From: Roseococcus sp. SDR
GTDB taxonomy: Bacteria; Pseudomonadota; Alphaproteobacteria; Acetobacterales; Acetobacteraceae
Direction: 5' to 3'
Assembly: GCF_019083995.1 (NCBI RefSeq)
Contig: NZ_JAHRCU010000002.1
Location: 124,001 to 188,000, forward strand
DNA: 64,000 nucleotides
Shown here: piece by piece, positions 1-64,000 of the stretch
Layout: every line of letters starts with the position of its first letter
Numbering within the stretch: the stretch's first letter is position 1
The notes under the pieces: generated by a model
What the model was told of the DNA's origin: nothing
Seen by the model: only the letters and a program-made list of their open reading frames with translations
The model's database searches: none
Program-made: the position numbers and the translations under genes

Positions 1-752
1 TGCGCCTGGCTGAACTGCGAGGCCACCACCGGGAAGGGCGAGCCACGGCGGATCTGGCCGATCACTTCATCGGCGAAGCGGCGCACTTCGGCCTCGTTGG
101 CGGGGTCATCCACCGGCAGGTAGATCTCGCTCACCAGGTATTCGGCCTGCGCCTCCTGCGCGCGGCGGGAGGCGATGGCGTCGGCCACTTCCTGCTCGCT
201 GATCTCGCCGAGCGGGCCGAGCGCCTGGCGCAGCAGCCGGCCCCAGCCGATCTGCGCGCGGATCTGATCGAACAGCACACGCGGCTGGATGCCGGCATTG
301 CGCAGCTGGTTCCGCATGGAGCCGGGCGGCAGGTTGTTGCGCCGCTCGATATCGGCGATGGCCTCGGCGATGTCGGTGTCGCTGACGCCGATGCGCCGGC
401 GCTGGATCTCCTGGATGCGCAGGCGCTCATCCACGGCGAGGCGCAGCACCTGCGGCTGCAGCCGGGTCAGGATCTCGGGCGCCACGCCCATGCCCACATT
501 CAGCGCGAAGAGGCGCGAGCGGGAGGTGACCTCGGCTTGGGTGATGGGGTCCCCGTTCACCACGGCCAGGATGCGGTTGCCGGCGGCGGGCGCGGCGGCG
601 CCTTCGGGCGCCGCTCCTGGCCGCGGCTGGGCCACAGCCATGGGCACCGCGCCCAGGGCGAGCAACAGCGCCATCCCCAACGGGAGCAGCCGCCTGGGGC
701 GCAGGCCCGGCGGGAGCAAGCTGGCGGCGATTCGGGGACGGATGCGGGTCAT
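1..752 (-). CDS. surA: Periplasmic chaperone / peptidyl-prolyl isomerase SurA (3' part outside window)
   Basis: SurA escorts unfolded outer-membrane proteins, including LptD, through the periplasm. The visible 250 residues start at ATG 752-750. They show an arginine-rich N-region and hydrophobic signal peptide ending near PMAVAQ, then a SurA N-terminal chaperone domain (ILAVVNGDPITQAEV at about residue 60, followed by helices through about residue 160). The frame runs off the left edge near the first parvulin domain (YLVSEIYLPVDD), so the C-terminus cannot be judged. It lies 46 bases downstream of lptD on the same strand, the usual alphaproteobacterial lptF-lptG-lptD-surA order, which ties the chaperone to its best-known client. 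Confidence 0.93.
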   Translation of the reverse strand, partial: MTRIRPRIAASLLPPGLRPRRLLPLGMALLLALGAVPMAVAQPRPGAAPEGAAAPAAGNRILAVVNGDPITQAEVTSRSRLFALNVGMGVAPEILTRLQPQVLRLAVDERLRIQEIQRRRIGVSDTDIAEAIADIERRNNLPPGSMRNQLRNAGIQPRVLFDQIRAQIGWGRLLRQALGPLGEISEQEVADAIASRRAQEAQAEYLVSEIYLPVDDPANEAEVRRFADEVIGQIRRGSPFPVVASQFSQA

Positions 753-798
753 GATCCCTGTGTCTTAGAGCAGAACCGCCCAGGCCGGAAACCGGGCC

Positions 799-3294
799 TC
801 AGATGGCCCGGAAGAAGTAGTCGCCAACCGTCTTGAAGCCGAGCCTGACCAGAAAGACCGTGTTGCCGATGAAGGGTTCGCCGGTCGTCGTGTTGCGGGC
901 GTAGCGCTTGAGGAAGCGCCCCTCCAGGATGAAGCATTCGTCCTCATAGCCGAAATTCGCGACGATCATGGCAGGCGTGTCGGCCACCACGTCGTAGCGC
1001 AGCGAGCCGGCGGCGCGCCAGACGCCGCCCGCCGCGGTGCGGTACTGCACGGAGGCGCCCACCAGAACCTCGTTGCGGCCGGTGCTGGTCGGGAATTGCG
1101 GCAGGCGGTTGTTGAAGAGGTAGCCGCCGCTGAGCGAGAGGTTGCTCAGCGCGCCCACCCGGCCCAGGTTGAAGTTGGCCACCGCATCGGTGGCGCGGTG
1201 CTGGAAGCTTTCGCTGTCGAAGCGGTTGCGGGCGATGATGTCCACCCAGGAGACCGGCGTCCAGGTGGAACGCGTCACCCAGTCCGAGGCGCGGTCGTTC
1301 AGGCCGGTGTTCAGCGGGAAGGTGGTGGATTGGGTGGCGCGGAAGGAGCGGCCGATGACGGCCTCCGCCCGGCCGCCATTCACGAAATCCCAGCTGCCGC
1401 GCAGCGCCATGTCGGCGCGCGTCGTGCCCTCCATGCGGTCCCGGCCGGTGTAGCGGCTGAGCTGGAAGAGGTTGGCCTCGGTGAACTCGAAATCCAGCGC
1501 ATCCTCGTTCGGGAAGCGCAGCTGGCGGCCGAGATTGGGGCCGGTGACGAGCTGCACGCGCGGCTCGATCATCTGCGTGCCCCATTCGCCGGCGGAGCGG
1601 ATGAAGGGCATGCGCCAGTCGGCTGCGAGGCGGATATTGCCATTGGCATGGATGCCATTGGCTTCGGGCAGCGGGTTGAAGCCGTTGTTCTGCTGGTTGC
1701 CGGCGTAATAGCCGGTGCCGTCGAACTGCCCACGGAAGGTGATCTGGTCGCCGAAGAGGCCCTGCTGCGGGTTCTCATAGACGACGCGGCTGGCCAGGCG
1801 CTGGCTGAAGGTGCCGGTCGGGCGCGTCAGGCCCAGGATGCCGACATCGGAGGTGACGTAGCCGCCCAGGATCTGCTTGCGCGGCGCATGCTCGTAGATG
1901 CCGTTGGGGCCGACGAAGGGGATGCTGGAGAGATTGTCCTGCGTGTTGAGGCCCTGGTAGTAGCGCACATCCATGCGCGCATAGGCCTCGGTGCCCCAGA
2001 AGCCCTCCACATAGGCCGTGCTGGTCAGCACGCGGCGGTATTCGAACTTGTAGGTGCGCAGATAGGCGTCGCTCGAGGCATAGTTGCCGTCGAAGCCGAT
2101 GCGCCAGTTCTCGTTGATGGCGAAGCGCCCGCGCGAGAAGAAGTGGCCGTTGACGCCGGGCGAGCCGGTGCCGCCGGCGGCGGCGCGCTCGGCCTGCTCC
2201 TGGTTCATGTAGCCGATCGAGCCCTGCATGGTCAGCTCGCCGTTGTTGAAGCGGCGGCGGTAGTCGAGGGCCAGGTTGGGCGGCGCCAGCGTGCCGATCG
2301 TGGGCGTGATCAGCAGGTCCTGCGTCTCGTCGATCGCCCAGAAATACGGCGTCTGGGTGAAGGCGCCGAGGAAGCGCGTGTAGCCGTTGGTCGGGAAGAG
2401 GAAGCCCGAGGCGCGCGGCGTCTGCGGATCGGGGTGGGAGAAGAAGGGCGTGTAGAAGAGCGGAATGCCGCCGATATCCACCGTCGCCCCGCGGTAGGAG
2501 ATGCGCTGGGACTCACGATCCTGCGTGGCCATGCGGGCGCGCATCTGCCACAGCGGCGGGCGCGTCGGATCGCTTTCGCAGAGGTTGCAGGAGGAATAGA
2601 CCGGGCGCGCGATCTCGGTGACGGTGCCATCGGTGCGGCGCGCGCCATTGCCGGCGAGGCGGGCGTTCTGCGCGAGCCGGGCGCGGATCTCGGTCAGCAC
2701 GCCGTCGCGGAAGCCGTCGCCGAGCTCGGCCTCCTCGGCATAGAAGACCTGGCCGTCGGCCTCGATGATCTGGACATTGCCCTGCAGCAGCGCGACGCGC
2801 GTGTTGCGGTCATAGGTGAAGCTGTCGGCGCGCAGGAAGCGCCCGCCCTGCCAGGCCTCCACGCGGCCGCGTGCCACCACGCGCTCCCGCTCGCGGTCGT
2901 ATTCCACTTCCTCCGCCGAGAAGGTGACCGGGCCATCGGTGCCGCCACCGCCGACGACGGGCGAGGCCCCGGCCGGGCCCGCCGGCGCGGCGGCGGAGGG
3001 CGCGCCGACCAGGCTTGGCAGCGTCTCCCGCGCCATCTGCGAGTCCACGAAGCCCATGGGCGCGAAGGTCTGCGAGGCCGGGTCGAAGCTGGGCGCGATC
3101 TGCGCGCTCGCCGGCAGCAGCAGTTCCAGCGGCGCCAGCGCGATCGCGAGCGCCAGGACGCGCCACAGACGCGGGCTCGGCCGCAGGCCGAGGCGACGCG
3201 CCTGGGCGCGGCGGATCAGGCGGCGTGCGAAGCGCGGCAGGGGTTGCGCCGGGCGCAAGGGAGGGACGGGCAGCGTGGGGGGCACGGCGTTCAC
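799..3294 (-). CDS. lptD: LPS-assembly protein LptD (outer-membrane LPS translocon)
   Basis: LptD is the beta-barrel that inserts lipopolysaccharide into the outer leaflet with LptE. The GTG start at 3294-3292 forms a GTGA overlap with the lptG stop and gives 831 residues. After a basic, hydrophobic leader ending near LLLPASAQ comes an OstA jelly-roll domain (FSAEEVEYDRERERVVARG onward, about residues 120-330), then a long aromatic-rich barrel with repeated Tyr/Phe/Arg strands. The chain ends with DECFILEGRFLKRY and a terminal aromatic strand. I can see only three cysteines: a CNLC pair after the jelly roll and one near the C-terminus. The open frame continues upstream through lptG, but homology and the overlap support this start. 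Confidence 0.92.
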   Translation of the reverse strand: MNAVPPTLPVPPLRPAQPLPRFARRLIRRAQARRLGLRPSPRLWRVLALAIALAPLELLLPASAQIAPSFDPASQTFAPMGFVDSQMARETLPSLVGAPSAAAPAGPAGASPVVGGGGTDGPVTFSAEEVEYDRERERVVARGRVEAWQGGRFLRADSFTYDRNTRVALLQGNVQIIEADGQVFYAEEAELGDGFRDGVLTEIRARLAQNARLAGNGARRTDGTVTEIARPVYSSCNLCESDPTRPPLWQMRARMATQDRESQRISYRGATVDIGGIPLFYTPFFSHPDPQTPRASGFLFPTNGYTRFLGAFTQTPYFWAIDETQDLLITPTIGTLAPPNLALDYRRRFNNGELTMQGSIGYMNQEQAERAAAGGTGSPGVNGHFFSRGRFAINENWRIGFDGNYASSDAYLRTYKFEYRRVLTSTAYVEGFWGTEAYARMDVRYYQGLNTQDNLSSIPFVGPNGIYEHAPRKQILGGYVTSDVGILGLTRPTGTFSQRLASRVVYENPQQGLFGDQITFRGQFDGTGYYAGNQQNNGFNPLPEANGIHANGNIRLAADWRMPFIRSAGEWGTQMIEPRVQLVTGPNLGRQLRFPNEDALDFEFTEANLFQLSRYTGRDRMEGTTRADMALRGSWDFVNGGRAEAVIGRSFRATQSTTFPLNTGLNDRASDWVTRSTWTPVSWVDIIARNRFDSESFQHRATDAVANFNLGRVGALSNLSLSGGYLFNNRLPQFPTSTGRNEVLVGASVQYRTAAGGVWRAAGSLRYDVVADTPAMIVANFGYEDECFILEGRFLKRYARNTTTGEPFIGNTVFLVRLGFKTVGDYFFRAI

Positions 3295-4415
3295 CCATCC
3301 TCCAGATGCAGCAGAAGGGCAAGGGCGAGCAGCAGGCCGGTCGCCGTGGGGGCCCAGGCGGCCAGCCAGACCGGCAGGGTGCCGGACTCGCCGAATTCGC
3401 CGGTGATGCGGTCCAGCACGAAGAGGCCGAAGCCCGCGGCGACGCCGGCCGCAATGGTCTGCGCCACGCCGCCCCGGCGGCTGTTGCGCATGGAGAAGCC
3501 GGCGGCGAGCAGCGCCATGGTCATGGCGAGGATGGGGGTGCTGAGCATGGACTGGAACTGCAGCCGGTGCCGCAGGGCCGAGAAACCCGCCTGCTCCAGG
3601 ATCGCGATGAAGTCGGGGAGCGCCCAGAAGGAGAGCGTGTCGGGCGAGGCGAAGCTGTTCTCGATGCGGTCCGGCGTCAGATCCGTGGGCAAGGAAAGGC
3701 GGGCGGGCGGGCGTGGCAGGCGGTCGGTCCCGAAGACGGTGGCATCCTCCACCTCCCAGCGGCCGGGCCGCAGGGTGGCGCGCGGCGCCTCGATGCGGGC
3801 GAGCGCCGCGCCACCCGCCGAGAGCCGCCAGATGGTGACGTCGGCCAGGCTGAAATCGGCCAGACGGTCGGTGCCGAGCAGCCGGGCCGGCCGGCCCGAG
3901 ATGACGGCGACGCCGCCCGGCTCCAGCCCGGAATCCCCCTGGCGGAGCCAGAGCCGCCCGCCGGCCAGGGCCGTCACGCCGCCGCCCGCGCGCAGATAGG
4001 AAGCTTCGAGCCGCTCCGCCCGGCCCAGCATGGCGGAGGAGACGGGCGAGACGGCCATGATGGCGAGCAGCCCGAAGGACAGCGCCACGGCCAACGGCCC
4101 CGAGAGGAAGCCCCAGGCGGAAATGCCCGCCGCGCGCGCGACGATCAGTTCGGAGGAGCGCGTGAGGCGCCAGAAGGCCAGCAGGCCGCCGAGCAGGATG
4201 GCGAAGGGCATGATCTGCAGGCCGACAAAGGGCATGCGCAGCCCGGCGATGGAAGCGACCAGCGCGAAGCCGGCATCGGGGCGGGTGGCCGCGCGGCGCA
4301 GCAGCTCGATGAAGTCGAACATCGAGACGAGCAGCGTCAGCGCCAGCAGCATCCCCGCCGTGGCCGCCAGGAAGCGGCGCGCGACATAGAAGGTGAGGGT
4401 CTTCGCGATGATCAT
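3291..4415 (-). CDS. lptG: LPS export ABC transporter permease LptG
   Basis: LptG is one of the two inner-membrane permeases that, with LptF and the ATPase LptB, extract LPS and push it along the Lpt bridge. The 374-residue protein has the YjgP/YjgQ layout: N-terminal membrane segments (LTFYVARRFLAATAGMLLAL; a second set with FVGLQIMPFAILLGGLLAF), a periplasmic beta-jellyroll in the middle, and C-terminal membrane helices ending LLLALALLLHLEDG. It overlaps lptF by four bases upstream and lptD by four bases downstream, so the three are translationally coupled. LptB is not in the window. Confidence 0.92.
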   Translation of the reverse strand: MIIAKTLTFYVARRFLAATAGMLLALTLLVSMFDFIELLRRAATRPDAGFALVASIAGLRMPFVGLQIMPFAILLGGLLAFWRLTRSSELIVARAAGISAWGFLSGPLAVALSFGLLAIMAVSPVSSAMLGRAERLEASYLRAGGGVTALAGGRLWLRQGDSGLEPGGVAVISGRPARLLGTDRLADFSLADVTIWRLSAGGAALARIEAPRATLRPGRWEVEDATVFGTDRLPRPPARLSLPTDLTPDRIENSFASPDTLSFWALPDFIAILEQAGFSALRHRLQFQSMLSTPILAMTMALLAAGFSMRNSRRGGVAQTIAAGVAAGFGLFVLDRITGEFGESGTLPVWLAAWAPTATGLLLALALLLHLEDG

Positions 4416-5542
4416 CGCGCGAAGCCCCGCAGCTGGTCCGGCAGTCCGGGCATGCCGGAGATGACCCAGGCGGAGGCGAAGCCCGGCAGCAGCGCATGCA
4501 GCCAGATCAGCGGGATCAGCGCGGTCTGCCGCGCCGCGAGATTGCCGATGGACAGGCCCACCGCCAGCAGCGCCACCATCAGCAGGCTGCCGATGAAGAG
4601 GTTGATGCCGCCGCCGAAGCGCCGGAACTGGCCGGAGAGCGCCACGGCGAGTGCGAGCAGCGCGAATGTGACGGCGGTGAGCGGGCCGGTCAGGCGCTGG
4701 TGCCCCTCGGCCAGGAAACGCCCGCGGTCGCGCACCGAGACACCTTCCTCGGGATAGAACAATTCGCCCAGCGTGCGCTCCTGCGCGTTGCGGAAGCGCT
4801 GGCCCTCGTTGCGGCTGGCCCGCGCGAGGTCGAGACTGTTCTCCTGGAAGGTGAGCACGGTGAGGCGCATGGTGCTGCTGCCATCGGGCTGCACCACGCG
4901 CTCCACCTGCTGGCGCTGGCCGTTGAACAGCGTGACGCGCGGCCCCTGCGGCGTCGAGACGATGCGCCCGCTCTCGGCCAGGATCGTCACCGGCGCGCCG
5001 CGCTCGCGCGAGTCATGCACAAGAATGCCATAGAGCGTACCGCCTGCGTCGCGGTCCCGCGCATAGACGGTCAGCTCCTCGCCGACCGAGCTGAACACGC
5101 CCTCCTGCAGCAGCAGGCCCGCCATCTGGTTGCGGATCTCGAACTGCCATTCGCGGAAGGCCTGGTGCGAGGCGGGCGTGATCCAGAGGTTCAGCAGGAA
5201 GCAGACGCCCATGGCCCCCATCGCCACCACCAGGGCGGGGCGGGAGAGCTGCCACTGGCTGAGCCCGGCCGCGCGCATCACCACCAGCTCGCGGTCGGAA
5301 GCCAGGCGCACATAGGTGAAGAGCGTGACCACGAAGGTGGTGATGGGCAGGATCACGCCGAAGAAGCTCGGCAGCAGCAGGCCGGTCAGCTCCAGGAAGA
5401 CCCAGATGGAGAGGCCGCGATCCAGCACCAGCTCGATGAAGCGCAACGACTGGGTGAGCCAGACCAGCGCCGCCAGCCCCACCGTCACCGCCAGCAGCGA
5501 CAGCGCCAGCTGCCGCATGATGTAGAGGTCTATGCGCTTCAT
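4412..5542 (-). CDS. lptF: LPS export ABC transporter permease LptF
   Basis: LptF is the partner permease of LptG in LPS extraction from the inner membrane. It has 376 residues and starts MKRIDLYIMRQLALSLLAV, the typical LptF opening. Three N-terminal membrane segments follow (including LLPSFFGVILPITTFVVTLF), then the conserved coupling stretch RLASDRELVVMRAAGLS that contacts the ATPase, a periplasmic domain, and C-terminal helices. The ATGA overlap with lptG indicates coupled synthesis. The upstream FAD oxidase stops 34 bases before this start on the same strand, so read-through from it is possible. Confidence 0.93.
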   Translation of the reverse strand: MKRIDLYIMRQLALSLLAVTVGLAALVWLTQSLRFIELVLDRGLSIWVFLELTGLLLPSFFGVILPITTFVVTLFTYVRLASDRELVVMRAAGLSQWQLSRPALVVAMGAMGVCFLLNLWITPASHQAFREWQFEIRNQMAGLLLQEGVFSSVGEELTVYARDRDAGGTLYGILVHDSRERGAPVTILAESGRIVSTPQGPRVTLFNGQRQQVERVVQPDGSSTMRLTVLTFQENSLDLARASRNEGQRFRNAQERTLGELFYPEEGVSVRDRGRFLAEGHQRLTGPLTAVTFALLALAVALSGQFRRFGGGINLFIGSLLMVALLAVGLSIGNLAARQTALIPLIWLHALLPGFASAWVISGMPGLPDQLRGFAR

Positions 5543-5576
5543 ATGGGCGCGGTCTTACCAGCCCATGGCCGGAAGG

Positions 5577-7019
5577 TCACGCATCGGGAAGCAGCTTGCC
5601 GGGGTTCATGATCCCCTGCGGGTCCAGCGCTGCCTTGATCCGGCGCATCGCATCCAATTCGGCGCCACCCCGCCAGGATTCCATCATGTCCGTCTTGAGG
5701 CGCCCGATGCCGTGCTCGGCGCTGAAGCTGCCGCCGAGGTCGCGTACCACCGCGTTCACCTCATCCATGATGTCATGGCTGCGGGCGAGGAAATCCGCGG
5801 CGCTCATGCCCTCGGGCTGGGCCAGGTTCATGTGGATGTTGCCATCGCCCATATGGCCGAAGGGCACCGGGCGGCTGCCCGGGATCAGTTCGCGGCAGGC
5901 GGCCGAGGCCCGCCGGATCAGCTCCGGCACGGCCGAGACGGGGACCGAGACGTCGTTCTTCACGCTGGCGCCGGCACGCTTCTGCGCCTCGGGGTGTTCC
6001 TCGCGCAGGCGCCAGATGGCGGCGCGCTGCGCTTCGGATTCCGCCAGCGCCGCATCCTCCACCTCGCCCGCCTCCATGGCGGCCTCCAGCACGCTCTCCA
6101 TCAGACCACGCAGGCCGGCGCCCTCGCGCGAGGCCGAGAGGTCCACCAGGACATAGTGGTCGGCGGGGGCGGCGAGCGGCAGGGTCGCGCCTTCGATCGT
6201 GGCCGTCACCATGCCCATGCCGATGCCGGACATGTACTCGAAGGCCCGCACGGCGCCCTCATCGGCGGCGCGGAAACGCCGGAACAGAGCGAGCGCCGCA
6301 TCCTCGGAGGGAAGGGTGCAGAGCGCGGTCGCCGTCTCACGCGCCGCGGGAAACAGTCGCAGCACGGCGGCGGTGATGATGCCGAGCGTGCCCTCGGCAC
6401 CGACGAAGAGATGCCGCAGCGCGTAGCCGGTGTTGTCCTTGCGCAGCCGGCGCAACCCATTGATCACGCTGCCATCGGGCAGGACGACCTCGAGGCCCAG
6501 CATGAGTTCGCGGGCATTGCCGTAGCGCACCGTGGTGTTGCCGCCGGCATTGGTGGAGAGCAGGCCGCCGATCATGGCCGTGCCCTCGGCGCCGAGGCTC
6601 AGCGGGAACAGCACGCCGTGCTCCGCGGCCACCTGCTGGGCGCGGGCAAGCACCAGTCCTGCCTCCACGGTCATGGTCATGTCGGCCGTGTCCACCTCGC
6701 GCACCCGGTTCATGCGGGCGAGGCTCAGCACCACCTGGCGCGGCCGCGCCTCGGGCGTGGCGCCGCCCACCATGGAGGTATTGCCACCCTGGGGGATGAT
6801 GGCGATGCCCTGCGCGGCGCAAAGCTTCACGCAGGCCGAGACCTCCTCGGTGCTGGCCGGGCGCAGCACCGCCATGGCCTCGCCGCGGTAAAGGCCGCGC
6901 CAGTCGCTCAGATGCGGCGCAACATCGCCGGGCTCGGCCAGCACCCCGGGGGCGCCGAGAATGTCGCGGAAGGCCGTGAGCAGGGAGGGGTCGGCGGGGT
7001 GAGGGGCGTGGTCGGGCAT
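5577..7019 (-). CDS. FAD-binding oxidase of the GlcD / D-2-hydroxyglutarate dehydrogenase family
   Basis: Members of this family oxidise D-2-hydroxyacids (glycolate, D-lactate, D-2-hydroxyglutarate) with FAD and pass electrons to quinone or an electron-transfer flavoprotein. The 480 residues hold an N-terminal PCMH-type FAD domain with the PQGGNTSMVGGATPE pyrophosphate loop (about residues 75-90) and NAGGNTTVRYGN. The C-terminal substrate domain carries HMGDGNIHMN and ends in SAEHGIGRLK plus a MNPGKLLPD tail. The layout favours a D-2-hydroxyglutarate or D-lactate dehydrogenase-like enzyme, but the substrate cannot be set from sequence. No GlcE/GlcF partners are adjacent. It lies just upstream of lptF without obvious functional link. 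Confidence 0.85.
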   Translation of the reverse strand: MPDHAPHPADPSLLTAFRDILGAPGVLAEPGDVAPHLSDWRGLYRGEAMAVLRPASTEEVSACVKLCAAQGIAIIPQGGNTSMVGGATPEARPRQVVLSLARMNRVREVDTADMTMTVEAGLVLARAQQVAAEHGVLFPLSLGAEGTAMIGGLLSTNAGGNTTVRYGNARELMLGLEVVLPDGSVINGLRRLRKDNTGYALRHLFVGAEGTLGIITAAVLRLFPAARETATALCTLPSEDAALALFRRFRAADEGAVRAFEYMSGIGMGMVTATIEGATLPLAAPADHYVLVDLSASREGAGLRGLMESVLEAAMEAGEVEDAALAESEAQRAAIWRLREEHPEAQKRAGASVKNDVSVPVSAVPELIRRASAACRELIPGSRPVPFGHMGDGNIHMNLAQPEGMSAADFLARSHDIMDEVNAVVRDLGGSFSAEHGIGRLKTDMMESWRGGAELDAMRRIKAALDPQGIMNPGKLLPDA

Positions 7020-7127
7020 GCGGGTTTATAGCCGGGCCGCGGGGCATCTCCAGAGACCCCGCGGGGCTGCCGCCCATCTTTTCGGGCTCCACGCTGCGAT
7101 ATGCCAAAAAGGAAACGGAATGTTATT

Positions 7128-7154
7128 TTGCACACGCGCCAACCTTGCTATATT
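7128..7154 (+). promoter_or_regulatory. Candidate promoter for the small membrane protein gene
   Basis: The pocket 7090-7190 is clearly AT-richer than its surroundings. TATATT at 7149-7154 resembles a -10 box and TTGCAC at 7128-7133 a -35 box, with a short 15-base spacer; TTTTGC at 7126-7131 would give 17. This is inference from pattern only. Confidence 0.35.
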
Positions 7155-7189
7155 CCGAGAGAAAACGTGTCATTTATGGAATTTCTCTC

Positions 7190-7486
7190 ATGGCTCCCGG
7201 AAAATTCCTGTCCAGCCTGCTCGTCATCGTGGTCTGCTCAGCCGGCGGCTTCGGGCTGATGCACTGGATGCAGGGCGCGCCGACCCCTGTCACGGTCGCC
7301 ACGAGTACCGCCAGCCCCATGGTGATCAACCGCCTGAGCGGCTGCCAGGGCTTCAACCAATCCATCGATGAAGAGATCGCGCGACAGAACCGGATCGGCC
7401 ACAACCACAACTCGACCCGGCTCGCCGCGCTGAAGCGCGATTGCAGTGGCGAGGACCAGGAGCATTACCGGGTGCTGCCGCGCTGA
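7190..7486 (+). CDS. Small single-pass membrane or exported protein, unknown function
   Basis: I do not recognise this 98-residue protein. From ATG 7190 it reads MAPGKFLSSLLVIVVCSAGG, a short basic start followed by a hydrophobic segment that could be a membrane anchor or signal sequence. A polar tail follows with two cysteines (SGCQGFNQS and KRDCSGED) that could form a disulfide outside the cytoplasm. An upstream in-frame ATG at 7145 would add 15 residues, but the candidate promoter at 7128-7154 overlaps it, so the internal start is preferred. The gene stands alone between divergent or convergent neighbours, and its reading frame has its own AT-rich leader, which supports a real gene. Confidence 0.55.
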   Translation: MAPGKFLSSLLVIVVCSAGGFGLMHWMQGAPTPVTVATSTASPMVINRLSGCQGFNQSIDEEIARQNRIGHNHNSTRLAALKRDCSGEDQEHYRVLPR

Positions 7487-7539
7487 TCGGACCCCACACC
7501 TAAATTTTCACTCCGGCGATCCCGCCGCACGCACCCCTT

Positions 7540-7585
7540 CCCGCGGCTCCGCCGCGCGCACCTACTCCCGCGGCTCCGCCGCGCG
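7540..7585. repeat. Two direct copies of a 19-base palindromic unit
   Basis: CCCGCGGCTCCGCCGCGCG occurs at 7540-7558 and again at 7567-7585. Each copy can fold into a six-pair CGCGGC/GCCGCG hairpin with a three-base loop. The second copy encodes the last residues of the Sua5-family protein on the minus strand. It resembles a small REP-like element or a tandem terminator between convergent genes. Confidence 0.5.
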
Positions 7586-8515
7586 GGCCAACCGGTCGCG
7601 AATGGCGGGCCCCAGCCCCTCTCCCGGCACAGGCATGGCGGCGATGCCCCTGAGCCCAGGCCGATCGAGGGCGCGCAGGCCAGCGAAGAGGCGGGATGCC
7701 GCCTCACGCAGGTCATGCGTCTCGGACAGCTGGTAGGTCACAGCCGCACCCGGCAAGGGCGGGCCGAAGGCCAGCAGCGCCTCGTCGGACGCCACCTCCC
7801 GCGCATCCAGGCGCAAGGGCAGCGTGGGCGCATAGTGGGAGAGCATCATGCCCGGGCTGCGCAGCGTGGGGGCTGGGCCGGCATGACGCGGCAGGGGGCG
7901 CCCGACCGGACCGATCACCGCCTCGATCGCCTCCAGCGGCACGCCGCCGGGACGCAGCAGGGCCGCCCCTCCCCCGGCCAGGTCCAGCACGGTGGATTCC
8001 ACGCCGACGGCGCATTCCCCCCCCTCCAGCACGGCGGCGATCCGGCCGGACAGTTCCTCCATCACATGGGCGGCGCTGGTCGGGCTGACGCGGCCCGAGC
8101 GGTTGGCGGAAGGCGCCGCAACGGGCGTGGCCGCGGCGCGGAGCAAGGCCAGGGCGCCCTCATGCGCCGGCACCCGCACCGCCAGCGTGTCCAGACCGGC
8201 CCCGGCCAGCAGGTCGATCCGGCAATCCGCCCGGCGCGGCAGCACGAGGGTGAGCGGCCCTGGCCAGAAGGCAGCGGCCAGCGCGCGGGCGCGGTCATCG
8301 GCGCGCACCTCGGCCCAGGCGGCCTCCGCCTCGGCGAAGTGGCAGATCAGCGGGTTGAAATGCGGGCGGCCCTTGGCCTCGAAGATTCCCGCCACCGCCT
8401 GGCCATTCCGCGCATCGGCGCCCAGGCCGTAGACGGTCTCGGTTGCGAAGGCGACCAGCGCTCCCGAGCGCAGCAGCGCAGCAGCGTCCAGCGGGTCGTC
8501 AAGGAGAGCGGTCAC
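7562..8515 (-). CDS. L-threonylcarbamoyladenylate synthase (TsaC/Sua5 family)
   Basis: The enzyme makes threonylcarbamoyl-AMP from threonine, bicarbonate and ATP, the precursor for t6A at position 37 of ANN-decoding tRNAs. The GTG start at 8515-8513 gives 317 residues, beginning VTALLDDPLDAAALLRSG. The YrdC domain is clear: FATETVYGLGADARN, KGRPHFNPLICH, LAVRVPAHEGAL and APSANRSGRVSPTSA. After about residue 200 a C-terminal Sua5 extension follows, linked by PRHAGPAPTLRSPGMMLSHY, so this is the long Sua5 form rather than the short TsaC form. The open frame extends upstream into cysQ, but that extension has no homology. The gene ends in the repeat described at 7540-7585. Confidence 0.9.
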   Translation of the reverse strand: MTALLDDPLDAAALLRSGALVAFATETVYGLGADARNGQAVAGIFEAKGRPHFNPLICHFAEAEAAWAEVRADDRARALAAAFWPGPLTLVLPRRADCRIDLLAGAGLDTLAVRVPAHEGALALLRAAATPVAAPSANRSGRVSPTSAAHVMEELSGRIAAVLEGGECAVGVESTVLDLAGGGAALLRPGGVPLEAIEAVIGPVGRPLPRHAGPAPTLRSPGMMLSHYAPTLPLRLDAREVASDEALLAFGPPLPGAAVTYQLSETHDLREAASRLFAGLRALDRPGLRGIAAMPVPGEGLGPAIRDRLARAAEPRE

Positions 8516-8525
8516 CGCATCCCCG

Positions 8526-9290
8526 TCACATCGCGCCCCAGGCGACAAAGCCCGGGTTGCGGAAGCCCGGCTTGCCATAGGTGAGCGGCCGGCCCTCGGC
8601 ATCCACCACGCGGCCACCCGCCGCCTCCAGCACCGCCTGCCCGGCCGCCGTGTCCCATTCCATGATCCCTGCCGAAAGCCGCGGCATCAGATCCGCCTTG
8701 CCTTCGGCCATCCAGGCGAATTTGAGGGCCGAACCCATCCGCGTGGTCTCCGCGATGGAAAGATTGGCGCAATAGGCCTCGGTCGCTGCCGCATCGCGGT
8801 GCGAGCGGCTGTCGAGCAGGTGCAGCCCTTCGGGCGGGGCCCGGCGGGCCTGGATGGGCCGGCGCTGGCCGCCCTCCTCGATCCAGGCGCCGGTGCCGAC
8901 GATGCCGCCATAGACACTGCCGCGCGCGGGCGCGGCCAGCACGCCCAGCACGGGCCGCCCGCCCTCGATGAGCGCGATGCAGACGACGTATTCATCGAGC
9001 CCGGCAGCGAATTCCTTCGTGCCGTCCAGCGGGTCCACCAGCCAGAAGCGCTCCTGCACGGCCGGGACTTCACCCGCCGAGAAGGCCTCCTCCGCCACAA
9101 CGGGGATCTCCGGCGTGGCGAGGCGCAGCCCCTCGGTGATGATGCCCTCGGCCAGGCGGTCGGCCGCGGTGACAGGGCTGGCATCGCCCTTCCGTTCGAT
9201 GGCGAAGCCGGCGCGGCGGACAGCCTCGATCGCATCGCCCGCCTCCCGCGCGAGGCGGGTGGCCAGTGCAAGAAGGTCGGTATGGGTCAT
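8526..9290 (-). CDS. cysQ: 3'(2'),5'-bisphosphate nucleotidase CysQ (inositol monophosphatase family)
   Basis: CysQ removes the 3'-phosphate from PAP (and PAPS), clearing a by-product of sulfate assimilation. The 254-residue protein begins MTHTDLLALATRLAREAGDA and has the family's Mg-binding set. The first acidic motif is seen in VVAEEAF, then the double motif WLVDPLDGTKEF (about residues 83-94), GSALKFAWMAEGKADL, and the final WDTAAGQAVLEAAGG loop. The start at 9290 is the first methionine before the conserved helix and fits the family's length. It is followed after ten bases by the Sua5-family gene and diverges from pepA across 84 bases. Confidence 0.92.
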   Translation of the reverse strand: MTHTDLLALATRLAREAGDAIEAVRRAGFAIERKGDASPVTAADRLAEGIITEGLRLATPEIPVVAEEAFSAGEVPAVQERFWLVDPLDGTKEFAAGLDEYVVCIALIEGGRPVLGVLAAPARGSVYGGIVGTGAWIEEGGQRRPIQARRAPPEGLHLLDSRSHRDAAATEAYCANLSIAETTRMGSALKFAWMAEGKADLMPRLSAGIMEWDTAAGQAVLEAAGGRVVDAEGRPLTYGKPGFRNPGFVAWGAM

Positions 9291-9374
9291 GCCGTGATCT
9301 AGCCACCCGGCCGGGATGACGCAATGCAAGGCAGCCCCTATCCTATAGGCAACCTCCAGACGGGACATCACCCT

Positions 9375-10835
9375 ATGCTCGACATCGCCTTCGCCAAGCC
9401 CGCGCTGCCGAAATCCGGCGCCCTCGTCCTGCCCATCGCCGAGGGGGCGGCTCTCACCGGCCTCGCCGCCACGCTCGATGCGGCGATGGAGGGCGGCCTC
9501 GGCCGGGCGCTGGAGGCGGCCGGCTTCAAGGGCAAGAAAGGCCAGTCGGCCACGCTCTGGGCTCCCGCCGGCGGGATCACCAAGCTTGTGGCGCTCGGTC
9601 TGGGCGAGACGCCGGACACCGAGAAGCTCGGCGGCAGCCTGGTGCCGATGATCTCGGGCGAGGCGGCGGCGATGGTGGCGGCCGATGGCCTGACCGCCGA
9701 ACAGGCGGCGAGCCTCGCGATGGGCGCCGCGCTGCGCGCCTATCGCTTCGACCGCTACCGCACGATGGAGAAGGCGGAGGACAAGCCGAAGCTCGCCAAG
9801 CTCACCATCGGCGCGGCCGAGCCCGCCGCCGCCAAGGCCGCCTTCGCGCCGATGAAGGCCGTGGTGGAGGGTGTGTTCCTCACGCGCGACCTCGTCTCCG
9901 AGCCCGCCAATATCCTGACGCCCGCCGAATTCGCCGACCGGCTGAAGGGCCTCGAGAAGCTCGGCCTGGGCATCGAGGTGCTGGGCCCGAAGGAGATGAA
10001 GAAGCTCGGCTTCGGCGCGCTGCTGGGCGTGGCCCAGGGCTCGATCAACGAGCCGCGCATGGTGGTGATGAAGTGGAACGGCTCCGGCCGGAAGAAGATG
10101 GACAAGCCGCTCTGCTTCATCGGCAAGGGCGTCACCTTCGACACCGGCGGCATCTCCATCAAGCCGGCCGGCGGCATGGAGGACATGAAGTGGGACATGG
10201 CCGGCGCCGGCACCGTCGCCGGGCTGATGGCGGCACTCGCCGGCCGCAAGGCGAAGGCCGACATCATCGGCATCGTGGGCCTGGTCGAGAACATGCCGGG
10301 CCACAACGCCCAGCGCCCGGGTGACGTGGTGACCAGCGCCTCGGGCCAGACCATCGAGGTGATCAACACCGATGCCGAGGGGCGCCTCGTGCTGGCCGAC
10401 GTCATCCACTACGCGATCCAGAAGTTCGACCCCGCCTTCATGGTGGACCTCGCCACGCTGACCGGCGCCATCATCGTCGCACTCGGCCATGAGCATGCGG
10501 GCCTCTTCGCCAATGACGAGGAGCTGGCCGCGCGCATCATCGCCGCCGGCAACGCCGTCGGCGAAGCCGCCTGGCGCATGCCGCTGGGCGATGCCTACGA
10601 CAAGCAGATCAAGTCCGACATCGCCGACATGAAGAATGTGGGCGGCGGCCGCGCCGGTGGTTCGATCACCGCGGCCTGCTTCATCCAGCGCTTCGTGCAA
10701 GGCAAGCCCTGGGCGCATCTCGACATCGCCGGCACGGCCTGGAGCAGCAAGGACAGCCCGACCATTCCGAAGGGTGCCACCGCCTATGGCGTGCGGATGC
10801 TCGATCGCCTCGTCGCGGAGCATTACGAAGGCTGA
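9375..10835 (+). CDS. pepA: Leucyl aminopeptidase PepA (M17)
   Basis: This cytosolic di-zinc/manganese exopeptidase removes N-terminal residues, preferring leucine, and in some bacteria binds DNA. The chosen ATG gives 486 residues. All active-site positions of the family are present and in register with E. coli PepA (offset 19): Lys251, Asp256, Lys263, Asp274, Asp333, Glu335 and Arg337, within KGVTFDTGGISIK, KWDMAGAG and NTDAEGRL. The N-terminal macrodomain-like part (residues 1-170) is complete. The second M17 gene starts three bases after its stop, which argues for one transcript. An upstream in-frame ATG at 9324 is less likely because the added residues look unlike the family. Confidence 0.95.
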   Translation: MLDIAFAKPALPKSGALVLPIAEGAALTGLAATLDAAMEGGLGRALEAAGFKGKKGQSATLWAPAGGITKLVALGLGETPDTEKLGGSLVPMISGEAAAMVAADGLTAEQAASLAMGAALRAYRFDRYRTMEKAEDKPKLAKLTIGAAEPAAAKAAFAPMKAVVEGVFLTRDLVSEPANILTPAEFADRLKGLEKLGLGIEVLGPKEMKKLGFGALLGVAQGSINEPRMVVMKWNGSGRKKMDKPLCFIGKGVTFDTGGISIKPAGGMEDMKWDMAGAGTVAGLMAALAGRKAKADIIGIVGLVENMPGHNAQRPGDVVTSASGQTIEVINTDAEGRLVLADVIHYAIQKFDPAFMVDLATLTGAIIVALGHEHAGLFANDEELAARIIAAGNAVGEAAWRMPLGDAYDKQIKSDIADMKNVGGGRAGGSITAACFIQRFVQGKPWAHLDIAGTAWSSKDSPTIPKGATAYGVRMLDRLVAEHYEG

Positions 10836-10838
10836 GCC

Positions 10839-12215
10839 GTGCTGAAGATCCGGCGCGCGCCCTCGCGCGGGGCGCTGCGGTTGCGCCCGGTCGCGGAGGG
10901 CCACGGCCCTTCGGGCTTCCGCGGCCGGCCGGGCGAGGTGCTGGAATTCGCGCCTGACGAGCGCTGGGTGGGCGCGGAAGGCGCCTCCTCCCCGCATGAT
11001 TGGGAACGCCTGGGCGCGGCCTGCATCGCGGCGGCTGGCAACGCCCAGCGCGTGGCGCTCGATGCGCGTGGCCTGCCGCCCGGCTGCGCGGTGGCGCTCG
11101 CCACCGGTGCCATGCTGCGCGCCTGGCGCTTCGATCGGCTGAAGGCGGAGAAGCGAGCACGGCGGATCGAGCTCCTGGTCGAGGAACCGGCGCGGCTGGA
11201 GCAGCCCTGGGCGCGGGCGGAGGCAGCGCTGGCTGGTGCCGCCTTCGCGCGCGCCTTGGTGGCGGAACCCGGCAATCACCTGACGCCCGGCGCCTTCGCA
11301 GAGCGGCTGAAGGCGTTGCGCAAGGAGGGCCTCGAGGTCACGGTGCTGGGCCGCAAGGCGCTGCGCCGGCTGGGCGCGGGTGGGCTGCTGGCGGTGGGCC
11401 AGGGCAGCGCGCATCCGCCGCGCCTCGTGGTGCTGCGCTGGAAGGGCGGCTTCAAGGCGCCGCCGGTGGCCTTTATCGGCAAGGGCATCTGCTTCGACAC
11501 GGGCGGCATCTCCATCAAGGGTGCGGCCGGCATGGAGGCGATGCGCGCCGACATGGCCGGTGCGGCCGCCTGTGCGGGCGCGATGCTGGCCCTGGCCCGT
11601 CGGCGTTCCCCCTGCCCCACCGTCGCCGTACTCGCCATCGCCGAGAATGCGACCAGCGGCATGGCCTATCGCCCCGGCGATGTGCTGCGCATGATGAACG
11701 GCCGCACCGTCGAGGTGGTGGACACGGATGCGGAAGGGCGCCTGGTGCTGGCCGATGCGCTGCACTTCGCCGCGCGCCGCTTCCGCCCGCAGGCGCTGCT
11801 CGACCTCGCGACCCTCACCGGCAGCGTCGTGACGGCGCTGGGCCATCATCGCGCGGGGCTCTTCGGCAATGACGCGGCGCTGGGTGCCGCGGTGACGGCG
11901 GCGGGCGAGGTGGTGGGCGAGCGGCTCTGGCCCCTGCCCATCGGGCAACGGCATCGCGAGGATCTGAAGAGCGACATCGCGGACATCCGGCAATGCATGC
12001 CGGCCGGGCGCGGGCCGCAGCCCGATGCCAGCCATGCGGCGGCCTTCCTGCGGGAGTTCGTGGGGACCCTCCCCTGGGCGCATCTGGACATTGCGGGCGT
12101 GGACACCGCCGAGACGGAGGAGTTCCCCGCGGCCAAGGGCACGCCCAGCGGCTTTGGCGTGCGCTTGCTGGACGCGCTGGTGGAGCGCCACTTCGAGGAC
12201 CCGCATCGGCTATAG
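10839..12215 (+). CDS. Second M17 leucyl aminopeptidase family protein (tandem paralogue)
   Basis: A 458-residue M17 peptidase beginning at GTG 10839. Every catalytic and metal residue is conserved relative to E. coli PepA (offset 55): Lys215, Asp220, Lys227, Asp238, Asp297, Glu299 and Arg301. It is therefore probably active. The N-terminal domain is shorter and more divergent than in the upstream paralogue, and the metal loop reads DTDAEGRL instead of NTDAEGRL. Members of this shorter branch are often annotated simply as leucyl aminopeptidase family proteins. The three-base gap to pepA suggests translational coupling; different N-terminal domains may give different oligomers or substrates, which is inference. 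Confidence 0.88.
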   Translation: MLKIRRAPSRGALRLRPVAEGHGPSGFRGRPGEVLEFAPDERWVGAEGASSPHDWERLGAACIAAAGNAQRVALDARGLPPGCAVALATGAMLRAWRFDRLKAEKRARRIELLVEEPARLEQPWARAEAALAGAAFARALVAEPGNHLTPGAFAERLKALRKEGLEVTVLGRKALRRLGAGGLLAVGQGSAHPPRLVVLRWKGGFKAPPVAFIGKGICFDTGGISIKGAAGMEAMRADMAGAAACAGAMLALARRRSPCPTVAVLAIAENATSGMAYRPGDVLRMMNGRTVEVVDTDAEGRLVLADALHFAARRFRPQALLDLATLTGSVVTALGHHRAGLFGNDAALGAAVTAAGEVVGERLWPLPIGQRHREDLKSDIADIRQCMPAGRGPQPDASHAAAFLREFVGTLPWAHLDIAGVDTAETEEFPAAKGTPSGFGVRLLDALVERHFEDPHRL

Positions 12216-12230
12216 GGAGAGGCCAAGAGG

Positions 12231-13223
12231 ATGAGCAGCATGATGAAGGCGGTCTGGTACGAGGCGACGGGCGCCGCGCGCGAGGTCCTGGTGCATGGCG
12301 AGATGCCGCGCCCCGAGCCCGGCGCGGGCGAGGTGCTGGTGCGTGTGCAGGCTTCCGGCGTGAACCCCTCGGATTGCAAGGCGCGTGGCGGCTCACGCCC
12401 CATGTCGGCGCCGCGCGTCATCCCGCACAGCGATGGCGCGGGCGTGATCGCGGCGGTCGGCGCCGGCGTGGATGCGGCGCGTGTCGGGGAGCGCGTCTGG
12501 CTCTGGAACGGGCAATGGAAGCGGCCCTTCGGCACGGCGGCCGAATACATCGTGCTGCCCGCCGCCCAGGCCGTGCCGCTGCCGGAGAATGTGAGCTTCG
12601 CGGAGGGCGCCTGCCTCGGCATTCCCGCGCTGACCGCACTGCGGGCGGTGATGGTGGATGGCGGTGTCATCGGCCATTCCGTGCTGGTGGCGGGCGGTGC
12701 CGGCGCCGTCGGGCACTATGCCATCCAGTTCGCGAAGCGTCTGGGCGCGAAGCAGGTGATCGCGACCGTGAGTTCCGAGGCCAAGGCCGCGCATGCGAGG
12801 GCGGCCGGCGCCGATGCCGTGATCAACTACCGCGCCGATGATGTGGCGGCGCGCGTGCAGGAATTGACCGGCGGGCGCGGCGTGGACCGCGTGATCGAGG
12901 TGGACCTCGCCGCCAATGCCGCGCTGCTGCCGCGCATCGTGAAGCAGGACGGGCTTTGCGTGACCTATGGCTCGGGTGCGGCCGAGATCACGCTCGGCTT
13001 CTTCCCGATGATCCTCTGCGGGGCCGCAATCCGCTTCTTCATCGTCTATGAGCTGAGCGCCGAAGCGCGTGAGGAATGCGAGATGGTGCTGGACAAGCTG
13101 CTGCGCGAGGGCGGGCTGCGGCATGCCATCGCGGCCACGCTGCCGCTGGCCGAATGCGCGACGGCGCATGAGAAGGTGATGGATGGCACGGCGATGGGGA
13201 ACATCGTGCTGACGGTGCCATGA
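12231..13223 (+). CDS. NADPH:quinone oxidoreductase-like MDR family protein
   Basis: A medium-chain dehydrogenase/reductase of 330 residues in the quinone-oxidoreductase branch, which reduces quinones or enones with NADPH. It has the GroES-like N-domain (GEVLVRVQASGVNPSDCKAR), a nucleotide-binding loop VLVAGGAGAVGHYAIQFAKRLGA at about residues 145-165, and DAVINYRADD. The zinc-binding cysteine cluster of alcohol dehydrogenases is absent. Two more methionines (residues 4 and 5) offer alternative starts; AGGGAGAGG at 12214-12222 is a plausible ribosome site for the first. It sits between the M17 pair and holC and overlaps holC by four bases. The natural substrate is unknown. Confidence 0.87.
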   Translation: MSSMMKAVWYEATGAAREVLVHGEMPRPEPGAGEVLVRVQASGVNPSDCKARGGSRPMSAPRVIPHSDGAGVIAAVGAGVDAARVGERVWLWNGQWKRPFGTAAEYIVLPAAQAVPLPENVSFAEGACLGIPALTALRAVMVDGGVIGHSVLVAGGAGAVGHYAIQFAKRLGAKQVIATVSSEAKAAHARAAGADAVINYRADDVAARVQELTGGRGVDRVIEVDLAANAALLPRIVKQDGLCVTYGSGAAEITLGFFPMILCGAAIRFFIVYELSAEAREECEMVLDKLLREGGLRHAIAATLPLAECATAHEKVMDGTAMGNIVLTVP

Positions 13224-13660
13224 CGGAGATCGGCTTCTACCACCTCACGCGCAGCACGCTGGAGCAGGCCCTGCCCCGCCTGCTCGGCCGCGTGCTCGCC
13301 CTGGAGCAGCGCGCCCTCGTGCTCTGCGCGAGCAAGGACCGCATGGCCTCGCTGGATGACGCCCTCTGGACCTGCGCCGAGCCCGACTGGCTGCCGCATG
13401 GCACGCGCGAGGGGTCGGTGCAGCCGATATTCCTGACCACCGAGGATGCGCCGCCGCCCAATGGCGCGCAGCACCTCTTCCTGACCGAGGGCGCGGAGAG
13501 CGCGCATCTGCCGCTCTACGCGCGTGCCTTCGACCTGTTCGATGGCGGCGACGAGAACGCCGTCGCTGCCGCGCGCCGGCGCTGGAGCGCCGCCAAGGCG
13601 GCTGGGCACGCGCTGACCTATTGGCAGCAGGGCGAGCGCGGCTGGGAGAAGAAGGCCTGA
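13220..13660 (+). CDS. holC: DNA polymerase III chi subunit HolC
   Basis: HolC links the clamp loader (via psi) to single-stranded DNA-binding protein during replication. The 146 residues begin TEIGFYHLTRSTLEQALPRLL, the family signature. They continue with RALVLCASKDRMASLDDALWT, WLPHG, and the late DLFDGGDENAVAAARRRW segment. The length matches other chi subunits. It is translationally coupled to the quinone oxidoreductase by an ATGA overlap. The pepA-to-holC neighbourhood is conserved in many proteobacteria, here with two genes inserted between. It converges on a Bug gene across nine bases. Confidence 0.93.
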   Translation: MTEIGFYHLTRSTLEQALPRLLGRVLALEQRALVLCASKDRMASLDDALWTCAEPDWLPHGTREGSVQPIFLTTEDAPPPNGAQHLFLTEGAESAHLPLYARAFDLFDGGDENAVAAARRRWSAAKAAGHALTYWQQGERGWEKKA

Positions 13661-13671
13661 GGCGGCCTTCT
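13650..13671. terminator. Candidate bidirectional terminator between holC and the Bug gene
   Basis: AGAAGGCC (13650-13657) and GGCCTTCT (13664-13671) form a perfect eight-pair stem with loop TGAGGC, spanning both convergent stop codons. There is no long T-run on either side, so it would be a weak intrinsic terminator or an RNA 3'-end stabiliser. Confidence 0.4.
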
Positions 13672-14617
13672 ACTCCATCATGATGCCCGTGAGCGTCGCC
13701 ATCTCCTGCCAGCGGCGCACCTCGGCGAGCTGGAAGGCGGCGAAGTCGGCCGGGCCCATGGGGGCGGCGTTCAGCCCGGCCTGGGCCGCGCGCTCGGCCG
13801 TCTCGGGCTGGGCCAGCGCGCCCAGGAAGGCCTCGGAGAGGCGCGTCACGCGCGCCGCATCCACCCCACGCGGGGCGAAGAGGCCGAACCAGGCATCCAC
13901 CGCCATGAAGGGCACGCCGGCCTCGGCCGTGGTCGGCAGGTCCAGGAAGCCCGGGACGCGCTGCGCCGCGCCGATGGAGAGCGCGCGCAGCCGCCCCTCG
14001 CGCACCAGCGTGACGACGCCGGGCCAGGTGGAGACGTAGAAATCCACGACACCCGCCACCGTATCCTGCGTGGCGGGCCCGCCGCCGCGATAGGGCACAT
14101 GCACCGCATCCATGCCGGAGCGCCGCACGAAGGTCTCGGCGATGACATGGCTGGCGGAACCGGCCTGGGAGGAGGCGTAGGAGACGCGCCGCCCGCCGCG
14201 GCCCATCTCGATCAGCCCGGCCATGTTGCGCGCATGCGAATTGGCCGGCACCACCGTCGCGTGATGCACCGTGGCCAGGCGCGCGACGGGCGAAAAACTC
14301 TCGATCACGTTGTAGGGCAGGTTGCGCGCCATCCATTGGTTGGAGGCATGCGTCTGGTTGTGGCCGAGGATGATGGTGTTGCCATCCGCCGCCGCACGGG
14401 CCGCGGCCTCGGTGCCGATGATGCCGCCCGCGCCGCCACGATTATCCACAACGACGGCCTGCCCCAGCGTGGCGCTGGCGCGCTCGACCAGGATCCGGGC
14501 CAGGATGTCCGTGCTGCCGCCGGGCGGGGCGGGCACGATCAGGCGCAAGGGCTGGGTCTGGGCGCGCGCGATGGCGGGGGCTGCCAGGATGGTGGCGATC
14601 AGGAGACGGCGCTGCAT
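13670..14617 (-). CDS. Bug family (TctC-type) tripartite tricarboxylate transporter binding protein
   Basis: A periplasmic solute receptor of 315 residues. It has a signal peptide (MQRRLLIATILAAPAIARAQ), the Bug opening LRLIVPAPPGGSTDILARIL, the VVDNRGGAGGIIGTEAA loop and the VPYRGGGPATQD ligand loop at about residue 180. Bug proteins bind carboxylates or amides and normally serve TctAB permeases, but none is adjacent. It begins 44 bases after siroheme synthase on the same strand, so it may be the last gene of the nitrate transcript without any shown role in it. The ligand is unknown. Confidence 0.85.
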   Translation of the reverse strand: MQRRLLIATILAAPAIARAQTQPLRLIVPAPPGGSTDILARILVERASATLGQAVVVDNRGGAGGIIGTEAAARAAADGNTIILGHNQTHASNQWMARNLPYNVIESFSPVARLATVHHATVVPANSHARNMAGLIEMGRGGRRVSYASSQAGSASHVIAETFVRRSGMDAVHVPYRGGGPATQDTVAGVVDFYVSTWPGVVTLVREGRLRALSIGAAQRVPGFLDLPTTAEAGVPFMAVDAWFGLFAPRGVDAARVTRLSEAFLGALAQPETAERAAQAGLNAAPMGPADFAAFQLAEVRRWQEMATLTGIMME

Positions 14618-14661
14618 GGTGTTTCCTCCGGCGGTCCCCGGCTTCTACCGCAAGCCGGCGC

Positions 14662-15987
14662 TCAGGCGAAGGCGGCTTCCGCGCGGGCAGGCAGCGCGCC
14701 ATGCGCCACCGCCTCGCCCAGCAGCAGCAGCACCGGGCCATCGCCGGCCCAGGCCGGGGCGCGGGCCACGAGCTCGGTCAGCGTGCCGCGCAATTCGCGT
14801 TGGCGGGGGGAGCCGCCGCGCTCGATCAGGGCGGCGGGGGTGCGAAGGTCAAAGCCCTCCCGGGCCAGGCCGTCTCGCAACTCCGGCAGGGTGGTGAGGC
14901 CCATATAGATGGCGAGCGTCTGGCCGGGCCGGGCGAGTGCGGCGAAGTCGAGATCGAGCCGCCCGTCACGCGTGTGGCCGGTGACGAAGGTCAGCATGCG
15001 CGCGGCATCGCGATGCGTCAGCGGGATGCCGGCCTGCGCGGCGCAACCGAGTGCGGCCGTGACGCCGGGCACCACCTCGAAGGGGATGCCGGCCTCGGCC
15101 AGTGCCTGCGCTTCCTCGCCGCCCCGGCCGAAGATGAAGGGATCGCCGCCCTTGAGGCGTACGACGCGCAGCCCCTCTCGCGCCAGCTCGATGAGCAGCG
15201 TGTTGATCCCCTCCTGCGGCACGCAATGCTGCGCGCGCCTCTTGCCGACGAAGATGCGCCGTGCGTCGCGCCGCGCGAGGTCCAGGACCTCGGCGCTCAC
15301 CAGGCGGTCATGCACGATGACATCGGCCTCACCCAATGCGCGCAGGGCGCGAAGGGTCAGGAGATCGGCCGCGCCCGGCCCGGCGCCGACGAGCTGCACG
15401 AAGCCGCGGGGCGCGGCCTCGGCATTCTCCAGCAAGCGGGCGAAGGCGGCTTCCGCTTCCTGCTGACGGCCTGACAAGGCGAGGTCGGCCGGCGTGCCGG
15501 TCAGCGCGCGCTCGAGGAAGGCGCGGCGGGCGGGGAGGCTCGGGATGCGGGCACGCACGGCGGCTTGGAACTTCGCCCCGAGTGCGGCGACGCGGCCCAG
15601 CAAAGGCGGCAGCACCGCCTCGATCTTCTGGCGGATCAGCCGCGCCAGCACGGGTGCCGCGCCACCGGTCGAGACGCCGATGGTGATGCCCTCGCGCGTG
15701 ATGATGGCGGGCGTGATGAAGGAACAGAATTCCGGCCGGTCCACCACGTTCACGGGCAGGCCGCGCGCCATGCAGGCGGCATGCAGCGCGGCCAGGTCCG
15801 CCTCCGGCGCGCCGGCGGCGACAGCCATGGCACAGCCTTCCAGCAGTGCGTGATCGAAGCGGGGCGCCTCGCGCAGCTCTGCGCCGGCGGCACGCAGCAG
15901 GGTGGCCTTGGCGGCCAGCGCCTCGCCGGCACCCAGCAGCAGCACGGTGCGGCCTTGCAGGTCGAGGAAGGCGGGGAAATGGCGCAT
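14662..15987 (-). CDS. cysG: Siroheme synthase CysG (uroporphyrinogen-III methyltransferase / precorrin-2 dehydrogenase / ferrochelatase)
   Basis: CysG converts uroporphyrinogen III to siroheme, the cofactor of the nitrite reductase encoded in the same operon. The 441 residues hold an N-terminal NAD-binding dehydrogenase/chelatase domain (TVLLLGAGEALAAKATLL; VNVVDRPEFCSFITPAII; VSTGGAAPVLARLIR). The C-terminal SUMT domain shows VGAGPGAADLLTLRAL, RLKGGDPFIFGRGGEE and PGVTAALGCAAQAGIPLTHR. The ATG at 15987 overlaps the nitrate reductase stop by four bases. Its place at the end of the nitrate cluster supports supply of siroheme to NirA. Confidence 0.93.
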   Translation of the reverse strand: MRHFPAFLDLQGRTVLLLGAGEALAAKATLLRAAGAELREAPRFDHALLEGCAMAVAAGAPEADLAALHAACMARGLPVNVVDRPEFCSFITPAIITREGITIGVSTGGAAPVLARLIRQKIEAVLPPLLGRVAALGAKFQAAVRARIPSLPARRAFLERALTGTPADLALSGRQQEAEAAFARLLENAEAAPRGFVQLVGAGPGAADLLTLRALRALGEADVIVHDRLVSAEVLDLARRDARRIFVGKRRAQHCVPQEGINTLLIELAREGLRVVRLKGGDPFIFGRGGEEAQALAEAGIPFEVVPGVTAALGCAAQAGIPLTHRDAARMLTFVTGHTRDGRLDLDFAALARPGQTLAIYMGLTTLPELRDGLAREGFDLRTPAALIERGGSPRQRELRGTLTELVARAPAWAGDGPVLLLLGEAVAHGALPARAEAAFA

Positions 15988-18539
15988 CAGGCCGGCGCCA
16001 TCGCAAGCAGCGCGGCGAGTTCGGGCTTGCAGCTGCCGCAGCCCGTGCCGGCGCAGGTGGCGGCGCCGATGGCGGTGACATCCCCCGCCCCGGCCTCGAT
16101 CGCGGCGCGGATGGTCGCCGCACTCACGCCGTGGCAGGCGCAAAGCGTGGGCGAGGGCGGTGGGCCATCGGGCAGCATCCCGGCCAGCAGCGCATGGCGT
16201 GCGGCGCTGCCGATGCGGGCCTCGGCGAAGAGGGAGATGAGCCATTCGCGCGGCGGCAGGGCGTGGTCCGGGCCAAGGAAGATCGCCGCGATGAGCTGCC
16301 CGTCGCGCAGCCAGGCCGCGCGATGCTCGCCGGTGGCTTCCGCATGCAGCGCGATGGTGGGTGGGCCCTCGCCAAGGGCCTGCGCCAGACGCTCGAAGGG
16401 CGCGGCATCCTGGCCCGCAAGCTCATGCCGCGTCACGCCCTCGGCCGCGGGCGCGACGGTGCACCAATCGGCGAGCTGCGTGCCGAGTGCCCTGCGCGCC
16501 AGCACGAAGCCATGCCAGCGCACCGCGAAGGGCGTCAGCGTGACGGGCGTGTGCTTGAGTTCGGGCTGGCCGCTGATCGGGTCCGTCGCGGGCGTCACCG
16601 CCGTGTTGATGCGTGCGCGGGGGGCGAGCTGATCCGTCCAGTGCATCGGCGCGAAGCAGGCGTTTCGCGGCGTGGCGGGATCGAGCGCGAGGCGCAATAC
16701 CGCCTCACCCCATTCGCTCGCCACGCGCACCAGGCCGCCCTCGGTGAGGCCTGCGGCATCGGCAGGGTTCACCGTCAGCACCGGCTCATGCGCGTGCTGC
16801 ATCAGGCGCGGCACGCGGCCGGTGCGCGTCATCGTGTGCCATTGGTCGCGCAGGCGGCCGGTGAGCAGGATCATGTCGCCCTGATGGGAGGGCGGGCGGA
16901 AGGGCGTGGGCACGAGGCGCTGCAGCGGTGGCGTGATGCGCCCGCCGCGCGCGGCCCCAATACCGGAACCTGGGCGCGGAACCGGCCATTGCGTCGGCGC
17001 CAGGGCCTCGTATTCGGCATCGCTGAGGTCAGCCAGGCCGCCGAGATCGAAGACGCGCGGCGCGGGGCGCGCGAGTTCCGTCACCGCCGCATGCTCGCGG
17101 AAGATCGCGGCCGCGTTCGGCCAGGCGAAATGCTCACCCCAGCCGAGGCGTTGCGCCACCTGCGCGATGATCCACCAATCGGGCTTCGCCTCGCCGGGGG
17201 CGGGCAGGAAGCCGCGCTGCCGGCTGATCACGCGCTCGCTGTTGGTGACGGTGCCGTCCTTCTCGCCCCAGCCCAGCGCCGGCAGCAGGATCTGCGCGTG
17301 TTCCGCCGTGTCGGAGCCCGCATGGCAATCGGAGAGGATGAGCGTTGGGATGCGCGCCAGCGCGCGGCGCACCTGCGCGGAATCCGGCAGGGAGACAGCG
17401 GGATTCGTCGCCATCACCCACATCGCGCCGATCCGCCCCTCCTCCGCCGCGCGGAACAGCTCGACCGCCTTCAGGCCCGGCTTGGTGGCCAGGTTGGGCG
17501 CCTGCCAGAAATCACGCAGCGCCGCGACCTCCTCCGGCTTCTCGGCATCGAGATGGCCGGCGAGCATATTCGCCAGCGCGCCCACCTCACGCCCGCCCAT
17601 GGCATTGGGCTGGCCGGTGACGCTGAAAGGCCCCATGCCCGGCCGGCCGATGCGGCCGGTGGCCAGGTGGCAGTTGATGATGGCGTTGGCCTTGTCGGTG
17701 CCGCTGCTCGATTGGTTGGTGCCCTGGCTCCAGAGCGTCACCACGCGCTCCGTGCCGGTGAACCAGTGGTGGAAGGTCGCGAGTTGCGCCGGCTCCAGGC
17801 CGGTCAGCGCCGGTACATCCAGCTCCTGCCGCAGCGCGTCGGGAATGGTGAAGCCGGCACGGCCGAGATGGACGAGCAGCCCGGCGAAGAGGGCGACATC
17901 GCTGCCCGGACGAAGTGCGAGGTGCAGGTCGGCCGCCTCGCAGCTCGCGGTGCGGCGCGGGTCCACGACGACGAGGCGCATCTGCGGGCGCAGCGCCTTG
18001 GCGGCCAGCACGCGCTGATGCAGCACCGGATGGCACCAGGCGAGGTTGCTGCCGACGAGGACCAGCAGATCCGCCTGCTCCAGATCCTCATAGACGCCGG
18101 GCACGAGGTCCTCGCCAAAGGCGCGGCGATGGCCGGCGACCGCGCTCGCCATGCAGAGCCGGGAATTGCTGTCGATGTTCCCGGTGCCGAGGAAGCCCTT
18201 CGTGAACTTGTTGGCGGCGTAGTAATCCTCGGTCAGCAATTGGCCGGAGACGTAGAGGGCCACACCCTCCGGCCCATGCTGCGCCAGGGCGCGGCGGAAG
18301 CCCTCGGCCGCGGCGTCCAGCGCCGCCTCCCAGCTGGCGCGCTTGCCGTTCACCATCGGATGGAGGAGACGCCCCTCCAAGCCAGTGGTCTCGCCGAGGG
18401 CTGCGCCCTTGCTGCACAGGCGGCCCCGGTTGGCCGGATGCGCGGGGTCACCGCGCACGACGCCGCCCGGCGTGGCCAGCACGCCGCAACCCACGCCACA
18501 ATAGGGGCATGTGGTGGGGATCAGGGAGCCGTCCATCAC
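15987..18539 (-). CDS. nasA: Assimilatory nitrate reductase catalytic subunit (Mo-bis-MGD, [4Fe-4S], BFD-like [2Fe-2S] tail)
   Basis: Cytoplasmic nitrate-to-nitrite reductase of 850 residues. The N-terminus has the [4Fe-4S] cysteines C11, C14, C18 and C42 followed by the conserved electron-relay lysine in CSKG. The body is a molybdopterin oxidoreductase (SNSRLCMASAVAGHRRAFG, SQGTNQSSSGTDKANAIIN, LPALGWGEKDGTVTNSERVIS) with an MGD-binding C-domain. The last 50 residues form a BFD-like [2Fe-2S] domain (C800, C802, C834, C837), as in NasA/NasC types that take electrons from a reductase partner. There is no signal peptide. A methionine one codon later could also start it. It sits 52 bases downstream of the Fe-S flavoprotein reductase. 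Confidence 0.93.
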   Translation of the reverse strand: MMDGSLIPTTCPYCGVGCGVLATPGGVVRGDPAHPANRGRLCSKGAALGETTGLEGRLLHPMVNGKRASWEAALDAAAEGFRRALAQHGPEGVALYVSGQLLTEDYYAANKFTKGFLGTGNIDSNSRLCMASAVAGHRRAFGEDLVPGVYEDLEQADLLVLVGSNLAWCHPVLHQRVLAAKALRPQMRLVVVDPRRTASCEAADLHLALRPGSDVALFAGLLVHLGRAGFTIPDALRQELDVPALTGLEPAQLATFHHWFTGTERVVTLWSQGTNQSSSGTDKANAIINCHLATGRIGRPGMGPFSVTGQPNAMGGREVGALANMLAGHLDAEKPEEVAALRDFWQAPNLATKPGLKAVELFRAAEEGRIGAMWVMATNPAVSLPDSAQVRRALARIPTLILSDCHAGSDTAEHAQILLPALGWGEKDGTVTNSERVISRQRGFLPAPGEAKPDWWIIAQVAQRLGWGEHFAWPNAAAIFREHAAVTELARPAPRVFDLGGLADLSDAEYEALAPTQWPVPRPGSGIGAARGGRITPPLQRLVPTPFRPPSHQGDMILLTGRLRDQWHTMTRTGRVPRLMQHAHEPVLTVNPADAAGLTEGGLVRVASEWGEAVLRLALDPATPRNACFAPMHWTDQLAPRARINTAVTPATDPISGQPELKHTPVTLTPFAVRWHGFVLARRALGTQLADWCTVAPAAEGVTRHELAGQDAAPFERLAQALGEGPPTIALHAEATGEHRAAWLRDGQLIAAIFLGPDHALPPREWLISLFAEARIGSAARHALLAGMLPDGPPPSPTLCACHGVSAATIRAAIEAGAGDVTAIGAATCAGTGCGSCKPELAALLAMAPA

Positions 18540-18591
18540 CGGTCCGATCGCGGAGCGGCGAAGCAGTGGAGCGCGAAGCGGCCCGGCGGCA

Positions 18592-20100
18592 TCAATACAC
18601 GTCCCGCTGGTAGCGGCCCTGCTTGGCGAGCGCCACGATCCAGTCGCGCGCCTGGTCGGCGTTCATGCCCCCTTCGCGCATCGCGACCTCGCGCAGCGCG
18701 GCGTCCACATCCTTCGCCATCCGGCTCGCATCGCCGCAGACGTAGAAATGCGCGCCATCCTGGAGCCAGCGCCACAGGTCGGCCGCGTCCTCCAACATGC
18801 GGTGCTGGACATAGTCCTTCGCCTTGCCGTCACGCGACCAGGCAAGGGAGAGGCGCTGCAACGTGCCATCCTTGCGCCAGGCAGCGATCTCGTCCGCGAA
18901 GAGGAAATCCGTCGCCGCATGGCGGTCACCGAAGAACAGCCAGGTGCGGCCCTTCAGGCCCAGCGCCGCGCGCTCCTGCAGGAAAGCGCGGAAGGGGGCA
19001 ATGCCGGTGCCGGGGCCGACCATGATGACGGGCGTCTCAGCACGGGCGGGCAGGCGGAAATGGCTGGTCTGCGCGTAGACCGGCACCGCCTCGGCACGGA
19101 AGGACAGGTGGCAGGAGGCGACGCCATCGCGGACGCGGCCCCGCCGTGTGTCTCGCACCACGCCGACGCAAAGCTCCACGCGCCCCGGCGTGGCGCGCGG
19201 CGAGGAGGCGATGGAATAGAGCCGCGGCTTGAGCGTCGGCAGCGAGGCGATGAGATCCGCCACGGGCGGGCGGGCGGAGGGGAAGGCGTCGAGCAGGTCC
19301 AGCAGGTCGGCATCGGAGGGTTCCGCGCCTTCTTCGCCATCGGCGAGGCGGCGCAGGGCCGCGCCCTCGCGTGGGTCGCGCGCGGCGCCGGCCAGGAGAT
19401 CGAGCGTCCGGTCCAGCGGGCGGGCGATGTCGCGCTCGGTGGAGAGGGCCTCGCGCAGGGCCACATCGCCCGCCGCGTTCAGCCGCGTGAGGCAGGCCTC
19501 GACCAGCTCCGGATCGTTGTGGACGACGACGCCGAGCGAGTCGCCCGGCTCATAGCTCACCGTCGTTCCGCTGAGGTCGAGCACGATGCGGCGGACATCC
19601 TTGCCACTGCCCTCGCCCGTCAGGCGCTCGGAGGCGAGCAGCCGCGCCGTCTCGCCGCGCGGCTTCACCGCGACGGGTGCTGCAGCGGGCGCCACCTTCA
19701 CATCGGCCATGAGGCGCTTCACCGCATCGCGTGTCACCTTGCCGCCGGGCTGGCACAGCGCTGTGGAGGTCTCGCGGCCCTCAGCCAGGGCTTCGGCATA
19801 GGTCTGGCACAGATAGCCGCATTGGCCGCAATCGAGCTGCGCCATGGCGGCCATCAGGCGGCGCGGCAGGCTGCGGCCCTCGGCCAGCGACAGGCGTTCG
19901 TCGAGCTCCAGCGCCGGGTCGTGCCAGGGGAAATCCTCGGCCGGCGGTGGCGGGGCCGCGGAGAGGCCAGGCTGCTCCGCGCCGCCATAGAGGCCGGCGA
20001 GGAAGCCGTTCAGCCAGGCGCGCTGCTCGGCCGTGAAGGGCGCGGAATCGGGAATGAGCGGCACCGGGGCGGGGCCGAAATTCTGGGCGATGACGTTCAT
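18592..20100 (-). CDS. Fe-S/FAD/NADPH reductase, CysJ-like without flavodoxin domain; probable electron donor for nitrate assimilation
   Basis: A 502-residue reductase. Residues 21-40 carry a short helix PFTAEQRAWLNGFLAGLYGG. Residues 90-120 hold a [4Fe-4S] motif with C91, C94, C98 and C116 (CGQCGYLC, then CQPGG). The rest is a cytochrome-P450-reductase-type FAD/NADPH module with RLYSIASSP (FAD) and GPGTGIAPFRAFLQER (NADPH), ending in YQRDVY. Classical CysJ has an FMN flavodoxin domain at the N-terminus; here it is replaced by the Fe-S domain. Sitting between nirA and nasA, it likely passes NADPH electrons to one or both enzymes, which is inference. It overlaps nirA by four bases. Confidence 0.85.
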   Translation of the reverse strand: MNVIAQNFGPAPVPLIPDSAPFTAEQRAWLNGFLAGLYGGAEQPGLSAAPPPPAEDFPWHDPALELDERLSLAEGRSLPRRLMAAMAQLDCGQCGYLCQTYAEALAEGRETSTALCQPGGKVTRDAVKRLMADVKVAPAAAPVAVKPRGETARLLASERLTGEGSGKDVRRIVLDLSGTTVSYEPGDSLGVVVHNDPELVEACLTRLNAAGDVALREALSTERDIARPLDRTLDLLAGAARDPREGAALRRLADGEEGAEPSDADLLDLLDAFPSARPPVADLIASLPTLKPRLYSIASSPRATPGRVELCVGVVRDTRRGRVRDGVASCHLSFRAEAVPVYAQTSHFRLPARAETPVIMVGPGTGIAPFRAFLQERAALGLKGRTWLFFGDRHAATDFLFADEIAAWRKDGTLQRLSLAWSRDGKAKDYVQHRMLEDAADLWRWLQDGAHFYVCGDASRMAKDVDAALREVAMREGGMNADQARDWIVALAKQGRYQRDVY

Positions 20101-21833
20101 GCTTCCAGCATTCCGTTCAGCTCGTCCTCGGCGTGGCGGGCGCAGAAGTCGCGGAAGCTCTCGCCCGGCGCGCGTTCCTGCTGCCAGTGCTGCAGGATGT
20201 TCAGCAGCAGCGGCGCAACCGCCCCGGCCTGCACCTTGGGGCGGATGAGGCGGCCGATCCGCGCCTCCTGCGCCGCACCGCCGCCGAGGTGGATGTCGTA
20301 GCCGGGAAGGACGTCATCGCCCTGCTCCACCTTCGCGCCGAGCAGGCCGATATCGGCGATGAAATGCTGCGCGCAGGAATGGTGACAGCCGGTGAGGTGG
20401 ATGTTGAGCGGCGTGTCCAGCGTGATCCGCTCCTCCAGGAAGGACGCTATCTCCAGGCCGTTTCGCTTGGTGTCGGCGGCGGCGAATTTGCACCCGGCCG
20501 AGCCCGTGCAGGCGACGAGGCCGGCGCGGATGGCATTCGCATCCGTCGAGAGGCCAAGCTCGGCCAGCGCCGCCTGCGCGCCCGTCACATCAGCCACATG
20601 CGGGATGAGCAGGTTCTGCCAGACGGTGAGGCGCAACTCACCATTCCCGGACCGCTCGGCCACGCGGGCGAGGCCACGCAGCTGCTCGGCGGAGAGGCGC
20701 GCCGCCGGCACGACGACGCCAAGCCAGGAGCGGCCCTCCTGCCGCTGCGGATGCACGCCGACATGCGCGAGGCGATCCGGCGCGGGCGGGCGCTCCATCG
20801 CCGCCACGTCGAAGCGCGGCAGGGGCGCGCCCAGCACAGCCTCGACCTCGCTCAGGAAGCGCGCATGGCCCCAGGCGTCGAGCAGATATTTCAGCCGCGC
20901 CTTCTTGCGGTCCGTCCGGTCACCATGGGCGATGAAGACGCGCAGGATGGCGTCGCAGAGCTTCACCACCTCACTGGGCAGCACCGCGACATCGGAAGGT
21001 GTCGCCAGGTCCTGGTGGCCGGTGATGCCGCCGAGGCCGAGGCGGAAGCGATACTCGCCATTCACCCGCACCACGCTGAGCGCAATGTCGTTCGTCTCCT
21101 CCAGCACGGCGATGGAACCACCGCCATCCAGGCTGATGTTGAACTTGCGCGGCAGCCCGAAGAGGTCGCGCGTGTTCAGGATGTGATGGTGCAGGGCGCG
21201 GACGATGGGACGCGTATCCACCCATTCATTCGGATCGATGCCGACGGTGGGCGAGGCGGTGATGTTGCGGATATTGTCCGCCCCCGTGCCGCGCGGCAGC
21301 AGGCCGATCTCGCCGAGGCGCATCACCACCTCCGGCCCTTTCGCGGCCGGGATCAGGCGGATCTGCAGGTTCGCGCGCGTGGTGACGTCGATGAAGCCGC
21401 CGCCGCATTCCTCGGCGATGGCGGCGACCTCGCGCGCCTGATGCGCGGTCAGGATGCCGCCCGGGATGCGCAGGCGGCACATGAAGGCATCCTGCGCCGG
21501 ACCCACGAAGAAGAGCCCGTGGAAGCGGCCGATGAAATCGTCGATGGGCTTCGGGAATTGGCCCGCCTCGGCGCGGGCGGTGATCTCGCTCCAGCGGTCG
21601 AGCGGGTGCTTCTCGCGCTTCGCCTCTTCCTGGGGCACGAGCTTGCCGCCCTTGGCGATGGTCGCGTCCTGCGCGGCGCGCAACGCATCGGCGGGCGCGG
21701 TGCCGTTGCCGCCCGCGGGGGCCAGCGCGCCGTTTCCTCCGGGCGCCAGCGCGCCACGGCGTGCCTCGACGCCGGCCATGAAGCCCTTGAGGTAGTTCTG
21801 CTGCTCGGGCGAGAAGCCGGGGCCGTCCATCAC
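20097..21833 (-). CDS. nirA: Ferredoxin-type assimilatory nitrite reductase NirA (siroheme, [4Fe-4S])
   Basis: This enzyme reduces nitrite to ammonium with six electrons. The 578 residues contain two nitrite/sulfite reductase ferredoxin-like half-domains and the siroheme-cluster ligands C442, C448, C483 and C487 (CTGSAGC and GCHHSC). Arginine-rich siroheme contacts appear in TTRANLQIR and NIRNITASPT. The N-terminus opens with FSPEQQNYLKGFMAG, nearly repeated in the adjacent reductase. It lacks the NAD(P)H domain of NirB, which here is a separate upstream gene. Overlaps of four bases on both sides place it firmly in the operon. Confidence 0.92.
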   Translation of the reverse strand: MMDGPGFSPEQQNYLKGFMAGVEARRGALAPGGNGALAPAGGNGTAPADALRAAQDATIAKGGKLVPQEEAKREKHPLDRWSEITARAEAGQFPKPIDDFIGRFHGLFFVGPAQDAFMCRLRIPGGILTAHQAREVAAIAEECGGGFIDVTTRANLQIRLIPAAKGPEVVMRLGEIGLLPRGTGADNIRNITASPTVGIDPNEWVDTRPIVRALHHHILNTRDLFGLPRKFNISLDGGGSIAVLEETNDIALSVVRVNGEYRFRLGLGGITGHQDLATPSDVAVLPSEVVKLCDAILRVFIAHGDRTDRKKARLKYLLDAWGHARFLSEVEAVLGAPLPRFDVAAMERPPAPDRLAHVGVHPQRQEGRSWLGVVVPAARLSAEQLRGLARVAERSGNGELRLTVWQNLLIPHVADVTGAQAALAELGLSTDANAIRAGLVACTGSAGCKFAAADTKRNGLEIASFLEERITLDTPLNIHLTGCHHSCAQHFIADIGLLGAKVEQGDDVLPGYDIHLGGGAAQEARIGRLIRPKVQAGAVAPLLLNILQHWQQERAPGESFRDFCARHAEDELNGMLEA

Positions 21834-23020
21834 GCGAGTTCCTGAGCATATGCCGGGCCAAGCGCCAGCGCCGCCGCATGGCGGCCGATCCGTCGGCCGG
21901 AGGCGATGAGGTTCAGGTAGAAGCCGCTGTCACTGACGTCGCCATAAAGGACGGCGCCCACCAGCCGGTCCTCGCGCAGGAAGAGGCGGCGATAGCGGTC
22001 CTCTTCCTCATCGCGCAGCGTGACGCCCTCGCCCGCGATCTCGCCGGCGGACCAGACGGCGGTGCCGGAGACCTTCAGCGCCGCTGCATCGGCGCGTGGC
22101 GCGTAATGGGCGGACTGGCCGGAGAGCGTCGCGGCGGCAATCTCCGCCTGCTCGAGCGCGGGAGCGACCAGGCCGATGGTGCGGCCCTCCAGCTCCGCGC
22201 ATTCGCCGATGGCGAGAATGGCGGGATCGTTGCTGCGCATCGCCGCATCCACCTGGATGCCGCGCCCGGTGGCCAGGCCAGAAGCGGCGGCGAGCGCGGT
22301 GTCGGGCCGGATTCCGACGGCCATGACGACGATGCTGGCCGGGAGGCGCTTGCCATCCGCCAGCACCACGCCGGTCACGCGCCCCTCGCCCTCGATGGCG
22401 GCGAGTTGCGCGGGCATGGCGAAGCGGATGCCGCGCTGGCCCATGCGGCGCGTGAGCAGGCCGCCGGCACCGGCATCGAGCTGACGTTCCATCGGCCATT
22501 CCACGGGGTGCAGCACGGTCACCTTCATGCCGCGCTGGGCGAGGCCCGCCGCGGCTTCCAGGCCGAGCAGGCCGCCGCCCACCACCACCGCTGCACCACC
22601 GCCCCGCGCCGCGCGCAGCATGGCGCGCACATCATCCAGCGTGCGATAGGTGAGCACGCCGGGCAGATCCGCGCCGGGCACAGGCAGGCGGATGGCGCGC
22701 GAACCGGTCGCGATCACCGCGCGGTCATAGGCGATGCGCTCGCCGCGCGCGGTGACCGCCGCGCCCGCCGCACGATCCAGCGCAACGACCGGCGTCGCGG
22801 GCCGAAAGGCCACGCCCTGCGCGTGTAGGCCGCGCAAATCATGCGGGATCAGGTCGGGAAGCGTCTTCTCGCCCGCCAGCAGCGAGGAGAGCGCCACCCG
22901 GTCATAGGGCAGCGCCGCCTCCGCCCCGCAGAGCGTGACCTGCGCGCCCTGCGCCGCGGCGCGTATCGCGCAGCGCGTGCCCGCAGGCCCCGCGCCGATG
23001 ACGAGGACGCGCTGGCTCAC
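21830..23020 (-). CDS. NirB-N-terminus-like FAD/NAD(P)H oxidoreductase of the nitrate operon
   Basis: A 396-residue two-dinucleotide-fold flavoprotein resembling the N-terminal part of NirB/NasB and rubredoxin or ferredoxin reductases. The FAD site is VLVIGAGPAGTRCAIRAA at the N-terminus and the NAD(P)H site is VVVGGGLLGLEAAAGLAQRG near residue 145. A second FAD contact appears in ILAIGECAEL. A C-terminal extension of about 90 residues follows. The long NirB Fe-S/siroheme half is absent and is replaced by the separate nirA gene directly downstream. It therefore likely feeds NAD(P)H electrons to NirA or to a ferredoxin; direct pairing is inference. Confidence 0.85.
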   Translation of the reverse strand: MSQRVLVIGAGPAGTRCAIRAAAQGAQVTLCGAEAALPYDRVALSSLLAGEKTLPDLIPHDLRGLHAQGVAFRPATPVVALDRAAGAAVTARGERIAYDRAVIATGSRAIRLPVPGADLPGVLTYRTLDDVRAMLRAARGGGAAVVVGGGLLGLEAAAGLAQRGMKVTVLHPVEWPMERQLDAGAGGLLTRRMGQRGIRFAMPAQLAAIEGEGRVTGVVLADGKRLPASIVVMAVGIRPDTALAAASGLATGRGIQVDAAMRSNDPAILAIGECAELEGRTIGLVAPALEQAEIAAATLSGQSAHYAPRADAAALKVSGTAVWSAGEIAGEGVTLRDEEEDRYRRLFLREDRLVGAVLYGDVSDSGFYLNLIASGRRIGRHAAALALGPAYAQELA

Positions 23021-23808
23021 GCCGCGGCCGGCAGCGCGTGGCGCTCATGCAGGAAGCGCAGCACCGCCTCCCGCGCCGCCAGGAAGCGCGGCTCGGAGGC
23101 CAGCGCCAGCCGGTCGCGCGGGCGGGGCAGATCCACATCCAGCACCTCGCCGATCGTGGCGTTGGGGCCGTTCGTCATCATCACGATGCGGTCCGACAGC
23201 AGCACCGCCTCATCCACGTCATGCGTGATCATCATGATGGTGGTGCCGAGCCGCGCATGGATCGCCATCACCTGGTCCTGGAGGTGCGCGCGCGTCAGCG
23301 CATCCAGCGCGCCGAAGGGCTCGTCCAGCAGCAGCACCTTGGGCTTCATGGCGAGCGCCCGGGCGATGCCGACGCGCTGCTTCATGCCGCCCGAGATCTC
23401 GGCCGGGCGCTTCGCCGCATGCGCCTCCATGCGGACCAGGGCGAGGTTCTCCATGGTCCAGTCATGGCGCTGCGCACGGGACATGCTGCGCCCGACGGTG
23501 CGGTCCACCGCGAGCTTCACATTCTCATAGACCGTGAGCCAGGGCAGCAGCGAATGGTTCTGGAACACCACGGCGCGATCGGGGCCGGGCTCCGTCACCT
23601 CGCTGCCTTCCAGCAGCACGCCGCCCAAGGTGGCGGGCAGCAGCCCGGCCACGACGTTCAGCAGGGTGGATTTGCCGCAGCCCGAATGGCCGATCACGGC
23701 GACGTATTGGCCCTGCTCCACCTTGAGATCGATGCTGTTCAGCACGAGGGGCGCCGTCGGCCCGAAGCGGACCGAGAGGCGGGAGATTTCGAGGAAGCTG
23801 CGGTTCAT
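23017..23808 (-). CDS. nrtD: Nitrate/nitrite ABC transporter ATP-binding protein
   Basis: The cytoplasmic ATPase of the nitrate importer, 263 residues, in the NrtD/SsuB/TauB family. Walker A is GHSGCGKSTLLNVVAG (residues 40-55). The ABC signature is partly degenerate (ISGGMKQRVGIARAL), as is common in this family, and Walker B is KVLLLDEPFGALD, followed by the THDVDEAVLLSDR switch. It overlaps the downstream FAD oxidoreductase by four bases and lies 13 bases after the permease gene. Unlike cyanobacterial NrtC it has no fused binding-protein domain. Confidence 0.9.
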   Translation of the reverse strand: MNRSFLEISRLSVRFGPTAPLVLNSIDLKVEQGQYVAVIGHSGCGKSTLLNVVAGLLPATLGGVLLEGSEVTEPGPDRAVVFQNHSLLPWLTVYENVKLAVDRTVGRSMSRAQRHDWTMENLALVRMEAHAAKRPAEISGGMKQRVGIARALAMKPKVLLLDEPFGALDALTRAHLQDQVMAIHARLGTTIMMITHDVDEAVLLSDRIVMMTNGPNATIGEVLDVDLPRPRDRLALASEPRFLAAREAVLRFLHERHALPAAA

Positions 23809-23821
23809 GGCGTGCGCCCCT

Positions 23822-24697
23822 TCACTGTTCCGTGGTGCCGCGCGTCACCGCGCGGCCGGCGAAGGCCATGATCCGGTCGAGCACGAAGCCGACGAGCCCG
23901 ACATAGATCAGCGCCACGATGATGTCCGAGAGGTTGGAGCTGTTCCACGCATCCCAGATGAAGAAGCCGATGCCCACACCGCCGATCAGCATCTCGGCCG
24001 CGATGATGGCGAGCCAGGAGAGACCCACGCCGATGCGAAGCCCCGTGAAGATGTAGGGCGCGGCCGCCGGCACGACGATGCGCAGGAACCACTCATGCGG
24101 CCGCAGGCGGATGACGCGCGCCACGTTGCGGTAATCCGCCGGCACGTTGCGCACGCCGACGGCGGTGTTGATGATGATGGGCCAGACCGCGGTGATGAAG
24201 ATCACGAAGATCGCGGAGGGCTGCGCCTCGCGGAAGGCGGCCAGCGAGAGCGGCAGCCAGGCGAGCGGCGGCACGGTGCGCAGCACCTGGAAGATCGGAT
24301 CGAGGCCACGCATGGCGAGCTTGGAGGAGCCCACCAGCATGCCGAGGCCCACGCCCACCACCACGGCCAGCGCGAAGCCCAGCGCCACGCGCTGCAGGCT
24401 GGCGGCCAGATGCAGGCCGAGGCCCTTGTCCAGCCCGCCCCGGTCATAGAAGGGGTTGAGGATCAGCTCCCGCGCATCGTTCCAGACGCGCGAGGGCGGC
24501 GGCAGCGTGGCGCCCGGGCCGGAGCAGAGCCATTCCCAGAGCAGGAACAACCCGGCCACGACCAGCAGCGGCGGGATCACGACGCCCAGCGTCTCGCTCA
24601 CGCGGCGCATCAGGGCGGAGGCTTTGGGGGCCGGTGCCGCGGCCGGGGTGGCGAGCGGCGCGGTGGCGGTGACGGCGGGGGGCGTGATCGCGTTCAT
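23822..24697 (-). CDS. nrtB: Nitrate ABC transporter permease NrtB
   Basis: Inner-membrane permease of the nitrate importer, 291 residues. After a polar Ala/Pro-rich N-terminal tail of about 35 residues come some six membrane segments (VVIPPLLVVAGLFLLWEWL; GFALAVVVGVGLGMLVGSS; and others). The cytoplasmic coupling loop AARVIRLRPHEWFLRIVVPAAAP type is seen here as RNVARVIRLRPHEWFLRIVV, with the EAA-like glycine replaced. It belongs to the NrtB/SsuC/TauC family. It sits between nrtA (three bases upstream) and the ATPase gene, matching the nrtABD order. Confidence 0.9.
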   Translation of the reverse strand: MNAITPPAVTATAPLATPAAAPAPKASALMRRVSETLGVVIPPLLVVAGLFLLWEWLCSGPGATLPPPSRVWNDARELILNPFYDRGGLDKGLGLHLAASLQRVALGFALAVVVGVGLGMLVGSSKLAMRGLDPIFQVLRTVPPLAWLPLSLAAFREAQPSAIFVIFITAVWPIIINTAVGVRNVPADYRNVARVIRLRPHEWFLRIVVPAAAPYIFTGLRIGVGLSWLAIIAAEMLIGGVGIGFFIWDAWNSSNLSDIIVALIYVGLVGFVLDRIMAFAGRAVTRGTTEQ

Positions 24698-24700
24698 GGA

Positions 24701-25966
24701 TCAGGCCGCCGAGAGCTTCTTGATGGACAGCGAGGCCAGATAGGCCGCCGGATTCTCCGGGTCGAACACCTTGCCGTCGAAGAAGGTCTCACGCCCGCGC
24801 GAGGTGCCGCTGGGCGTCTCGCCATGAGGCACGCCGGCACGGGCGGCGGCGGCGCGCCAGATGTCCTCGCGGTTCACCTGCGCGATGAGCGGCGCGGTCT
24901 CCAGCCCCTCGGGCAGGATGCCCCAGCGCTGATTCTCGGTGAGGAACCAGAGGTCATGGCTGCGGAAGGGGTAGCTCGCGTGGTCGCGCCAGAACTTCAT
25001 GGTGAGGTCAAGATTGGTGGTGGTTCGGCCATCGCCGTAATCCACCTCGCCGCGCATGCGGCCGATGATGTCGCCCACCGGCACGTTGAACCAGGCGCGG
25101 CGGCCCAGGATCTCGCACATCTCCTGCTTGTTGGCGGGCGTGTCGCACCAGCGCGCGGCCTCGATCACGGCGGCCGTCAGCGCCTCGGTCGCGCGCGGGT
25201 TCTGCTGCACGAAGTCCGCGCGCAGCGCCAGGCACTTCTCCGGATGGTCCTTCCAGAACTCGCCGGTGACGAGCGCCGTGTAGCCCAGGCGCTGGGTGAC
25301 GAGCTGCGCGTTCCAGGGCTCGCCCACGCAGAAGGCGTCCATGGTGCCGACGCGCATATTGGCCACCATCTGCGGCGGGGGAACGACGATGGTCGAGACG
25401 TCGCGCTCCGGATCGATGCCGGCGGCGGCGAGCCAATAGCGGATCCACATGTCATGCGTGCCGCCACGGAAGGTCATGGCGACCTTGCTGTCGCTGTTCA
25501 GCGCGCGGCGCAGCGGCGAGGCATCGAGCCGCGCGCCGAGCGCCATGTGCTTGGCCGCCACGCTGATCGCCTGGCCGTTGGTGTTGAGGCGGGCCAGCAG
25601 CGCCATGGGCACCGGCTGGTTGTTCTGCACGATGCGGCCCATATGGATGAGGTAGGCCATGGGCGTCAGCAGATGGGCGCCGTCAATGCCGCCGCGCCCG
25701 CCGCCCAGCACCAGGTTGTCGCGCGTCGCCCCCCAGCTCGCCTGGCGGTTCACCTCCACATCCGGCATGCCGTGCTTGGTGAAGAAGCCCTTCTCCTTGG
25801 CGATGATGAGCGGCGCCGCATCGGTCAGCGCGATGAAGCCGAAGACGGCCTTGCGCACCTCCGGCGTGGTGCTGCCCTGGGCATGCACGCCAGCGCCGCT
25901 CACCGCTTTCGCGGCGGCAAGAAGGGCGGCGGTGCCGGCGACGGCGTTGCGGCGAGTGAGGCTCAT
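24701..25966 (-). CDS. nrtA: Nitrate ABC transporter substrate-binding protein NrtA
   Basis: The periplasmic or lipid-tethered nitrate receptor of the importer, 421 residues from ATG 25966. The start shows a twin-arginine-like signal (SLTRRNAVAGTAALLAAA) and a cleavage region near GVHAQG, suggesting Tat export. The mature part has the NrtA/CmpA features FGFIALTDAAPLIIAKEKGFF, DGAHLLTPMAYLI, VVPPPQMVANMRVGTMDAFCVGEPW and a long C-terminal lobe. The ATGA overlap with nasS selects this start over in-frame upstream codons. It is closely similar in architecture to the cytoplasmic sensor NasS encoded just upstream, consistent with common origin. Confidence 0.92.
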   Translation of the reverse strand: MSLTRRNAVAGTAALLAAAKAVSGAGVHAQGSTTPEVRKAVFGFIALTDAAPLIIAKEKGFFTKHGMPDVEVNRQASWGATRDNLVLGGGRGGIDGAHLLTPMAYLIHMGRIVQNNQPVPMALLARLNTNGQAISVAAKHMALGARLDASPLRRALNSDSKVAMTFRGGTHDMWIRYWLAAAGIDPERDVSTIVVPPPQMVANMRVGTMDAFCVGEPWNAQLVTQRLGYTALVTGEFWKDHPEKCLALRADFVQQNPRATEALTAAVIEAARWCDTPANKQEMCEILGRRAWFNVPVGDIIGRMRGEVDYGDGRTTTNLDLTMKFWRDHASYPFRSHDLWFLTENQRWGILPEGLETAPLIAQVNREDIWRAAAARAGVPHGETPSGTSRGRETFFDGKVFDPENPAAYLASLSIKKLSAA

Positions 25967-27018
25967 GCGGTGGTCTCCAGAAGGGGCTCGGGTTCGTTCA
26001 GGCGGGCGGCGGCATCGCGCCACAGCCCGTCGTTGAAGGGGGAAAGGGCCTGGGCGTCCGGGATGCTGTCCGGCATGTGCCCGGCCTCGCGCATCGCGGA
26101 GAGCCAGAGCGCCGCTTCCTCGCGGCGCGGCAGGGTGGCGGCGCGGAAGCGGATGCGGTGCGTCGCGTCGAAGGCGCTCTCGATGGTGGCGGGGCTGAGT
26201 TGCCACAGCGCGCGGCCGGCCATGATGGAGATGGCCTGCACGCGGTTCGCCGGATCTTCCAGCCAGCGCGCCGCGGCGATGATGGCCGCGGTGGCGGCGA
26301 CCGCCTGCTCGCGATGCGTGGCCAGGTATTCCGTGCTGAAGGCGAAGAGCTTCTCGGGGTGCTCGGGCCAGATCTCCGCCGTGCCGGCAACGACCTGGCC
26401 CGCCCCCATCGCCTCGGCCGCCGCCCCCCAGGGCGCACCGACGCAGAACCCGTCAATCTCGCCGGCCGCCAGCCGGTGCGCCATGCGCGGCGGCGGCACG
26501 GCGGTGAGGCGCACATCGCGCTCCGGATCGATCCCCTGCGCCAGGAGCCAGCGGCGCAGCAGGTAGTTGTGCGAGGAGAAGGGGAAGACCACGGCCAGCG
26601 TGGCCGGTCCACGCCGCGCCTTCAGCTTGGCCGCGAGGTCGCCCCCCGCGAGTTCGTTGGAAAGGGTGATGCCGTTGCCATTGCGCGAGAGGCCGCAGGC
26701 CACCTGCAGCCGCGCCTCGACACCGCCGAGGCCGGCCGCCAGCGCGATGGGCATGGGGGCGAGCAGATGCGCGCCATCCAGCGCGGAGAAGGCCAGCTTG
26801 TCCCGGATCGCGGCCCAGGACCCTTCGGGCGAGAGCGCCACGCGGAGCCCGACCGCCTCGAAGAGACCCAGCGCCTCGGCGACCAGCAGCGGCGCCGCGT
26901 CGAACAGCGGCACGAAGCCCAGGCGCATGACGCGGGCGGCCGGGCGGATGCGGGGGGAGGCGACGCCGAGCGAGGGCAAGCGGGTGATCCACGCATCGGG
27001 CGGACCGTCATGGGCCAC
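25963..27018 (-). CDS. nasS: Nitrate/nitrite sensor NasS (cytoplasmic NrtA-like protein)
   Basis: NasS binds nitrate or nitrite and, when empty, holds the antiterminator NasT inactive. The protein is NrtA-like (LGFVPLFDAAPLLVAEALGLF; DGAHLLAPMPIALAAGLGG; DGFCVGAPWG) but lacks a signal peptide, as expected for a cytosolic sensor. The start is uncertain: GTG 27018 (351 residues, used here), ATG 26928 (321 residues, just before the conserved core), or GTG 27115-27117 (384 residues). The longest option would bury an RNA-like hairpin at 27042-27061 in the coding region and adds residues without homology. It is the first gene downstream of nasT and overlaps nrtA by four bases. Confidence 0.85.
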   Translation of the reverse strand: MAHDGPPDAWITRLPSLGVASPRIRPAARVMRLGFVPLFDAAPLLVAEALGLFEAVGLRVALSPEGSWAAIRDKLAFSALDGAHLLAPMPIALAAGLGGVEARLQVACGLSRNGNGITLSNELAGGDLAAKLKARRGPATLAVVFPFSSHNYLLRRWLLAQGIDPERDVRLTAVPPPRMAHRLAAGEIDGFCVGAPWGAAAEAMGAGQVVAGTAEIWPEHPEKLFAFSTEYLATHREQAVAATAAIIAAARWLEDPANRVQAISIMAGRALWQLSPATIESAFDATHRIRFRAATLPRREEAALWLSAMREAGHMPDSIPDAQALSPFNDGLWRDAAARLNEPEPLLETTA

Positions 27019-27041
27019 CGGGAGGAGGGTTGGGCTTGCCT

Positions 27042-27061
27042 GGGATGCGCCATTGCATCCC
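27042..27061 (-). promoter_or_regulatory. Hairpin with ANTAR-type hexaloop upstream of nasS
   Basis: On the minus strand GGGATGC and GCATCCC form a perfect seven-pair stem closing a six-base loop AATGGC. ANTAR antiterminators bind hairpins whose hexaloops carry A at position 1 and G at position 4, and both are present. Only one such hairpin was found; the usual adjacent partner was not, and no T-run terminator follows. The GGG of its 5' arm could instead pair in an eight-pair CCCGCCCG/CGGGCGGG stem (27058-27096 region). Confidence 0.45.
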
Positions 27062-27135
27062 GCCCGTGAGGAGGCTCGTATCCGGGGCGCGGGCGGGGCG
27101 CAAGCGAAAAAATGCACGACCCTTAGGCGAAAGGA

Positions 27136-27156
27136 ATCGAATAGCCTCTATTCGAT
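27136..27156 (-). promoter_or_regulatory. Inverted repeat spanning the nasT stop codon
   Basis: ATCGAATAG and CTATTCGAT on the minus strand form a perfect nine-pair stem with a three-base loop AGG; the nasT stop codon TAG lies in the 5' arm. It is AT-rich compared with the surroundings. It could end or protect the nasT message or be a protein site. It is not followed by a T-run. Confidence 0.4.
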
Positions 27157-27783
27157 CTGAATTGCCGGTTTTTTGTTCAAATAGGCCGCTGCCATGGGTC
27201 CGAGCTTCAGCCGCCGCTCCATCGCCATGCGCTGCAGGCGCCGATGCGCCTCAGGCTCCGAGAGGCCCTCATCCCGCATCAGGCGGCGCTTCGCGGCGGC
27301 GATCTGGTCGCGCTCCTCGAGCGTCGCGCGCGCCTCGGCGAGCTGGGCGCGCAGCGCCTCATGCGCGCGGAAGCGCCGGATCGCGACCTCCAGCACCGGG
27401 CGCACCCGCGCCGGGGCCAGGCCTTCGACGACATAGGCGGCGACGCCTGCCTCCAGTGCCGCCTCGATCTGCTCGGGCGCGCCGCGCTCGGCGAAGAGGA
27501 CGACGGGGCGGGGTTCGTCCCGGTTCAGGGCGCGCATGGATTCGAGGGCGTCGCGGGATGGGTCGTCCAGGTCGCAGACGATGACATCGGCCTGGCTCGC
27601 GCGCACGCGCGCCGTCAGGTCCGCCACGTCGGGCGCGATCGCCACGACGGCACAACCCGCCGCTTCCAGGCCCAGGCGCACCGCTTCCGCGCGCTCAGGC
27701 TCGCCATCCACCAACAAGACCCGCAGCGCACATGCCCCCTGATCCGGGCCGCGCTGGCGTATTCCCCACGCCCTGCATGCCAC
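27148..27783 (-). CDS. nasT: ANTAR-domain antiterminator NasT
   Basis: NasT lets RNA polymerase read past leader terminators of nitrate assimilation genes when released by NasS. The 211 residues hold a receiver-like domain (ALRVLLVDGEPERAEAVRLG; DVIVCDLDDPSRDALESM; PVVLFAERGAPEQIEAALEAG). A coiled linker and a C-terminal ANTAR domain follow (EERDQIAAAKRRLMRDEGLS and HRRLQRMAMERRLKLG). The receiver lacks the usual lysine (AYVVEG) and full acidic pocket, as expected for a protein controlled by NasS rather than by phosphorylation. The ATG at 27783 adds about 20 unlikely residues; translation may begin nearer LRVLLVDG at a non-ATG codon. It heads the nitrate cluster. Confidence 0.88.
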   Translation of the reverse strand: MACRAWGIRQRGPDQGACALRVLLVDGEPERAEAVRLGLEAAGCAVVAIAPDVADLTARVRASQADVIVCDLDDPSRDALESMRALNRDEPRPVVLFAERGAPEQIEAALEAGVAAYVVEGLAPARVRPVLEVAIRRFRAHEALRAQLAEARATLEERDQIAAAKRRLMRDEGLSEPEAHRRLQRMAMERRLKLGPMAAAYLNKKPAIQIE

Positions 27784-27969
27784 GAATGAGGCGGGCGGGA
27801 AAAGACGGGAAGGTTTCAGCTTCCATCTTTGGCATTATTTTCCTATCATGATGCCGTGACCAATGCCCCCGCCCTCTCCTCACCCCTGCCGACCGGGCCG
27901 GGGCCGAGGGGGAATTTGTCCGAAACCGGGGTTGGGCGAGAAACCGCGCCGGGGTGGATTCCCGCCGCG
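27784..27969. other. 186-base intergenic region upstream of nasT
   Basis: This gap probably holds the promoter of nasT, since the upstream Bug gene is on the same strand but 186 bases away. An AT-rich patch lies at about 27825-27850. A weak minus-strand pair, TTGGTC and AATAAT with an 18-base spacer, could be a sigma-70 promoter. I see no convincing sigma-54 (GG-N10-GC) element and no terminator with a T-run. Confidence 0.3.
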
Positions 27970-28935
27970 CTAATCCACTGTGATGCGCGCCTCGCGCACC
28001 ACGCGGCCCCATTTTTCCGACTCCCGGGCAATGAAGGCGCCGGCCTCCTCCGGCGTGCTCGCCTCGGGGTCCACGCCGGCGCCGGTCATGCGCTGCATGG
28101 CAGCCGGGTTGGCCAATGCCGCGCGCAGGGCCTCGGAGAGGCGCAGCACGGCGGCGGGCGGCGTGCCGCCGGTCGTCATCACCGCGCCCCAGGAGGTGGC
28201 GGTGGCCTGGGGGTAGCCCTGCTCGGCGAGCGTCGGCACATCGGGCATCAGCGGGTGGCGGCGCGGGCCGGTGGCGGCGAGCGCGCGCAGACGCCCCTCC
28301 CGCACGGGCCCGACGGTGGCGGCGATCTGCACCAGCATCATCTGGATGGTGCCCGACATGAGGTCCGCCATGGCGCCGCCCGAGCCGCGATAGGGCACGT
28401 GCAGCATGTCGATCCCCGCGGCCAGGCGGAACAATTCGGCCGCCGTGTGGGTCGAGGCGCCATGGCCGGAGGAGCCGAAGGAGAGCTGCCCCGGCCGCGC
28501 CTTGGCCAGCGCCACGAATTCCGCGAGATCGCGCACCGGCAGCGAGGGCGGCACGACGATCACCATGTCGCTCGTATAGGCCATGCCAACGGGCGCGAGG
28601 TCCCGCGCCGGGTTGAAGCCCATGTTGCGGTAGATGTGGACATTGGTGCTGAGCAGCCCGGTCACGCCCATCAGCAGCGTGTGGCCGTCGGGGGCGGCGC
28701 GGGCCACCATCTCGCCGCCGATATTCCCGCCGGAGCCGCCGCGATTCTCGACGATGACAGGCTGGCCCAGCCGCTCGCCCATCGGCTCGGCGAGGATGCG
28801 GGCGGCCACATCCGTGCTGCCGCCGGCGACGAAGGGCACGATCATGCGGATGGGCCGCGTCGGCGCCCAGGATTGCGCGAGCGCCGGCGTGGCGAAGGGC
28901 GTGGCGAGGAGGGTGCGGCGGAGCACGTCACGCAT
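27970..28935 (-). CDS. Bug family (TctC-type) solute-binding protein
   Basis: A 321-residue periplasmic receptor with signal peptide (MRDVLRRTLLATPFATPALAQ). It has the Bug motifs PIRMIVPFVAGGSTDVAARILAE's first part, VIVENRGGSGGNIGGEMVA and LHVPYRGSGGAMADLM. No tctA/tctB genes adjoin. It starts six bases after the amine-oxidase gene, so it probably shares that operon with the polar amino-acid ABC genes. Whether it recruits a distant permease or works as a signal receptor, as shown for some Bordetella Bug proteins, cannot be told from sequence. Confidence 0.84.
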   Translation of the reverse strand: MRDVLRRTLLATPFATPALAQSWAPTRPIRMIVPFVAGGSTDVAARILAEPMGERLGQPVIVENRGGSGGNIGGEMVARAAPDGHTLLMGVTGLLSTNVHIYRNMGFNPARDLAPVGMAYTSDMVIVVPPSLPVRDLAEFVALAKARPGQLSFGSSGHGASTHTAAELFRLAAGIDMLHVPYRGSGGAMADLMSGTIQMMLVQIAATVGPVREGRLRALAATGPRRHPLMPDVPTLAEQGYPQATATSWGAVMTTGGTPPAAVLRLSEALRAALANPAAMQRMTGAGVDPEASTPEEAGAFIARESEKWGRVVREARITVD

Positions 28936-28941
28936 GGCCGG

Positions 28942-30204
28942 TCACAGCCCCAGCCGGTCGCGCAACCGGCCCTCCATGACCTTGGCCGCGACGCCGATGC
29001 GCCAGAAGCGGTGGAAGGCGATGGGGCGGATGGGGGTGACAGGCATGTCCACCCGCTCGCCCAGGATGCGCCGCGCCAATTGCCGCCCCATGGCCGTGCC
29101 CATGGCGACACCGCGGCCATTGTAGCCGAGGCCGGCGAGCAGCCCCGGCGCGGGCTCGTGCAGATGCGGGTAATGGTCCTTCGTCATCGCCAGCTGCCCG
29201 TTCCAGCCATGGGTCCAGGCCACACCCTTGATCTCGGGCCAGAGGCGCTCGGCATAGTCCTTCAGATACTGGATGGGCTGCGTGTCGGTGATCGGCCGCT
29301 GCGGGCCGCGGCCGCCCATCAGCAGGCGGTTCTTCTGGTCCAGCCGGTAATAGACGGTGATGTTCCCGGCCTCGTAGAGCGAGGCGCGCAGCGGCATGAT
29401 CTTCCGCGCCACCGCCTCGTCCAGCGGCGCCGTCGCGGCGATGGAGCTGAAGACCGGCACCACGCTCTGCCTGAGGCCGGGCCAGAGATCGCCGGTATAG
29501 CCATTGGTGGCCAGCACCACATGCGCGGCGATGATGGCGCCGCCCGGCGTCGTGACGCGCCATGCAGCATCCGCCTGTGCAAGCGAGGTGGCGGGTGTGC
29601 CGCCATGCACGCGCGCGCCCGCCTGCATCGCGGCGCGCGCGAGGCCGCGCGCATAGGAGAGCGGCTGCACATCGCCGCCGCGCCGGTCGAGCATGGCGCC
29701 CGCATAGCGGTCGGTGCCGGTCCGCTTCGCGATGGCCGCCGCGTCCAGGTATTCCACCGGCCAGCCGCGCTTCGCGCATTGCTCGGCGGTGCGGCGCACG
29801 GCCTCGGCGTTGTTCGCGTCAATGGCGGCGCGGATGGTGCCCTCCTGCCGCGCCTCGCACTGGATCTGGTGGCGGCGGATCAGCTCGAAGACGGCATCGG
29901 GCGCGCCGTAGGAGAGCTCGAGCATGCGGCCGCCCAGATCCTCGCCATGATCGGCGATCACCTGGTCCGGGTCGGGCTTCAGCCCGGGATTCACCTGGCC
30001 GCCATTGCGGCCCGAGGCGCCCCAGCCCGGCTCCTGTGCCTCGATCAGCACCACGTCGCGCCCGGCCTCGGCCAAATGCAGCGCGCAGGAGAGGCCGGTG
30101 AAGCCGCCGCCGATGACGCAGACTTCCGCCCGCGTCTCGCCCGTGAGCGGCGGCGTGGGCATCGCGGGGATGGCGGTCTCGGCATAAAGGCTCGGCGGCA
30201 GCAT
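28942..30204 (-). CDS. FAD-dependent amine/amino-acid oxidoreductase, PuuB-like (DAO family)
   Basis: A 420-residue flavoprotein of the D-amino-acid-oxidase fold. It has VCVIGGGFTGLSCALHLAEAG near residue 30, the flavin loop GWGASGRNGGQVNPGLKP, and a C-terminal GLGYNGRGVAMGTAMGR. This pattern matches gamma-glutamylputrescine oxidoreductase (PuuB) and related enzymes that oxidise secondary amines or amino-acid derivatives to aldehydes or imines, releasing hydrogen peroxide. It starts three bases after the ABC ATPase stop, so uptake and oxidation are probably coordinated. No other puu genes (puuA, puuC, puuD) are present, so the substrate remains open. Confidence 0.85.
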   Translation of the reverse strand: MLPPSLYAETAIPAMPTPPLTGETRAEVCVIGGGFTGLSCALHLAEAGRDVVLIEAQEPGWGASGRNGGQVNPGLKPDPDQVIADHGEDLGGRMLELSYGAPDAVFELIRRHQIQCEARQEGTIRAAIDANNAEAVRRTAEQCAKRGWPVEYLDAAAIAKRTGTDRYAGAMLDRRGGDVQPLSYARGLARAAMQAGARVHGGTPATSLAQADAAWRVTTPGGAIIAAHVVLATNGYTGDLWPGLRQSVVPVFSSIAATAPLDEAVARKIMPLRASLYEAGNITVYYRLDQKNRLLMGGRGPQRPITDTQPIQYLKDYAERLWPEIKGVAWTHGWNGQLAMTKDHYPHLHEPAPGLLAGLGYNGRGVAMGTAMGRQLARRILGERVDMPVTPIRPIAFHRFWRIGVAAKVMEGRLRDRLGL

Positions 30205-30207
30205 GGG

Positions 30208-30942
30208 CTACTCCAGGGGGCGCAGCACGCGGCGCAGGAAATCCTGCGTGCGCGGCTCGCGCGGCGCGGTCAGCAGTTCGGCAGGCGGGCCTTGCTCGAC
30301 GACACGGCCCTTGTCCATGAAGACGACGTGGTCCGCCACTTCGCGCGCGAAGCCCATCTCATGCGTGACCACGGCCATGGTCATGCCCTCCCGCGCCAGG
30401 TCGCGCATCACGGTCAGCACCTCGCCCACCAGTTCCGGGTCGAGCGCGCTGGTCGGCTCGTCGAAGAGCACGGCCTTGGGCCGCATGGCGAGGGCCCGGG
30501 CAATGGCGACGCGCTGCTGCTGACCGCCCGAAAGCTGCGAGGGGTAGGCACTTTCCTTGCCCGTCAGCCCGACACGCGCCAGCAATTCGCGCGCATGCTT
30601 CTCGGCCGCGGCGCGGTCCTCGCCGGCGGCGTAGATCGGACCCTCGGTCACGTTCTCGAGCGCGGTGCGGTGCGGAAAGAGGTTGAAGCGCTGGAACACC
30701 ATCGTCACCTGCTGGCGCGTGGCGCGGATCTCGGGGCTGTTGCGATCCACGCGCTTCCCCAGCACGCGCACCTCGCCGCCCTCGTAGGATTCGAGCCCGT
30801 TCACGCAGCGCAGCAGCGTGGACTTGCCAGAGCCCGAGGGGCCGATGATGCACACCACCTGACCCTGGCGGATGCTCAATGAGATCCCGTCCAGCACCCG
30901 GTTCGTGCCGAAGGATTTCTGCAGGCGCTCGATCTCGATCAT
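30208..30942 (-). CDS. Polar amino-acid ABC transporter ATP-binding protein (GlnQ family)
   Basis: A 244-residue ATPase of the PAAT family. Walker A is [18 protein letters not shown], the Q-loop [10 protein letters not shown] carries Arg where Gln-Asn/His often stands, the signature is [17 protein letters not shown], and Walker B is [17 protein letters not shown] with the [12 protein letters not shown] switch. The conserved tail motif DFLRRVL fits GlnQ/HisP-type subunits. Its start overlaps the permease stop by four bases. Specificity is set by the binding protein and cannot be named here. Confidence 0.92.
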
Positions 30943-31598
30943 CGCCGGCCGAACCGCTTCTCGAGCCGCGCCACCAGGATGATGAGCGGGATGGACAGGC
31001 AGAGATACAACAGCGCCGCCATGGTCCAGACCTCCTGGTTCTTGAAGGTGGAGGAGGCGATGAGCCGCGCCTGCGTCGAAAGCTCCGCCACGGTGATGAC
31101 GCTGGCCTGGGAGCTGTCCTTCAGCAGCATGATGAGGTTGTTGCCATAGGGCGGCAGCACGATCCGCACCGCCTGCGGCAGCACCACGCGCGTCAGGATG
31201 CGCGCGCGGCTCATGCCCAGGCTCTCCGCCGCCTCGATGGTGCCGGCATCCACGGCGAGGATGCCCGCGCGGAACACCTCGCCCATATAGGCGGAGTAGG
31301 CGACGCCGAGGCCGATGACGCCAGCCTGGAAGGCGTTGAGGTCCACGCCCAGCTCGGGCAGCACGAAGTAGATGTAGAAGAGCTGCACCAGGATCGGGAT
31401 GCCGCGGATCGTGTTGGTGAAGAGCATTGCCGGCCATTCCAGCCAGCGCTTGCCCGAGGTGCGCATCAGCGCCCAGACGATGCCGAGCGCGGTGGAGAGC
31501 AGCAATGCGCAGAGGGTGACGGCGATCGTCACCCAGACGCCCTGCAGCAGGATGGGCAGGAATTGCTGCCCGTCCCTCAGAAATCCCGACCAGGTCAA
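30939..31598 (-). CDS. Polar amino-acid ABC transporter permease (HisM/GlnP family)
   Basis: An inner-membrane permease of 219 residues starting at a TTG codon (31598-31596), seven bases after the binding protein stop. This start puts the N-terminus at [20 protein letters not shown], as in the family. The in-frame ATG further upstream lies inside the binding-protein gene. It has about five membrane segments, the typical [20 protein letters not shown] signature, and the EAA loop [22 protein letters not shown] contact. Only one permease gene is present, so it would act as a homodimer. Confidence 0.9.
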
Positions 31599-31605
31599 GC
31601 GCCGC

Positions 31606-32364
31606 TCACGCGGCCGAGGGCGGCAGGTTCCACTTGGTGACCAGCGCGGCGAAGGCGCCATCGGACTTCATGCTGGCGAGGCCGGCATTGATGCGCGCCA
31701 TCACCGGATCGCCCTTGCGGGTGCCGATGGCGATGCTGCCGACAATGGAGGGGCGATATTCCGGCAGCAGCCGCACGCCGCGGAAGGTGCCCTGCGCGAT
31801 CTGGTAGGAGACGATGGGCGCATCGCCGAAGCCCGCCGCGATGCGGCCGAGCGAGACGTCGCGCATGATGTCGGCCACGCTGTCATAAGTGCGGACATCC
31901 AGGCCCGCCGCGCGCAGCGGCTCGATATAGACGGTGCCGATCTGCGCGCCGGCCGCCACGCCGCGCATGTCGGCCAGCGTGCGCCAGGGGCGCTGCTCGC
32001 CCTCGCGCACCGCCACACCCTCTCCATAGGCATAGACCGGGTCGGAGAAGTCGATCTGTTCGCGCCGCGCGGGCGTGGCCAGCATAGCCGCCGCGATGAG
32101 GTCAATGCGGGAGGAGGTGAGCGAGGCGATGAGCGCCGCGAAGGGCGTCGCCTGCACATCCACCGCGAAGCCCTGGCGGCGGCCGATCTCGGTGATCAGC
32201 TCCACCATGAAGCCGGTGATGGTGTTGCGGCTGGTGTCCAGGAAGGTGAAGGGAATGCCGGTCGGCGTGGAGCCGACCTTGAGCGTCTGGCCCTGGGCCA
32301 GCGCGGCACCCCCGGAGAGGGCGAGCGCCGCACCTCCCCCCAGAACATGACGGCGGTTGAACAT
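31606..32364 (-). CDS. Polar amino-acid ABC transporter substrate-binding protein
   Basis: A 252-residue family 3 periplasmic binding protein. It begins with an RR-containing signal (MFNRRHVLGGGAALALSGGA) that may use Tat. The mature part shows the bilobed pattern: VGSTPTGIPFTFLD, GFMVELITEIGRRQGF, DLIAAAMLATPARREQIDFSDP and FGDAPIVSYQI. It is the first gene of an operon that runs binding protein, permease, ATPase, PuuB-like oxidase, Bug protein. Some ligand-contact residues, such as the Arg in the TPARREQIDFS segment, are kept, supporting an amino-acid-like ligand. Confidence 0.9.
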   Translation of the reverse strand: MFNRRHVLGGGAALALSGGAALAQGQTLKVGSTPTGIPFTFLDTSRNTITGFMVELITEIGRRQGFAVDVQATPFAALIASLTSSRIDLIAAAMLATPARREQIDFSDPVYAYGEGVAVREGEQRPWRTLADMRGVAAGAQIGTVYIEPLRAAGLDVRTYDSVADIMRDVSLGRIAAGFGDAPIVSYQIAQGTFRGVRLLPEYRPSIVGSIAIGTRKGDPVMARINAGLASMKSDGAFAALVTKWNLPPSAA

Positions 32365-32535
32365 GCCGGTCTCTCCTTCCTGGCCTTGCCTGGGGGAATG
32401 AGGGCACGGCTGAGCGCGGGGTTCAAGCGGCCCTGTGGCGGGACCGATGCGGAAAAGTCACATTGTGGCGTCCAACTGTGGGGAACAGACCACGCCCCAT
32501 GGTGCGTCGCCCCCCCGCATGCCTACATAGATCGC

Positions 32536-34245
32536 ATGCGCGAGAGACGCCTGCCCCCCCGGCTCATGCTCCTGGGCCTGACCCTGCTTGCCGCCTGCGC
32601 GGCGGGCGGGCCCAATGTCGTGGACCGCGGCGGGCGCTCGGCGCCGACGCGGGGCGAGATCGCAGCCAGCGGCACCGTCTTCGGCAATTACCTGGTCGGG
32701 CGCTTCGCCGGCGAGGAGATGGACACGAGGACGGCCGCCGACAGCCTGCTCGCCGCGCTGAGGGCCGATCCCGACCAGCCAGATCTGATTCAGCGTGCCT
32801 TCATCGCGAGCCTGATGGATGGGCGCCCCGATGCGCTGCGCCTCGCGCGCCGCCTGCCGGACAATGCCTCGGCGCAGCTCGTTCTGTTCGGCGCCGACGT
32901 CGCGGCCGGGCGCTGGGCGGGGGCGGAGGCGCGGGCGCGCAACCTGCACCGCCAGGGGCCGGTCGCGGCGCTGCAGCCCGTGCTGCTGGCCTGGAGCCAA
33001 GCCGGACGCGGCCAGACGGATCAGGCGCTGACCACCTTGCGGCCGCTGGCCGAACAGGGCCGCTTCCGGGCGCTGAACGCGCTGCACGGGGCGCTGATCG
33101 CGGATGCCGCGAACCGCCCGCGCGAGGCGGAGCGCTTCGTGCGCCTCGCCCTCGCCGACCAGCCCGATCCCACGCTGCGCCTCGCCATGCTCTCCGCCGG
33201 CATCCTGGAGCGCGCGGGCCGCCCGGCCGAGGCGGCGCGCCTGCTCGATCAGCTGGCCGGATCGAGCGACGACCTCGCTTTGGCCGTGCTGCCGCCCGCG
33301 CGGCGGATCGTGCTCACCCAGCGGGCCATCGAAGGCCCGGCCGATGGCATTGCCGAAGCCTATGTGGCGCTGGGCAGCGCGCTGCGTGGCCAGGGCCTGG
33401 AGGAGATGGCGACGGTGATGGCGCGCCTCGCCCTGCGGCTGCGCCCGAATTTCGCCCCCGCCCTGATGCTGCTCGCTGATACGCTGACCGAGGGCGAGCG
33501 CCTGGATGCCGCGCGCGAGGCGCTGCTGCTGGTGCCGGAGGGCGACCCGCTCTACGGCGCCGCCCAGCTGCGCCAGGCCGTCCTGCTCGACCGCCTTGGC
33601 CGGTCGGACGAGGCGGAGGCCCTGCTGCGCCGCCAGGCGGAGGCGCTGCCCAGCGTGCCGCAACCGCTCACCCGGCTGGGTGATCTGCAGCGCCGGCGTG
33701 GCCAGTTCGCCGAGGCGGCGCGGGCCTATGACGGCGCCATCGCCCGCAGCGAGCCCATCCGGCCCTCCGACTGGCCGCTCTTCTATGCTCGTGGCATCGC
33801 GCGCGAACGCTCGGGCAATTGGCCGGCGGCCGAGCAGGATTTGCTGCAGGCGCTGGCGCTCTCGCCGGACCAGCCCTTCGTGCTGAACTACCTCGCCTAT
33901 ACCTGGGCCGACATGGGCGTGAACCTCGAACGCGCGAAGGCGATGCTGGAGGGCGCGGCGGCGCAGCGCCCGCAAGATGGCAACATTGCCGACAGCCTGG
34001 GCTGGGTGCTGTTCCGCATGGGCCAGATCCAGGCAGCCATCGCGCAACTGGAGCGCGCGGTCGAGCTGGAGCCGCGCAACGCCACGATCAACGACCATCT
34101 GGGCGACGTCTACTGGGCCGCGGGGCGTGAACGCGAGGCGCGCTTCCAATGGCAGCGGGCGCTCACCATGGACCCGGAACCCGCGGAGGCGCAGCGCCTG
34201 CGCAGCAAGATCGACGGCGGCCTGCCCCGGCCCGCGCGGCGCTGA
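32536..34245 (+). CDS. TPR-repeat lipoprotein
   Basis: A 569-residue protein with a lipoprotein signal ([16 protein letters not shown], cysteine about residue 21) followed by a long alpha-helical TPR array. Repeats are recognisable at several places, most clearly near the C-terminus: [40 protein letters not shown] and [20 protein letters not shown]. Such TPR lipoproteins directly before ispE are common in alphaproteobacteria; their role is not established, and scaffolding of envelope complexes is plausible. ATG 32536 is used; ATG 32566 would still keep the lipobox. The frame is open far upstream, without homology. One base separates its stop from the ispE start. Confidence 0.85.
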
Positions 34246-34246
34246 C

Positions 34247-35098
34247 ATGGCCGCCCTGACGGAGGCCGCCCCGGCCAAGGTGAACCTGTTCCTGCATGTG
34301 ACCGGCCGGCGGGCCGACGGCTACCACCTGCTCGACAGCCTCGCCGTATTCGGTCCAGCCGCCGACACGCTGACCGCCACGCGGGCCGAGGCCCTGAGCC
34401 TCACACTGGCAGGTCCCTTCGGCGAGAGCCTCGCCGCGGAGCCCGACAACCTGGTGTTGCGCGCGGCGCGCGCATTGGCAGCCGAGGCGCAGGTCACGGC
34501 GGGGGCCACGCTGCATCTGGAGAAGCATCTTCCTGTGGCCTCCGGCATCGGCGGCGGCTCGGCCGATGCGGCCGCGGCGCTGCGGCTGCTCAACCGCCTC
34601 TGGCGCTGCGAGCTGGGCGAAGCGGCGCTCGCGCGGATCGCAGCACCGCTGGGGGCTGACATCCCGGTCTGCGTCGCCTCTCGCCCCGCCCGCATGCAGG
34701 GCATCGGCGAGGTGATCACACCTGGCCCCGCCTTGCCGGAATGCGGGCTGCTGCTGGTCAATCCTCGCGTGCCCGTGGCAACGCCCGCCGTGTTCCGCGC
34801 GCGGCAGGGCGGCTTCTCACCCCTGGCGGAACTGCCCGTCGCATGGCCCGACGCCGAGGCCATGGTCGCCGATCTCGCGCGCCTGACCAATGACCTCGAG
34901 GCGCCCGCACTTTCGCTCTGCCCCGTCATCGGAGACGTGCTATGCGCGCTGCGCGCCACGCCCGGCTGCCTGCTGGCGCGGATGAGCGGCTCCGGTGCCA
35001 CCTGTTTCGGCATCTTCGCGACGCCCGGCGCCGCAATTGCCGCCGCCCGCGCCATGCCCGAAGCATGGTGGTCCGCCGGCGGCGCGCTACTCCCTTGA
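34247..35098 (+). CDS. ispE: 4-diphosphocytidyl-2-C-methyl-D-erythritol kinase IspE
   Basis: IspE phosphorylates CDP-methylerythritol in the non-mevalonate isoprenoid pathway. The protein has 283 residues, the same as E. coli IspE. It has the GHMP-kinase elements [19 protein letters not shown] (catalytic Lys11), the ATP loop [28 protein letters not shown] with the catalytic Asp, and the late [13 protein letters not shown] loop. The ATG lies one base after the TPR gene stop, so the two are coupled. No other isoprenoid genes are in the window. Confidence 0.95.
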
Positions 35099-35149
35099 CC
35101 AGGCGCGTGACTTCCGCGACAGCTTGTCCGGACATCGAAGGAGCCCGCC

Positions 35150-36196
35150 ATGATCGCCTCCCGCCGGACCATCCTTGCCGCCAGCGCCCTCTCGCTGCCG
35201 CTGAGTGCCCCCTGGGTCACCAGCCGCGCGCAATCCGGCGGCACGCTGACCGTGGTGTTGAACCAGGGCCTCCTCGCCCGCCTCTGGATCGATGAGCTCC
35301 ACCCGGTCTTCGAGCGCGAGACGGGTGCCCGCATCAACGTGCAGCAATCGGTCACGGCGAACATGCTGGCCATGCTGCGCACCCAGCGCGACAATCCGCC
35401 CGACCTGATGCAGTTCTCCGAGGCCGGCGTCTTCGCGGCCGCCCAGGCCGGCCTGCTCCGCCCGCACAACCCGGCCAACATCCCCAACTGGGCGAGCTTG
35501 CGCGACGCCTTCAAGCTGGCCGACAACTATTCGGCCGGCGTCATCGATGCGGTGCATACGCTCTACTACAACACCCGCGCGCAGACGACGCAGCCCACCG
35601 CCTGGGCGCAGCTCTGGGATCCCTCCTCGCGCCGGCGCGTCGCCATTCCGCCCATCACCTGGAACAGCGGCGTGCGCATGGTGACGACGGCCGCGCAGAT
35701 CGCGACCGGCAAGCCCTTCGCCGAGGCGCAGCGTGACCTCGATGCCGGCATCCGCCACCTGGCGCGGCTGAAGGAGAACGGCGCCATCGCCTATACCGGC
35801 GCGCCGCAGGCCATCCAGATGCTGCAATCGGGGCAGATCCCGCTCGTGCCCTTCTACGGCATCTTCATCAACCCGATCATCGAGCAGGGCGCGCCCATCA
35901 AGCCCGCCGTGCCGCTGACCGAGGGCATCCATGGCGAGATCGTCGGCCTCAACATGCCGGTGAATGCGCGCAATGTGGAACTGGCCGAGCGCTACGTGAA
36001 CATGAGCCTCTCGCGCGAGTTCCAGAGCAAGATCGACACCGTGCTGCACTCGCGCGCCGCCAACAAGGATGTGAACCCCTCGCCCCGCACGCTGGAGCTG
36101 CTGGGCCCGCCGGACAACATCCTCTATGCCGACTGGCGCTTCCTCTCCGAGCAGCGCAGCCGCCTCACCGATGCCTGGAACAACGTGTTCGGCTGA
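35150..36196 (+). CDS. ABC transporter substrate-binding protein, spermidine/putrescine (PotD)-like
   Basis: A 348-residue exported binding protein. AAGGAG at 35138-35143 is a strong ribosome site six bases before ATG 35150. A twin-arginine-like signal (SRRTILAASALSLPLSAP) precedes a bacterial type 1/8 extracellular binding fold (LTVVLNQGLLARLWIDELHP; FERETGARINVQQS; DLMQFSEAGVFAAAQAGLL; SGQIPLVPFYGIFI). The fold is of the PotD/iron-type cluster, not of the nitrate type. It heads an operon of four transporter genes followed directly by three nitrile-hydratase-like subunits, so its ligand may be their substrate, a point of inference. Confidence 0.85.
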   Translation: MIASRRTILAASALSLPLSAPWVTSRAQSGGTLTVVLNQGLLARLWIDELHPVFERETGARINVQQSVTANMLAMLRTQRDNPPDLMQFSEAGVFAAAQAGLLRPHNPANIPNWASLRDAFKLADNYSAGVIDAVHTLYYNTRAQTTQPTAWAQLWDPSSRRRVAIPPITWNSGVRMVTTAAQIATGKPFAEAQRDLDAGIRHLARLKENGAIAYTGAPQAIQMLQSGQIPLVPFYGIFINPIIEQGAPIKPAVPLTEGIHGEIVGLNMPVNARNVELAERYVNMSLSREFQSKIDTVLHSRAANKDVNPSPRTLELLGPPDNILYADWRFLSEQRSRLTDAWNNVFG

Positions 36197-37056
36197 TGCA
36201 GGGCGCCTCCCCGCGCCTCACCGGGTTTCTGCTGCTGGCACCCGCGCTGGTCTTTCTCATCGCCTTCTACCTGGTCCCGCTCGGCACCATGGTGGAGGAG
36301 AGCCTGCGCTCGGCGCCCAACGACATGGATCCGCGCGCGGGGCTGCACCTCTTCCAGTATGACCGCGTGTGGAATTCCGGCCGCTCCTGGCGCGCGCTGG
36401 AGCGGACGGTGCGGATCTCCGCAATCTCGACGCTGCTGACGCTGCTCGTCGCCTATCCCATCGCGCTGTTCCTGTTCCAGGTGCGGGCCTTCTGGCGCAC
36501 GGCGATCCTGATCACGATCTTCGTCTCGCTCGCCTCCAGCCTGATCGTGCGCAACTATGGCTGGCTGGTGACGCTGGCCGATGCGGGGCCGGTGAACCAG
36601 CTTCTGCTGGCGCTCGGCATCGCTGATGAACCGCTGCGCATGGTGTACAGCGAGGGTGCCACCATCGTGGCGCTGGTGCATTACGCCCTGCCCTTCATGA
36701 TCCTGCCGATCTACGGCGCGCTGACGCGCATCCCGCCCTCCTTCGTCGAGGCCGCGCAATCGCTGGGCGCCGGGCCCTGGCGCGCGCTCTTCGGCACGGT
36801 GCTGCCGCTGTCCATGCCCGGCATCTTCGGCGGCACCACGCTGACCTTCGCCATCTGCATGAGCGCCTTCGTCACACCCCTCATGCTGGGCTCGCCGGCC
36901 ACCGCCATGATCAGCCAGGTCGCCGCCGAGCAGTTCCTGGTGCAGCTGAACTTCCCCTTCGGCTCGGCCATGATCGTGGCGCTGACCCTCGTCACCTTCG
37001 CGATCCTGCTGGCCTATACGCTGCTGATCCGCGCCGTGTTCCGTCACCATGCCTGA
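36196..37056 (+). CDS. ABC transporter permease, PotB-like
   Basis: A 286-residue inner-membrane permease whose ATG shares one base with the binding-protein stop (TGATG). It has six predicted membrane segments, starting with FLLLAPALVFLIAFYLVPLG, and a periplasmic loop after the first, typical of PotB/PotH types. The EAA motif SFVEAAQSLGAGPWRALFGTVL lies at about residues 180-200. The early segment SLASSLIVRNYGWLV resembles polyamine permeases. It overlaps the next permease by eight bases. Confidence 0.88.
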   Translation: MQGASPRLTGFLLLAPALVFLIAFYLVPLGTMVEESLRSAPNDMDPRAGLHLFQYDRVWNSGRSWRALERTVRISAISTLLTLLVAYPIALFLFQVRAFWRTAILITIFVSLASSLIVRNYGWLVTLADAGPVNQLLLALGIADEPLRMVYSEGATIVALVHYALPFMILPIYGALTRIPPSFVEAAQSLGAGPWRALFGTVLPLSMPGIFGGTTLTFAICMSAFVTPLMLGSPATAMISQVAAEQFLVQLNFPFGSAMIVALTLVTFAILLAYTLLIRAVFRHHA

Positions 37057-37849
37057 CGCCAAAGGCTTCCGCATCGTGGTGGCGACGCTGGCCTTGCTCG
37101 GCCTCGCCTTCCTGGTCTTCCCGGTGATCTTCACCGGCGTCGTCGCCTTCGGCGGCTCGATCTTCATCGAGTTTCCGCCGCAGAGCCTCTCCTTGCGCTG
37201 GTTCGAGAATATCGGCCGAATCAACCGCATCTGGGACGCAACGATCACGAGCCTCTATATCGGACTGATCACCGCGGCGCTGGCCACCGCCATGGGGGCG
37301 GCGGCGGCCCTCGCCCTGGTCCGCAGCCCGCTGCCGGGCAAGGCGATGCTGACCTCCCTGCTGCTCTCGCCCATCGCCCTGCCCATCGTCGCCATCGGCA
37401 TCGCGCTCATCCAGTTCTTCATCCTGCTCGGCATGGCCTTCACCTGGTGGAGCCTGGTCATCGGCCACCTCGTGCTCGTCATCGCCTATCCGGTGCGGAC
37501 GGTGGCCGCCGCCCTCACCCTCTCCAACCCCTCGCTCGAGGAAGCCGGCGCCTCGCTCGGCGCCTCGCCCTGGCAGGTCTTCCGCACCGTCACCCTGCCC
37601 CAGATGGCGCCGGGGCTGGTCAGCGGCTTTCTCTTCGCCTTCCTCATCAGCTTCGACAACTACCCGATCAGCGTCTTCCTGGTGCGCGGCGAGCTGACGA
37701 CGCTGCCGATCGAGCTGTTCAACTACATCAGCCAGAATCTCGACCCGACGCCTGCCGCCTTCTCTTCCGCCTATGTCGCCGTGGTGGCGGCGCTGATCCT
37801 GCTGGCGGAACGGCGCTGGCGCATCATCTCCCTCTCCATCCCCCGCTGA
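37049..37849 (+). CDS. ABC transporter permease, PotC-like
   Basis: The second permease of the same importer, 266 residues, with six membrane segments (LALLGLAFLVFPVIFTGVVA first). The EAA loop is EEAGASLGASPWQVFRTVTL at about residues 165-185. A conserved C-half FLFAFLISFDNYPISVFLV follows, as in PotC/PotI types. It overlaps the PotB-like gene by eight bases and is followed nine bases later by the ATPase gene, so all parts of the importer are present in one transcript. Confidence 0.88.
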   Translation: MPDAKGFRIVVATLALLGLAFLVFPVIFTGVVAFGGSIFIEFPPQSLSLRWFENIGRINRIWDATITSLYIGLITAALATAMGAAAALALVRSPLPGKAMLTSLLLSPIALPIVAIGIALIQFFILLGMAFTWWSLVIGHLVLVIAYPVRTVAAALTLSNPSLEEAGASLGASPWQVFRTVTLPQMAPGLVSGFLFAFLISFDNYPISVFLVRGELTTLPIELFNYISQNLDPTPAAFSSAYVAVVAALILLAERRWRIISLSIPR

Positions 37850-37858
37850 GGAGACCGC

Positions 37859-38907
<1,049 letters not shown>

Positions 38908-38911
<4 letters not shown>

Positions 38912-39255
38912 CCAGTGAACGTGCGATGCAATCATCCAGTCCGCGTGCCATGCACGACATCGGCGGCCTCGACCTCGGCCCGATTGATCGCACCGAGCAT
39001 CCGCGCACCCTCTACGAACTGCGCGTGGACGCCATGCTGATGCTGCTGACCGGCCCGGCCTGCGGCGCCTTCAAGACCGATGCGCTGCGCCGCGCCATCG
39101 AGGAATTCTCGCAGGAGGACTACGACCACCTGCCCTATTACGACCGCTGGCTGCAGGCCATCACCAACCTCCTGGTCGAGCAGCAGGTTCTGACGCGCGA
39201 GGAGATCGAGGCCCGCGTGGCCGCCATCACGAAGGAACTCGCCGATGCCGCCTGA
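38908..39255 (+). CDS. Nitrile hydratase beta-subunit N-terminal half / thiocyanate hydrolase-type small subunit
   Basis: A 115-residue protein matching the N-terminal half of nitrile hydratase beta: MHDIGGLDLGPI (residues 15-26), then a helical part ending YYDRWLQAITNLLVEQQVLT and REEIEARVAAI. In ordinary nitrile hydratase this half is fused to an SH3-like C-domain; here that domain is the next gene. Thiocyanate hydrolase and toyocamycin nitrile hydratase also split beta in two. The start at 38908 overlaps the ATPase stop (ATGA); Met15 is an alternative. The fold also resembles hydratase activator proteins, but the MHDIGG opening favours a structural subunit. Confidence 0.8.
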
Positions 39256-39535
39256 GCCGCGCTTCGCCCCCGGCACGCACGTCCGCGTCGCCAACCGGCC
39301 CGTGAGCGGCCATTGCCGCACGCCCTTCTACCTGCGCGGCCATCGCGGCGTGGTGCTGGAATATGCGGGGCATTTCCACAACCCCGCGCAGCTCGCGCAG
39401 CACCGCCCAGGCCTTCCCAAGCTCTTCCTCTACCGCGTCCGCTTCCCGCATCTCGGCCCGGATGGCCGCACGACGCAGGACGAGATCGAGGCCGACATCT
39501 ACGAAGATTGGCTGGAGAGCGAGGCCGCCGCATGA
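39245..39535 (+). CDS. Nitrile hydratase beta-subunit C-terminal half (SH3-like) / thiocyanate hydrolase-type small subunit
   Basis: A 96-residue SH3-like domain equal to the C-terminal half of nitrile hydratase beta. It shows FAPGTHVRVANRPVSGHCRT, FYLRGHRGVVLEYAGHFHNP, then LFLYRVRFPHLG and a closing acidic DEIEADIYEDWLE. These are the beta-strand landmarks of the domain that packs on the metal-containing subunit. It overlaps the upstream half-gene by 11 bases and the downstream catalytic subunit by four, so equal synthesis of the three subunits is likely. Gene order N-half, C-half, catalytic subunit matches that known for thiocyanate hydrolase as I recall it. Confidence 0.82.
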   Translation: MPPEPRFAPGTHVRVANRPVSGHCRTPFYLRGHRGVVLEYAGHFHNPAQLAQHRPGLPKLFLYRVRFPHLGPDGRTTQDEIEADIYEDWLESEAAA

Positions 39536-40206
39536 GCACGCCGCATCACCATCATCATGATCATGACCATGACCATGACCATGACCATGACCATGATCAC
39601 GACCACGCGCCGATCGAGGATGGCGAGGGCCCGCCCGGCCCATTTCAGATCCTGGAGCGGGCCCTGCGCGAACTGCTCATCGAGAAGGGCGTCCTGACCG
39701 CCGAGCAGATCACCCGGCAGATCGAGCTGCAGGAGGGCCGCACGCCGGAGCTTGGCGCCAGCGTCATCGCCAAGGCCTGGACCGACCCCGCATTCCACGC
39801 GGAGCTGAAGCACGACGCCCGGGCCGCTGTTGCGAAGCTCGGCATCACCATCCCCGATGCGCCGGAGCTGATTGCGCTGGAGAACGAGGAGGGCGTGCAT
39901 CACGTCATCGCCTGCACGCTGTGCTCCTGCTACCCGCGCATGCTGCTGGGCGTGCCGCCCGCCTGGTACAAGAGCAAGGCCTATCGCTCCCGCGTCGTGC
40001 GCGACCCGCGCGGCGTGCTGGCGGAATTCGGGCTGACCCTGCCGGAGGAGACGCGCATCCGCGTCGTGGATAGCACGGCGGACCTGCGCTACCTCGTCAT
40101 CCCGCGCCGCCCCGCAGGCACGGAAGGATGGGACGAGGCGCGCCTCGCCGCGCTCGTCACCCGCGATTCGATGATCGGGACAGGGGTGGCGCTCGCGCCG
40201 GAATAA
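39532..40206 (+). CDS. Cobalt-type nitrile hydratase alpha / thiocyanate hydrolase gamma-like catalytic subunit with His/Asp-rich tail
   Basis: A 224-residue metal-binding subunit. The claw motif CTLCSC (C128, C131, C133) has Thr after the first Cys, typical of cobalt rather than iron enzymes, in which two of the cysteines become oxidised. It is followed by YPRMLLGVPPAWYKSKAYRS and RVVRDPRGVLAEFGL. After CYP most hydratases have Trp; here it is Arg. Residues 5-25 are five His then eight Asp-His pairs, a likely metal-gathering tail. Function could be nitrile hydration to amide or thiocyanate hydrolysis to carbonyl sulfide and ammonia; sequence alone does not decide. The tRNA gene begins eight bases downstream on the other strand. 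Confidence 0.85.
   Translation: MSTPHHHHHDHDHDHDHDHDHDHDHAPIEDGEGPPGPFQILERALRELLIEKGVLTAEQITRQIELQEGRTPELGASVIAKAWTDPAFHAELKHDARAAVAKLGITIPDAPELIALENEEGVHHVIACTLCSCYPRMLLGVPPAWYKSKAYRSRVVRDPRGVLAEFGLTLPEETRIRVVDSTADLRYLVIPRRPAGTEGWDEARLAALVTRDSMIGTGVALAPE
39544..39606 (+). repeat. In-frame hexamer repeat coding for the His/Asp tail
   Basis: Five perfect GACCAT units sit at 39565-39594, flanked by near-copies (GATCAT before; GATCAC and GACCAC after), preceded by five His codons from 39544. The array could change length by slippage in steps of two residues without breaking the frame. Confidence 0.85.
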
Positions 40207-40213
40207 GGCGGGC

Positions 40214-40288
40214 TGGTTGGGGTGCTAGGATTCGAACCTAGGAATGGCGGTACCAAAAACCGCTGCCTTACCACTTGGCTACACCCCA
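40214..40288 (-). tRNA. tRNA-Gln (anticodon TTG)
   Basis: The minus strand folds as a full cloverleaf of 75 bases. The acceptor TGGGGTG pairs with CACCCCA, the D-arm is GCC/GGC with AGTGGTA loop bases, and the anticodon stem is GCGGT/ACCGC around loop TTTTGGT, giving anticodon TTG. The T-arm is CTAGG/CCTAG around TTCGAAT. Discriminator A and an encoded CCA end (40214-40216) are present. Its 3' end points at the hydratase operon eight bases away. Confidence 0.96.
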
Positions 40289-40359
40289 GCCGTGGCGCCG
40301 TTTAGCGAGGCCCGGAGGGGTCCGTAAAGCCCCCCTCCGCGTTTCATTCCTCTGCGCAG

Positions 40360-41334
40360 TCAGATGCGGATATTCGCGTCCCGCACGAGCTGCTGCCACC
40401 GGCCGAGATCGGTGCGCAGGATATCCGCCAGCCGCTCCGGCCCGCCGGGTGGTGCCGCCTCCACATTCTGCGTGGCGAGGCGACGCACGAAGGCAGGGTC
40501 AGCCAGCAGCTCGTTGAAGATTCGATTCCAATAGAGCGTGATGGCAGGCGGCGTCCCCGCCGGGCCGAACAGCCCGGCCCAGGCGAGGCTCTGGAAATCC
40601 ACCACCTCGGGCACGCCCGATTCGCGCATGCTCGGCACGTCCGGCAGGATGGGGGAGCGCGCCTGCGCCAGCACCGCCAGCGCCTTCACGCGGCCGCCCA
40701 CCACCTGCGGCTGGGCGCTGGTCATCGCATCAATCATGAAATGCACCCGCCCCGCCGAGAGATCGAGCAGCGCCTGGGCCGAGCCGCGATAGGGCACCTG
40801 CTCCATCGGCACGCGCGCAAGGCGCGAAAACATCTCCGTCGTCAGGTGCCCGGCCGTCCCCATGCCGGGATTGGCCGCGATGTAGCGGCCCGGATTGGCC
40901 CGCATCAGCGCCACCAACTCGGCCAGGTTGTTGGCCGGCAGATCGGGCGGCACCACGATGAGGAAGCCCGTCCAGCCGATCAGCGACATGGGCGCCAGAT
41001 CGCGCAGCACGTCGAAGGGCAGGTTGGGCGTGACCGCCGGGTTCACCGCGACGGGCGAGTTGCTGGTCAGCAGCAGCGTGTGCCCATCAGGCGGCGCGCT
41101 CGTCACCGCCTGCACGCCGATGGCGCCTGTGGCCCCCGCGCGGTTGTCCACCACGATCTGGACGTTGTGCCGCGTCTGCATCTCCTCCGTCAGCACGCGC
41201 GCGATCAGGTCGCTCATATTGCCCGGCGGGAAGGGCACGATGATGCGCACCGGGCGCGTCGGATAGCCTTGCGCGAAGGCGGGCGCGGCCAGCGCCAGGG
41301 CGGGCGCGGCGAGCAGGTGACGGCGTTGGATCAT
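40360..41334 (-). CDS. Bug family (TctC-type) solute-binding protein
   Basis: A 324-residue periplasmic receptor. The start at ATG 41334 overlaps the monooxygenase stop by four bases and places a Tat- or Sec-type signal (MIQRRHLLAAPALALAAPAFA) at the N-terminus. Bug motifs include PVRIIVPFPPGNMSDLIAR, IVVDNRAGATGAIGVQAV and QVPYRGSAQALLDL. The GG of the first loop is replaced by GN, which lies in the ligand pocket. It is coupled to an LLM monooxygenase and an MmgE/PrpD gene, so the ligand is probably the substrate of that pathway; no permease genes adjoin. Confidence 0.86.
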   Translation of the reverse strand: MIQRRHLLAAPALALAAPAFAQGYPTRPVRIIVPFPPGNMSDLIARVLTEEMQTRHNVQIVVDNRAGATGAIGVQAVTSAPPDGHTLLLTSNSPVAVNPAVTPNLPFDVLRDLAPMSLIGWTGFLIVVPPDLPANNLAELVALMRANPGRYIAANPGMGTAGHLTTEMFSRLARVPMEQVPYRGSAQALLDLSAGRVHFMIDAMTSAQPQVVGGRVKALAVLAQARSPILPDVPSMRESGVPEVVDFQSLAWAGLFGPAGTPPAITLYWNRIFNELLADPAFVRRLATQNVEAAPPGGPERLADILRTDLGRWQQLVRDANIRI

Positions 41335-42704
41335 GCGGCTGGGTTCCTTTGCCAATCGAAGGGGGCGGCGCGCGGCAGGCCGAGATTCTCGCGCAGCGTG
41401 GTGCCGGCGAATTCGCGCCGGAACACGCCGCGCCGCTGCAATTCGGGCACGACGAGGCGCACGAAATCCTCATAGGCGCCGGGCATATGCGTGGCGGCGA
41501 GCACGAAGCCGTCACAGGCCTCGCTCTCGAACCATTCCTGCATCTCATCGGCGACCGATTGCGGCGTGCCGGTGAAGCAGGGGAATTCGCGGATCGTGCC
41601 GCGGCCGCTGATCTGGACGAAGTCACGCAGCGTCGGGTTCTGCTTGCCCGAGCCCGCCACCACGCGGTCGCGGATGGCCTGCAGCCCCTTGATGCCGGCC
41701 AGTTCCTCGTCGGTGAAGGCCTCGTCCATGCCCTTGCTGGCGAAGTCGTAGTTCAGCACCTCGGAGAGCAGGGCGAGCCCGTCCACCGGCTTGGCCAGGC
41801 TCTCGATCAGCGCGCGCTTCTCGGCCGCCTCATCCTTGCTGTTGCCGATGATGGCATAGACCGCGGGGCAGACCCGCACCTTGGCGGGGTCGCGTCCCGA
41901 GGCGGCGACCTGCGCCTTGAACTCGGCATAGACCTTCTGCCCCGCCTTGAGGTTCGGATAGATCACGAAGATCAGGTCACCCCAATTGGCCGCGAAGGCC
42001 TTGCCACGCCCGCTCTGCCCCGCCTGGATCAGTACGGGCCTTCCCTGCGGCGTGCGCGGCACGGTGAAGGTGCCCTCGCTCTTGTACCAGCGCCCCTGGT
42101 GGTTCAGCCGCCGGACCTTGGTGGGGTCGGCGAAGACGCCGGACGCGCGGTCATTGATGATCGCGTCATCGCCCCAGGCATCCCAGTGGCTGAGCACGAT
42201 CTCCATGAATTCATCCGCGCGGTCATAGCGCAGGTCATGCTCGGGGTGCTCGGCGCGGCCCATATTGTGCGCCTCGCTGTCGTTCAGCGAGGTGACGACA
42301 TTCCAGGCCACGCGCCCCCCCAGCATGTGGTCCAGCGTCGCGAAGACGCGGGCCACGTGATAGGGCTCGTAATAGGTGGTGGAATAGGTGGCGCCGAGGC
42401 CGAGCTTCTCGGTGGCGAGGCCCATGGCGGTGAGGATCGAGATGAGGTCCAGCTTCACCACGCGGATGCCGTTTTGCATCGCCTGCGCATGGTCCCGGCC
42501 CAGGATGTCGGGCAGGGCCAGGCGATCATCGAAGAAGGCCATGTGGAAGCGGCCATCCTCGAGATTACGGGCGATGCGCTGGTAGTATTTCGGCGAAAGG
42601 AAGTCCTGCATGGTCTCCGGGTGCCGCCAGGAGCCGGGGTAGTTCGAGCAGTTCTGCGCCTGCAGAAAGGCGACCATGGCCATTTCGCCGCGTCGTGACA
42701 TCAC
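41331..42704 (-). CDS. LLM-class flavin-dependent monooxygenase (NtaA/SnaA/DszA family)
   Basis: A 457-residue bacterial-luciferase-like monooxygenase that uses reduced FMN and oxygen. Family features are ARNLEDGRFHMAFFDDRLAL, TYSTTYYEPYHVARVFATLD, GGRVAWNVVTSLNDSEAHNM, and PVLIQAGQSGRGKAFAANWG. Known relatives attack nitrilotriacetate, EDTA, dibenzothiophene sulfone and pristinamycin intermediates, cleaving C-N or C-S bonds. A flavin reductase partner is not encoded nearby and must come from elsewhere. It is flanked by the Bug gene (four-base overlap) and the MmgE/PrpD gene (nine-base gap). A second in-frame methionine at residue 2 leaves the exact start open. Confidence 0.88.
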   Translation of the reverse strand: MMSRRGEMAMVAFLQAQNCSNYPGSWRHPETMQDFLSPKYYQRIARNLEDGRFHMAFFDDRLALPDILGRDHAQAMQNGIRVVKLDLISILTAMGLATEKLGLGATYSTTYYEPYHVARVFATLDHMLGGRVAWNVVTSLNDSEAHNMGRAEHPEHDLRYDRADEFMEIVLSHWDAWGDDAIINDRASGVFADPTKVRRLNHQGRWYKSEGTFTVPRTPQGRPVLIQAGQSGRGKAFAANWGDLIFVIYPNLKAGQKVYAEFKAQVAASGRDPAKVRVCPAVYAIIGNSKDEAAEKRALIESLAKPVDGLALLSEVLNYDFASKGMDEAFTDEELAGIKGLQAIRDRVVAGSGKQNPTLRDFVQISGRGTIREFPCFTGTPQSVADEMQEWFESEACDGFVLAATHMPGAYEDFVRLVVPELQRRGVFRREFAGTTLRENLGLPRAAPFDWQRNPAA

Positions 42705-42713
42705 TTCGTTTCC

Positions 42714-44120
42714 TCAACCGTTGAGCGCTTCCGTCAGCGCCATCACATCGGACGCCGCATCGAGGCCCATGACAAGATCGAGGATGCGCCGCGCCTTGGC
42801 GGCGGAGAATTGCCGCCCGGCATTTTCCATGAACTTCCGCTCGACATCGGCCATGGTCAGCGGATTGCCGTCCGAGCCGCGGTTCATCTCCTCGCGGTGG
42901 CGCAGCACGCGGCCATCCATCGTCTCGATCACCAGCTCGCCGCCGTAGTAGCGCGGGAAGTTCAGCGTCGCGTCCGTCTCGTAGCTGGTGCGGGCACAGA
43001 GGGCGAGCGCGCGCGGATCGCGGATCATCTCTTCCTCCAGCTCGTCCAGCGAGAGGCGGCCGCGCAACAGGCAGGAGGCGACGGCGTAATGCACACTGAA
43101 CTGCGCGTCATAGGAATTGGCCGGCTGCTTCTTCGCCGCTTCCGGCTCGCACACCACCTTCACCTGGCCCGGATGGATGCGCACGGTGATGTGCTTGATG
43201 TCCTCGGGCCGCAGGCCATGCGCCGCGCGCAGCGCCAGCGCCGCATCGGCGAACACATGGTTGAAGTGGCAGCAGGGATAGGGCTTCAGCGCGTTGTTCC
43301 GCATCTCCCAGAGCTCACCCAGGCGCTCGGTGCAGCGCGAGAGATCGGCGGGCGACTTCTCCTGCAAATGGCTGCGGAACAGGCCGAAGCGGCCCTCATA
43401 GGCGGCGGGTGGCGCCTTGAAGCCATTGCGCGCCAGCGCCGTCGCCGTGATGGCGGCGAAGCCCGCCCAGCCGGGATGGATGCGCTTGGTCCAGGAGCCA
43501 TCCTCCAGGAATTCCAGGGAACCCGCCGCCATGGAGAGCAGGATGCCCTGCGCCGCGCCGATCTGCGCGGGCGTGGCGCCGGCGAGGCGCCCCGCCGTCA
43601 GCGCGCAGCCGAAGGCGCCGACCATGCCGGTCGGGTGGAAGCCCACCTGGTGGAAGCCGCCCTGCGCGGCGGCGCCGATGCGCGAGGCGCCCTCCACGCC
43701 CAGGATATAGGCGGCCAGCGCCTCGGCGCCGGAGGCACCATGCTCGCGCGCCATGTGAAGCGCCGTCGGCACCGTGCTGGAGGAGGCATGGACGATCGCG
43801 TCCGAATGCGTGTCGTCATAATCGAGGCCGTGGATGAGCGCGCCGTTCATCATCACGGCATCGCGCAGCGGCAGGCGGTAGGGCATGCCGATCACGGGAT
43901 GGCTGCCCGCCCCCGCCAGGCCATGGATCGCGCCGATGGTGCGCTTCGCATAGTCGAAGCCGGAGGCCGCGATGGCGATGCCCAGGCTGTCCAGCATGTG
44001 GCGCTTGGCCTGGTCCACCACATCGGCGGGGATGTCCTCCATGCGCAGCGCGGTCGCGAATTGGCCCAGCTCCAAGGAAATGGGCGTGCGCGTGGCAAGC
44101 TCGGTCGGCAGGCTGTCCAT
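42714..44120 (-). CDS. MmgE/PrpD family dehydratase/isomerase-like protein
   Basis: A 468-residue member of the MmgE/PrpD superfamily, which includes 2-methylcitrate dehydratase, cis-aconitate decarboxylase and an iminodisuccinate epimerase. The N-terminal helical domain carries AKRHMLDSLGIAIAAS, GMPYRLPLRDAVMMNGALIH and LDYDDTHSDAIVHASSST. The smaller C-terminal domain shows LKPYPCCHFNHVFADAALAL and ITVRIHPGQVKVV. The start ATG 44120 is chosen because the open frame beyond it lacks homology. It is the first gene of a three-gene operon and diverges from a CitE-type lyase gene, which suggests a branched dicarboxylate or tricarboxylate substrate. Confidence 0.87.
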   Translation of the reverse strand: MDSLPTELATRTPISLELGQFATALRMEDIPADVVDQAKRHMLDSLGIAIAASGFDYAKRTIGAIHGLAGAGSHPVIGMPYRLPLRDAVMMNGALIHGLDYDDTHSDAIVHASSSTVPTALHMAREHGASGAEALAAYILGVEGASRIGAAAQGGFHQVGFHPTGMVGAFGCALTAGRLAGATPAQIGAAQGILLSMAAGSLEFLEDGSWTKRIHPGWAGFAAITATALARNGFKAPPAAYEGRFGLFRSHLQEKSPADLSRCTERLGELWEMRNNALKPYPCCHFNHVFADAALALRAAHGLRPEDIKHITVRIHPGQVKVVCEPEAAKKQPANSYDAQFSVHYAVASCLLRGRLSLDELEEEMIRDPRALALCARTSYETDATLNFPRYYGGELVIETMDGRVLRHREEMNRGSDGNPLTMADVERKFMENAGRQFSAAKARRILDLVMGLDAASDVMALTEALNG

Positions 44121-44167
44121 GACGTTTGTCTCCCTTTTCCGAAAGCATGGGCATGTCCCGGCATGCC

Positions 44168-44184
44168 TGTCAAACATACGGACA
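44168..44184. promoter_or_regulatory. Candidate regulator site between MmgE/PrpD and lyase genes
   Basis: TGTC (44168-44171) and GACA (44181-44184) form a short inverted repeat with nine bases between, in a locally AT-richer stretch of the 127-base divergent region. GntR-family regulators bind small palindromes of this size; the encoded GntR protein at 45125-45883 is the obvious candidate. Evidence is weak. Confidence 0.25.
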
Positions 44185-44247
44185 AATCCATCTGGACGCG
44201 GCACGCCCCGCCGCCTATCAGCGAGGAAACCGCGCAGGAGACGCCGC

Positions 44248-45141
44248 ATGACCGCCCCGAACCGCACCTTCCTCTTCGCCCCCGGCGACCATGCCCGCCG
44301 CGCCGAGAAGGTGCTGACCGCAGGGGCGGATGCCTGCATCCTCGACCTCGAGGACGCGGTGGCGATCTCGGCCAAGGTGGCGGCGCGCGCGTTGGTGAAC
44401 GCGGCGCTCGACCGCCCCCGCACCTGCCGCGGCTTCGTGCGCGTCAACGCCTTCGATACGGAGTTCTGCCCGGGCGACATCCAGGCCGTGATCGGCCCCC
44501 GCCTGGATGGCCTCGTGCTGCCCAAGCTTGAGGACCCGGCCCAGCTCATCGCCGTGGACTGGCTGATCTCAGCCCTGGAGCGCGAGCGCGGCCTGCCCCC
44601 TCGCGGCATCGAGGTGATGCCGATCATCGAGACGGCGCGCGGCATGGCGGGCCTCGGCGCGCTCACCGCCTGCGCCGCCTCCCTCGGCGGCCGCGTCAAG
44701 CGCTTCAGCTTCGGCGCGGGCGACTATACGCTCGACCTCGGCATCACCTGGGATCTCGCGGAGACCGTGCTGGAAGGCGCCCGCGAGAAGATGGTGCTGC
44801 ACAGCCGCGCCGCCGGGCTGGAAGCCCCCATCGACACGGTCTGGATCGAGCTGCGCGAGATGGAGGCTTTCACCGCCTCCTGCGCGCGGGGCGTGGCGCT
44901 GGGCTTCCAGGGCAAGCTCTGCATTCATCCGGACCAAGTGCCCGTCGCCAATGCCGCCTACTCGCCGGCCGAGGCCGAGGTGGCGCGCGCGCGCCGCATC
45001 ATCGCCGCCTTCGCCGAGGCGGAGGCGCAGGGCCTCGCCTCCATCCAGGTGGAGGGGCGCTTCGTGGACTACCCGATCGTGGACCGCGCCCAGCGCATCG
45101 TGGCGCTGGCCGAGCGGATCGGCCTCACACCTCGCGCTTGA
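44248..45141 (+). CDS. HpcH/HpaI-CitE family CoA-ester lyase
   Basis: A 297-residue TIM-barrel lyase of the CitE-like group (citryl-, malyl- or citramalyl-CoA lyase type). Visible features are RTFLFAPGDHARRAEKVL, the acidic ILDLEDAVA, RGFVRVNAFDTEF, EVMPIIETARGMAGL (metal-binding Glu), SFGAGDYTLDLGI (metal-binding Asp) and GKLCIHPDQVPVANAAYSP. CAGGAG at 44235-44240 is a good ribosome site for ATG 44248. It diverges from the MmgE/PrpD operon and converges on the GntR gene with a 17-base overlap of coding ends. It may release acetyl-CoA, pyruvate or glyoxylate from the product of that pathway. Confidence 0.88.
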   Translation: MTAPNRTFLFAPGDHARRAEKVLTAGADACILDLEDAVAISAKVAARALVNAALDRPRTCRGFVRVNAFDTEFCPGDIQAVIGPRLDGLVLPKLEDPAQLIAVDWLISALERERGLPPRGIEVMPIIETARGMAGLGALTACAASLGGRVKRFSFGAGDYTLDLGITWDLAETVLEGAREKMVLHSRAAGLEAPIDTVWIELREMEAFTASCARGVALGFQGKLCIHPDQVPVANAAYSPAEAEVARARRIIAAFAEAEAQGLASIQVEGRFVDYPIVDRAQRIVALAERIGLTPRA

Positions 45142-45883
45142 GCGTCGCGCGATAGGTGAAGCGGGGGGCCGGATGGCAGCCCTCCGAAACCTCGAAGACG
45201 CGGCCATTCTGGTCGAGGTAGCGCCGGCGGATCATCAGCGCCGGCGCGCCTGGCTCCACTTCCAGCAGCGCGGCCTGCGCCTCGGGCACGCCGCCCGCCG
45301 AAAGATCCACCTCGACCGAAGAGAGCTGCACCCCGAAGCGCCGCTCGATCATCGCATAGACGGAGCCCGGCTGCTGGCCGATCTCCTCGATCACGGCCGC
45401 ATACTCGGCCGGGATGTGCAGCGTGACGAAGCAGATCGGCGCGGTGGTGAGGCGCACGCGGCGGATCCCCTCCACGCGCAGCCAGGCCTCGCCCTCCGGC
45501 ACGCCCGGCACCTCGGAGGAGGGCACCTCGCGCGCGCGCAGCACGGTGAGGCGCGTCTCTTCCGGGTATTGCAGCAGCCCGCCCATGCTGGTCAGGTCCT
45601 GCACGAAGCGGCCGCGGTTCTCATGCGCGATGACGGTCGTGCCGCTGCCCTGCCGGCGCGCCACCAACCCCGCCTCCTCCACCAGGCGCAAAGCCTCGCG
45701 GATGGTGTGGCGCGAGGCGCCGTAGAGCGCGCAGAGCTCGGTCTCGGTCGGCAGCATGCTGCCGATGGCGTGCTGACCGCCACGGATCTGGGCGAGCAAC
45801 TCGTCGCTGATCTGCCGGTAACGCGGGCGCGGATCAGCGCCGGAATTCGCGATGTCACGCCGGCTCGCACCGTCGCCCTTCAT
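45125..45883 (-). CDS. GntR-family (HutC/UTRA) transcriptional regulator
   Basis: A 252-residue regulator with an N-terminal winged helix (RYRQISDELLAQIRGGQHAIG; LPTETELCALYGASRHTIRE; ALRLVEEAGLVARRQGSGT) and a C-terminal UTRA effector domain (VEGIRRVRLTTAPICFVTLH; MIERRFGVQLSSVEVDLSAG). UTRA regulators usually repress uptake or degradation genes until a pathway metabolite binds. The adjacent lyase and divergent MmgE/PrpD operon are the likely targets. ATG 45883 with an AAGGG just upstream is used; GTG 45901 with a G-rich site is nearly as good. Confidence 0.88.
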   Translation of the reverse strand: MKGDGASRRDIANSGADPRPRYRQISDELLAQIRGGQHAIGSMLPTETELCALYGASRHTIREALRLVEEAGLVARRQGSGTTVIAHENRGRFVQDLTSMGGLLQYPEETRLTVLRAREVPSSEVPGVPEGEAWLRVEGIRRVRLTTAPICFVTLHIPAEYAAVIEEIGQQPGSVYAMIERRFGVQLSSVEVDLSAGGVPEAQAALLEVEPGAPALMIRRRYLDQNGRVFEVSEGCHPAPRFTYRATLKREV

Positions 45884-45933
45884 TGTGTCGCCCTTGGTCA
45901 CGGCGCCCCCCGGGATTTGTATTCCCGTTCTTG

Positions 45934-46479
45934 TTAGCCGGGGTCCTTCACCAAGGCCAGCAGGGAACGCCAGCGGGGGTGCGTCGCGTCCTCCGCCCAT
46001 TCGAAGCCGGCCATCTCGGTGGTGATGATCTCGGCGCCGGCGCGCGCCAGCCGGGCCAGAGCGGCCTCCCGGCTCGCCGCCCGGCGCGAGCCCATGGCAT
46101 CCCGCACGGCCCAGACGCGGCGCCCCAGGGCGCGCAGGCCGAGCGCCGTCTGCATCACGCAGATATGCGCCTCATAGCCGCAGATCACGATGTCGGTCCG
46201 CTCGGGCGGCAGCGCGTCGCGGAAGGCGGGCGTGCGGCAGGCGTCGAAGCTGGTCTTATGGAAGGTGTTCTCGCTCAGCGCGGCCAGTTCCGGCAGCAGC
46301 GGGCCGATGCGGTCCGGGCAATGCTCCGTCGCCCAGACCGGCACCTCGAAGAGCCTGGCGAGGTTCGCCAGGCGCAGTGCCTCCCGCGCCACGGCGGGTC
46401 CGTCCTCGATGGCCGGGTGCAGCTTGCCCTGCAGGTCCACCAGCAGCAGCAGCGAGGTCCGGCGGTCCAGGGTCAGCAT
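45934..46479 (-). CDS. Isochorismatase-family cysteine hydrolase
   Basis: A 181-residue hydrolase of the isochorismatase superfamily. The catalytic triad is present: Asp15 in LLVDLQGKLHP, Lys75 in FHKTSFDA, and Cys107 in CGYEAHICVMQTAL. The size and motifs resemble the YcaC-like/nicotinamidase-related group, which act on amides, N-carbamoyl compounds or ureas, so amide hydrolysis is more likely than isochorismate cleavage. Its first seven bases overlap the end of the TetR gene, so the two are co-transcribed and coupled. Confidence 0.88.
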   Translation of the reverse strand: MLTLDRRTSLLLLVDLQGKLHPAIEDGPAVAREALRLANLARLFEVPVWATEHCPDRIGPLLPELAALSENTFHKTSFDACRTPAFRDALPPERTDIVICGYEAHICVMQTALGLRALGRRVWAVRDAMGSRRAASREAALARLARAGAEIITTEMAGFEWAEDATHPRWRSLLALVKDPG

Positions 46480-47042
46480 GGCATGCGCTCCAGCAGGCGT
46501 TGCATCAGCCCGCGCGCGGGCAGCCCAAACAAGCGCAAACGGCGGGTTTCGGAAAGCACCAGCAAGCCGACGGCCTGGGCGAAGATTTCCGCCACCAGCG
46601 CATCCGGCTCGGCCGAGGCCGCCGCGGCCGCATCCCGGATGGGAGCGAGGGCCGCCAGCAGCAGCGCATTCAGCTCCGGGTCCACCCCCTGCCCCAGCCC
46701 GCGCGGCGCCGGCCCGCCGGGGCCGAGATAGAGGCCCAGCGCCAGTTCCTGTGGCCGCTCGGCATAGAAGTCGAACAAGGCCAGCGCGCCCTGCCGGAAC
46801 GCATCCGGCCCCTGCGCGGCGGCGGCGATGGCGGCGGTGAGATCGGCCAGCGAGGCGCGCAGCAGTTCGGCATAGATCGCCTCGCGGCTGTCGAAGTGGA
46901 AGTAGAGCGCGGCCGGCGTATAGCCCGCCCGCGCCGCGATGGCGCGCAGGCTCGCCCCCTCCAGGCCCTGCTCGGCAAAGACCTCCCGCGCGGCATCCAG
47001 GATGCGCTGGCGGCCGAGTTCCTTCTTGGTGGATGCGCTCAT
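46473..47042 (-). CDS. TetR-family transcriptional regulator
   Basis: A 189-residue regulator. The N-terminal helix-turn-helix is clear: GRQRILDAAREVFAEQGLEG, ASLRAIAARAGYTPAALYFH and FDSREAIYAELLRAS. The C-terminal ligand-binding part is alanine-rich and not assignable. The ATG 47042 begins MSASTKKELG. It shares a 57-base divergent region with the HpaB-family gene, where an imperfect palindrome at 47053-47071 is the likely operator, and it is coupled to the isochorismatase-like gene. It probably represses both directions. Confidence 0.9.
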   Translation of the reverse strand: MSASTKKELGRQRILDAAREVFAEQGLEGASLRAIAARAGYTPAALYFHFDSREAIYAELLRASLADLTAAIAAAAQGPDAFRQGALALFDFYAERPQELALGLYLGPGGPAPRGLGQGVDPELNALLLAALAPIRDAAAAASAEPDALVAEIFAQAVGLLVLSETRRLRLFGLPARGLMQRLLERMPC

Positions 47043-47052
47043 TGACCCGGAT

Positions 47053-47071
47053 AATCGAACAGCGTTAGATT
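47053..47071. promoter_or_regulatory. Candidate TetR operator in the divergent region
   Basis: AATCGAAC (47053-47060), spacer AGC, then GTTAGATT (47064-47071) is an inverted repeat with seven of eight positions matching. It is centred between the divergent TetR and HpaB-family starts, the expected place for an autoregulated operator. Confidence 0.45.
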
Positions 47072-47099
47072 TTCGGCAAGCCCAAAGGGAAACGCCGCC

Positions 47100-48629
47100 A
47101 TGCTCATGTCCGCCGAAGCCTATCGCGACTCGCTGCGCGCACTTTCGCCGCGCGTCTTCGTCAATGGCCAGCAGGTGAAGAGCGTGGCGGACGAGCCGCT
47201 GTTGGCACCGGGCATCAACGCGCTCGGCGTCACCTATGATTTCGCGCTTCGCCCCGAATACGAGAAGCGCATGGTGGCGACGCAGCAGGGCTCGGGCCGC
47301 GTCACCAACCGCATGCTGCATGTGAATGGCAGCACGGATGACCTGCTGACGAAGCTCGAGGCGGTGCGCCTGCTCTGCCGGGAGTCCGGCTGCGCCCAGC
47401 GTTATCTCGCGCATGACGCGCTGAACGCGCTGCACCAGGGCACAAAGCGAGCCGATGACGAGCATGGCGGCGAACGCCACGCCCGCTTCCTCGCCTATCT
47501 CGACGATGTGCAGGCGCGCGACCTCTCGCTCGGCATCGCCATGACGGATGCGAAGGGCGACCGCAGCAAGCGCCCCGGCCAGCAGGCCAATCGCGACGTG
47601 CATGTCCACATCAAGGAACGCCGGGCGGATGGCATCGTCATCCGCGGCACCAAGGCGATCGTCACCGGCGCGCCCTATATGCACGAATTCCTCGTCATGC
47701 CCTGCCGGACGATGACGCCGGAGGACGCCGATTTCGCCGTCTGCTGCGCCGTGCCGGTGGATGCCGAGGGCATCACCATCGTCTCCCGCCCCGCCGGCCG
47801 CCCGGGCGAGGCCGCGGCCCGCTTCAGCAACAAGTATGGCCAGTCCACCGGCGTCGTCATGTTCGAGGATGTCTTCGTGCCGTGGGAGCGCGTCTTCTTC
47901 GCAGGCGAATATGCGGAAGCCGGCTTCATGACCACCAGCTATGCCACGCATCACCGCCATTCCTGCATCGCCGCCCGCGCCGGCTTCGGTGACCTGCTGA
48001 TCGGCGCCGGCGCGCTGATGATCGAAGCGAACGGCCTGGACACCGACCGCCACGCCCATGTGCGCGACGCGATGGTGGACCTCATCAAGATCGTCGAGGG
48101 CTTCTATGCCTGCGGCGTCGCCGCCAGCGTCTATGGCACGCGCGACCCCTCGGGCGCCGTGATGCCGGAGACGGTGTTCAGCAATATCGGCAAGCTGCTG
48201 CTGGCGACGCAGATCTACGACATGCATCGCCTGGCGCATTACGTCTCGGGCGGTCTGATCGTGGCGCTGCCCGGCCCGGATGAGGACCACAACCCGGAGA
48301 CGGCCGCCTCGCTCGCCGCCGTGCTGGCCGGACGCCCCGATATCCCGGCGGATAAGCGCCTGGATGTGGCGCGCTTCATGGAGGATCTGACGGCCTCCAA
48401 CCAGGGCGGCTGGTATTCGGTGATCTCACTGCATGGCGGCGGCAGCCCGGAGGCGATGAAGCGCGAGATCTGGCGCAACTATCCGGTGGAGGAGCGCAGT
48501 GCGCTGGTCGAGCGTCTGCTCGACCGGGGCATCCTCGATGAAGGCAAGCGCACCTCGAAGCAGCCCGGCCGCTGCTGCGAGACGGGCTGCGAACCGCCCG
48601 CCCTGCCCGTGCGTAACGCCGCCGAATAG
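47100..48629 (+). CDS. 4-hydroxyphenylacetate 3-hydroxylase (HpaB) family protein
   Basis: A 509-residue protein of the HpaB / 4-hydroxybutyryl-CoA dehydratase superfamily, which share an acyl-CoA-dehydrogenase-like fold with flavin. Features include YRDSLRALSPRVFVNGQQVK, DVHVHIKERRADGIVIRGTK, VFVPWERVFFAGEY, and the C-terminal GWYSVISLHGGGSPEAMKRE. The [4Fe-4S] cysteine positions of the dehydratase branch do not appear preserved around ATHHRHSCIAARAG, so a reduced-flavin-dependent aromatic hydroxylase is favoured. A cysteine-rich tail (RCCETGC) is unusual. No HpaC-type flavin reductase lies nearby. AAAGGG at 47085-47090 serves the ATG at 47100. Confidence 0.82.
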   Translation: MLMSAEAYRDSLRALSPRVFVNGQQVKSVADEPLLAPGINALGVTYDFALRPEYEKRMVATQQGSGRVTNRMLHVNGSTDDLLTKLEAVRLLCRESGCAQRYLAHDALNALHQGTKRADDEHGGERHARFLAYLDDVQARDLSLGIAMTDAKGDRSKRPGQQANRDVHVHIKERRADGIVIRGTKAIVTGAPYMHEFLVMPCRTMTPEDADFAVCCAVPVDAEGITIVSRPAGRPGEAAARFSNKYGQSTGVVMFEDVFVPWERVFFAGEYAEAGFMTTSYATHHRHSCIAARAGFGDLLIGAGALMIEANGLDTDRHAHVRDAMVDLIKIVEGFYACGVAASVYGTRDPSGAVMPETVFSNIGKLLLATQIYDMHRLAHYVSGGLIVALPGPDEDHNPETAASLAAVLAGRPDIPADKRLDVARFMEDLTASNQGGWYSVISLHGGGSPEAMKREIWRNYPVEERSALVERLLDRGILDEGKRTSKQPGRCCETGCEPPALPVRNAAE

Positions 48630-48630
48630 G

Positions 48631-48648
48631 CGCGCGGGCCCCCGCGCG
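48631..48648. terminator. GC-rich hairpin between convergent genes
   Basis: CGCGCGG and CCGCGCG (seven pairs, four-base loop GCCC) lie exactly in the 21-base gap between the HpaB-family stop and the chemoreceptor stop. It would stop or protect messages from both sides, but there is no T-run. Confidence 0.4.
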
Positions 48649-48650
48649 GC

Positions 48651-50723
48651 TCAGGCCGTGCGGATGGCCCCCAGGAAGCCGTCCACCTTGCCGCGCAACG
48701 CGGCCGCCTGCTGTGAGAGCCCCGCCGAGGCGTCGCGCAGGCCAAAGGTGGCCGTGGCCGTGACCTCCGCACCCTCGCGCACCTGCGCCGTCTGGCGCGA
48801 GACCTCCTCCGTCCCGCTCGCCGCGCGAGAGACGGCACGGCCGATCTCCTTCGTCGCGGCCGCCTGCTCTTCCGCGGCGGCCGCCACCTGCACGGCGATG
48901 GCGCTGACCTCGGCGATGGTCCGGCCGATGCCCCGGATGGCCTCGGCCGCGCGCCCCGTCTCACCCTGCATGGCGCCGATCTGCTCGCGGATCTGTTCCG
49001 TCGCCTTCGCGGTCTGTGCGGCCAGCGCCTTCACCTCACCCGCCACCACGGCGAAGCCCTTGCCCGCGTCGCCCGCCCGCGCCGCCTCGATCGTGGCGTT
49101 CAGCGCCAGCAGGTTGGTCTGCGCGGCGATGGAGTTGATCAGGACGACGACATCGCCGATGCGCTGCGCCCCCTCGAGCAGGACGCCCACGGCCGCATCC
49201 GTCGCGCGGGTATCCTCGGCGGCCTTGGCGGCGATCCGCGCGCTTTCCGCCACCTGCCGGGCCACATCAGCGATGCTGGCCGCCAGTTCCTCCGCCGAGT
49301 TGGCGACGAGGCCTACCTCCTCGAAGGCGCTGCCCGCGGCACGGGCCATGTGCTCGGCGCGATCGCGCGCATCCTCGGCCGCACGGCCAAGCTGGTCGGC
49401 CGTGTCGTCGAGCGGCGCGGCGGCCGCCGCGAAAGCGCCCAGCGTCTCCGCCACCTCGGCCTCGAAGGCACGGATCAGGCCCTGGGTGCGCTCGCCCTCA
49501 GCGATCTTAGCGGCCTGGGCGGCGGCGGCGGCGGCCTCGGTGGCGCGCGCGGCCTCGCCCTTGTGGCGCAACACCTCCAGCGCGCCGGCCATCTGGCCGA
49601 TTTCATCGCTGCGCCCCGCATGCGGGATCTTCCGCGCCAGGTCCCCATCCGCCAGGTGCTGGACACTCAGGGTCAGGTCGAGCATCGGCGTCACCACCCG
49701 TCGGCGCAGCATGACCGCGAGCCCGGCCAGCAGCAGCCCGGCGACGAGCGCGCCCGTCAGCACCATCGCGAGGCTCCACCAGGCCGCGGCTTCGGCGGCC
49801 CCCGCCTCGGCTGCAGCCGCCTCCAGCGCCGCGTCGCGCAACACCAGGATCTGCTGCTGCGCCGGCGTGGCCCAGGCGGTGAAGGCATCACCCGTGAGCG
49901 GATAGGCGTCGCCCGCGCGCCCCGCCGCGATCAGGGCCTGCGTCATGCGTGTCGGCTCACCGAAATAGCGCGACTGGACCTCGGCCACGGCCTGCGCGAC
50001 GCGGGGCGGCTCGCCCAGCATGCGCACCACCATGCGGACGCGGTTCCAGCCGCTTTCCACCGCCATGCTCGCACCGGCGATGGTCTCCAGTTCGGCCGGC
50101 GTCAGGGCGCGGCCGCTGTTCAGCGCCGTGCCGACCACGACGATCCGCCGGCTCGCGGCCTCCCGGATGTCCCAGGTGATGCGGGCGACCAGCAGCAGGC
50201 CCTCGAGCCCGCCGCCGGCCTGGGCGACGGCGCGATGGCTGCCATCCAGGAGTTCGCCCACAGTCGCCAGCATGTCGCCATAGGCCGCCTGCGGCCGCGC
50301 GCGCAGGGCCTGGTCGCGCGCCGGAAGCGGTTGTTCGGCGGCCGGTCGCAGCGCGGCGCGCAGCGTGGTCAATTCTGTGGGCATATTCTCGAGGAGGCGC
50401 AGCCCGGCCTCCTGCCCCGCTGCGCGCAGCGCATCGAGCGTCCGTCGCAGCGCCGCGTCCGTCTCGACCTCCAGCGCGCGCAACCGCCCCATGACGGCGG
50501 AGTCCGCGGCACCGGCGGCATTCATGCGGATCACGTAGTTGCCGCGCTCGATCACGAGCCGCTCGGTCAGGCGCAGGAGATCCGCCGAGACGGCCACCTG
50601 CGCGGCGGCCTCACGCGCCGCCACCGCCTTGCGGAACTCGCCCCAGGCCAAGCCGCCGGCGATGAGGGTGGCGACCGCACCGATGGACAGCATCGCCAGA
50701 TTGAAAAGGGTCCTTACGCGCAT
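48651..50723 (-). CDS. Methyl-accepting chemotaxis protein
   Basis: A 690-residue chemoreceptor. TM1 is at about residues 9-28 ([19 protein letters not shown]). A large, mostly helical periplasmic domain of some 290 residues follows, then TM2 at about 315-338 ([15 protein letters not shown]), a HAMP domain ([20 protein letters not shown]) and the cytoplasmic coiled-coil signalling domain. The hairpin tip shows [20 protein letters not shown] and [20 protein letters not shown], the universal MCP signature. No C-terminal CheR-binding pentapeptide is seen. The ligand is unknown. It diverges from a CheZ-like gene across 138 bases. Confidence 0.94.
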
Positions 50724-50861
50724 CGCCTCGCATCCTTTTAGGCCGGATGTGCGGAGGGATAGGCGGAAGGTCTTGCTGATACGTAAAAATGGCCATTAAC
50801 CGCGACTTCATGCTGTCGCCCCTATTGCCGCTGCGTTTCCCGCTGCACGAGGTGCCCGAGC

Positions 50862-51485
50862 ATGTCGACCGAGATCACGCCTGCCCTGCAGGACGCACTG
50901 TCCGCCGCCGTCGGCGCGGCCGTCCGCACGGAGTTCCAACCGCTCTTCGCCGAGATGAACCAGTTCCTCGACCGCCGCATCGCCGAGTTGAGCGCGGAAC
51001 TCCACGCCAGTGTCCAGCTCGCCGACATGACGGAGGAGAAGCTCACGCGGGAGCTGGCGCTGGTGCATGAGCGCATCGCGAACCTTGTCGCCATGCCGGC
51101 CGAGGCCAGCCGCAACAGCGGCGTGGAGCTGGAGGCGGTGGTCATGGCGACCGAATCCGCCGCGAACGTCATCCTGGAAGCGGCCGAAGCCATCCAGGAC
51201 TGGATCTCCAGCGGTGCGCGCGATGCCGAGGGCATGCAGGACCTGGCCGCCAAGGTGAACGCGATCTTCGAGGCCTGCAGCTTCCAGGACGTGACCGGTC
51301 AGCGCATCCGCCGCGCCATCCAGCATCTGCAGCAGGTGGAGACCATGCTGGAACGCGTCCTGCCCGGCCAGGCCCGCCCGGCCGAGACCAAGGTGGTGGT
51401 GCGCACCCAGATGCAGACGGTGGCCAGCGCGCCCACCGCTGCCGATCTCGCCCAGGCGGACATTGACGCGCTGCTCAACGCCTGA
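50862..51485 (+). CDS. CheZ-like CheY-phosphate phosphatase
   Basis: A 207-residue, largely helical protein. The segment CSFQDVTGQRIRRAIQHLQQ contains Asp143 and Gln147, the same spacing and even numbering as the catalytic pair of E. coli CheZ. The C-terminus ADIDALLNA resembles the CheY-binding tail. It would end chemotaxis signals by dephosphorylating CheY-P. The gene stands opposite the chemoreceptor gene, a fitting context, though no che operon is in the window. Its 3' end overlaps the convergent permease gene by 11 bases. Confidence 0.82.
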   Translation: MSTEITPALQDALSAAVGAAVRTEFQPLFAEMNQFLDRRIAELSAELHASVQLADMTEEKLTRELALVHERIANLVAMPAEASRNSGVELEAVVMATESAANVILEAAEAIQDWISSGARDAEGMQDLAAKVNAIFEACSFQDVTGQRIRRAIQHLQQVETMLERVLPGQARPAETKVVVRTQMQTVASAPTAADLAQADIDALLNA

Positions 51486-52248
51486 GGCGCAGCATCCAGG
51501 CGATCAGGCCGAGGCCGCCGGCGAAGCCCAGCATCACCACGGCCAGGGCATTGGCCTCGGGCGTCATGCCCAGGCGCAACTGCGAGAAGAGATAGACCGG
51601 CAGCGTGGTGGCGCCCGGGCCGGAGACGAAGCTGGCCAGCACCACATCATCCAGTGACAGCGTGAAGGCCAGCAACCAGCCGGCGGCGAGGCTGGGCGCG
51701 ATCAGCGGCAGCGTGATGGTGCGGAACACCACGGCCGGTGTGGCGCCGAGATCCGCCGCTGCCTCCTCGAGTGCGGGGTCGAGGCCCGTGAGGCGCGCCT
51801 GCACCAGCACCGCGACGTAGGCCATGCCGAGGGAGGCATGCGCGAGCCAGACCGTCACCGCGCCACGCTGCGCGGGCCAACCCGTCAGCGCCTGGAGCCC
51901 CACGAAGAGCAGCAGCAAGGCGAGGCCCATGACCACTTCGGGCAGCACAAGCGGCGCCCCCGCCAGGACGCCAAAGAGCGGGCGGCCGGCAAAGCGCCCA
52001 TGCCGCGCCAGAACCCAGCCCAGCGCGAGGCCCAGCGCCGTCGCCAGCGTCGCGGAAGCCGCGCCGATGCGCAGAGAGAGCCAAGCCGCCTCCAGCAACC
52101 GTTCATTGGCCGCCAACGCCAGGAACCAGCGCAGCGAGAAGCCGCCCCATTCGAAGGGCACGCGGCTGCCGGAGAAGGCATAGGCCGCCATCAGCAGGAT
52201 GGGCGCCCAGAGGAAGATCAGCCCGAGGGCGAGGAAGGCCCGCCTCAC
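51475..52248 (-). CDS. Spermidine/putrescine-type ABC transporter permease (PotC/PotI-like)
   Basis: The last gene of a four-gene importer operon, 257 residues. Six membrane segments are visible, beginning LALGLIFLWAPILLMAAYAF; the conserved start of mature PotI types, FSGSRVPFEWGGFSLRWFL, is present. The EAA loop reads EEAAADLGATPAVVFRTITL at about residues 165-185, and LLAFTLSLDDVVLASFVSGP follows as in polyamine permeases. It overlaps the other permease gene by four bases. Confidence 0.9.
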   Translation of the reverse strand: MRRAFLALGLIFLWAPILLMAAYAFSGSRVPFEWGGFSLRWFLALAANERLLEAAWLSLRIGAASATLATALGLALGWVLARHGRFAGRPLFGVLAGAPLVLPEVVMGLALLLLFVGLQALTGWPAQRGAVTVWLAHASLGMAYVAVLVQARLTGLDPALEEAAADLGATPAVVFRTITLPLIAPSLAAGWLLAFTLSLDDVVLASFVSGPGATTLPVYLFSQLRLGMTPEANALAVVMLGFAGGLGLIAWMLRLRR

Positions 52249-53081
52249 CGTGCCACCGAAAGCCGTTGGTAGAGCGCGATCGGCACCAGGAGCAGCGCGA
52301 GCAGCGCGGTGGAGAGCACGGCAGCCGCCGGCCAGTCCCGCGTCTGGAAGAACTCGCCCCAGATGGCACGCCCAAAGAGCACGGAATCCGGTGCGCCCAG
52401 GACCTCGGGGATCACAACCTCACCGGCAGCGGGGATGAAGACCAGCAGGAAAGCGGCGCCGGCCGCGGGTGCGGCGAGCGGCAAGGTGATGGTGAGGAAG
52501 ACCGTCCAACGCCCGGCGCCGAGATCCGCCGCGGCTTCCTCCAGCCTCAGGTCGCGCCGCGCCAGCGTGGCCGTCAGCGGCAGCACCGCGAAGGGCAGAT
52601 AGCCATGCACCATGCCGAGCAGCATCGCACCCTCGCTGTAGAGCAGTGGCAGCGGCTCGCTGATCAGCCCCGCCTGCAGCAGCACGCTGTTGACCCAGCC
52701 GCCATCGCGCAGCAGCCCGACCCAGGCCGCCAGGCGCAGCACGAACCCGGACCAGAAGGGCAACAGCACCAGCGCCAGCAGTGGCGCCTGCCAGCGCGGC
52801 GCGGCGGAGGCGATGCCAAGCGCCATGCCGAAGCCCAGCACCAGGCAAAGCCCCGCCGTGATGGCGGCGAGCCGCAGCGAGCGCAGCGCGGCGTCGAGGT
52901 AGTAGGTGTCGGCGAAGAGCAAGGCCCAGGCTTCCAGGCTGCCCTGCCAGCCCGCGCGCCCGATGGGCGGGATGACGGGCGGCACACCGGGCGCCGAAGT
53001 GCCGAAGCCCATGCCGAGCACGATGACGAGCGGCGCCGCCACCAGCAGCAGCAGCGCGAGCCAGGCGCCCGCGCGGATCAT
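52245..53081 (-). CDS. Spermidine/putrescine-type ABC transporter permease (PotB/PotH-like)
   Basis: A 278-residue permease with N-terminal segment WLALLLLVAAPLVIVLGMGF, a periplasmic loop containing an acidic/aromatic stretch (FADTYYLDAALRSLRLA), and five further segments. The EAA loop is EEAAADLGAGRWTVFLTITL, nearly the same as in the partner permease. The segment FIPAAGEVVIPEVLGAPDS matches PotH types (IPAxGExVIPELLG). It overlaps its neighbours by four bases on each side. Confidence 0.9.
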   Translation of the reverse strand: MIRAGAWLALLLLVAAPLVIVLGMGFGTSAPGVPPVIPPIGRAGWQGSLEAWALLFADTYYLDAALRSLRLAAITAGLCLVLGFGMALGIASAAPRWQAPLLALVLLPFWSGFVLRLAAWVGLLRDGGWVNSVLLQAGLISEPLPLLYSEGAMLLGMVHGYLPFAVLPLTATLARRDLRLEEAAADLGAGRWTVFLTITLPLAAPAAGAAFLLVFIPAAGEVVIPEVLGAPDSVLFGRAIWGEFFQTRDWPAAAVLSTALLALLLVPIALYQRLSVAR

Positions 53082-54067
53082 GCCGAGAGCGGCGCCAGGG
53101 CAGCCGCGTCCCAGGCGAGGAACACCTCCGCCCCCGGCTCGGGCAGGGCGAGCCCAGCGGGCAGCACAAGGCGCAGCACCTGCCCTTCGGCCTGCGCCAG
53201 CAGCAGCACGTCGCCGCCGCGGAAGGCGATCTCGGTCACGGTGGCGCGGGTGCCATTCGCTTCGGGCAGGCCCGGGGCAAGCTGGATGCGCTCGGGACGG
53301 AGGGCATAGGCGGGCGCGGTGGTCTCGGCCCGCAGGTGGAAGCGCCCCGCCTCCAGCACATTGGCCGCCCCCAGGAAGCGGGCCACGGCGCGCGTCGCCG
53401 GGCGCTCGTAAAGTTCACGGGGCGCGGCGACCTGCGCGATGCGCCCGCCCTCCAGCACCGCAACGCGGTCGGCGAGCGAGAGCGCCTCGGCCTGGTCATG
53501 CGTGACCATGACAAAGCTGGCCCCGAGGCGGCGCTGCAGGGCCCGCAACTCCAGCCCCGTACGCTCGCGCAGGCCGGAATCCAGCGCACCCAGCGGCTCG
53601 TCGAGCAGCACGAGCGGCGGCCGCCGCGCCAATGCACGCGCAAGGGCAACGCGCTGCTGCTGCCCGCCCGAAAGCTGCTGCGGCCGGCGCTCCTCCAACC
53701 CCTCCAGGCCAAGCAGGACAACAAGTTCCGCCACGCGCGGCCCAGGGTCTCGCTCACCCGCGCGGCGCAGACCATAGGCGATGTTCTCTCGCACGCTCAT
53801 GTGCGGGAAGAGAGCGTAGGACTGGAACATCATGGCGAGGTCCCGCGCCTGCGGCGGCAGGCGGGTGATGTCCCGGCCCTGCAACCGCACACGCCCCGAA
53901 TCCGGCGCCTCGAAGCCGGCGATCACGCGCAGCAGCGTGGACTTGCCGGAGCCTGAGCCGCCCAACAGCGCGAAGAATTCGCCCGCGCCGATTTGAAGCG
54001 AGAGCGCGTCCAGCGCCGTGGTCGAGGCGAAGCGCTTGACCAGCCCTTCCAGCGCCAGCAGCGTCAC
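53078..54067 (-). CDS. Spermidine/putrescine-type ABC transporter ATP-binding protein (PotA/PotG-like)
   Basis: A 329-residue ATPase with Walker [21 protein letters not shown]-loop MFQSYALFPHMSV, signature [18 protein letters not shown], Walker B LVLLDEPLGALDSGLRE and switch THDQAEALSLADRV. A C-terminal TOBE domain follows (residues about 240-329). It is coupled by four-base overlaps to the binding protein upstream and the permease downstream. It is clearly distinct from the PotA-like ATPase at 37859-38911, so the window carries two importers of this class. Confidence 0.9.
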   Translation of the reverse strand: MTLLALEGLVKRFASTTALDALSLQIGAGEFFALLGGSGSGKSTLLRVIAGFEAPDSGRVRLQGRDITRLPPQARDLAMMFQSYALFPHMSVRENIAYGLRRAGERDPGPRVAELVVLLGLEGLEERRPQQLSGGQQQRVALARALARRPPLVLLDEPLGALDSGLRERTGLELRALQRRLGASFVMVTHDQAEALSLADRVAVLEGGRIAQVAAPRELYERPATRAVARFLGAANVLEAGRFHLRAETTAPAYALRPERIQLAPGLPEANGTRATVTEIAFRGGDVLLLAQAEGQVLRLVLPAGLALPEPGAEVFLAWDAAALAPLSA

Positions 54068-55152
54068 CGGCCGGCCTTGAACCGCGCCCAGAGCCGCGCC
54101 CGTGCGCGCTCTCCCGCCTGGGCCGGCGTGCCCGCCACGAAACTCAGCGCCAGCGCCTCGGCCGGGGGGAAGACGCTCGGGTCGTTCGCCACGTCCGGCG
54201 GCAACAGCGCGCGGGAGGCAGGGACCGCGTTGGGATACCGCACCTGGCGGGTGATGCCGGCCATCACGTCGGGCTGCAGGATGAAGTTGATGAAGGCATG
54301 CGCGGCATCCGGGTTTGGCGCATCAGCCGGGATCGCCATCATGTCGAACCAGAGCTGCGCGCCCTCGCGCGGCATCACATAGGTCACCTCATGCGCGCGT
54401 CGTGCCTCACGCGCGCGCGCCGTCGCCTGGATCACGTCGCCCGAATAGCTGAAGGCCAGGCAGATCTCGCCCGCCGCCAGCGCATCAATGATGGCGGGCG
54501 GCGAGGGGATGGAGCGCAGGAAGGGGCGGATCGCCAGCAGCGCGCGCTGCGCGGCATCGATATCGGCCTGCGCCGTGCTGTCCGGATGGCGCCCCAGATG
54601 CCGCAGCACGGAGGGCAGCACATCCACGGCACTGTCCATCACCGCGATGCCGCAGCGCGCGATGCGGCGCGCATGCTCCGGGTTCAGCAGCAGATCCAGG
54701 CTGTCCAGCGGCGCATCGGGCGCGAGTTCACGGATGCGCGCCGCATTCATGCCAAGGCCGACTGTGCCCCAGAGATAGATCACGCCATGCCGGTTCTCCG
54801 GATCCACGCTCGCGATGCGCGCCATCAGGGCGGGGTCGAGATTGGCCGCATTCGGCAGGCGCGCGCGATCGAGCGGCCGCAGCGCCCCGGCGCGGACGAG
54901 GCGATTGAAGGCGGGCTCGCTGGTGGGAACCACGATGTCGTAGCCGGAGCGGCCTGCGGATAATTTTCCTTCCAGCGTCTCCAGCGTGTCATAGACGTCG
55001 TAGCGCACGCGGATCCCCGTCTCGCGCTGGAAGCGCTCGATCGCATAGGGGTCCATGTAGTCGGCCCAGTTGTAGATGTTCAGCGTGGGTTGCTGGGCCT
55101 GGGCGTTCAGGCCAGAGAGCAGCAGGGCCAGTGTCAGCAGCAGTCGGCGCAT
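54064..55152 (-). CDS. Spermidine/putrescine-type ABC transporter substrate-binding protein (PotD/PotF-like)
   Basis: A 362-residue periplasmic receptor with a Sec signal (MRRLLLTLALLLSGLNAQAQ). The mature start LNIYNWADYMDPYAIERFQR is the hallmark of PotD/PotF, and it continues with GIRVRYDVYDTLETLEGKL, DIVVPTSEPAFNRLVRAGAL and LAFSYSGDVIQA. The tryptophan-aspartate amine-binding features of this class are partly visible. It is the first gene of an operon that supplies all four importer parts. Putrescine-like diamines are the most probable ligands, by family. Confidence 0.91.
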   Translation of the reverse strand: MRRLLLTLALLLSGLNAQAQQPTLNIYNWADYMDPYAIERFQRETGIRVRYDVYDTLETLEGKLSAGRSGYDIVVPTSEPAFNRLVRAGALRPLDRARLPNAANLDPALMARIASVDPENRHGVIYLWGTVGLGMNAARIRELAPDAPLDSLDLLLNPEHARRIARCGIAVMDSAVDVLPSVLRHLGRHPDSTAQADIDAAQRALLAIRPFLRSIPSPPAIIDALAAGEICLAFSYSGDVIQATARAREARRAHEVTYVMPREGAQLWFDMMAIPADAPNPDAAHAFINFILQPDVMAGITRQVRYPNAVPASRALLPPDVANDPSVFPPAEALALSFVAGTPAQAGERARARLWARFKAGR

Positions 55153-55226
55153 GGGGCGGGCTCCGCATCAGGGTGCTGAGCCTAATGACGCAGCGGCGCC
55201 GGTTTCACAATATCCGCTTTTTTTCC

Positions 55227-55255
55227 TTGACGTTCCATATTTGTTCTCGTAAAGA
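55227..55255 (+). promoter_or_regulatory. Candidate promoter upstream of the phage-like islet
   Basis: TTGACG (55227-55232) is a good -35 match; TAAAGA (55250-55255) with a 17-base spacer is a poor -10. They lie in an AT-rich stretch with a T7 run just upstream, unlike the flanking DNA. The rest of the 223-base gap 55153-55375 holds the binding-protein promoter region and no visible gene. Confidence 0.35.
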
Positions 55256-55375
55256 AGGCGGGCCAAGGGGTGCATTGCGCCCAATGCCAAGCCCCGGGCC
55301 GCCCCCTCCCTTCCCTTTCGTCGCACCCGCGCGCCGCGCGGCTTGCCGCCCCCATGGCCTAGGAGACGCACGCCC

Positions 55376-56032
55376 ATGCCCTTCATCGCTAGCGACCTCG
55401 TGCCGCTGATCCAGACCGCGCGCTTCAACCTCTGGCACTATCGCAGCACCGACCTCCAGGCCGCCATCACCACGGCCGGCTACTTCGCACCCGCCGCCGC
55501 CACGCTCCGCGCGGGCGACCTGATGATCGTGCAGTCCGCCGACGCCATGGCCATGCTGCCGGTTCGCAGCAACGCGGCGACGGGCCCCGGCGTCACGCTC
55601 GACGGCGCGGTCACGCCCATCGCCCTCACGCGTTCCATCGCGCAGACCTTGCGCATGATCCAGGCGGCCAGCGCCGTGGCTTCCACGATCATCCTGGCCC
55701 CCCTGATGGCAGGCATCATCGTCGGCACTTCCATCCCCGTGCAGGCGCAGGTGACGGGCCCGATCCAGCAGGTGGTGATCACGCTGCGCAACGCGCAGAA
55801 CCAGATCATCCCGCCCGCTGTGCTCGCCAATGTGGATCAGGGCTACGTCACCGCCACCCTGCCGACGCCGGCCGTCGGCAATGGCTATCGCATCCGCATC
55901 GAGGATGCGCTGGACACCGGCGTCGTTGCCACCTCGCGCAGCTTCAACATCCTGCCGGACCTCCGCCTCATCCTGATCGAGGACGGCGCGAAGCTCCTGC
56001 AGGAGGACGGCTCCGCCATCTCGCAGGGCTGA
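55376..56032 (+). CDS. Phage-associated protein of unknown function, first gene of tail-spike islet
   Basis: I do not recognise a named family for this 218-residue protein. AGGAG at 55361-55365 serves ATG 55376. It begins PFIASDLVPLIQTARFNLWH. The middle has a hydrophobic, alanine-rich stretch (MIQAASAVASTIILAPLMAGIIVG). The second half looks like a beta-rich domain (QVTGPIQQVVITLRNAQN; YRIRIEDALDTGVVATSRSF), and the tail ILIEDGAKLLQEDGSAIS resembles ends of phage structural proteins. It sits 45 bases before the tail-spike gene on the same strand, so a role in tail or capsid decoration is inferred from context only. Confidence 0.6.
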   Translation: MPFIASDLVPLIQTARFNLWHYRSTDLQAAITTAGYFAPAAATLRAGDLMIVQSADAMAMLPVRSNAATGPGVTLDGAVTPIALTRSIAQTLRMIQAASAVASTIILAPLMAGIIVGTSIPVQAQVTGPIQQVVITLRNAQNQIIPPAVLANVDQGYVTATLPTPAVGNGYRIRIEDALDTGVVATSRSFNILPDLRLILIEDGAKLLQEDGSAISQG

Positions 56033-56077
56033 GCGACCCCGCCGCCCCCCGTTTTCCTCCAGCCCGGACGGAGCCCC

Positions 56078-58564
56078 ATGCCCGACCTCAAGATCAGTGA
56101 ACTGCCCGCGGCCACCGCCGTCGCGGATGGCGACCTCACGCCCTTCGTCCAGACCTCGCCCACCGCTGCCACGCGGCGGGCCACGCTGTCACAGATGCGC
56201 CGCGCCGTGCTCGCCGACCGCGGGGTGGATGTGCGCGACTTCGGCGCAGTGGGCAACGGCACGACCAATGACGCGCCCGCCATCCAGGCCGCGATCAACG
56301 CGCTCGGCACGGCCGGCGGCGTGGTGCAGTTCGGCCCGCGGACCTATCGCATCGCCTCCGCCATCACCATCAACAACGGCGCTGTGCGACTGCAGGGCGC
56401 GGGCTTCAGCGAGGGCGGAAGCCCGGGCCAGGGCACCTGGCTCACGGTGGACCTGACCGGCTTCACGCCCTTCACCTTCACGGGCGTCGGCGCCCGCGGT
56501 TCGGCCGTCTGCGACATGGCCTTCCGGCAGAACCATACGGCGGCCCTCAATGCCAGCTGGGCGCCCACCAACTACGACTGGCTGTTCCGCGTCACCGACT
56601 GCTTCGGCGGCGTGGATTTCGACAACATCATGCTCTCAGGCATCAACCGCGGCATCTTCGTGCGCAATTCCGGTCGCACGGATTTCCGCCGTATCCGCGG
56701 CCAGGTCTTCACCGCGGGCATCGAGATCGACGAGGGCTACGACACCTCGCGCATCCTGAACATGCATCTCTGGCCGTTCTGGTCGGCGGACGACAATGTC
56801 GTGCGCTGGCAGCAGGCGAATGGGGACGCGATGATCTTCCGCCGATGCGACGGCGTCTTCGTGGACCAGTCCTTTGTCCTCGGATACCGGTCAATGTTCC
56901 GCTTCACCTCCTCGGCCGCCGGTTACACCCAGAAGTTTAGCATCGGCCAGGCCTATGCGGATTTCGTGCGCCATGGCCTCTGGGTCGAGGCGGCGGGCAC
57001 CGATGGGCAGGTGGATGCCATGACCGTCCAGTGCGAGATCTTCAATGCGGGCGGCGCGCCGCTGCCCGGCTCGATCGGCGTCTACGTCAACACCAATCTC
57101 AGCCGCGTGCAGATCGCCTCGTTGCGCATCGACGACGCGGAGGACAACCCGATCCGCATCGAGGGCGCGGGCAACCGCGTGGATATCGGTGCGCTGCGCT
57201 GCGTCAACTTCAACCTGCGCAACAACGGCGCCGCGGCCATCCACCTGGCGAACGTCGCCTCCGGCACGCCCAATCGCGTGAATCTGGGCAGCCCGCCTTT
57301 GCTCGAGACCGCCAATCCTGGTCCCGTCTTCAATGCCGCAAGCAATGGCTCGGTCGGGATGCAGGCGCCGGCGGGCGAGGCCGCGCGGCCTGGCCTTTCC
57401 CTCGCGCAGTACGACACGGGCCTCTTCCTGCCCTCGGCGGGCAGCCTCGGCGTCTCCGTGGCGGGCGGCGAAATCGCCCGCCTTGCCGCCGGCAGCACAA
57501 GCCTGGGCGGCGCGACCGGAGCGCATGGGCTGGAGGTGACCACGCCCGCCAGCGCGGTTAACCGGCCGGAGATGGTGGGAGCGGTGACCGGAACGCCGGC
57601 GCGGACCGGATGGCGCGCAAAGGGCGCGGACGCGAACATCTCTGCCATCATGCAGCCCAAGGGCACGGGCGCCCTGATCGCACAATTCCCGGACAATGCC
57701 GCGTCCGGCGGCAACGCCCGCGGCGCCAATTCGGTCGACTGGCAGACTGCGCGCACGCTGGCGACGCAGGTGTCCAGCGGCGCGAATGCAACCATCAGCG
57801 GCGGTCAGAACAACCTGGCCAGTGGCGCCAACACGACCATCGGCGGCGGCTCGACCAACACGGCGAGCGGCAACAATGCGGCCATCGGCGGCGGCGCCAA
57901 CAACACCGTCTCATCGTCGCACGGTGTCGTGGCCGGTGGAACCAACAACACGGTGAGCAGCGGCACCCAGCCCAGCATCGGCGGCGGCAACGGCAACACG
58001 GCATCGGGCAATCGGGCGACCGTCGCCGGCGGTCTGACCAACACCGCTTCGGGCGCCAATTCTTGGGTCCCGGGTGGCGCCAATGCCAGCACGCGCGGGA
58101 TCGCCGGCCGCGGCGCCTGGGCTGGTGGCCAGATCGCCGCGCTGGGTGACGCGCAGTCGGGCGAGCACGTGCTGTTCCGGCAGACAACGGACGCGACGGC
58201 CACGCGCCTGACCGGCGACAACGCGGCACCCGGGGCGGCCAACCAGATCGTCCTGCCCAACTTCGCCGCCTATTCCGGCACGCTGACCGTGATCGCCAAG
58301 GCCGCCGGCAGCACCGCGGCGGCGACGTGGCGCGTGAACGTCTCGGCCGTGCGGGGCAACGGCGTCGCGACCATCGTGCTCTACGAGGGCGCAGGCACCG
58401 CGCTGGTGCCCAACGCGAGCAGCGGCGCGGGCAGCGCCTGGCGGCTCGACATCGCGGCCGACACGACCAACGGCGCCATCGGCGTCACCGTCACGGGCGC
58501 TGCCGCCACCACCATCACCCACACGGCGCGCTTCGCCAATGTCGAAGCCACGACCGCGAGCTGA
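56078..58564 (+). CDS. Phage tail-spike-like protein with pectate-lyase-type beta-helix and YadA-like head repeats
   Basis: An 828-residue protein. The N-terminus (KISELPAATAVADGDLTPFV) is a short phage-type attachment segment. From residue 48 the pectate-lyase-3 signature VDVRDFGAVGNGTTNDAPAI opens a right-handed beta-helix running to about residue 400, the usual polysaccharide-binding or -cleaving part of tail spikes. Residues 569-674 are seven tandem 15-residue repeats of the type found in YadA/Hia head domains. A beta-rich C-terminal domain of 150 residues ends it. It most likely binds a surface glycan; host and phage are unknown. Confidence 0.75.
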   Translation: MPDLKISELPAATAVADGDLTPFVQTSPTAATRRATLSQMRRAVLADRGVDVRDFGAVGNGTTNDAPAIQAAINALGTAGGVVQFGPRTYRIASAITINNGAVRLQGAGFSEGGSPGQGTWLTVDLTGFTPFTFTGVGARGSAVCDMAFRQNHTAALNASWAPTNYDWLFRVTDCFGGVDFDNIMLSGINRGIFVRNSGRTDFRRIRGQVFTAGIEIDEGYDTSRILNMHLWPFWSADDNVVRWQQANGDAMIFRRCDGVFVDQSFVLGYRSMFRFTSSAAGYTQKFSIGQAYADFVRHGLWVEAAGTDGQVDAMTVQCEIFNAGGAPLPGSIGVYVNTNLSRVQIASLRIDDAEDNPIRIEGAGNRVDIGALRCVNFNLRNNGAAAIHLANVASGTPNRVNLGSPPLLETANPGPVFNAASNGSVGMQAPAGEAARPGLSLAQYDTGLFLPSAGSLGVSVAGGEIARLAAGSTSLGGATGAHGLEVTTPASAVNRPEMVGAVTGTPARTGWRAKGADANISAIMQPKGTGALIAQFPDNAASGGNARGANSVDWQTARTLATQVSSGANATISGGQNNLASGANTTIGGGSTNTASGNNAAIGGGANNTVSSSHGVVAGGTNNTVSSGTQPSIGGGNGNTASGNRATVAGGLTNTASGANSWVPGGANASTRGIAGRGAWAGGQIAALGDAQSGEHVLFRQTTDATATRLTGDNAAPGAANQIVLPNFAAYSGTLTVIAKAAGSTAAATWRVNVSAVRGNGVATIVLYEGAGTALVPNASSGAGSAWRLDIAADTTNGAIGVTVTGAAATTITHTARFANVEATTAS
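57782..58099 (+). repeat. Seven tandem 15-codon repeats (left-handed beta-roll type)
   Basis: Successive units read like ANTTIGGGSTNTASG, with consensus x-x-(A/T)-I-(S/G)-G-G-x-x-N-(T/N)-x-S-(S/G), the pattern of trimeric adhesin head domains. Bases differ between copies, so this is an old protein repeat, not a recent DNA duplication or a CRISPR array. Confidence 0.75.
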
Positions 58565-58579
58565 CCGCAGGAGAATCCC

Positions 58580-58879
58580 ATGGCCTTCCTCATTCCCATC
58601 GAGATCAACGACACCGGCGCCTTCGCCGAATACTGGCGCCTCACGCATGTGCAGGTGGACCGTGTCGCGGGCGTCGTCGAGGCGCAGCTGCACGGCTACC
58701 GCGACGAGGCGGCCCGCCGCGCCGGCAAGGCGCCCCTGCAGCGCCTCAGCTTCCGCTTCGACCAGGCAGCGATGGAAGACCCCTACACCCTCGCCGTCGA
58801 GGATCTCTACCGCACCATCCGGCTGCAGCCGGAGGGCGAGGGCGCACCCTCGCGCTTTGCGACCGCCACCGACATCTGA
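58580..58879 (+). CDS. Small protein of the phage-like islet, unknown function
   Basis: A 99-residue protein with CAGGAG (58568-58573) before ATG 58580. It begins AFLIPIEINDTGAFAEYWRL and contains VEAQLHGYRDEAARRAGKAP and LSFRFDQAAMEDPYTLAVED. I do not recognise it. Similar short proteins follow tail fibre genes in Acetobacteraceae and other alphaproteobacterial prophages, so a tail assembly or chaperone role is a guess. It lies 15 bases after the tail-spike stop and 24 bases before the next gene, all on one strand. Confidence 0.6.
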   Translation: MAFLIPIEINDTGAFAEYWRLTHVQVDRVAGVVEAQLHGYRDEAARRAGKAPLQRLSFRFDQAAMEDPYTLAVEDLYRTIRLQPEGEGAPSRFATATDI

Positions 58880-58903
58880 CCCCAGCGAGAAGGAACCTTC
58901 CCG

Positions 58904-59278
58904 ATGAGCTCCCTCACCGACTATGCGAAGAACATCCTCACCCGCGCGCTCTGCGGCCGCGCCCCCGTGCTGCCCACGGCGGTCTTCCTGGGCCTGGGCA
59001 CCGGCGGCAGCGACCCCACCGGCATCAGCGGCGAGGCGGTCGGCAACGGCTACGCACGCCAGCGCGTCGTCTTCACCGGGACCGGCGTGCAGCAGAACGC
59101 CGAGTCGGTCCGCTTCACCTTCACGGCGGCGGCGGGCAGCTTCTCGCATGTGGGGCTGTTCGACGCGGCGAGCGGCGGCAATGCCCTCACCTGGTCGCCC
59201 CTGACCACGTCGGTCGCAGTGGCCGGGCCGGGCACCGTCACCATCAATCCGGGGGCCTTCACCATGACCGGGGACTGA
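58904..59278 (+). CDS. Phage tail-fibre-like protein
   Basis: A 124-residue protein, MSSLTDYAKNILTRALCGRA onward, with a conserved core (VFLGLGTGGSDPTGISGEAV; YARQRVVFTGTG; FSHVGLFDAASGGNALTWSP). This arrangement is found in short tail-fibre-related proteins of phages and prophages, where the segment FSHVGLFD lies in a beta-sandwich. GAGAAGGAA at 58886-58894 is the ribosome site. It ends the islet; after it come 91 bases leading to fnr. Confidence 0.65.
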   Translation: MSSLTDYAKNILTRALCGRAPVLPTAVFLGLGTGGSDPTGISGEAVGNGYARQRVVFTGTGVQQNAESVRFTFTAAAGSFSHVGLFDAASGGNALTWSPLTTSVAVAGPGTVTINPGAFTMTGD

Positions 59279-59331
59279 CAAGATGAGTTGACATGCACGG
59301 TGTCACCAAGCTTGCAACTCGGAGAATGTCA

Positions 59332-59369
59332 GGCTTATTCTCTGCCCTGGTTGAGGGAGAGAATAAGCC
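59332..59369 (+). promoter_or_regulatory. Long hairpin covering the fnr ribosome binding site
   Basis: GGCTTATTCTCT (59332-59343) pairs perfectly with AGAGAATAAGCC (59358-59369). After one bulged G, CCCT pairs with AGGG around loop GGTTG. The 16-pair stem ends one base before the GTG start and its 3' arm contains the AGGGAGAG ribosome site, so the folded RNA should block translation. No T-run follows, so it is not a standard terminator. Confidence 0.7.
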
Positions 59370-60110
59370 GTGAACCCGCTCGACGCCACCCACACCCTGG
59401 TCCGCGACGCCCAGCCGGCGGAGCCATGTTCGACCTGCGGCAGCCGGGTGGCGGGCCTGTGCCATAAGCTGGACGCCGCGGCGCTGGACGACATCTCGGC
59501 CGATTCCCAGCGCTTTCAGCTCGCGGCGAAGAGCGTGCTCTTCCGCGAGGGCGACGCGGCGCAGCGCGCCTATTCCATCGTGGAGGGCGTCGTGAAGCTC
59601 TCCCGCCTCCTGCCCGACGGCAAACAGCAGGTGGTGGGCTTCCGGTTCGCCGGGGACATCCTCGGCTACGGCGCCGGAAAAACCTATCCTTTCGACGCCG
59701 AGACCCTGACCAACGGTCATTTCTGCCGCATCGAGCGCGGCCGGCTCGACTCTCTCCTGCGGCTTTACCCGCAGATGGAGCGCCGCATGCTCGACCTCTG
59801 CCTCCGTGAATTGTCCAACACGCAGGACCAGCTGGTCTCGGTCGGCCGCCGTTCGGCCGAGGCGCGGGTCGCGAGTTTCCTGCTCGGCCTCGTTGACGCC
59901 TATCGCCAGCGGGGCCCCCTGCCGACGGACCTGCCCATGCCGATGACGCGCAGCGACATCGGTGACTTCCTCGGCCTGACGCTGGAGACGGTGAGCCGCA
60001 GCTTCGCATCCTTCAAGCGCCAGAAGCTGATCAGCGAGCCCGGCCACCAGACGGTTCGGATTCTCGACATGAACGCGCTGCTGCGGCTGACCGAGGGCGA
60101 CGCGACCTGA
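59370..60110 (+). CDS. fnr: Fnr-type oxygen-responsive transcriptional regulator (Crp/Fnr family)
   Basis: A 246-residue regulator. Cysteines C20, C23, C31 (CX2CX7C) and C119 can hold the oxygen-labile [4Fe-4S] cluster as in alphaproteobacterial FnrL. A cyclic-nucleotide-fold domain follows (SVLFREGDAAQRAYSIVEGV; FRFAGDILGYG), then the dimer helix and a C-terminal HTH (MTRSDIGDFLGLTLETVSRS) with the E-x-x-SR recognition pattern for TTGAT-type sites. It likely activates low-oxygen respiration genes. The GTG start is 10 bases after AGGGAGAG, which lies inside the hairpin at 59332-59369. TTGACA at 59288-59293 may be a -35 box. Confidence 0.9.
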   Translation: MNPLDATHTLVRDAQPAEPCSTCGSRVAGLCHKLDAAALDDISADSQRFQLAAKSVLFREGDAAQRAYSIVEGVVKLSRLLPDGKQQVVGFRFAGDILGYGAGKTYPFDAETLTNGHFCRIERGRLDSLLRLYPQMERRMLDLCLRELSNTQDQLVSVGRRSAEARVASFLLGLVDAYRQRGPLPTDLPMPMTRSDIGDFLGLTLETVSRSFASFKRQKLISEPGHQTVRILDMNALLRLTEGDAT

Positions 60111-60193
60111 ATCTGAGAGAGGGCGCCCGGGGCCTTCCCCCCTGGGCATGCGGCTTGCATCCAGGCCGGCGTGTCTTCGCAAGGAACTTGCTC

Positions 60194-61162
60194 ATGAATC
60201 GCCGCCAATTGCTCGCCGCCACCCCGCTCCTCGCCACTCCGGCGCTGGTACAGGCGCAGCCGGCCTGGCCCAACCGATCCGTCCGCGTGATCATCCCCTT
60301 CACGCCCGGTGGCGCTTCGGACCTGATGATGCGCCCCGTGGCGGAGCGTCTGGAGCGGGTCTTCGGCCAGTCCTTCGTGATCGACAACCGGCCCGGCGGC
60401 GGCGGTGCGGTGGGCGTCGGCGCGGCGGCGAATGAGCGGCCGGACGGCTACACCTTGCTGATGTCCACCGCCGGTCCGCTGGTCCTTCTGCCTTCGATGA
60501 TGGCAAACCTGCCTTACAACCCGGCACGGAGCTTCACCTACATCTCGCTCATGGGCGGCGCGCCCATCGTCTGCGCGGTGAAGGGCGACAGCCCGATCCG
60601 AACCCTGGCCGACTACGCCGCCGCGGCGAAGCGTGCGCCGGACGCGGTCAGCTTCGGCTCCTCCGGCATCGGCTCTATGGGGCACCTGACCGGCGTGCTC
60701 TTCGGCATGGAGGCGGGCGCCCAACTGCTGCACGCCCCCTTTCGTGGCGCGCCCGAGGCGCAGACCGCCGTGCTCGGCGGCACCACCACCTCGCTCTGGG
60801 ACACGGCGGCGGCCAATGTGCAGGCGATCCGTGCGGGCAGCATGCGAGGGCTCTGTGTCTCCTCCGCGCAGCGCGCGGCCATCCTGCCCGACGTGCCGAC
60901 GGCACGGGAGGCGGGCTTCAGCAATGTGGTGAGCCTCAACTGGTTCATGCTCTGCGGCCCCGCCGGCCTGCCCCCGGCCATCACGGAGCGGCTCAGCACC
61001 GCCGTGCGCGAGATCCTGGCCGAACCCGCGATCCGCGAGCGGATGGATTCCATCGCCTTCGTGCCTGGCGAGAGCGTCCCCCAGGCCGGCCTCGCGGCCT
61101 GGGTTCAGGGAGAGCAGCAGCGCTGGGCGCCGGTCGTGCGCGCCTCCGGCGCCAGCATGTGA
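60194..61162 (+). CDS. Bug family (TctC-type) solute-binding protein
   Basis: A 322-residue periplasmic receptor. AAGGA at 60181-60185 fits ATG 60194, giving signal MNRRQLLAATPLLATPALVQ. Bug motifs are SVRVIIPFTPGGASDLMMRP, FVIDNRPGGGGAVGVGAAAN and LHAPFRGAPEAQTAVLGG; the usual VPYRG is AP-F-RG here. The gene is alone, 83 bases after fnr and before a GC-rich hairpin at 61171-61196, with no permease nearby. The ligand is unknown. Confidence 0.86.
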   Translation: MNRRQLLAATPLLATPALVQAQPAWPNRSVRVIIPFTPGGASDLMMRPVAERLERVFGQSFVIDNRPGGGGAVGVGAAANERPDGYTLLMSTAGPLVLLPSMMANLPYNPARSFTYISLMGGAPIVCAVKGDSPIRTLADYAAAAKRAPDAVSFGSSGIGSMGHLTGVLFGMEAGAQLLHAPFRGAPEAQTAVLGGTTTSLWDTAAANVQAIRAGSMRGLCVSSAQRAAILPDVPTAREAGFSNVVSLNWFMLCGPAGLPPAITERLSTAVREILAEPAIRERMDSIAFVPGESVPQAGLAAWVQGEQQRWAPVVRASGASM

Positions 61163-61170
61163 GGCAAGTC

Positions 61171-61196
61171 GCTGGCCGGGCCTCGCCCCGGCCAGC
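61171..61196 (+). terminator. GC-rich hairpin after the Bug gene
   Basis: GCTGGCCGGG and CCCGGCCAGC form a perfect ten-pair stem with loop CCTCGC, starting eight bases after the stop codon. The position fits a terminator, but the following bases are GCCCTGGG rather than T-rich. Confidence 0.5.
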
Positions 61197-61306
61197 GCCC
61201 TGGGCGCGTATTGCCGAGGTATTCGGGGCGCCGGCACGGTGAGCCAACCCCCGCGGCCGCAAGCATCCATCACTACTGTGGTGCAAGATCATGGCTGCGG
61301 CGCCCG

Positions 61307-61501
61307 TCACCGCGGCGCTTTGGCGCTCCATTCGATCAGGCGTTTGGCCGGTACCACCCAAATGATGCCAGCGAACACATAATACACCAACTGTATTGCC
61401 CAGTGTCGATGGACAACAAAATCTCCTAACGCGACCACAACCGCGATATAAACGATAAATCCGACCACGCCGATCAGGAACGCAACCTTAGCTCGTGACA
61501 T
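61307..61501 (-). CDS. Small two-helix membrane protein, DUF2842 family
   Basis: A 64-residue protein MSRAKVAFLIGVVGFIVYIA onward with two membrane segments, the second in QLVYYVFAGIIWVVPAKRLI, and a conserved WxxPAxxLIxW-like end. This matches DUF2842, small inner-membrane proteins of unknown function widespread in alphaproteobacteria. Its DNA is clearly less GC-rich than the neighbours, yet the frame encodes a well-formed conserved protein. It diverges from apt across 169 bases, which hold AT-rich patches around 61550-61570 but no gene. Confidence 0.75.
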   Translation of the reverse strand: MSRAKVAFLIGVVGFIVYIAVVVALGDFVVHRHWAIQLVYYVFAGIIWVVPAKRLIEWSAKAPR

Positions 61502-61670
61502 AGGTACGACATGGCCTCCTCTGGCAATCTCGCCCGAGGAGCGGGAGAGAAGCTTGCTAAATATTGGCCAAAGGGACTAGGGTTCAAGCCATTCGGTTGG
61601 GAGCCAGGCGCCATCCTTGGCGACCTCCCGCCCGGATCACCCCTTCGGCCAGATCGCAGCAAAGAATCCC

Positions 61671-62196
61671 GTGACGCAAAACGACCTCAAGCGCCACATC
61701 CGTGGCATTCCCGATTTTCCGAAACCGGGAATCCTCTTCTACGACATCTCGACCCTGCTCCGGCATGGAGCCGGCCTGGAAGGCCGCCATGGCGGAGATG
61801 GCGGCGCGTGTCACGCCATACCAGCCACAGCTTCTTGCCGGCATCGAGAGCCGCGGCTTCCTGCTCGCTGCGCCGCTGGCGCTCGAACTCGGCCTTGGCT
61901 TCATCATGTTGCGCAAGCCGCGCAAGCTGCCCGGCGCCACGGTCGGCCTGGACTACGCGCTCGAATACGGCACCGACCGCATCGAGATGCAGGCCGATGC
62001 CGTGGAGCCCGGCCAACGCGTGATCCTGCTCGATGACCTGCTCGCCACCGGCGGCACCATGAAGGCAGGGCTCGACCTGCTGCGCCAGGCCGGCGCCGTG
62101 GTGCCGGCCGTCGCCACCATGATCGAGCTCAGCTTCCTGGGCGGAAGGAAACGCCTCGATGTCCCCGTCGAAACTCTCCTCACCTATGACGAGTAG
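61671..62196 (+). pseudogene. apt: Adenine phosphoribosyltransferase gene with a +1 frameshift
   Basis: Apt makes AMP from adenine and PRPP. From GTG 61671 the first frame reads [20 protein letters not shown] and [13 protein letters not shown], the conserved Apt N-terminus. Between about 61764 and 61777 homology jumps to the next frame, which continues [39 protein letters not shown], the PRPP loop [17 protein letters not shown], and ends at TAG 62194-62196. The span of 526 bases is one more than a multiple of three and would otherwise give a normal 174-residue Apt. So there is one extra base, from real mutation, read error or, less likely, programmed frameshifting. Its 3' end overlaps the kinase gene by 11 bases. 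Confidence 0.85.
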
Positions 62197-64000
62197 GGCT
62201 CCGCCCGTCGAAAAGGCCCGCATCATCCGTGATGCGGGCGGCAATGCCTATCTGGAGGGGGGGGATGGCGCGGTCTCCGCCGCCGGGCTGAACGGTGTGC
62301 TGGCGCTTGCCATCGCCTCGGCCCCCACCGGCATCACGGTCGCCGACCCCTCGCTGCCCGATTGCCCTCTGGTCTTCATCAACCCGGCCTTCACGCAGCT
62401 CACCGGCTACCCGCCCGAGGAGGTGTTGGGTCGCAATTGCCGCTTCCTCCAGGGCCGCGGCACCGAGAAGGAATCCGTCCGCGCGCTCCGCTTGGCCATC
62501 GCCGCCGGCAAGCCCATCACCCTCGAATTCACCAACCACCGCCGCGACGGCCGCCGCTTCGTGAACGAACTGCGCATGGCCCCGGTGATGGATGAGAAGG
62601 GGCAGCTCGTCGCGTATATCGGCATCCAGCACGACGTGACCGCCCGCAAGCGCGCCGAGCGCGAGGCCATCAAGGCCCGCCGCGCCGCCGAGCGCGCCAA
62701 CCAGGAAAAGAGCGACTTCCTGGCCTTCATGTCGCATGAGGTGCGCACGCCGCTGCATGGCGTGATGGGCACGCTGGCCCTGCTGCTCGACACCGCGCTC
62801 GACGCCGAGCAGCGCGCTTATGCCGAGACGGCCCAGCGCTGCGGCGCGACCCTGCTGCACACCGTGAACGAACTGCTGGACCTCAGCCGCATCGAGGCCG
62901 GCAAGCTCGACGTCCATTCCGACCCCTTCTCGCTGGCCGACATCGTGAAGGACGTGCTCGACCTGCTGGCGCCGGCCGCGGCCGAGAAGGGCATCGAGCT
63001 CTCCGCGAGCCTCGATCACCTGCTGCCAGGACAGCTCGTTGGCGACCCGAGCCGCATCCGCCAGGTGCTGATCAACCTGACCGACAATGCGGTGAAGTTC
63101 ACCCATCGCGGCAGCGTGGAATTGCGCATCGCGGCCCTGCCCGACGGGCATGTGGGCTTCGCCGTGACCGATACCGGCATCGGCATCCCGCCCAAGCTGC
63201 GCCAGAGCCTCTTCACCCGCTTCGCCCAGGCCGACCAGGCGGGCGAGCAGACCGGCTCGGGCCTCGGCCTCGCCATCTGCAAGCGGCTGGTGGCGCTCAT
63301 GGGCGGGCAGATCGCGGTGGACAGCACGCCCGGGCGCGGCAGCACCTTCTTCTTCGACCTGCCGCTGGCGCATGTGCCGGAATCCGGCACGCCGCCGCCC
63401 CGCATCGCGCCGCAACCCGTTCTGGTGCAGCCCCTTGCCGGAGCGCATGGCCGCATCCTGCTGGCCGAGGACGGCAAGGCGAACCAGCTCGTCGCCGCCG
63501 CCATCCTGCGCAAGGCCGGCTACACGGTCGAGCTGGCGCGCGACGGCGCCGAAGCGGCCGCCGCGGCCGAATCCTCCGACTACGACCTGATCCTGATGGA
63601 TGTGCGCATGCCGCTGATGGACGGCTATGCCGCCACCCGCGCCATCCGCGCCGTGCCGGGTCCGCGCGGCCGCGTGCCCATCATCGCGATGACGGCGAGC
63701 GTGATGCCCGGCGACACCGAGCGCTGCACCGCCGCCGGCATGGACGGCCACCTGCCCAAGCCGCTCGGCAAGGCCGAGCTGCTGGCCGCCGTGCAACGCG
63801 TGCTCGACGCGCGCCCGCGCCGCCCGCGCGTGCCGATCCCCGAGGCGGAGCCCGGCGCAACGGCCCCGCTGCTCGACCGCGAGACGCTCGAGGAATTGCG
63901 CGCCGCCGTCGGCCCCGGCCGCCTGCCACGCCTGATCAGCGTCTTCACCGCCGAAACGAAGGAGCGCGTGCGGCGCATGCACGCGATGACCGACCCGGTC
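62186..64000 (+). CDS. LOV-domain hybrid sensor histidine kinase (blue-light receptor), 3' end outside window
   Basis: The 605 visible residues from ATG 62186 form LOV-HisKA-HATPase-receiver and the start of what may be an Hpt domain. The LOV signature GRNCRFLQG holds the flavin-adduct cysteine C85. N117, N127 and Q148 lie exactly 32, 42 and 63 residues later, the same spacing as in plant phototropin LOV2. The H-box is [15 protein letters not shown] with H184; ATP-site motifs are [25 protein letters not shown] and [13 protein letters not shown]. The receiver aspartate is D472 ([13 protein letters not shown]) with PIIAMTAS and LPKPL. It has no membrane segments. It overlaps apt by 11 bases. 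Confidence 0.92.

Follow-up and report, generated by a model that had tools for sequence, protein, structure and literature searches.

A seven-gene operon at positions 35150–40206 of the window (the whole 64,000-nucleotide stretch of Roseococcus sp. SDR DNA that was analysed) most plausibly encodes a dedicated uptake-and-hydration system for a small nitrile, a reading in which activity, metal, substrate, flux and cobalt loading are predicted. Recurrence of the gene set, its conserved motifs, the short spacing between importer and hydratase genes and the enzymes encoded downstream in relatives count for this reading; three importer records that lack a hydratase, an amidase missing from the examined stretch in 11 of 21 loci, a narrowly missed family cut-off and the two groups of operon alpha subunits count against it.

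Layout and recurrence of the operon

All seven genes lie on the + strand and are open in a reading-frame check, and all seven proteins score over the Pfam gathering values. A substrate-binding protein (35150–36196, 348 aa; SBP_bac_6, 38.0 bits) is followed by two BPD_transp_1 permeases, one PotB/PhnU-like (36196–37056, 286 aa) and one PotC/PhnV-like (37049–37849, 266 aa), and by an ATPase with ABC_tran and TOBE_2 domains (37859–38911, 350 aa); then come the free N-terminal half of a hydratase beta subunit (beta-N, 38908–39255, 115 aa; NHase_beta_N, 63.8 bits), the free C-terminal half (beta-C, 39245–39535, 96 aa, with the motif HCRTPFYLRG; NHase_beta_C, 61.1 bits) and the catalytic alpha subunit (39532–40206, 224 aa; NHase_alpha, 259.4 bits). 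Permease 1 overlaps the binding-protein gene by 1 base and permease 2 overlaps permease 1 by 8, a 9-base gap before the ATPase is the sole non-overlapping junction, and the junctions 3' of the ATPase overlap by 4, 11 and 4 bases. An earlier sequence-only reading of this DNA had described seven genes on one strand, a 4-base overlap of ATPase and hydratase with later overlaps, a split beta subunit and a CTLCSC claw, all of which the coordinates and domain matches bear out (the claw reads ACTLCSCYPR); its phrase "fused by overlap" holds for the reading frames and not for the proteins, which are not fused. A promoter scan found 0, with 0.5 expected.

The set recurs in distant bacteria, and a neighbourhood specific to this strain, which that reading had named as the case against itself, is ruled out by the survey. 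This binding protein was traced in 36 distinct records from Alpha- and Betaproteobacteria. A complete hydratase stands behind the ATPase in 24 of them; 2 enter the hydratase just as the contig stops, 7 are cut off by a contig end before that point, and 3, which have shared flanks, are without a hydratase; the pair is kept in 26 of the 29 informative records, in two classes. These records are 29 scanned loci plus the window, G005, G012, G363, G371, G583 and G599, distinguished by the length of their contigs, with the duplicate pairs L052/L170, L054/L196, L131/L186 and L128/L197 counted once; the scan used two peptide patterns, and the count is a lower bound. In a class sample the binding protein (E 1e-60) was found in 7 of 385 genomes and the hydratase adjoins it in 5 of the 7, or in 4 of 6 when the genome of the window is left out. 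Since the same gene order recurs outside the genus (42–74% identity per gene) and the closest start that beta-N could use falls within 44 bases of the ATPase stop (25 measurable rows, 3 of which repeat a record), the arrangement is more than chance. One record, L127, carries an in-frame TAG within the binding-protein gene.

Neighbouring genes were surveyed at E 1e-12 in 38 rows, or 35 distinct records, with L127 left out. For the downstream genes, the 24 complete loci minus L052/L170, L127 and L195 leave 21 that extend 0.6 kb or more past alpha. In 9 of these 21 an isochorismatase-family amidase is encoded on the same strand within 2 kb downstream, and in 6 of the 21, all among the 9, an isocitrate-lyase-type lyase lies between alpha and amidase; an RraA-type aldolase occurs in Alcaligenaceae-type records. 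The amidase is also found upstream in L188 and in two truncated clusters (L190, L193); it is absent from the examined stretch in 11 of the 21 loci, the window's genus included, and its closest homologue in the window's own genome is unlinked and 46% identical. Of the 35 distinct records, 10 have a gene for a GntR-type regulator immediately upstream of the binding-protein gene. A tripartite-type binding protein, a luciferase-type monooxygenase and an MmgE/PrpD protein encoded behind the operon were rejected as parts of it: they lie on the opposite strand and do not stand beside the operon in L055.

The operon thus looks like a genuine nutrient-use system, and the coupling of this importer to a three-subunit cobalt-type hydratase that had been proposed earlier gains support from both the recurrence and the downstream enzymes. 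Strict dedication of the importer is weakened by the three records without a hydratase. Limited literature searches, with most subscription journals outside their scope, turned up no description of an importer joined to a split hydratase in one operon, in agreement with the sequence-only reading, which had known of none.

Class and cobalt loading of the hydratase

The best reading of the enzyme, judged by its sequence, is a cobalt-type nitrile hydratase of three separate chains, with activity and metal predicted. It resembles the solved enzymes that we take to represent this class (Pseudonocardia thermophila 1ire, the Bacillus-type 1v29/2dpp, and 3qxe) in its full-length alpha with the claw CTLCSC followed by YPR (39913–39939; C128, C131, C133 and R136), and beta-N and beta-C align with the two halves of their beta subunit. 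It differs in that their beta is a single chain and the window's is two genes, in having CYPR where they have CYPW, in the lack of an activator match over the cut-off, and in its Pot-type importer. Both the claw and the HCRTP of beta-C, with nearby beta residues, are invariant in 18 of 18 aligned operon members. Alpha scores 246.6 bits against the NCBIfam equivalog TIGR01323, narrowly missing the cut-off of 249.85, and a search of solved chains with an operon profile gave cobalt-type nitrile hydratases 221–246 bits (4ob1, at 275 bits, counts a duplicated segment). The three-subunit design is shared with the toyocamycin nitrile hydratase ToyJKL, an antibiotic pathway enzyme. Alpha also exceeds the cut-off of the NHLP leader-peptide model TIGR03793 (66.6 vs 50.9 bits), yet a RiPP precursor was rejected, as alpha is full-length with the claw and the operon holds importer and hydratase genes only, with no maturation enzymes.

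Arg136 of alpha sits where the solved cobalt enzymes have Trp, a replacement that suggests a small, polar and probably anionic (carboxylate-bearing) nitrile as substrate. Counting the best alpha per locus, with duplicates kept and split or fused beta assigned by a crude frame test, the residue after CYP is Arg in 80 of 99 rows (64 with split beta, 16 with beta-N only) and Trp in 13 (9 with fused beta, 2 split, 2 beta-N only). Trees were built from 97 rows, left after identical sequences were dropped from an uneven sample of chosen best matches that includes neither a thiocyanate hydrolase (SCNase) nor a classical reference enzyme. The careful tree splits the operon alphas into two groups, and only 6% of 200 bootstrap trees unite them; a single clade is not rejected by the AU test (p 0.377), though it is not shown either.

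With the activator model TIGR03889, no match over the cut-off of 46 was obtained in 6 of 7 genomes, nor was an activator found in 14 control genomes, and no gene beside the structural genes matched over the cut-off, as one would in a cobalt-type nitrile hydratase operon. The only match in the window's own genome is the operon's beta-N, at 21.1–21.2 bits, and the same search did pick up a genuine activator, in G599 (84.9 bits). Given that no separate activator was found, cobalt is probably loaded by way of the activator-like free beta-N and the His/Asp-rich N-terminal tract of alpha (HHHHHDHDHD...H, 39544–39606), a possible metal-loading arm. The apparent absence of an activator would make cobalt loading in this subfamily a testable question. 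His-rich alpha N-termini are widespread in the family and also accompany fused-beta enzymes.

The importer, the candidate substrate and competing explanations

The importer shares its make-up of binding protein, two permeases and TOBE ATPase with the PotABCD spermidine/putrescine and PhnSTUV aminoethylphosphonate importers, to which it is related in sequence, but it reaches the cut-off of no tested model: the ATPase scores 307.8 bits with the PotA model (cut-off 482) and 319.3 with a PotA subfamily model (355.6), and the permeases score 150.4 with PotB (348) and 114.9 with PotC (326). The binding protein carries RRTIL... at its N-terminus, presumably a twin-arginine-type signal; 4edp is its nearest solved chain, with PotD next by sequence profile. 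The acids that we take to hold the polyamine in PotD (Asp168, Glu171 and Asp257) align, in a weak local alignment with a gap nearby, with G174, M177 and V265. On these replacements and the Pot model scores a polyamine importer was rejected, and a cationic, polyamine-like substrate, along the lines suggested earlier, is not supported. An AlphaFold model of the binding protein (pLDDT 64.8) is too weak for reading the pocket, and the ligands of its structural matches are as diverse as sugar phosphates, ferric ion, GABA, agropinic acid and spermidine.

In the uptake-and-hydration system that we favour, the exported binding protein would capture the nitrile, the two permeases and the ATPase would import it, and the hydratase would hydrate its cyano group to an amide. 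In many relatives the isochorismatase-family amidase of the same operon could then hydrolyse this amide to ammonia and a carboxylic acid, which in some an isocitrate-lyase-superfamily lyase, or the RraA-type aldolase of the Alcaligenaceae-type records, may cleave; the window's genus would depend on an amidase encoded elsewhere. A more specific proposal, which we put forward tentatively and regard as rather doubtful, is a catabolic module, met with repeatedly, for nitriles that bear a carboxylate, such as cyanohydrins or cyano-acids, combining its own importer, an Arg-type hydratase, activator-free cobalt loading, an amidase and a lyase or RraA protein cleaving a hydroxy- or oxo-acid; if so, the nitrile would feed both nitrogen and carbon.

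It is unlikely that importer and hydratase are mere neighbours, the former carrying another nutrient and the latter acting as a general nitrile detoxifier under a shared promoter: three records do keep the importer alone, and 71 of 73 non-operon alpha rows have no same-strand ABC ATPase within 2.5 kb (some loci end early), but the pair's persistence at short spacing across two classes and the inclusion of amidase and lyase genes in that string argue otherwise. An N-cyano substrate of the cyanamide type, hydrated to an N-carbamoyl product from which the amidase removes the carbamoyl group, would suit the amidase's best solved relative, N-carbamoylsarcosine amidohydrolase (172 bits); the next, 3ot4 (132.8 bits), which we take to be maleamate amidohydrolase, fits a carboxylate amide equally, and the lyase and aldolase neighbours seem better suited to carboxylic acids, so that we hold this substrate to be improbable.

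Just as improbable is a thiocyanate hydrolase supplied with thiocyanate by the importer; the sequence-only reading had offered this enzyme as one identity. Like SCNase (2dd4), the window's enzyme has three separate superfamily chains, the alignment with SCNase gamma reaches the His-rich arm (query 12–219), the solved relatives of beta-N include SCNase beta (31.3 bits), and SCNase gamma presumably also has an Arg, Arg136, next to its claw, on which a literature search found nothing. Alpha nevertheless scores 191.9 bits against the curated model TIGR03887 (cut-off 291.45), the operon profile gives SCNase gamma 202 bits, below the cobalt-type nitrile hydratases to which alpha is nearer, a comparison of beta-C with solved chains up to E 0.01 yields no SCNase chain, and the relatives' amidase and lyase would be ill-suited to thiocyanate. 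A search with SCNase gamma at E 1e-75 matched nothing in 299 phylum genomes or 14 control genomes, which shows no absence.

To our knowledge, natural substrates have been established for few nitrile hydratases, and a binding protein within a hydratase operon offers a direct route to one through ligand screening. The same genome holds a second importer-hydratase operon (G000:C5, L051), in which beta-N, beta-C and alpha likewise stand directly behind an ABC ATPase, with a 1-base overlap; it differs in its importer class, with an NMT1/THI5-type binding protein and a short ATPase, and its alpha is just 45–47% identical. This second operon, the relatives' amidase and lyase and the missing activator had gone unmentioned in the sequence-only reading. 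Two plasmid records of related three-subunit enzymes label the beta halves only as "SH3-like domain-containing protein", so that such systems are easily missed.

The importer-hydratase operon and its distribution

Seven genes fill positions 35150-40206 of the window on the + strand, in the order binding protein, permease, permease, ATPase, beta-N, beta-C and alpha (beta-N and beta-C being the separately encoded halves of the hydratase beta subunit, and alpha the catalytic subunit). The largest gap is 9 bases and the sole intergenic one lies ahead of the ATPase; from the ATPase onward each frame overlaps the next, with 4, 11 and 4 bases shared, in agreement with the sequence-only reading, whose account of the anatomy and of the importer-hydratase coupling proved right, the coupling being real and conserved. 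All seven proteins score above the gathering score of their Pfam family. This conserved operon is probably a nitrile-use system. No description of it was found among the papers listed, in a literature search that took in parts of PMC8567248, PMC11002830, PMC12625717, PMC2603476, PMC6504805, PMC10098168, PMC2770081 and PMC3511329, with subscription journals largely outside it, and its novelty is provisional; the portion of PMC10098168 covered presents trees of nitrile hydratases and thiocyanate hydrolases and a neighbourhood analysis for nitrilases.

The preceding gene, which we take to be ispE-like, stops 51 bases ahead of the binding protein (50 in locus L053), and a tRNA-Gln follows the operon directly on the opposite strand. 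Behind the operon on the - strand (40360-46479) lie genes for a tripartite-type binding protein, a luciferase-type monooxygenase, an MmgE/PrpD protein, a GntR/UTRA regulator and an isochorismatase-type protein; the first three also occur in L053, the first two in L054/L196, where the contig ends, and none of the three in L055.

Some alpha (E 0.001) is present in 20 of 21 genomes of the genus, a close copy (93-95%) in only five, own genome included, and the other four of these also carry the full operon. In the order sample an alpha (E 0.001) occurs in 135 of 299 genomes and a close copy in three, all of the same genus; of 385 genomes sampled from the class, 141 have an alpha (E 1e-20) and 7, counting the window's own, have the binding protein (E 1e-60); the hydratase adjoins the importer in five of these seven. 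A pattern-based scan of 84,980 species, one genome per species, gave 29 loci, all metagenome bins by title, labelled as Acetobacteraceae, Roseococcus, Rhodovibrionaceae, Tepidamorphaceae, Rhodospirillaceae, Ferrovibrio, Burkholderiaceae, Alcaligenaceae and others. With seven further ones these make 36 distinct records of the binding protein: 24 have a complete hydratase (L127 with an in-frame TAG inside its binding-protein gene), in two the contig ends inside the hydratase (L169, L180), in seven ahead of it (L173, L174, L176, L177, L190, L192, L193), and three lack a hydratase although the contig continues (L185, L129, L197). L193 (CAMCII010000203.1) is titled Bordetella parapertussis, yet its gene content and order are those of L188, an Alcaligenaceae lake assembly, and L190, so the title is probably a mislabel.

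The flanks shared by the three hydratase-less records (a DEAD-box helicase and an isochorismatase-type gene) recur in L131/L186, where the hydratase is present. At the hydratase position, Pfam identifies genes for a TacA-like antitoxin and a GNAT protein in L128/L197, which is a single record; L185 has genes there that resemble these two by sequence, and L129 has none called. The importer reading frames remain open in all three, so the importer either has a further use or awaits loss.

Kinship of the hydratase and ligand of the importer

Alpha is closest to the cobalt-type nitrile hydratases (TIGR01323, 246.6 bits, cut-off 249.85) and scores 191.9 bits with the thiocyanate hydrolase gamma model (cut-off 291.45); a profile of 18 operon alphas gives cobalt-type enzymes 221-246 bits and thiocyanate hydrolase gamma 202.3, the top chain being 4ob1 at 274.9 bits, a lead due to a duplicated segment. 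The suggestion of a thiocyanate hydrolase finds no support, the score with the gamma model being under its cut-off and gamma scoring below the cobalt-type enzymes with the operon profile. Invariant in 18 of 18 operon members are the alpha claw (C128, C131, S132, C133) and R136, beta-N R61, R62, Y77, Y78 and W81, and the beta-C motif HCRTP.

The solved cobalt-type chains compared have Trp at the position of R136, which is presumably the counterpart of a substrate-pocket Arg of thiocyanate hydrolase. Across 99 alpha rows this residue is R in 80 (64 with split beta, 16 with only beta-N matched), W in 13 (9 fused, 2 split, 2 beta-N only), K in four and V in one (all split), and L in one (beta-N only); on these counts, split, Arg-type hydratases are a common subfamily to which the operon enzymes belong. 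In a quick tree a single branch separates the 24 operon alphas from all other rows (SH-aLRT 78); a careful tree splits them into two groups, 6% of its 200 bootstrap trees unite them, and a constrained single group is not rejected (p-AU 0.377). Among the non-operon alpha rows, 2 of 73 are accompanied on their own strand by an ABC ATPase no more than 2.5 kb away.

The importer's nearest kin are the polyamine (Pot) and aminoethylphosphonate (Phn) importers, and no model among the matches listed reaches its cut-off. A profile of 26 binding proteins matches 4edp and then PotD, and a fold search indicates no particular ligand. In a weak alignment, G174, M177 and V265 stand opposite PotD Asp168, Glu171 and Asp257 (numbers that we assume, and that fit the chain once 23 is added); because these three acids are replaced, polyamine binding is unlikely, and the idea of a cationic substrate is left unsupported. 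A further Pot-like importer lies at 51499-54013 on the - strand, 37% and 32% identical to the operon permeases and 46% to the ATPase.

Linked enzymes and proposed cobalt loading

At least 0.6 kb of sequence follows alpha in 21 of the 24 complete operons. An isochorismatase-family amidase lies on the same strand within 2 kb downstream in nine of the 21 (L175, L178, L179, L182, L183, L184, L191, L194, L130), and a lyase of the PEP-mutase/isocitrate-lyase family stands between alpha and amidase in six (L175, L178, L179, L183, L184, L130), the families being assigned on the genes of L178 and L182. In the Alcaligenaceae-type loci L188, L190 and L193 an RraA-type aldolase accompanies the amidase, which there lies upstream of the importer; the stretches examined of L187 and L189 show no such arrangement. 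The remaining 11 of the 21 loci, the window among them, show no such amidase in the sequence examined; the window's isochorismatase gene (45934-46479, other strand) is unmatched by the amidase queries at E 1e-12. Among solved structures the amidase matches N-carbamoylsarcosine amidohydrolase best (172 bits), followed by 3ot4 (132.8). Some homologue occurs in 11 of 11 genomes queried, two of them without hydratase; that of genome G363 is 64% identical and about 200 kb away, that of the window's genome 46% identical and unlinked.

The simplest reading of the downstream enzymes is that a nitrile would be converted to an amide, and this to an acid and ammonia. Lyase and aldolase would both suit hydroxy- or oxo-dicarboxylates, which together with R136 suggests that the substrate may be an anionic nitrile. 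In the closely related L183 (11264-15562) and L184 (16712-21031), a PuuE-like gene (allantoinase family, under its cut-off) and a second importer (34-44% identical) head towards the hydratase operon from the opposite side.

An activator gene adjoins the cobalt-type nitrile hydratases treated in the sections of PMC3511329 covered. In six of seven operon genomes no match reaches the cut-off of the activator model, and the match there falls within the operon's beta-N; a further weak match turns up in G660, close to that genome's other hydratase. The search is able to detect an activator, since G599 yielded a true one (84.9 bits) beside its own other hydratase, and 14 control genomes gave none. 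Since a match above the cut-off is absent, candidates for the cobalt-loading step are the activator-like free beta-N and alpha's His/Asp-rich arm; His-rich arms occur beside fused-beta enzymes as well.

Other hydratases and importer pairings

Another importer class is paired with a hydratase in the window's own genome: a second operon (G000:C5, L051:7477-11457) encodes a permease, an NMT1/THI5-type binding protein, a 260-aa ATPase, beta-N, beta-C and alpha, with ATPase and beta-N overlapping by 1 base. A third three-subunit hydratase there (G000:C9, L050:7089-8304), its alpha 48% identical to the window's, is followed by a gene judged by eye to be MFS transporter-like. In genome G012 a second alpha (C1:2489709-2490293), 45% identical, has one in-frame TAG. 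At L142:5010-9895 one strand carries a three-subunit hydratase and, directly after it, an ABC ATPase with a permease-like stretch, and on Rhizobium plasmids (L166:7661-10785, L167:6461-8941) three-subunit hydratases, whose beta halves are annotated solely as SH3-like domain-containing protein, adjoin CbtB/CbtA genes, which we take to serve cobalt uptake.
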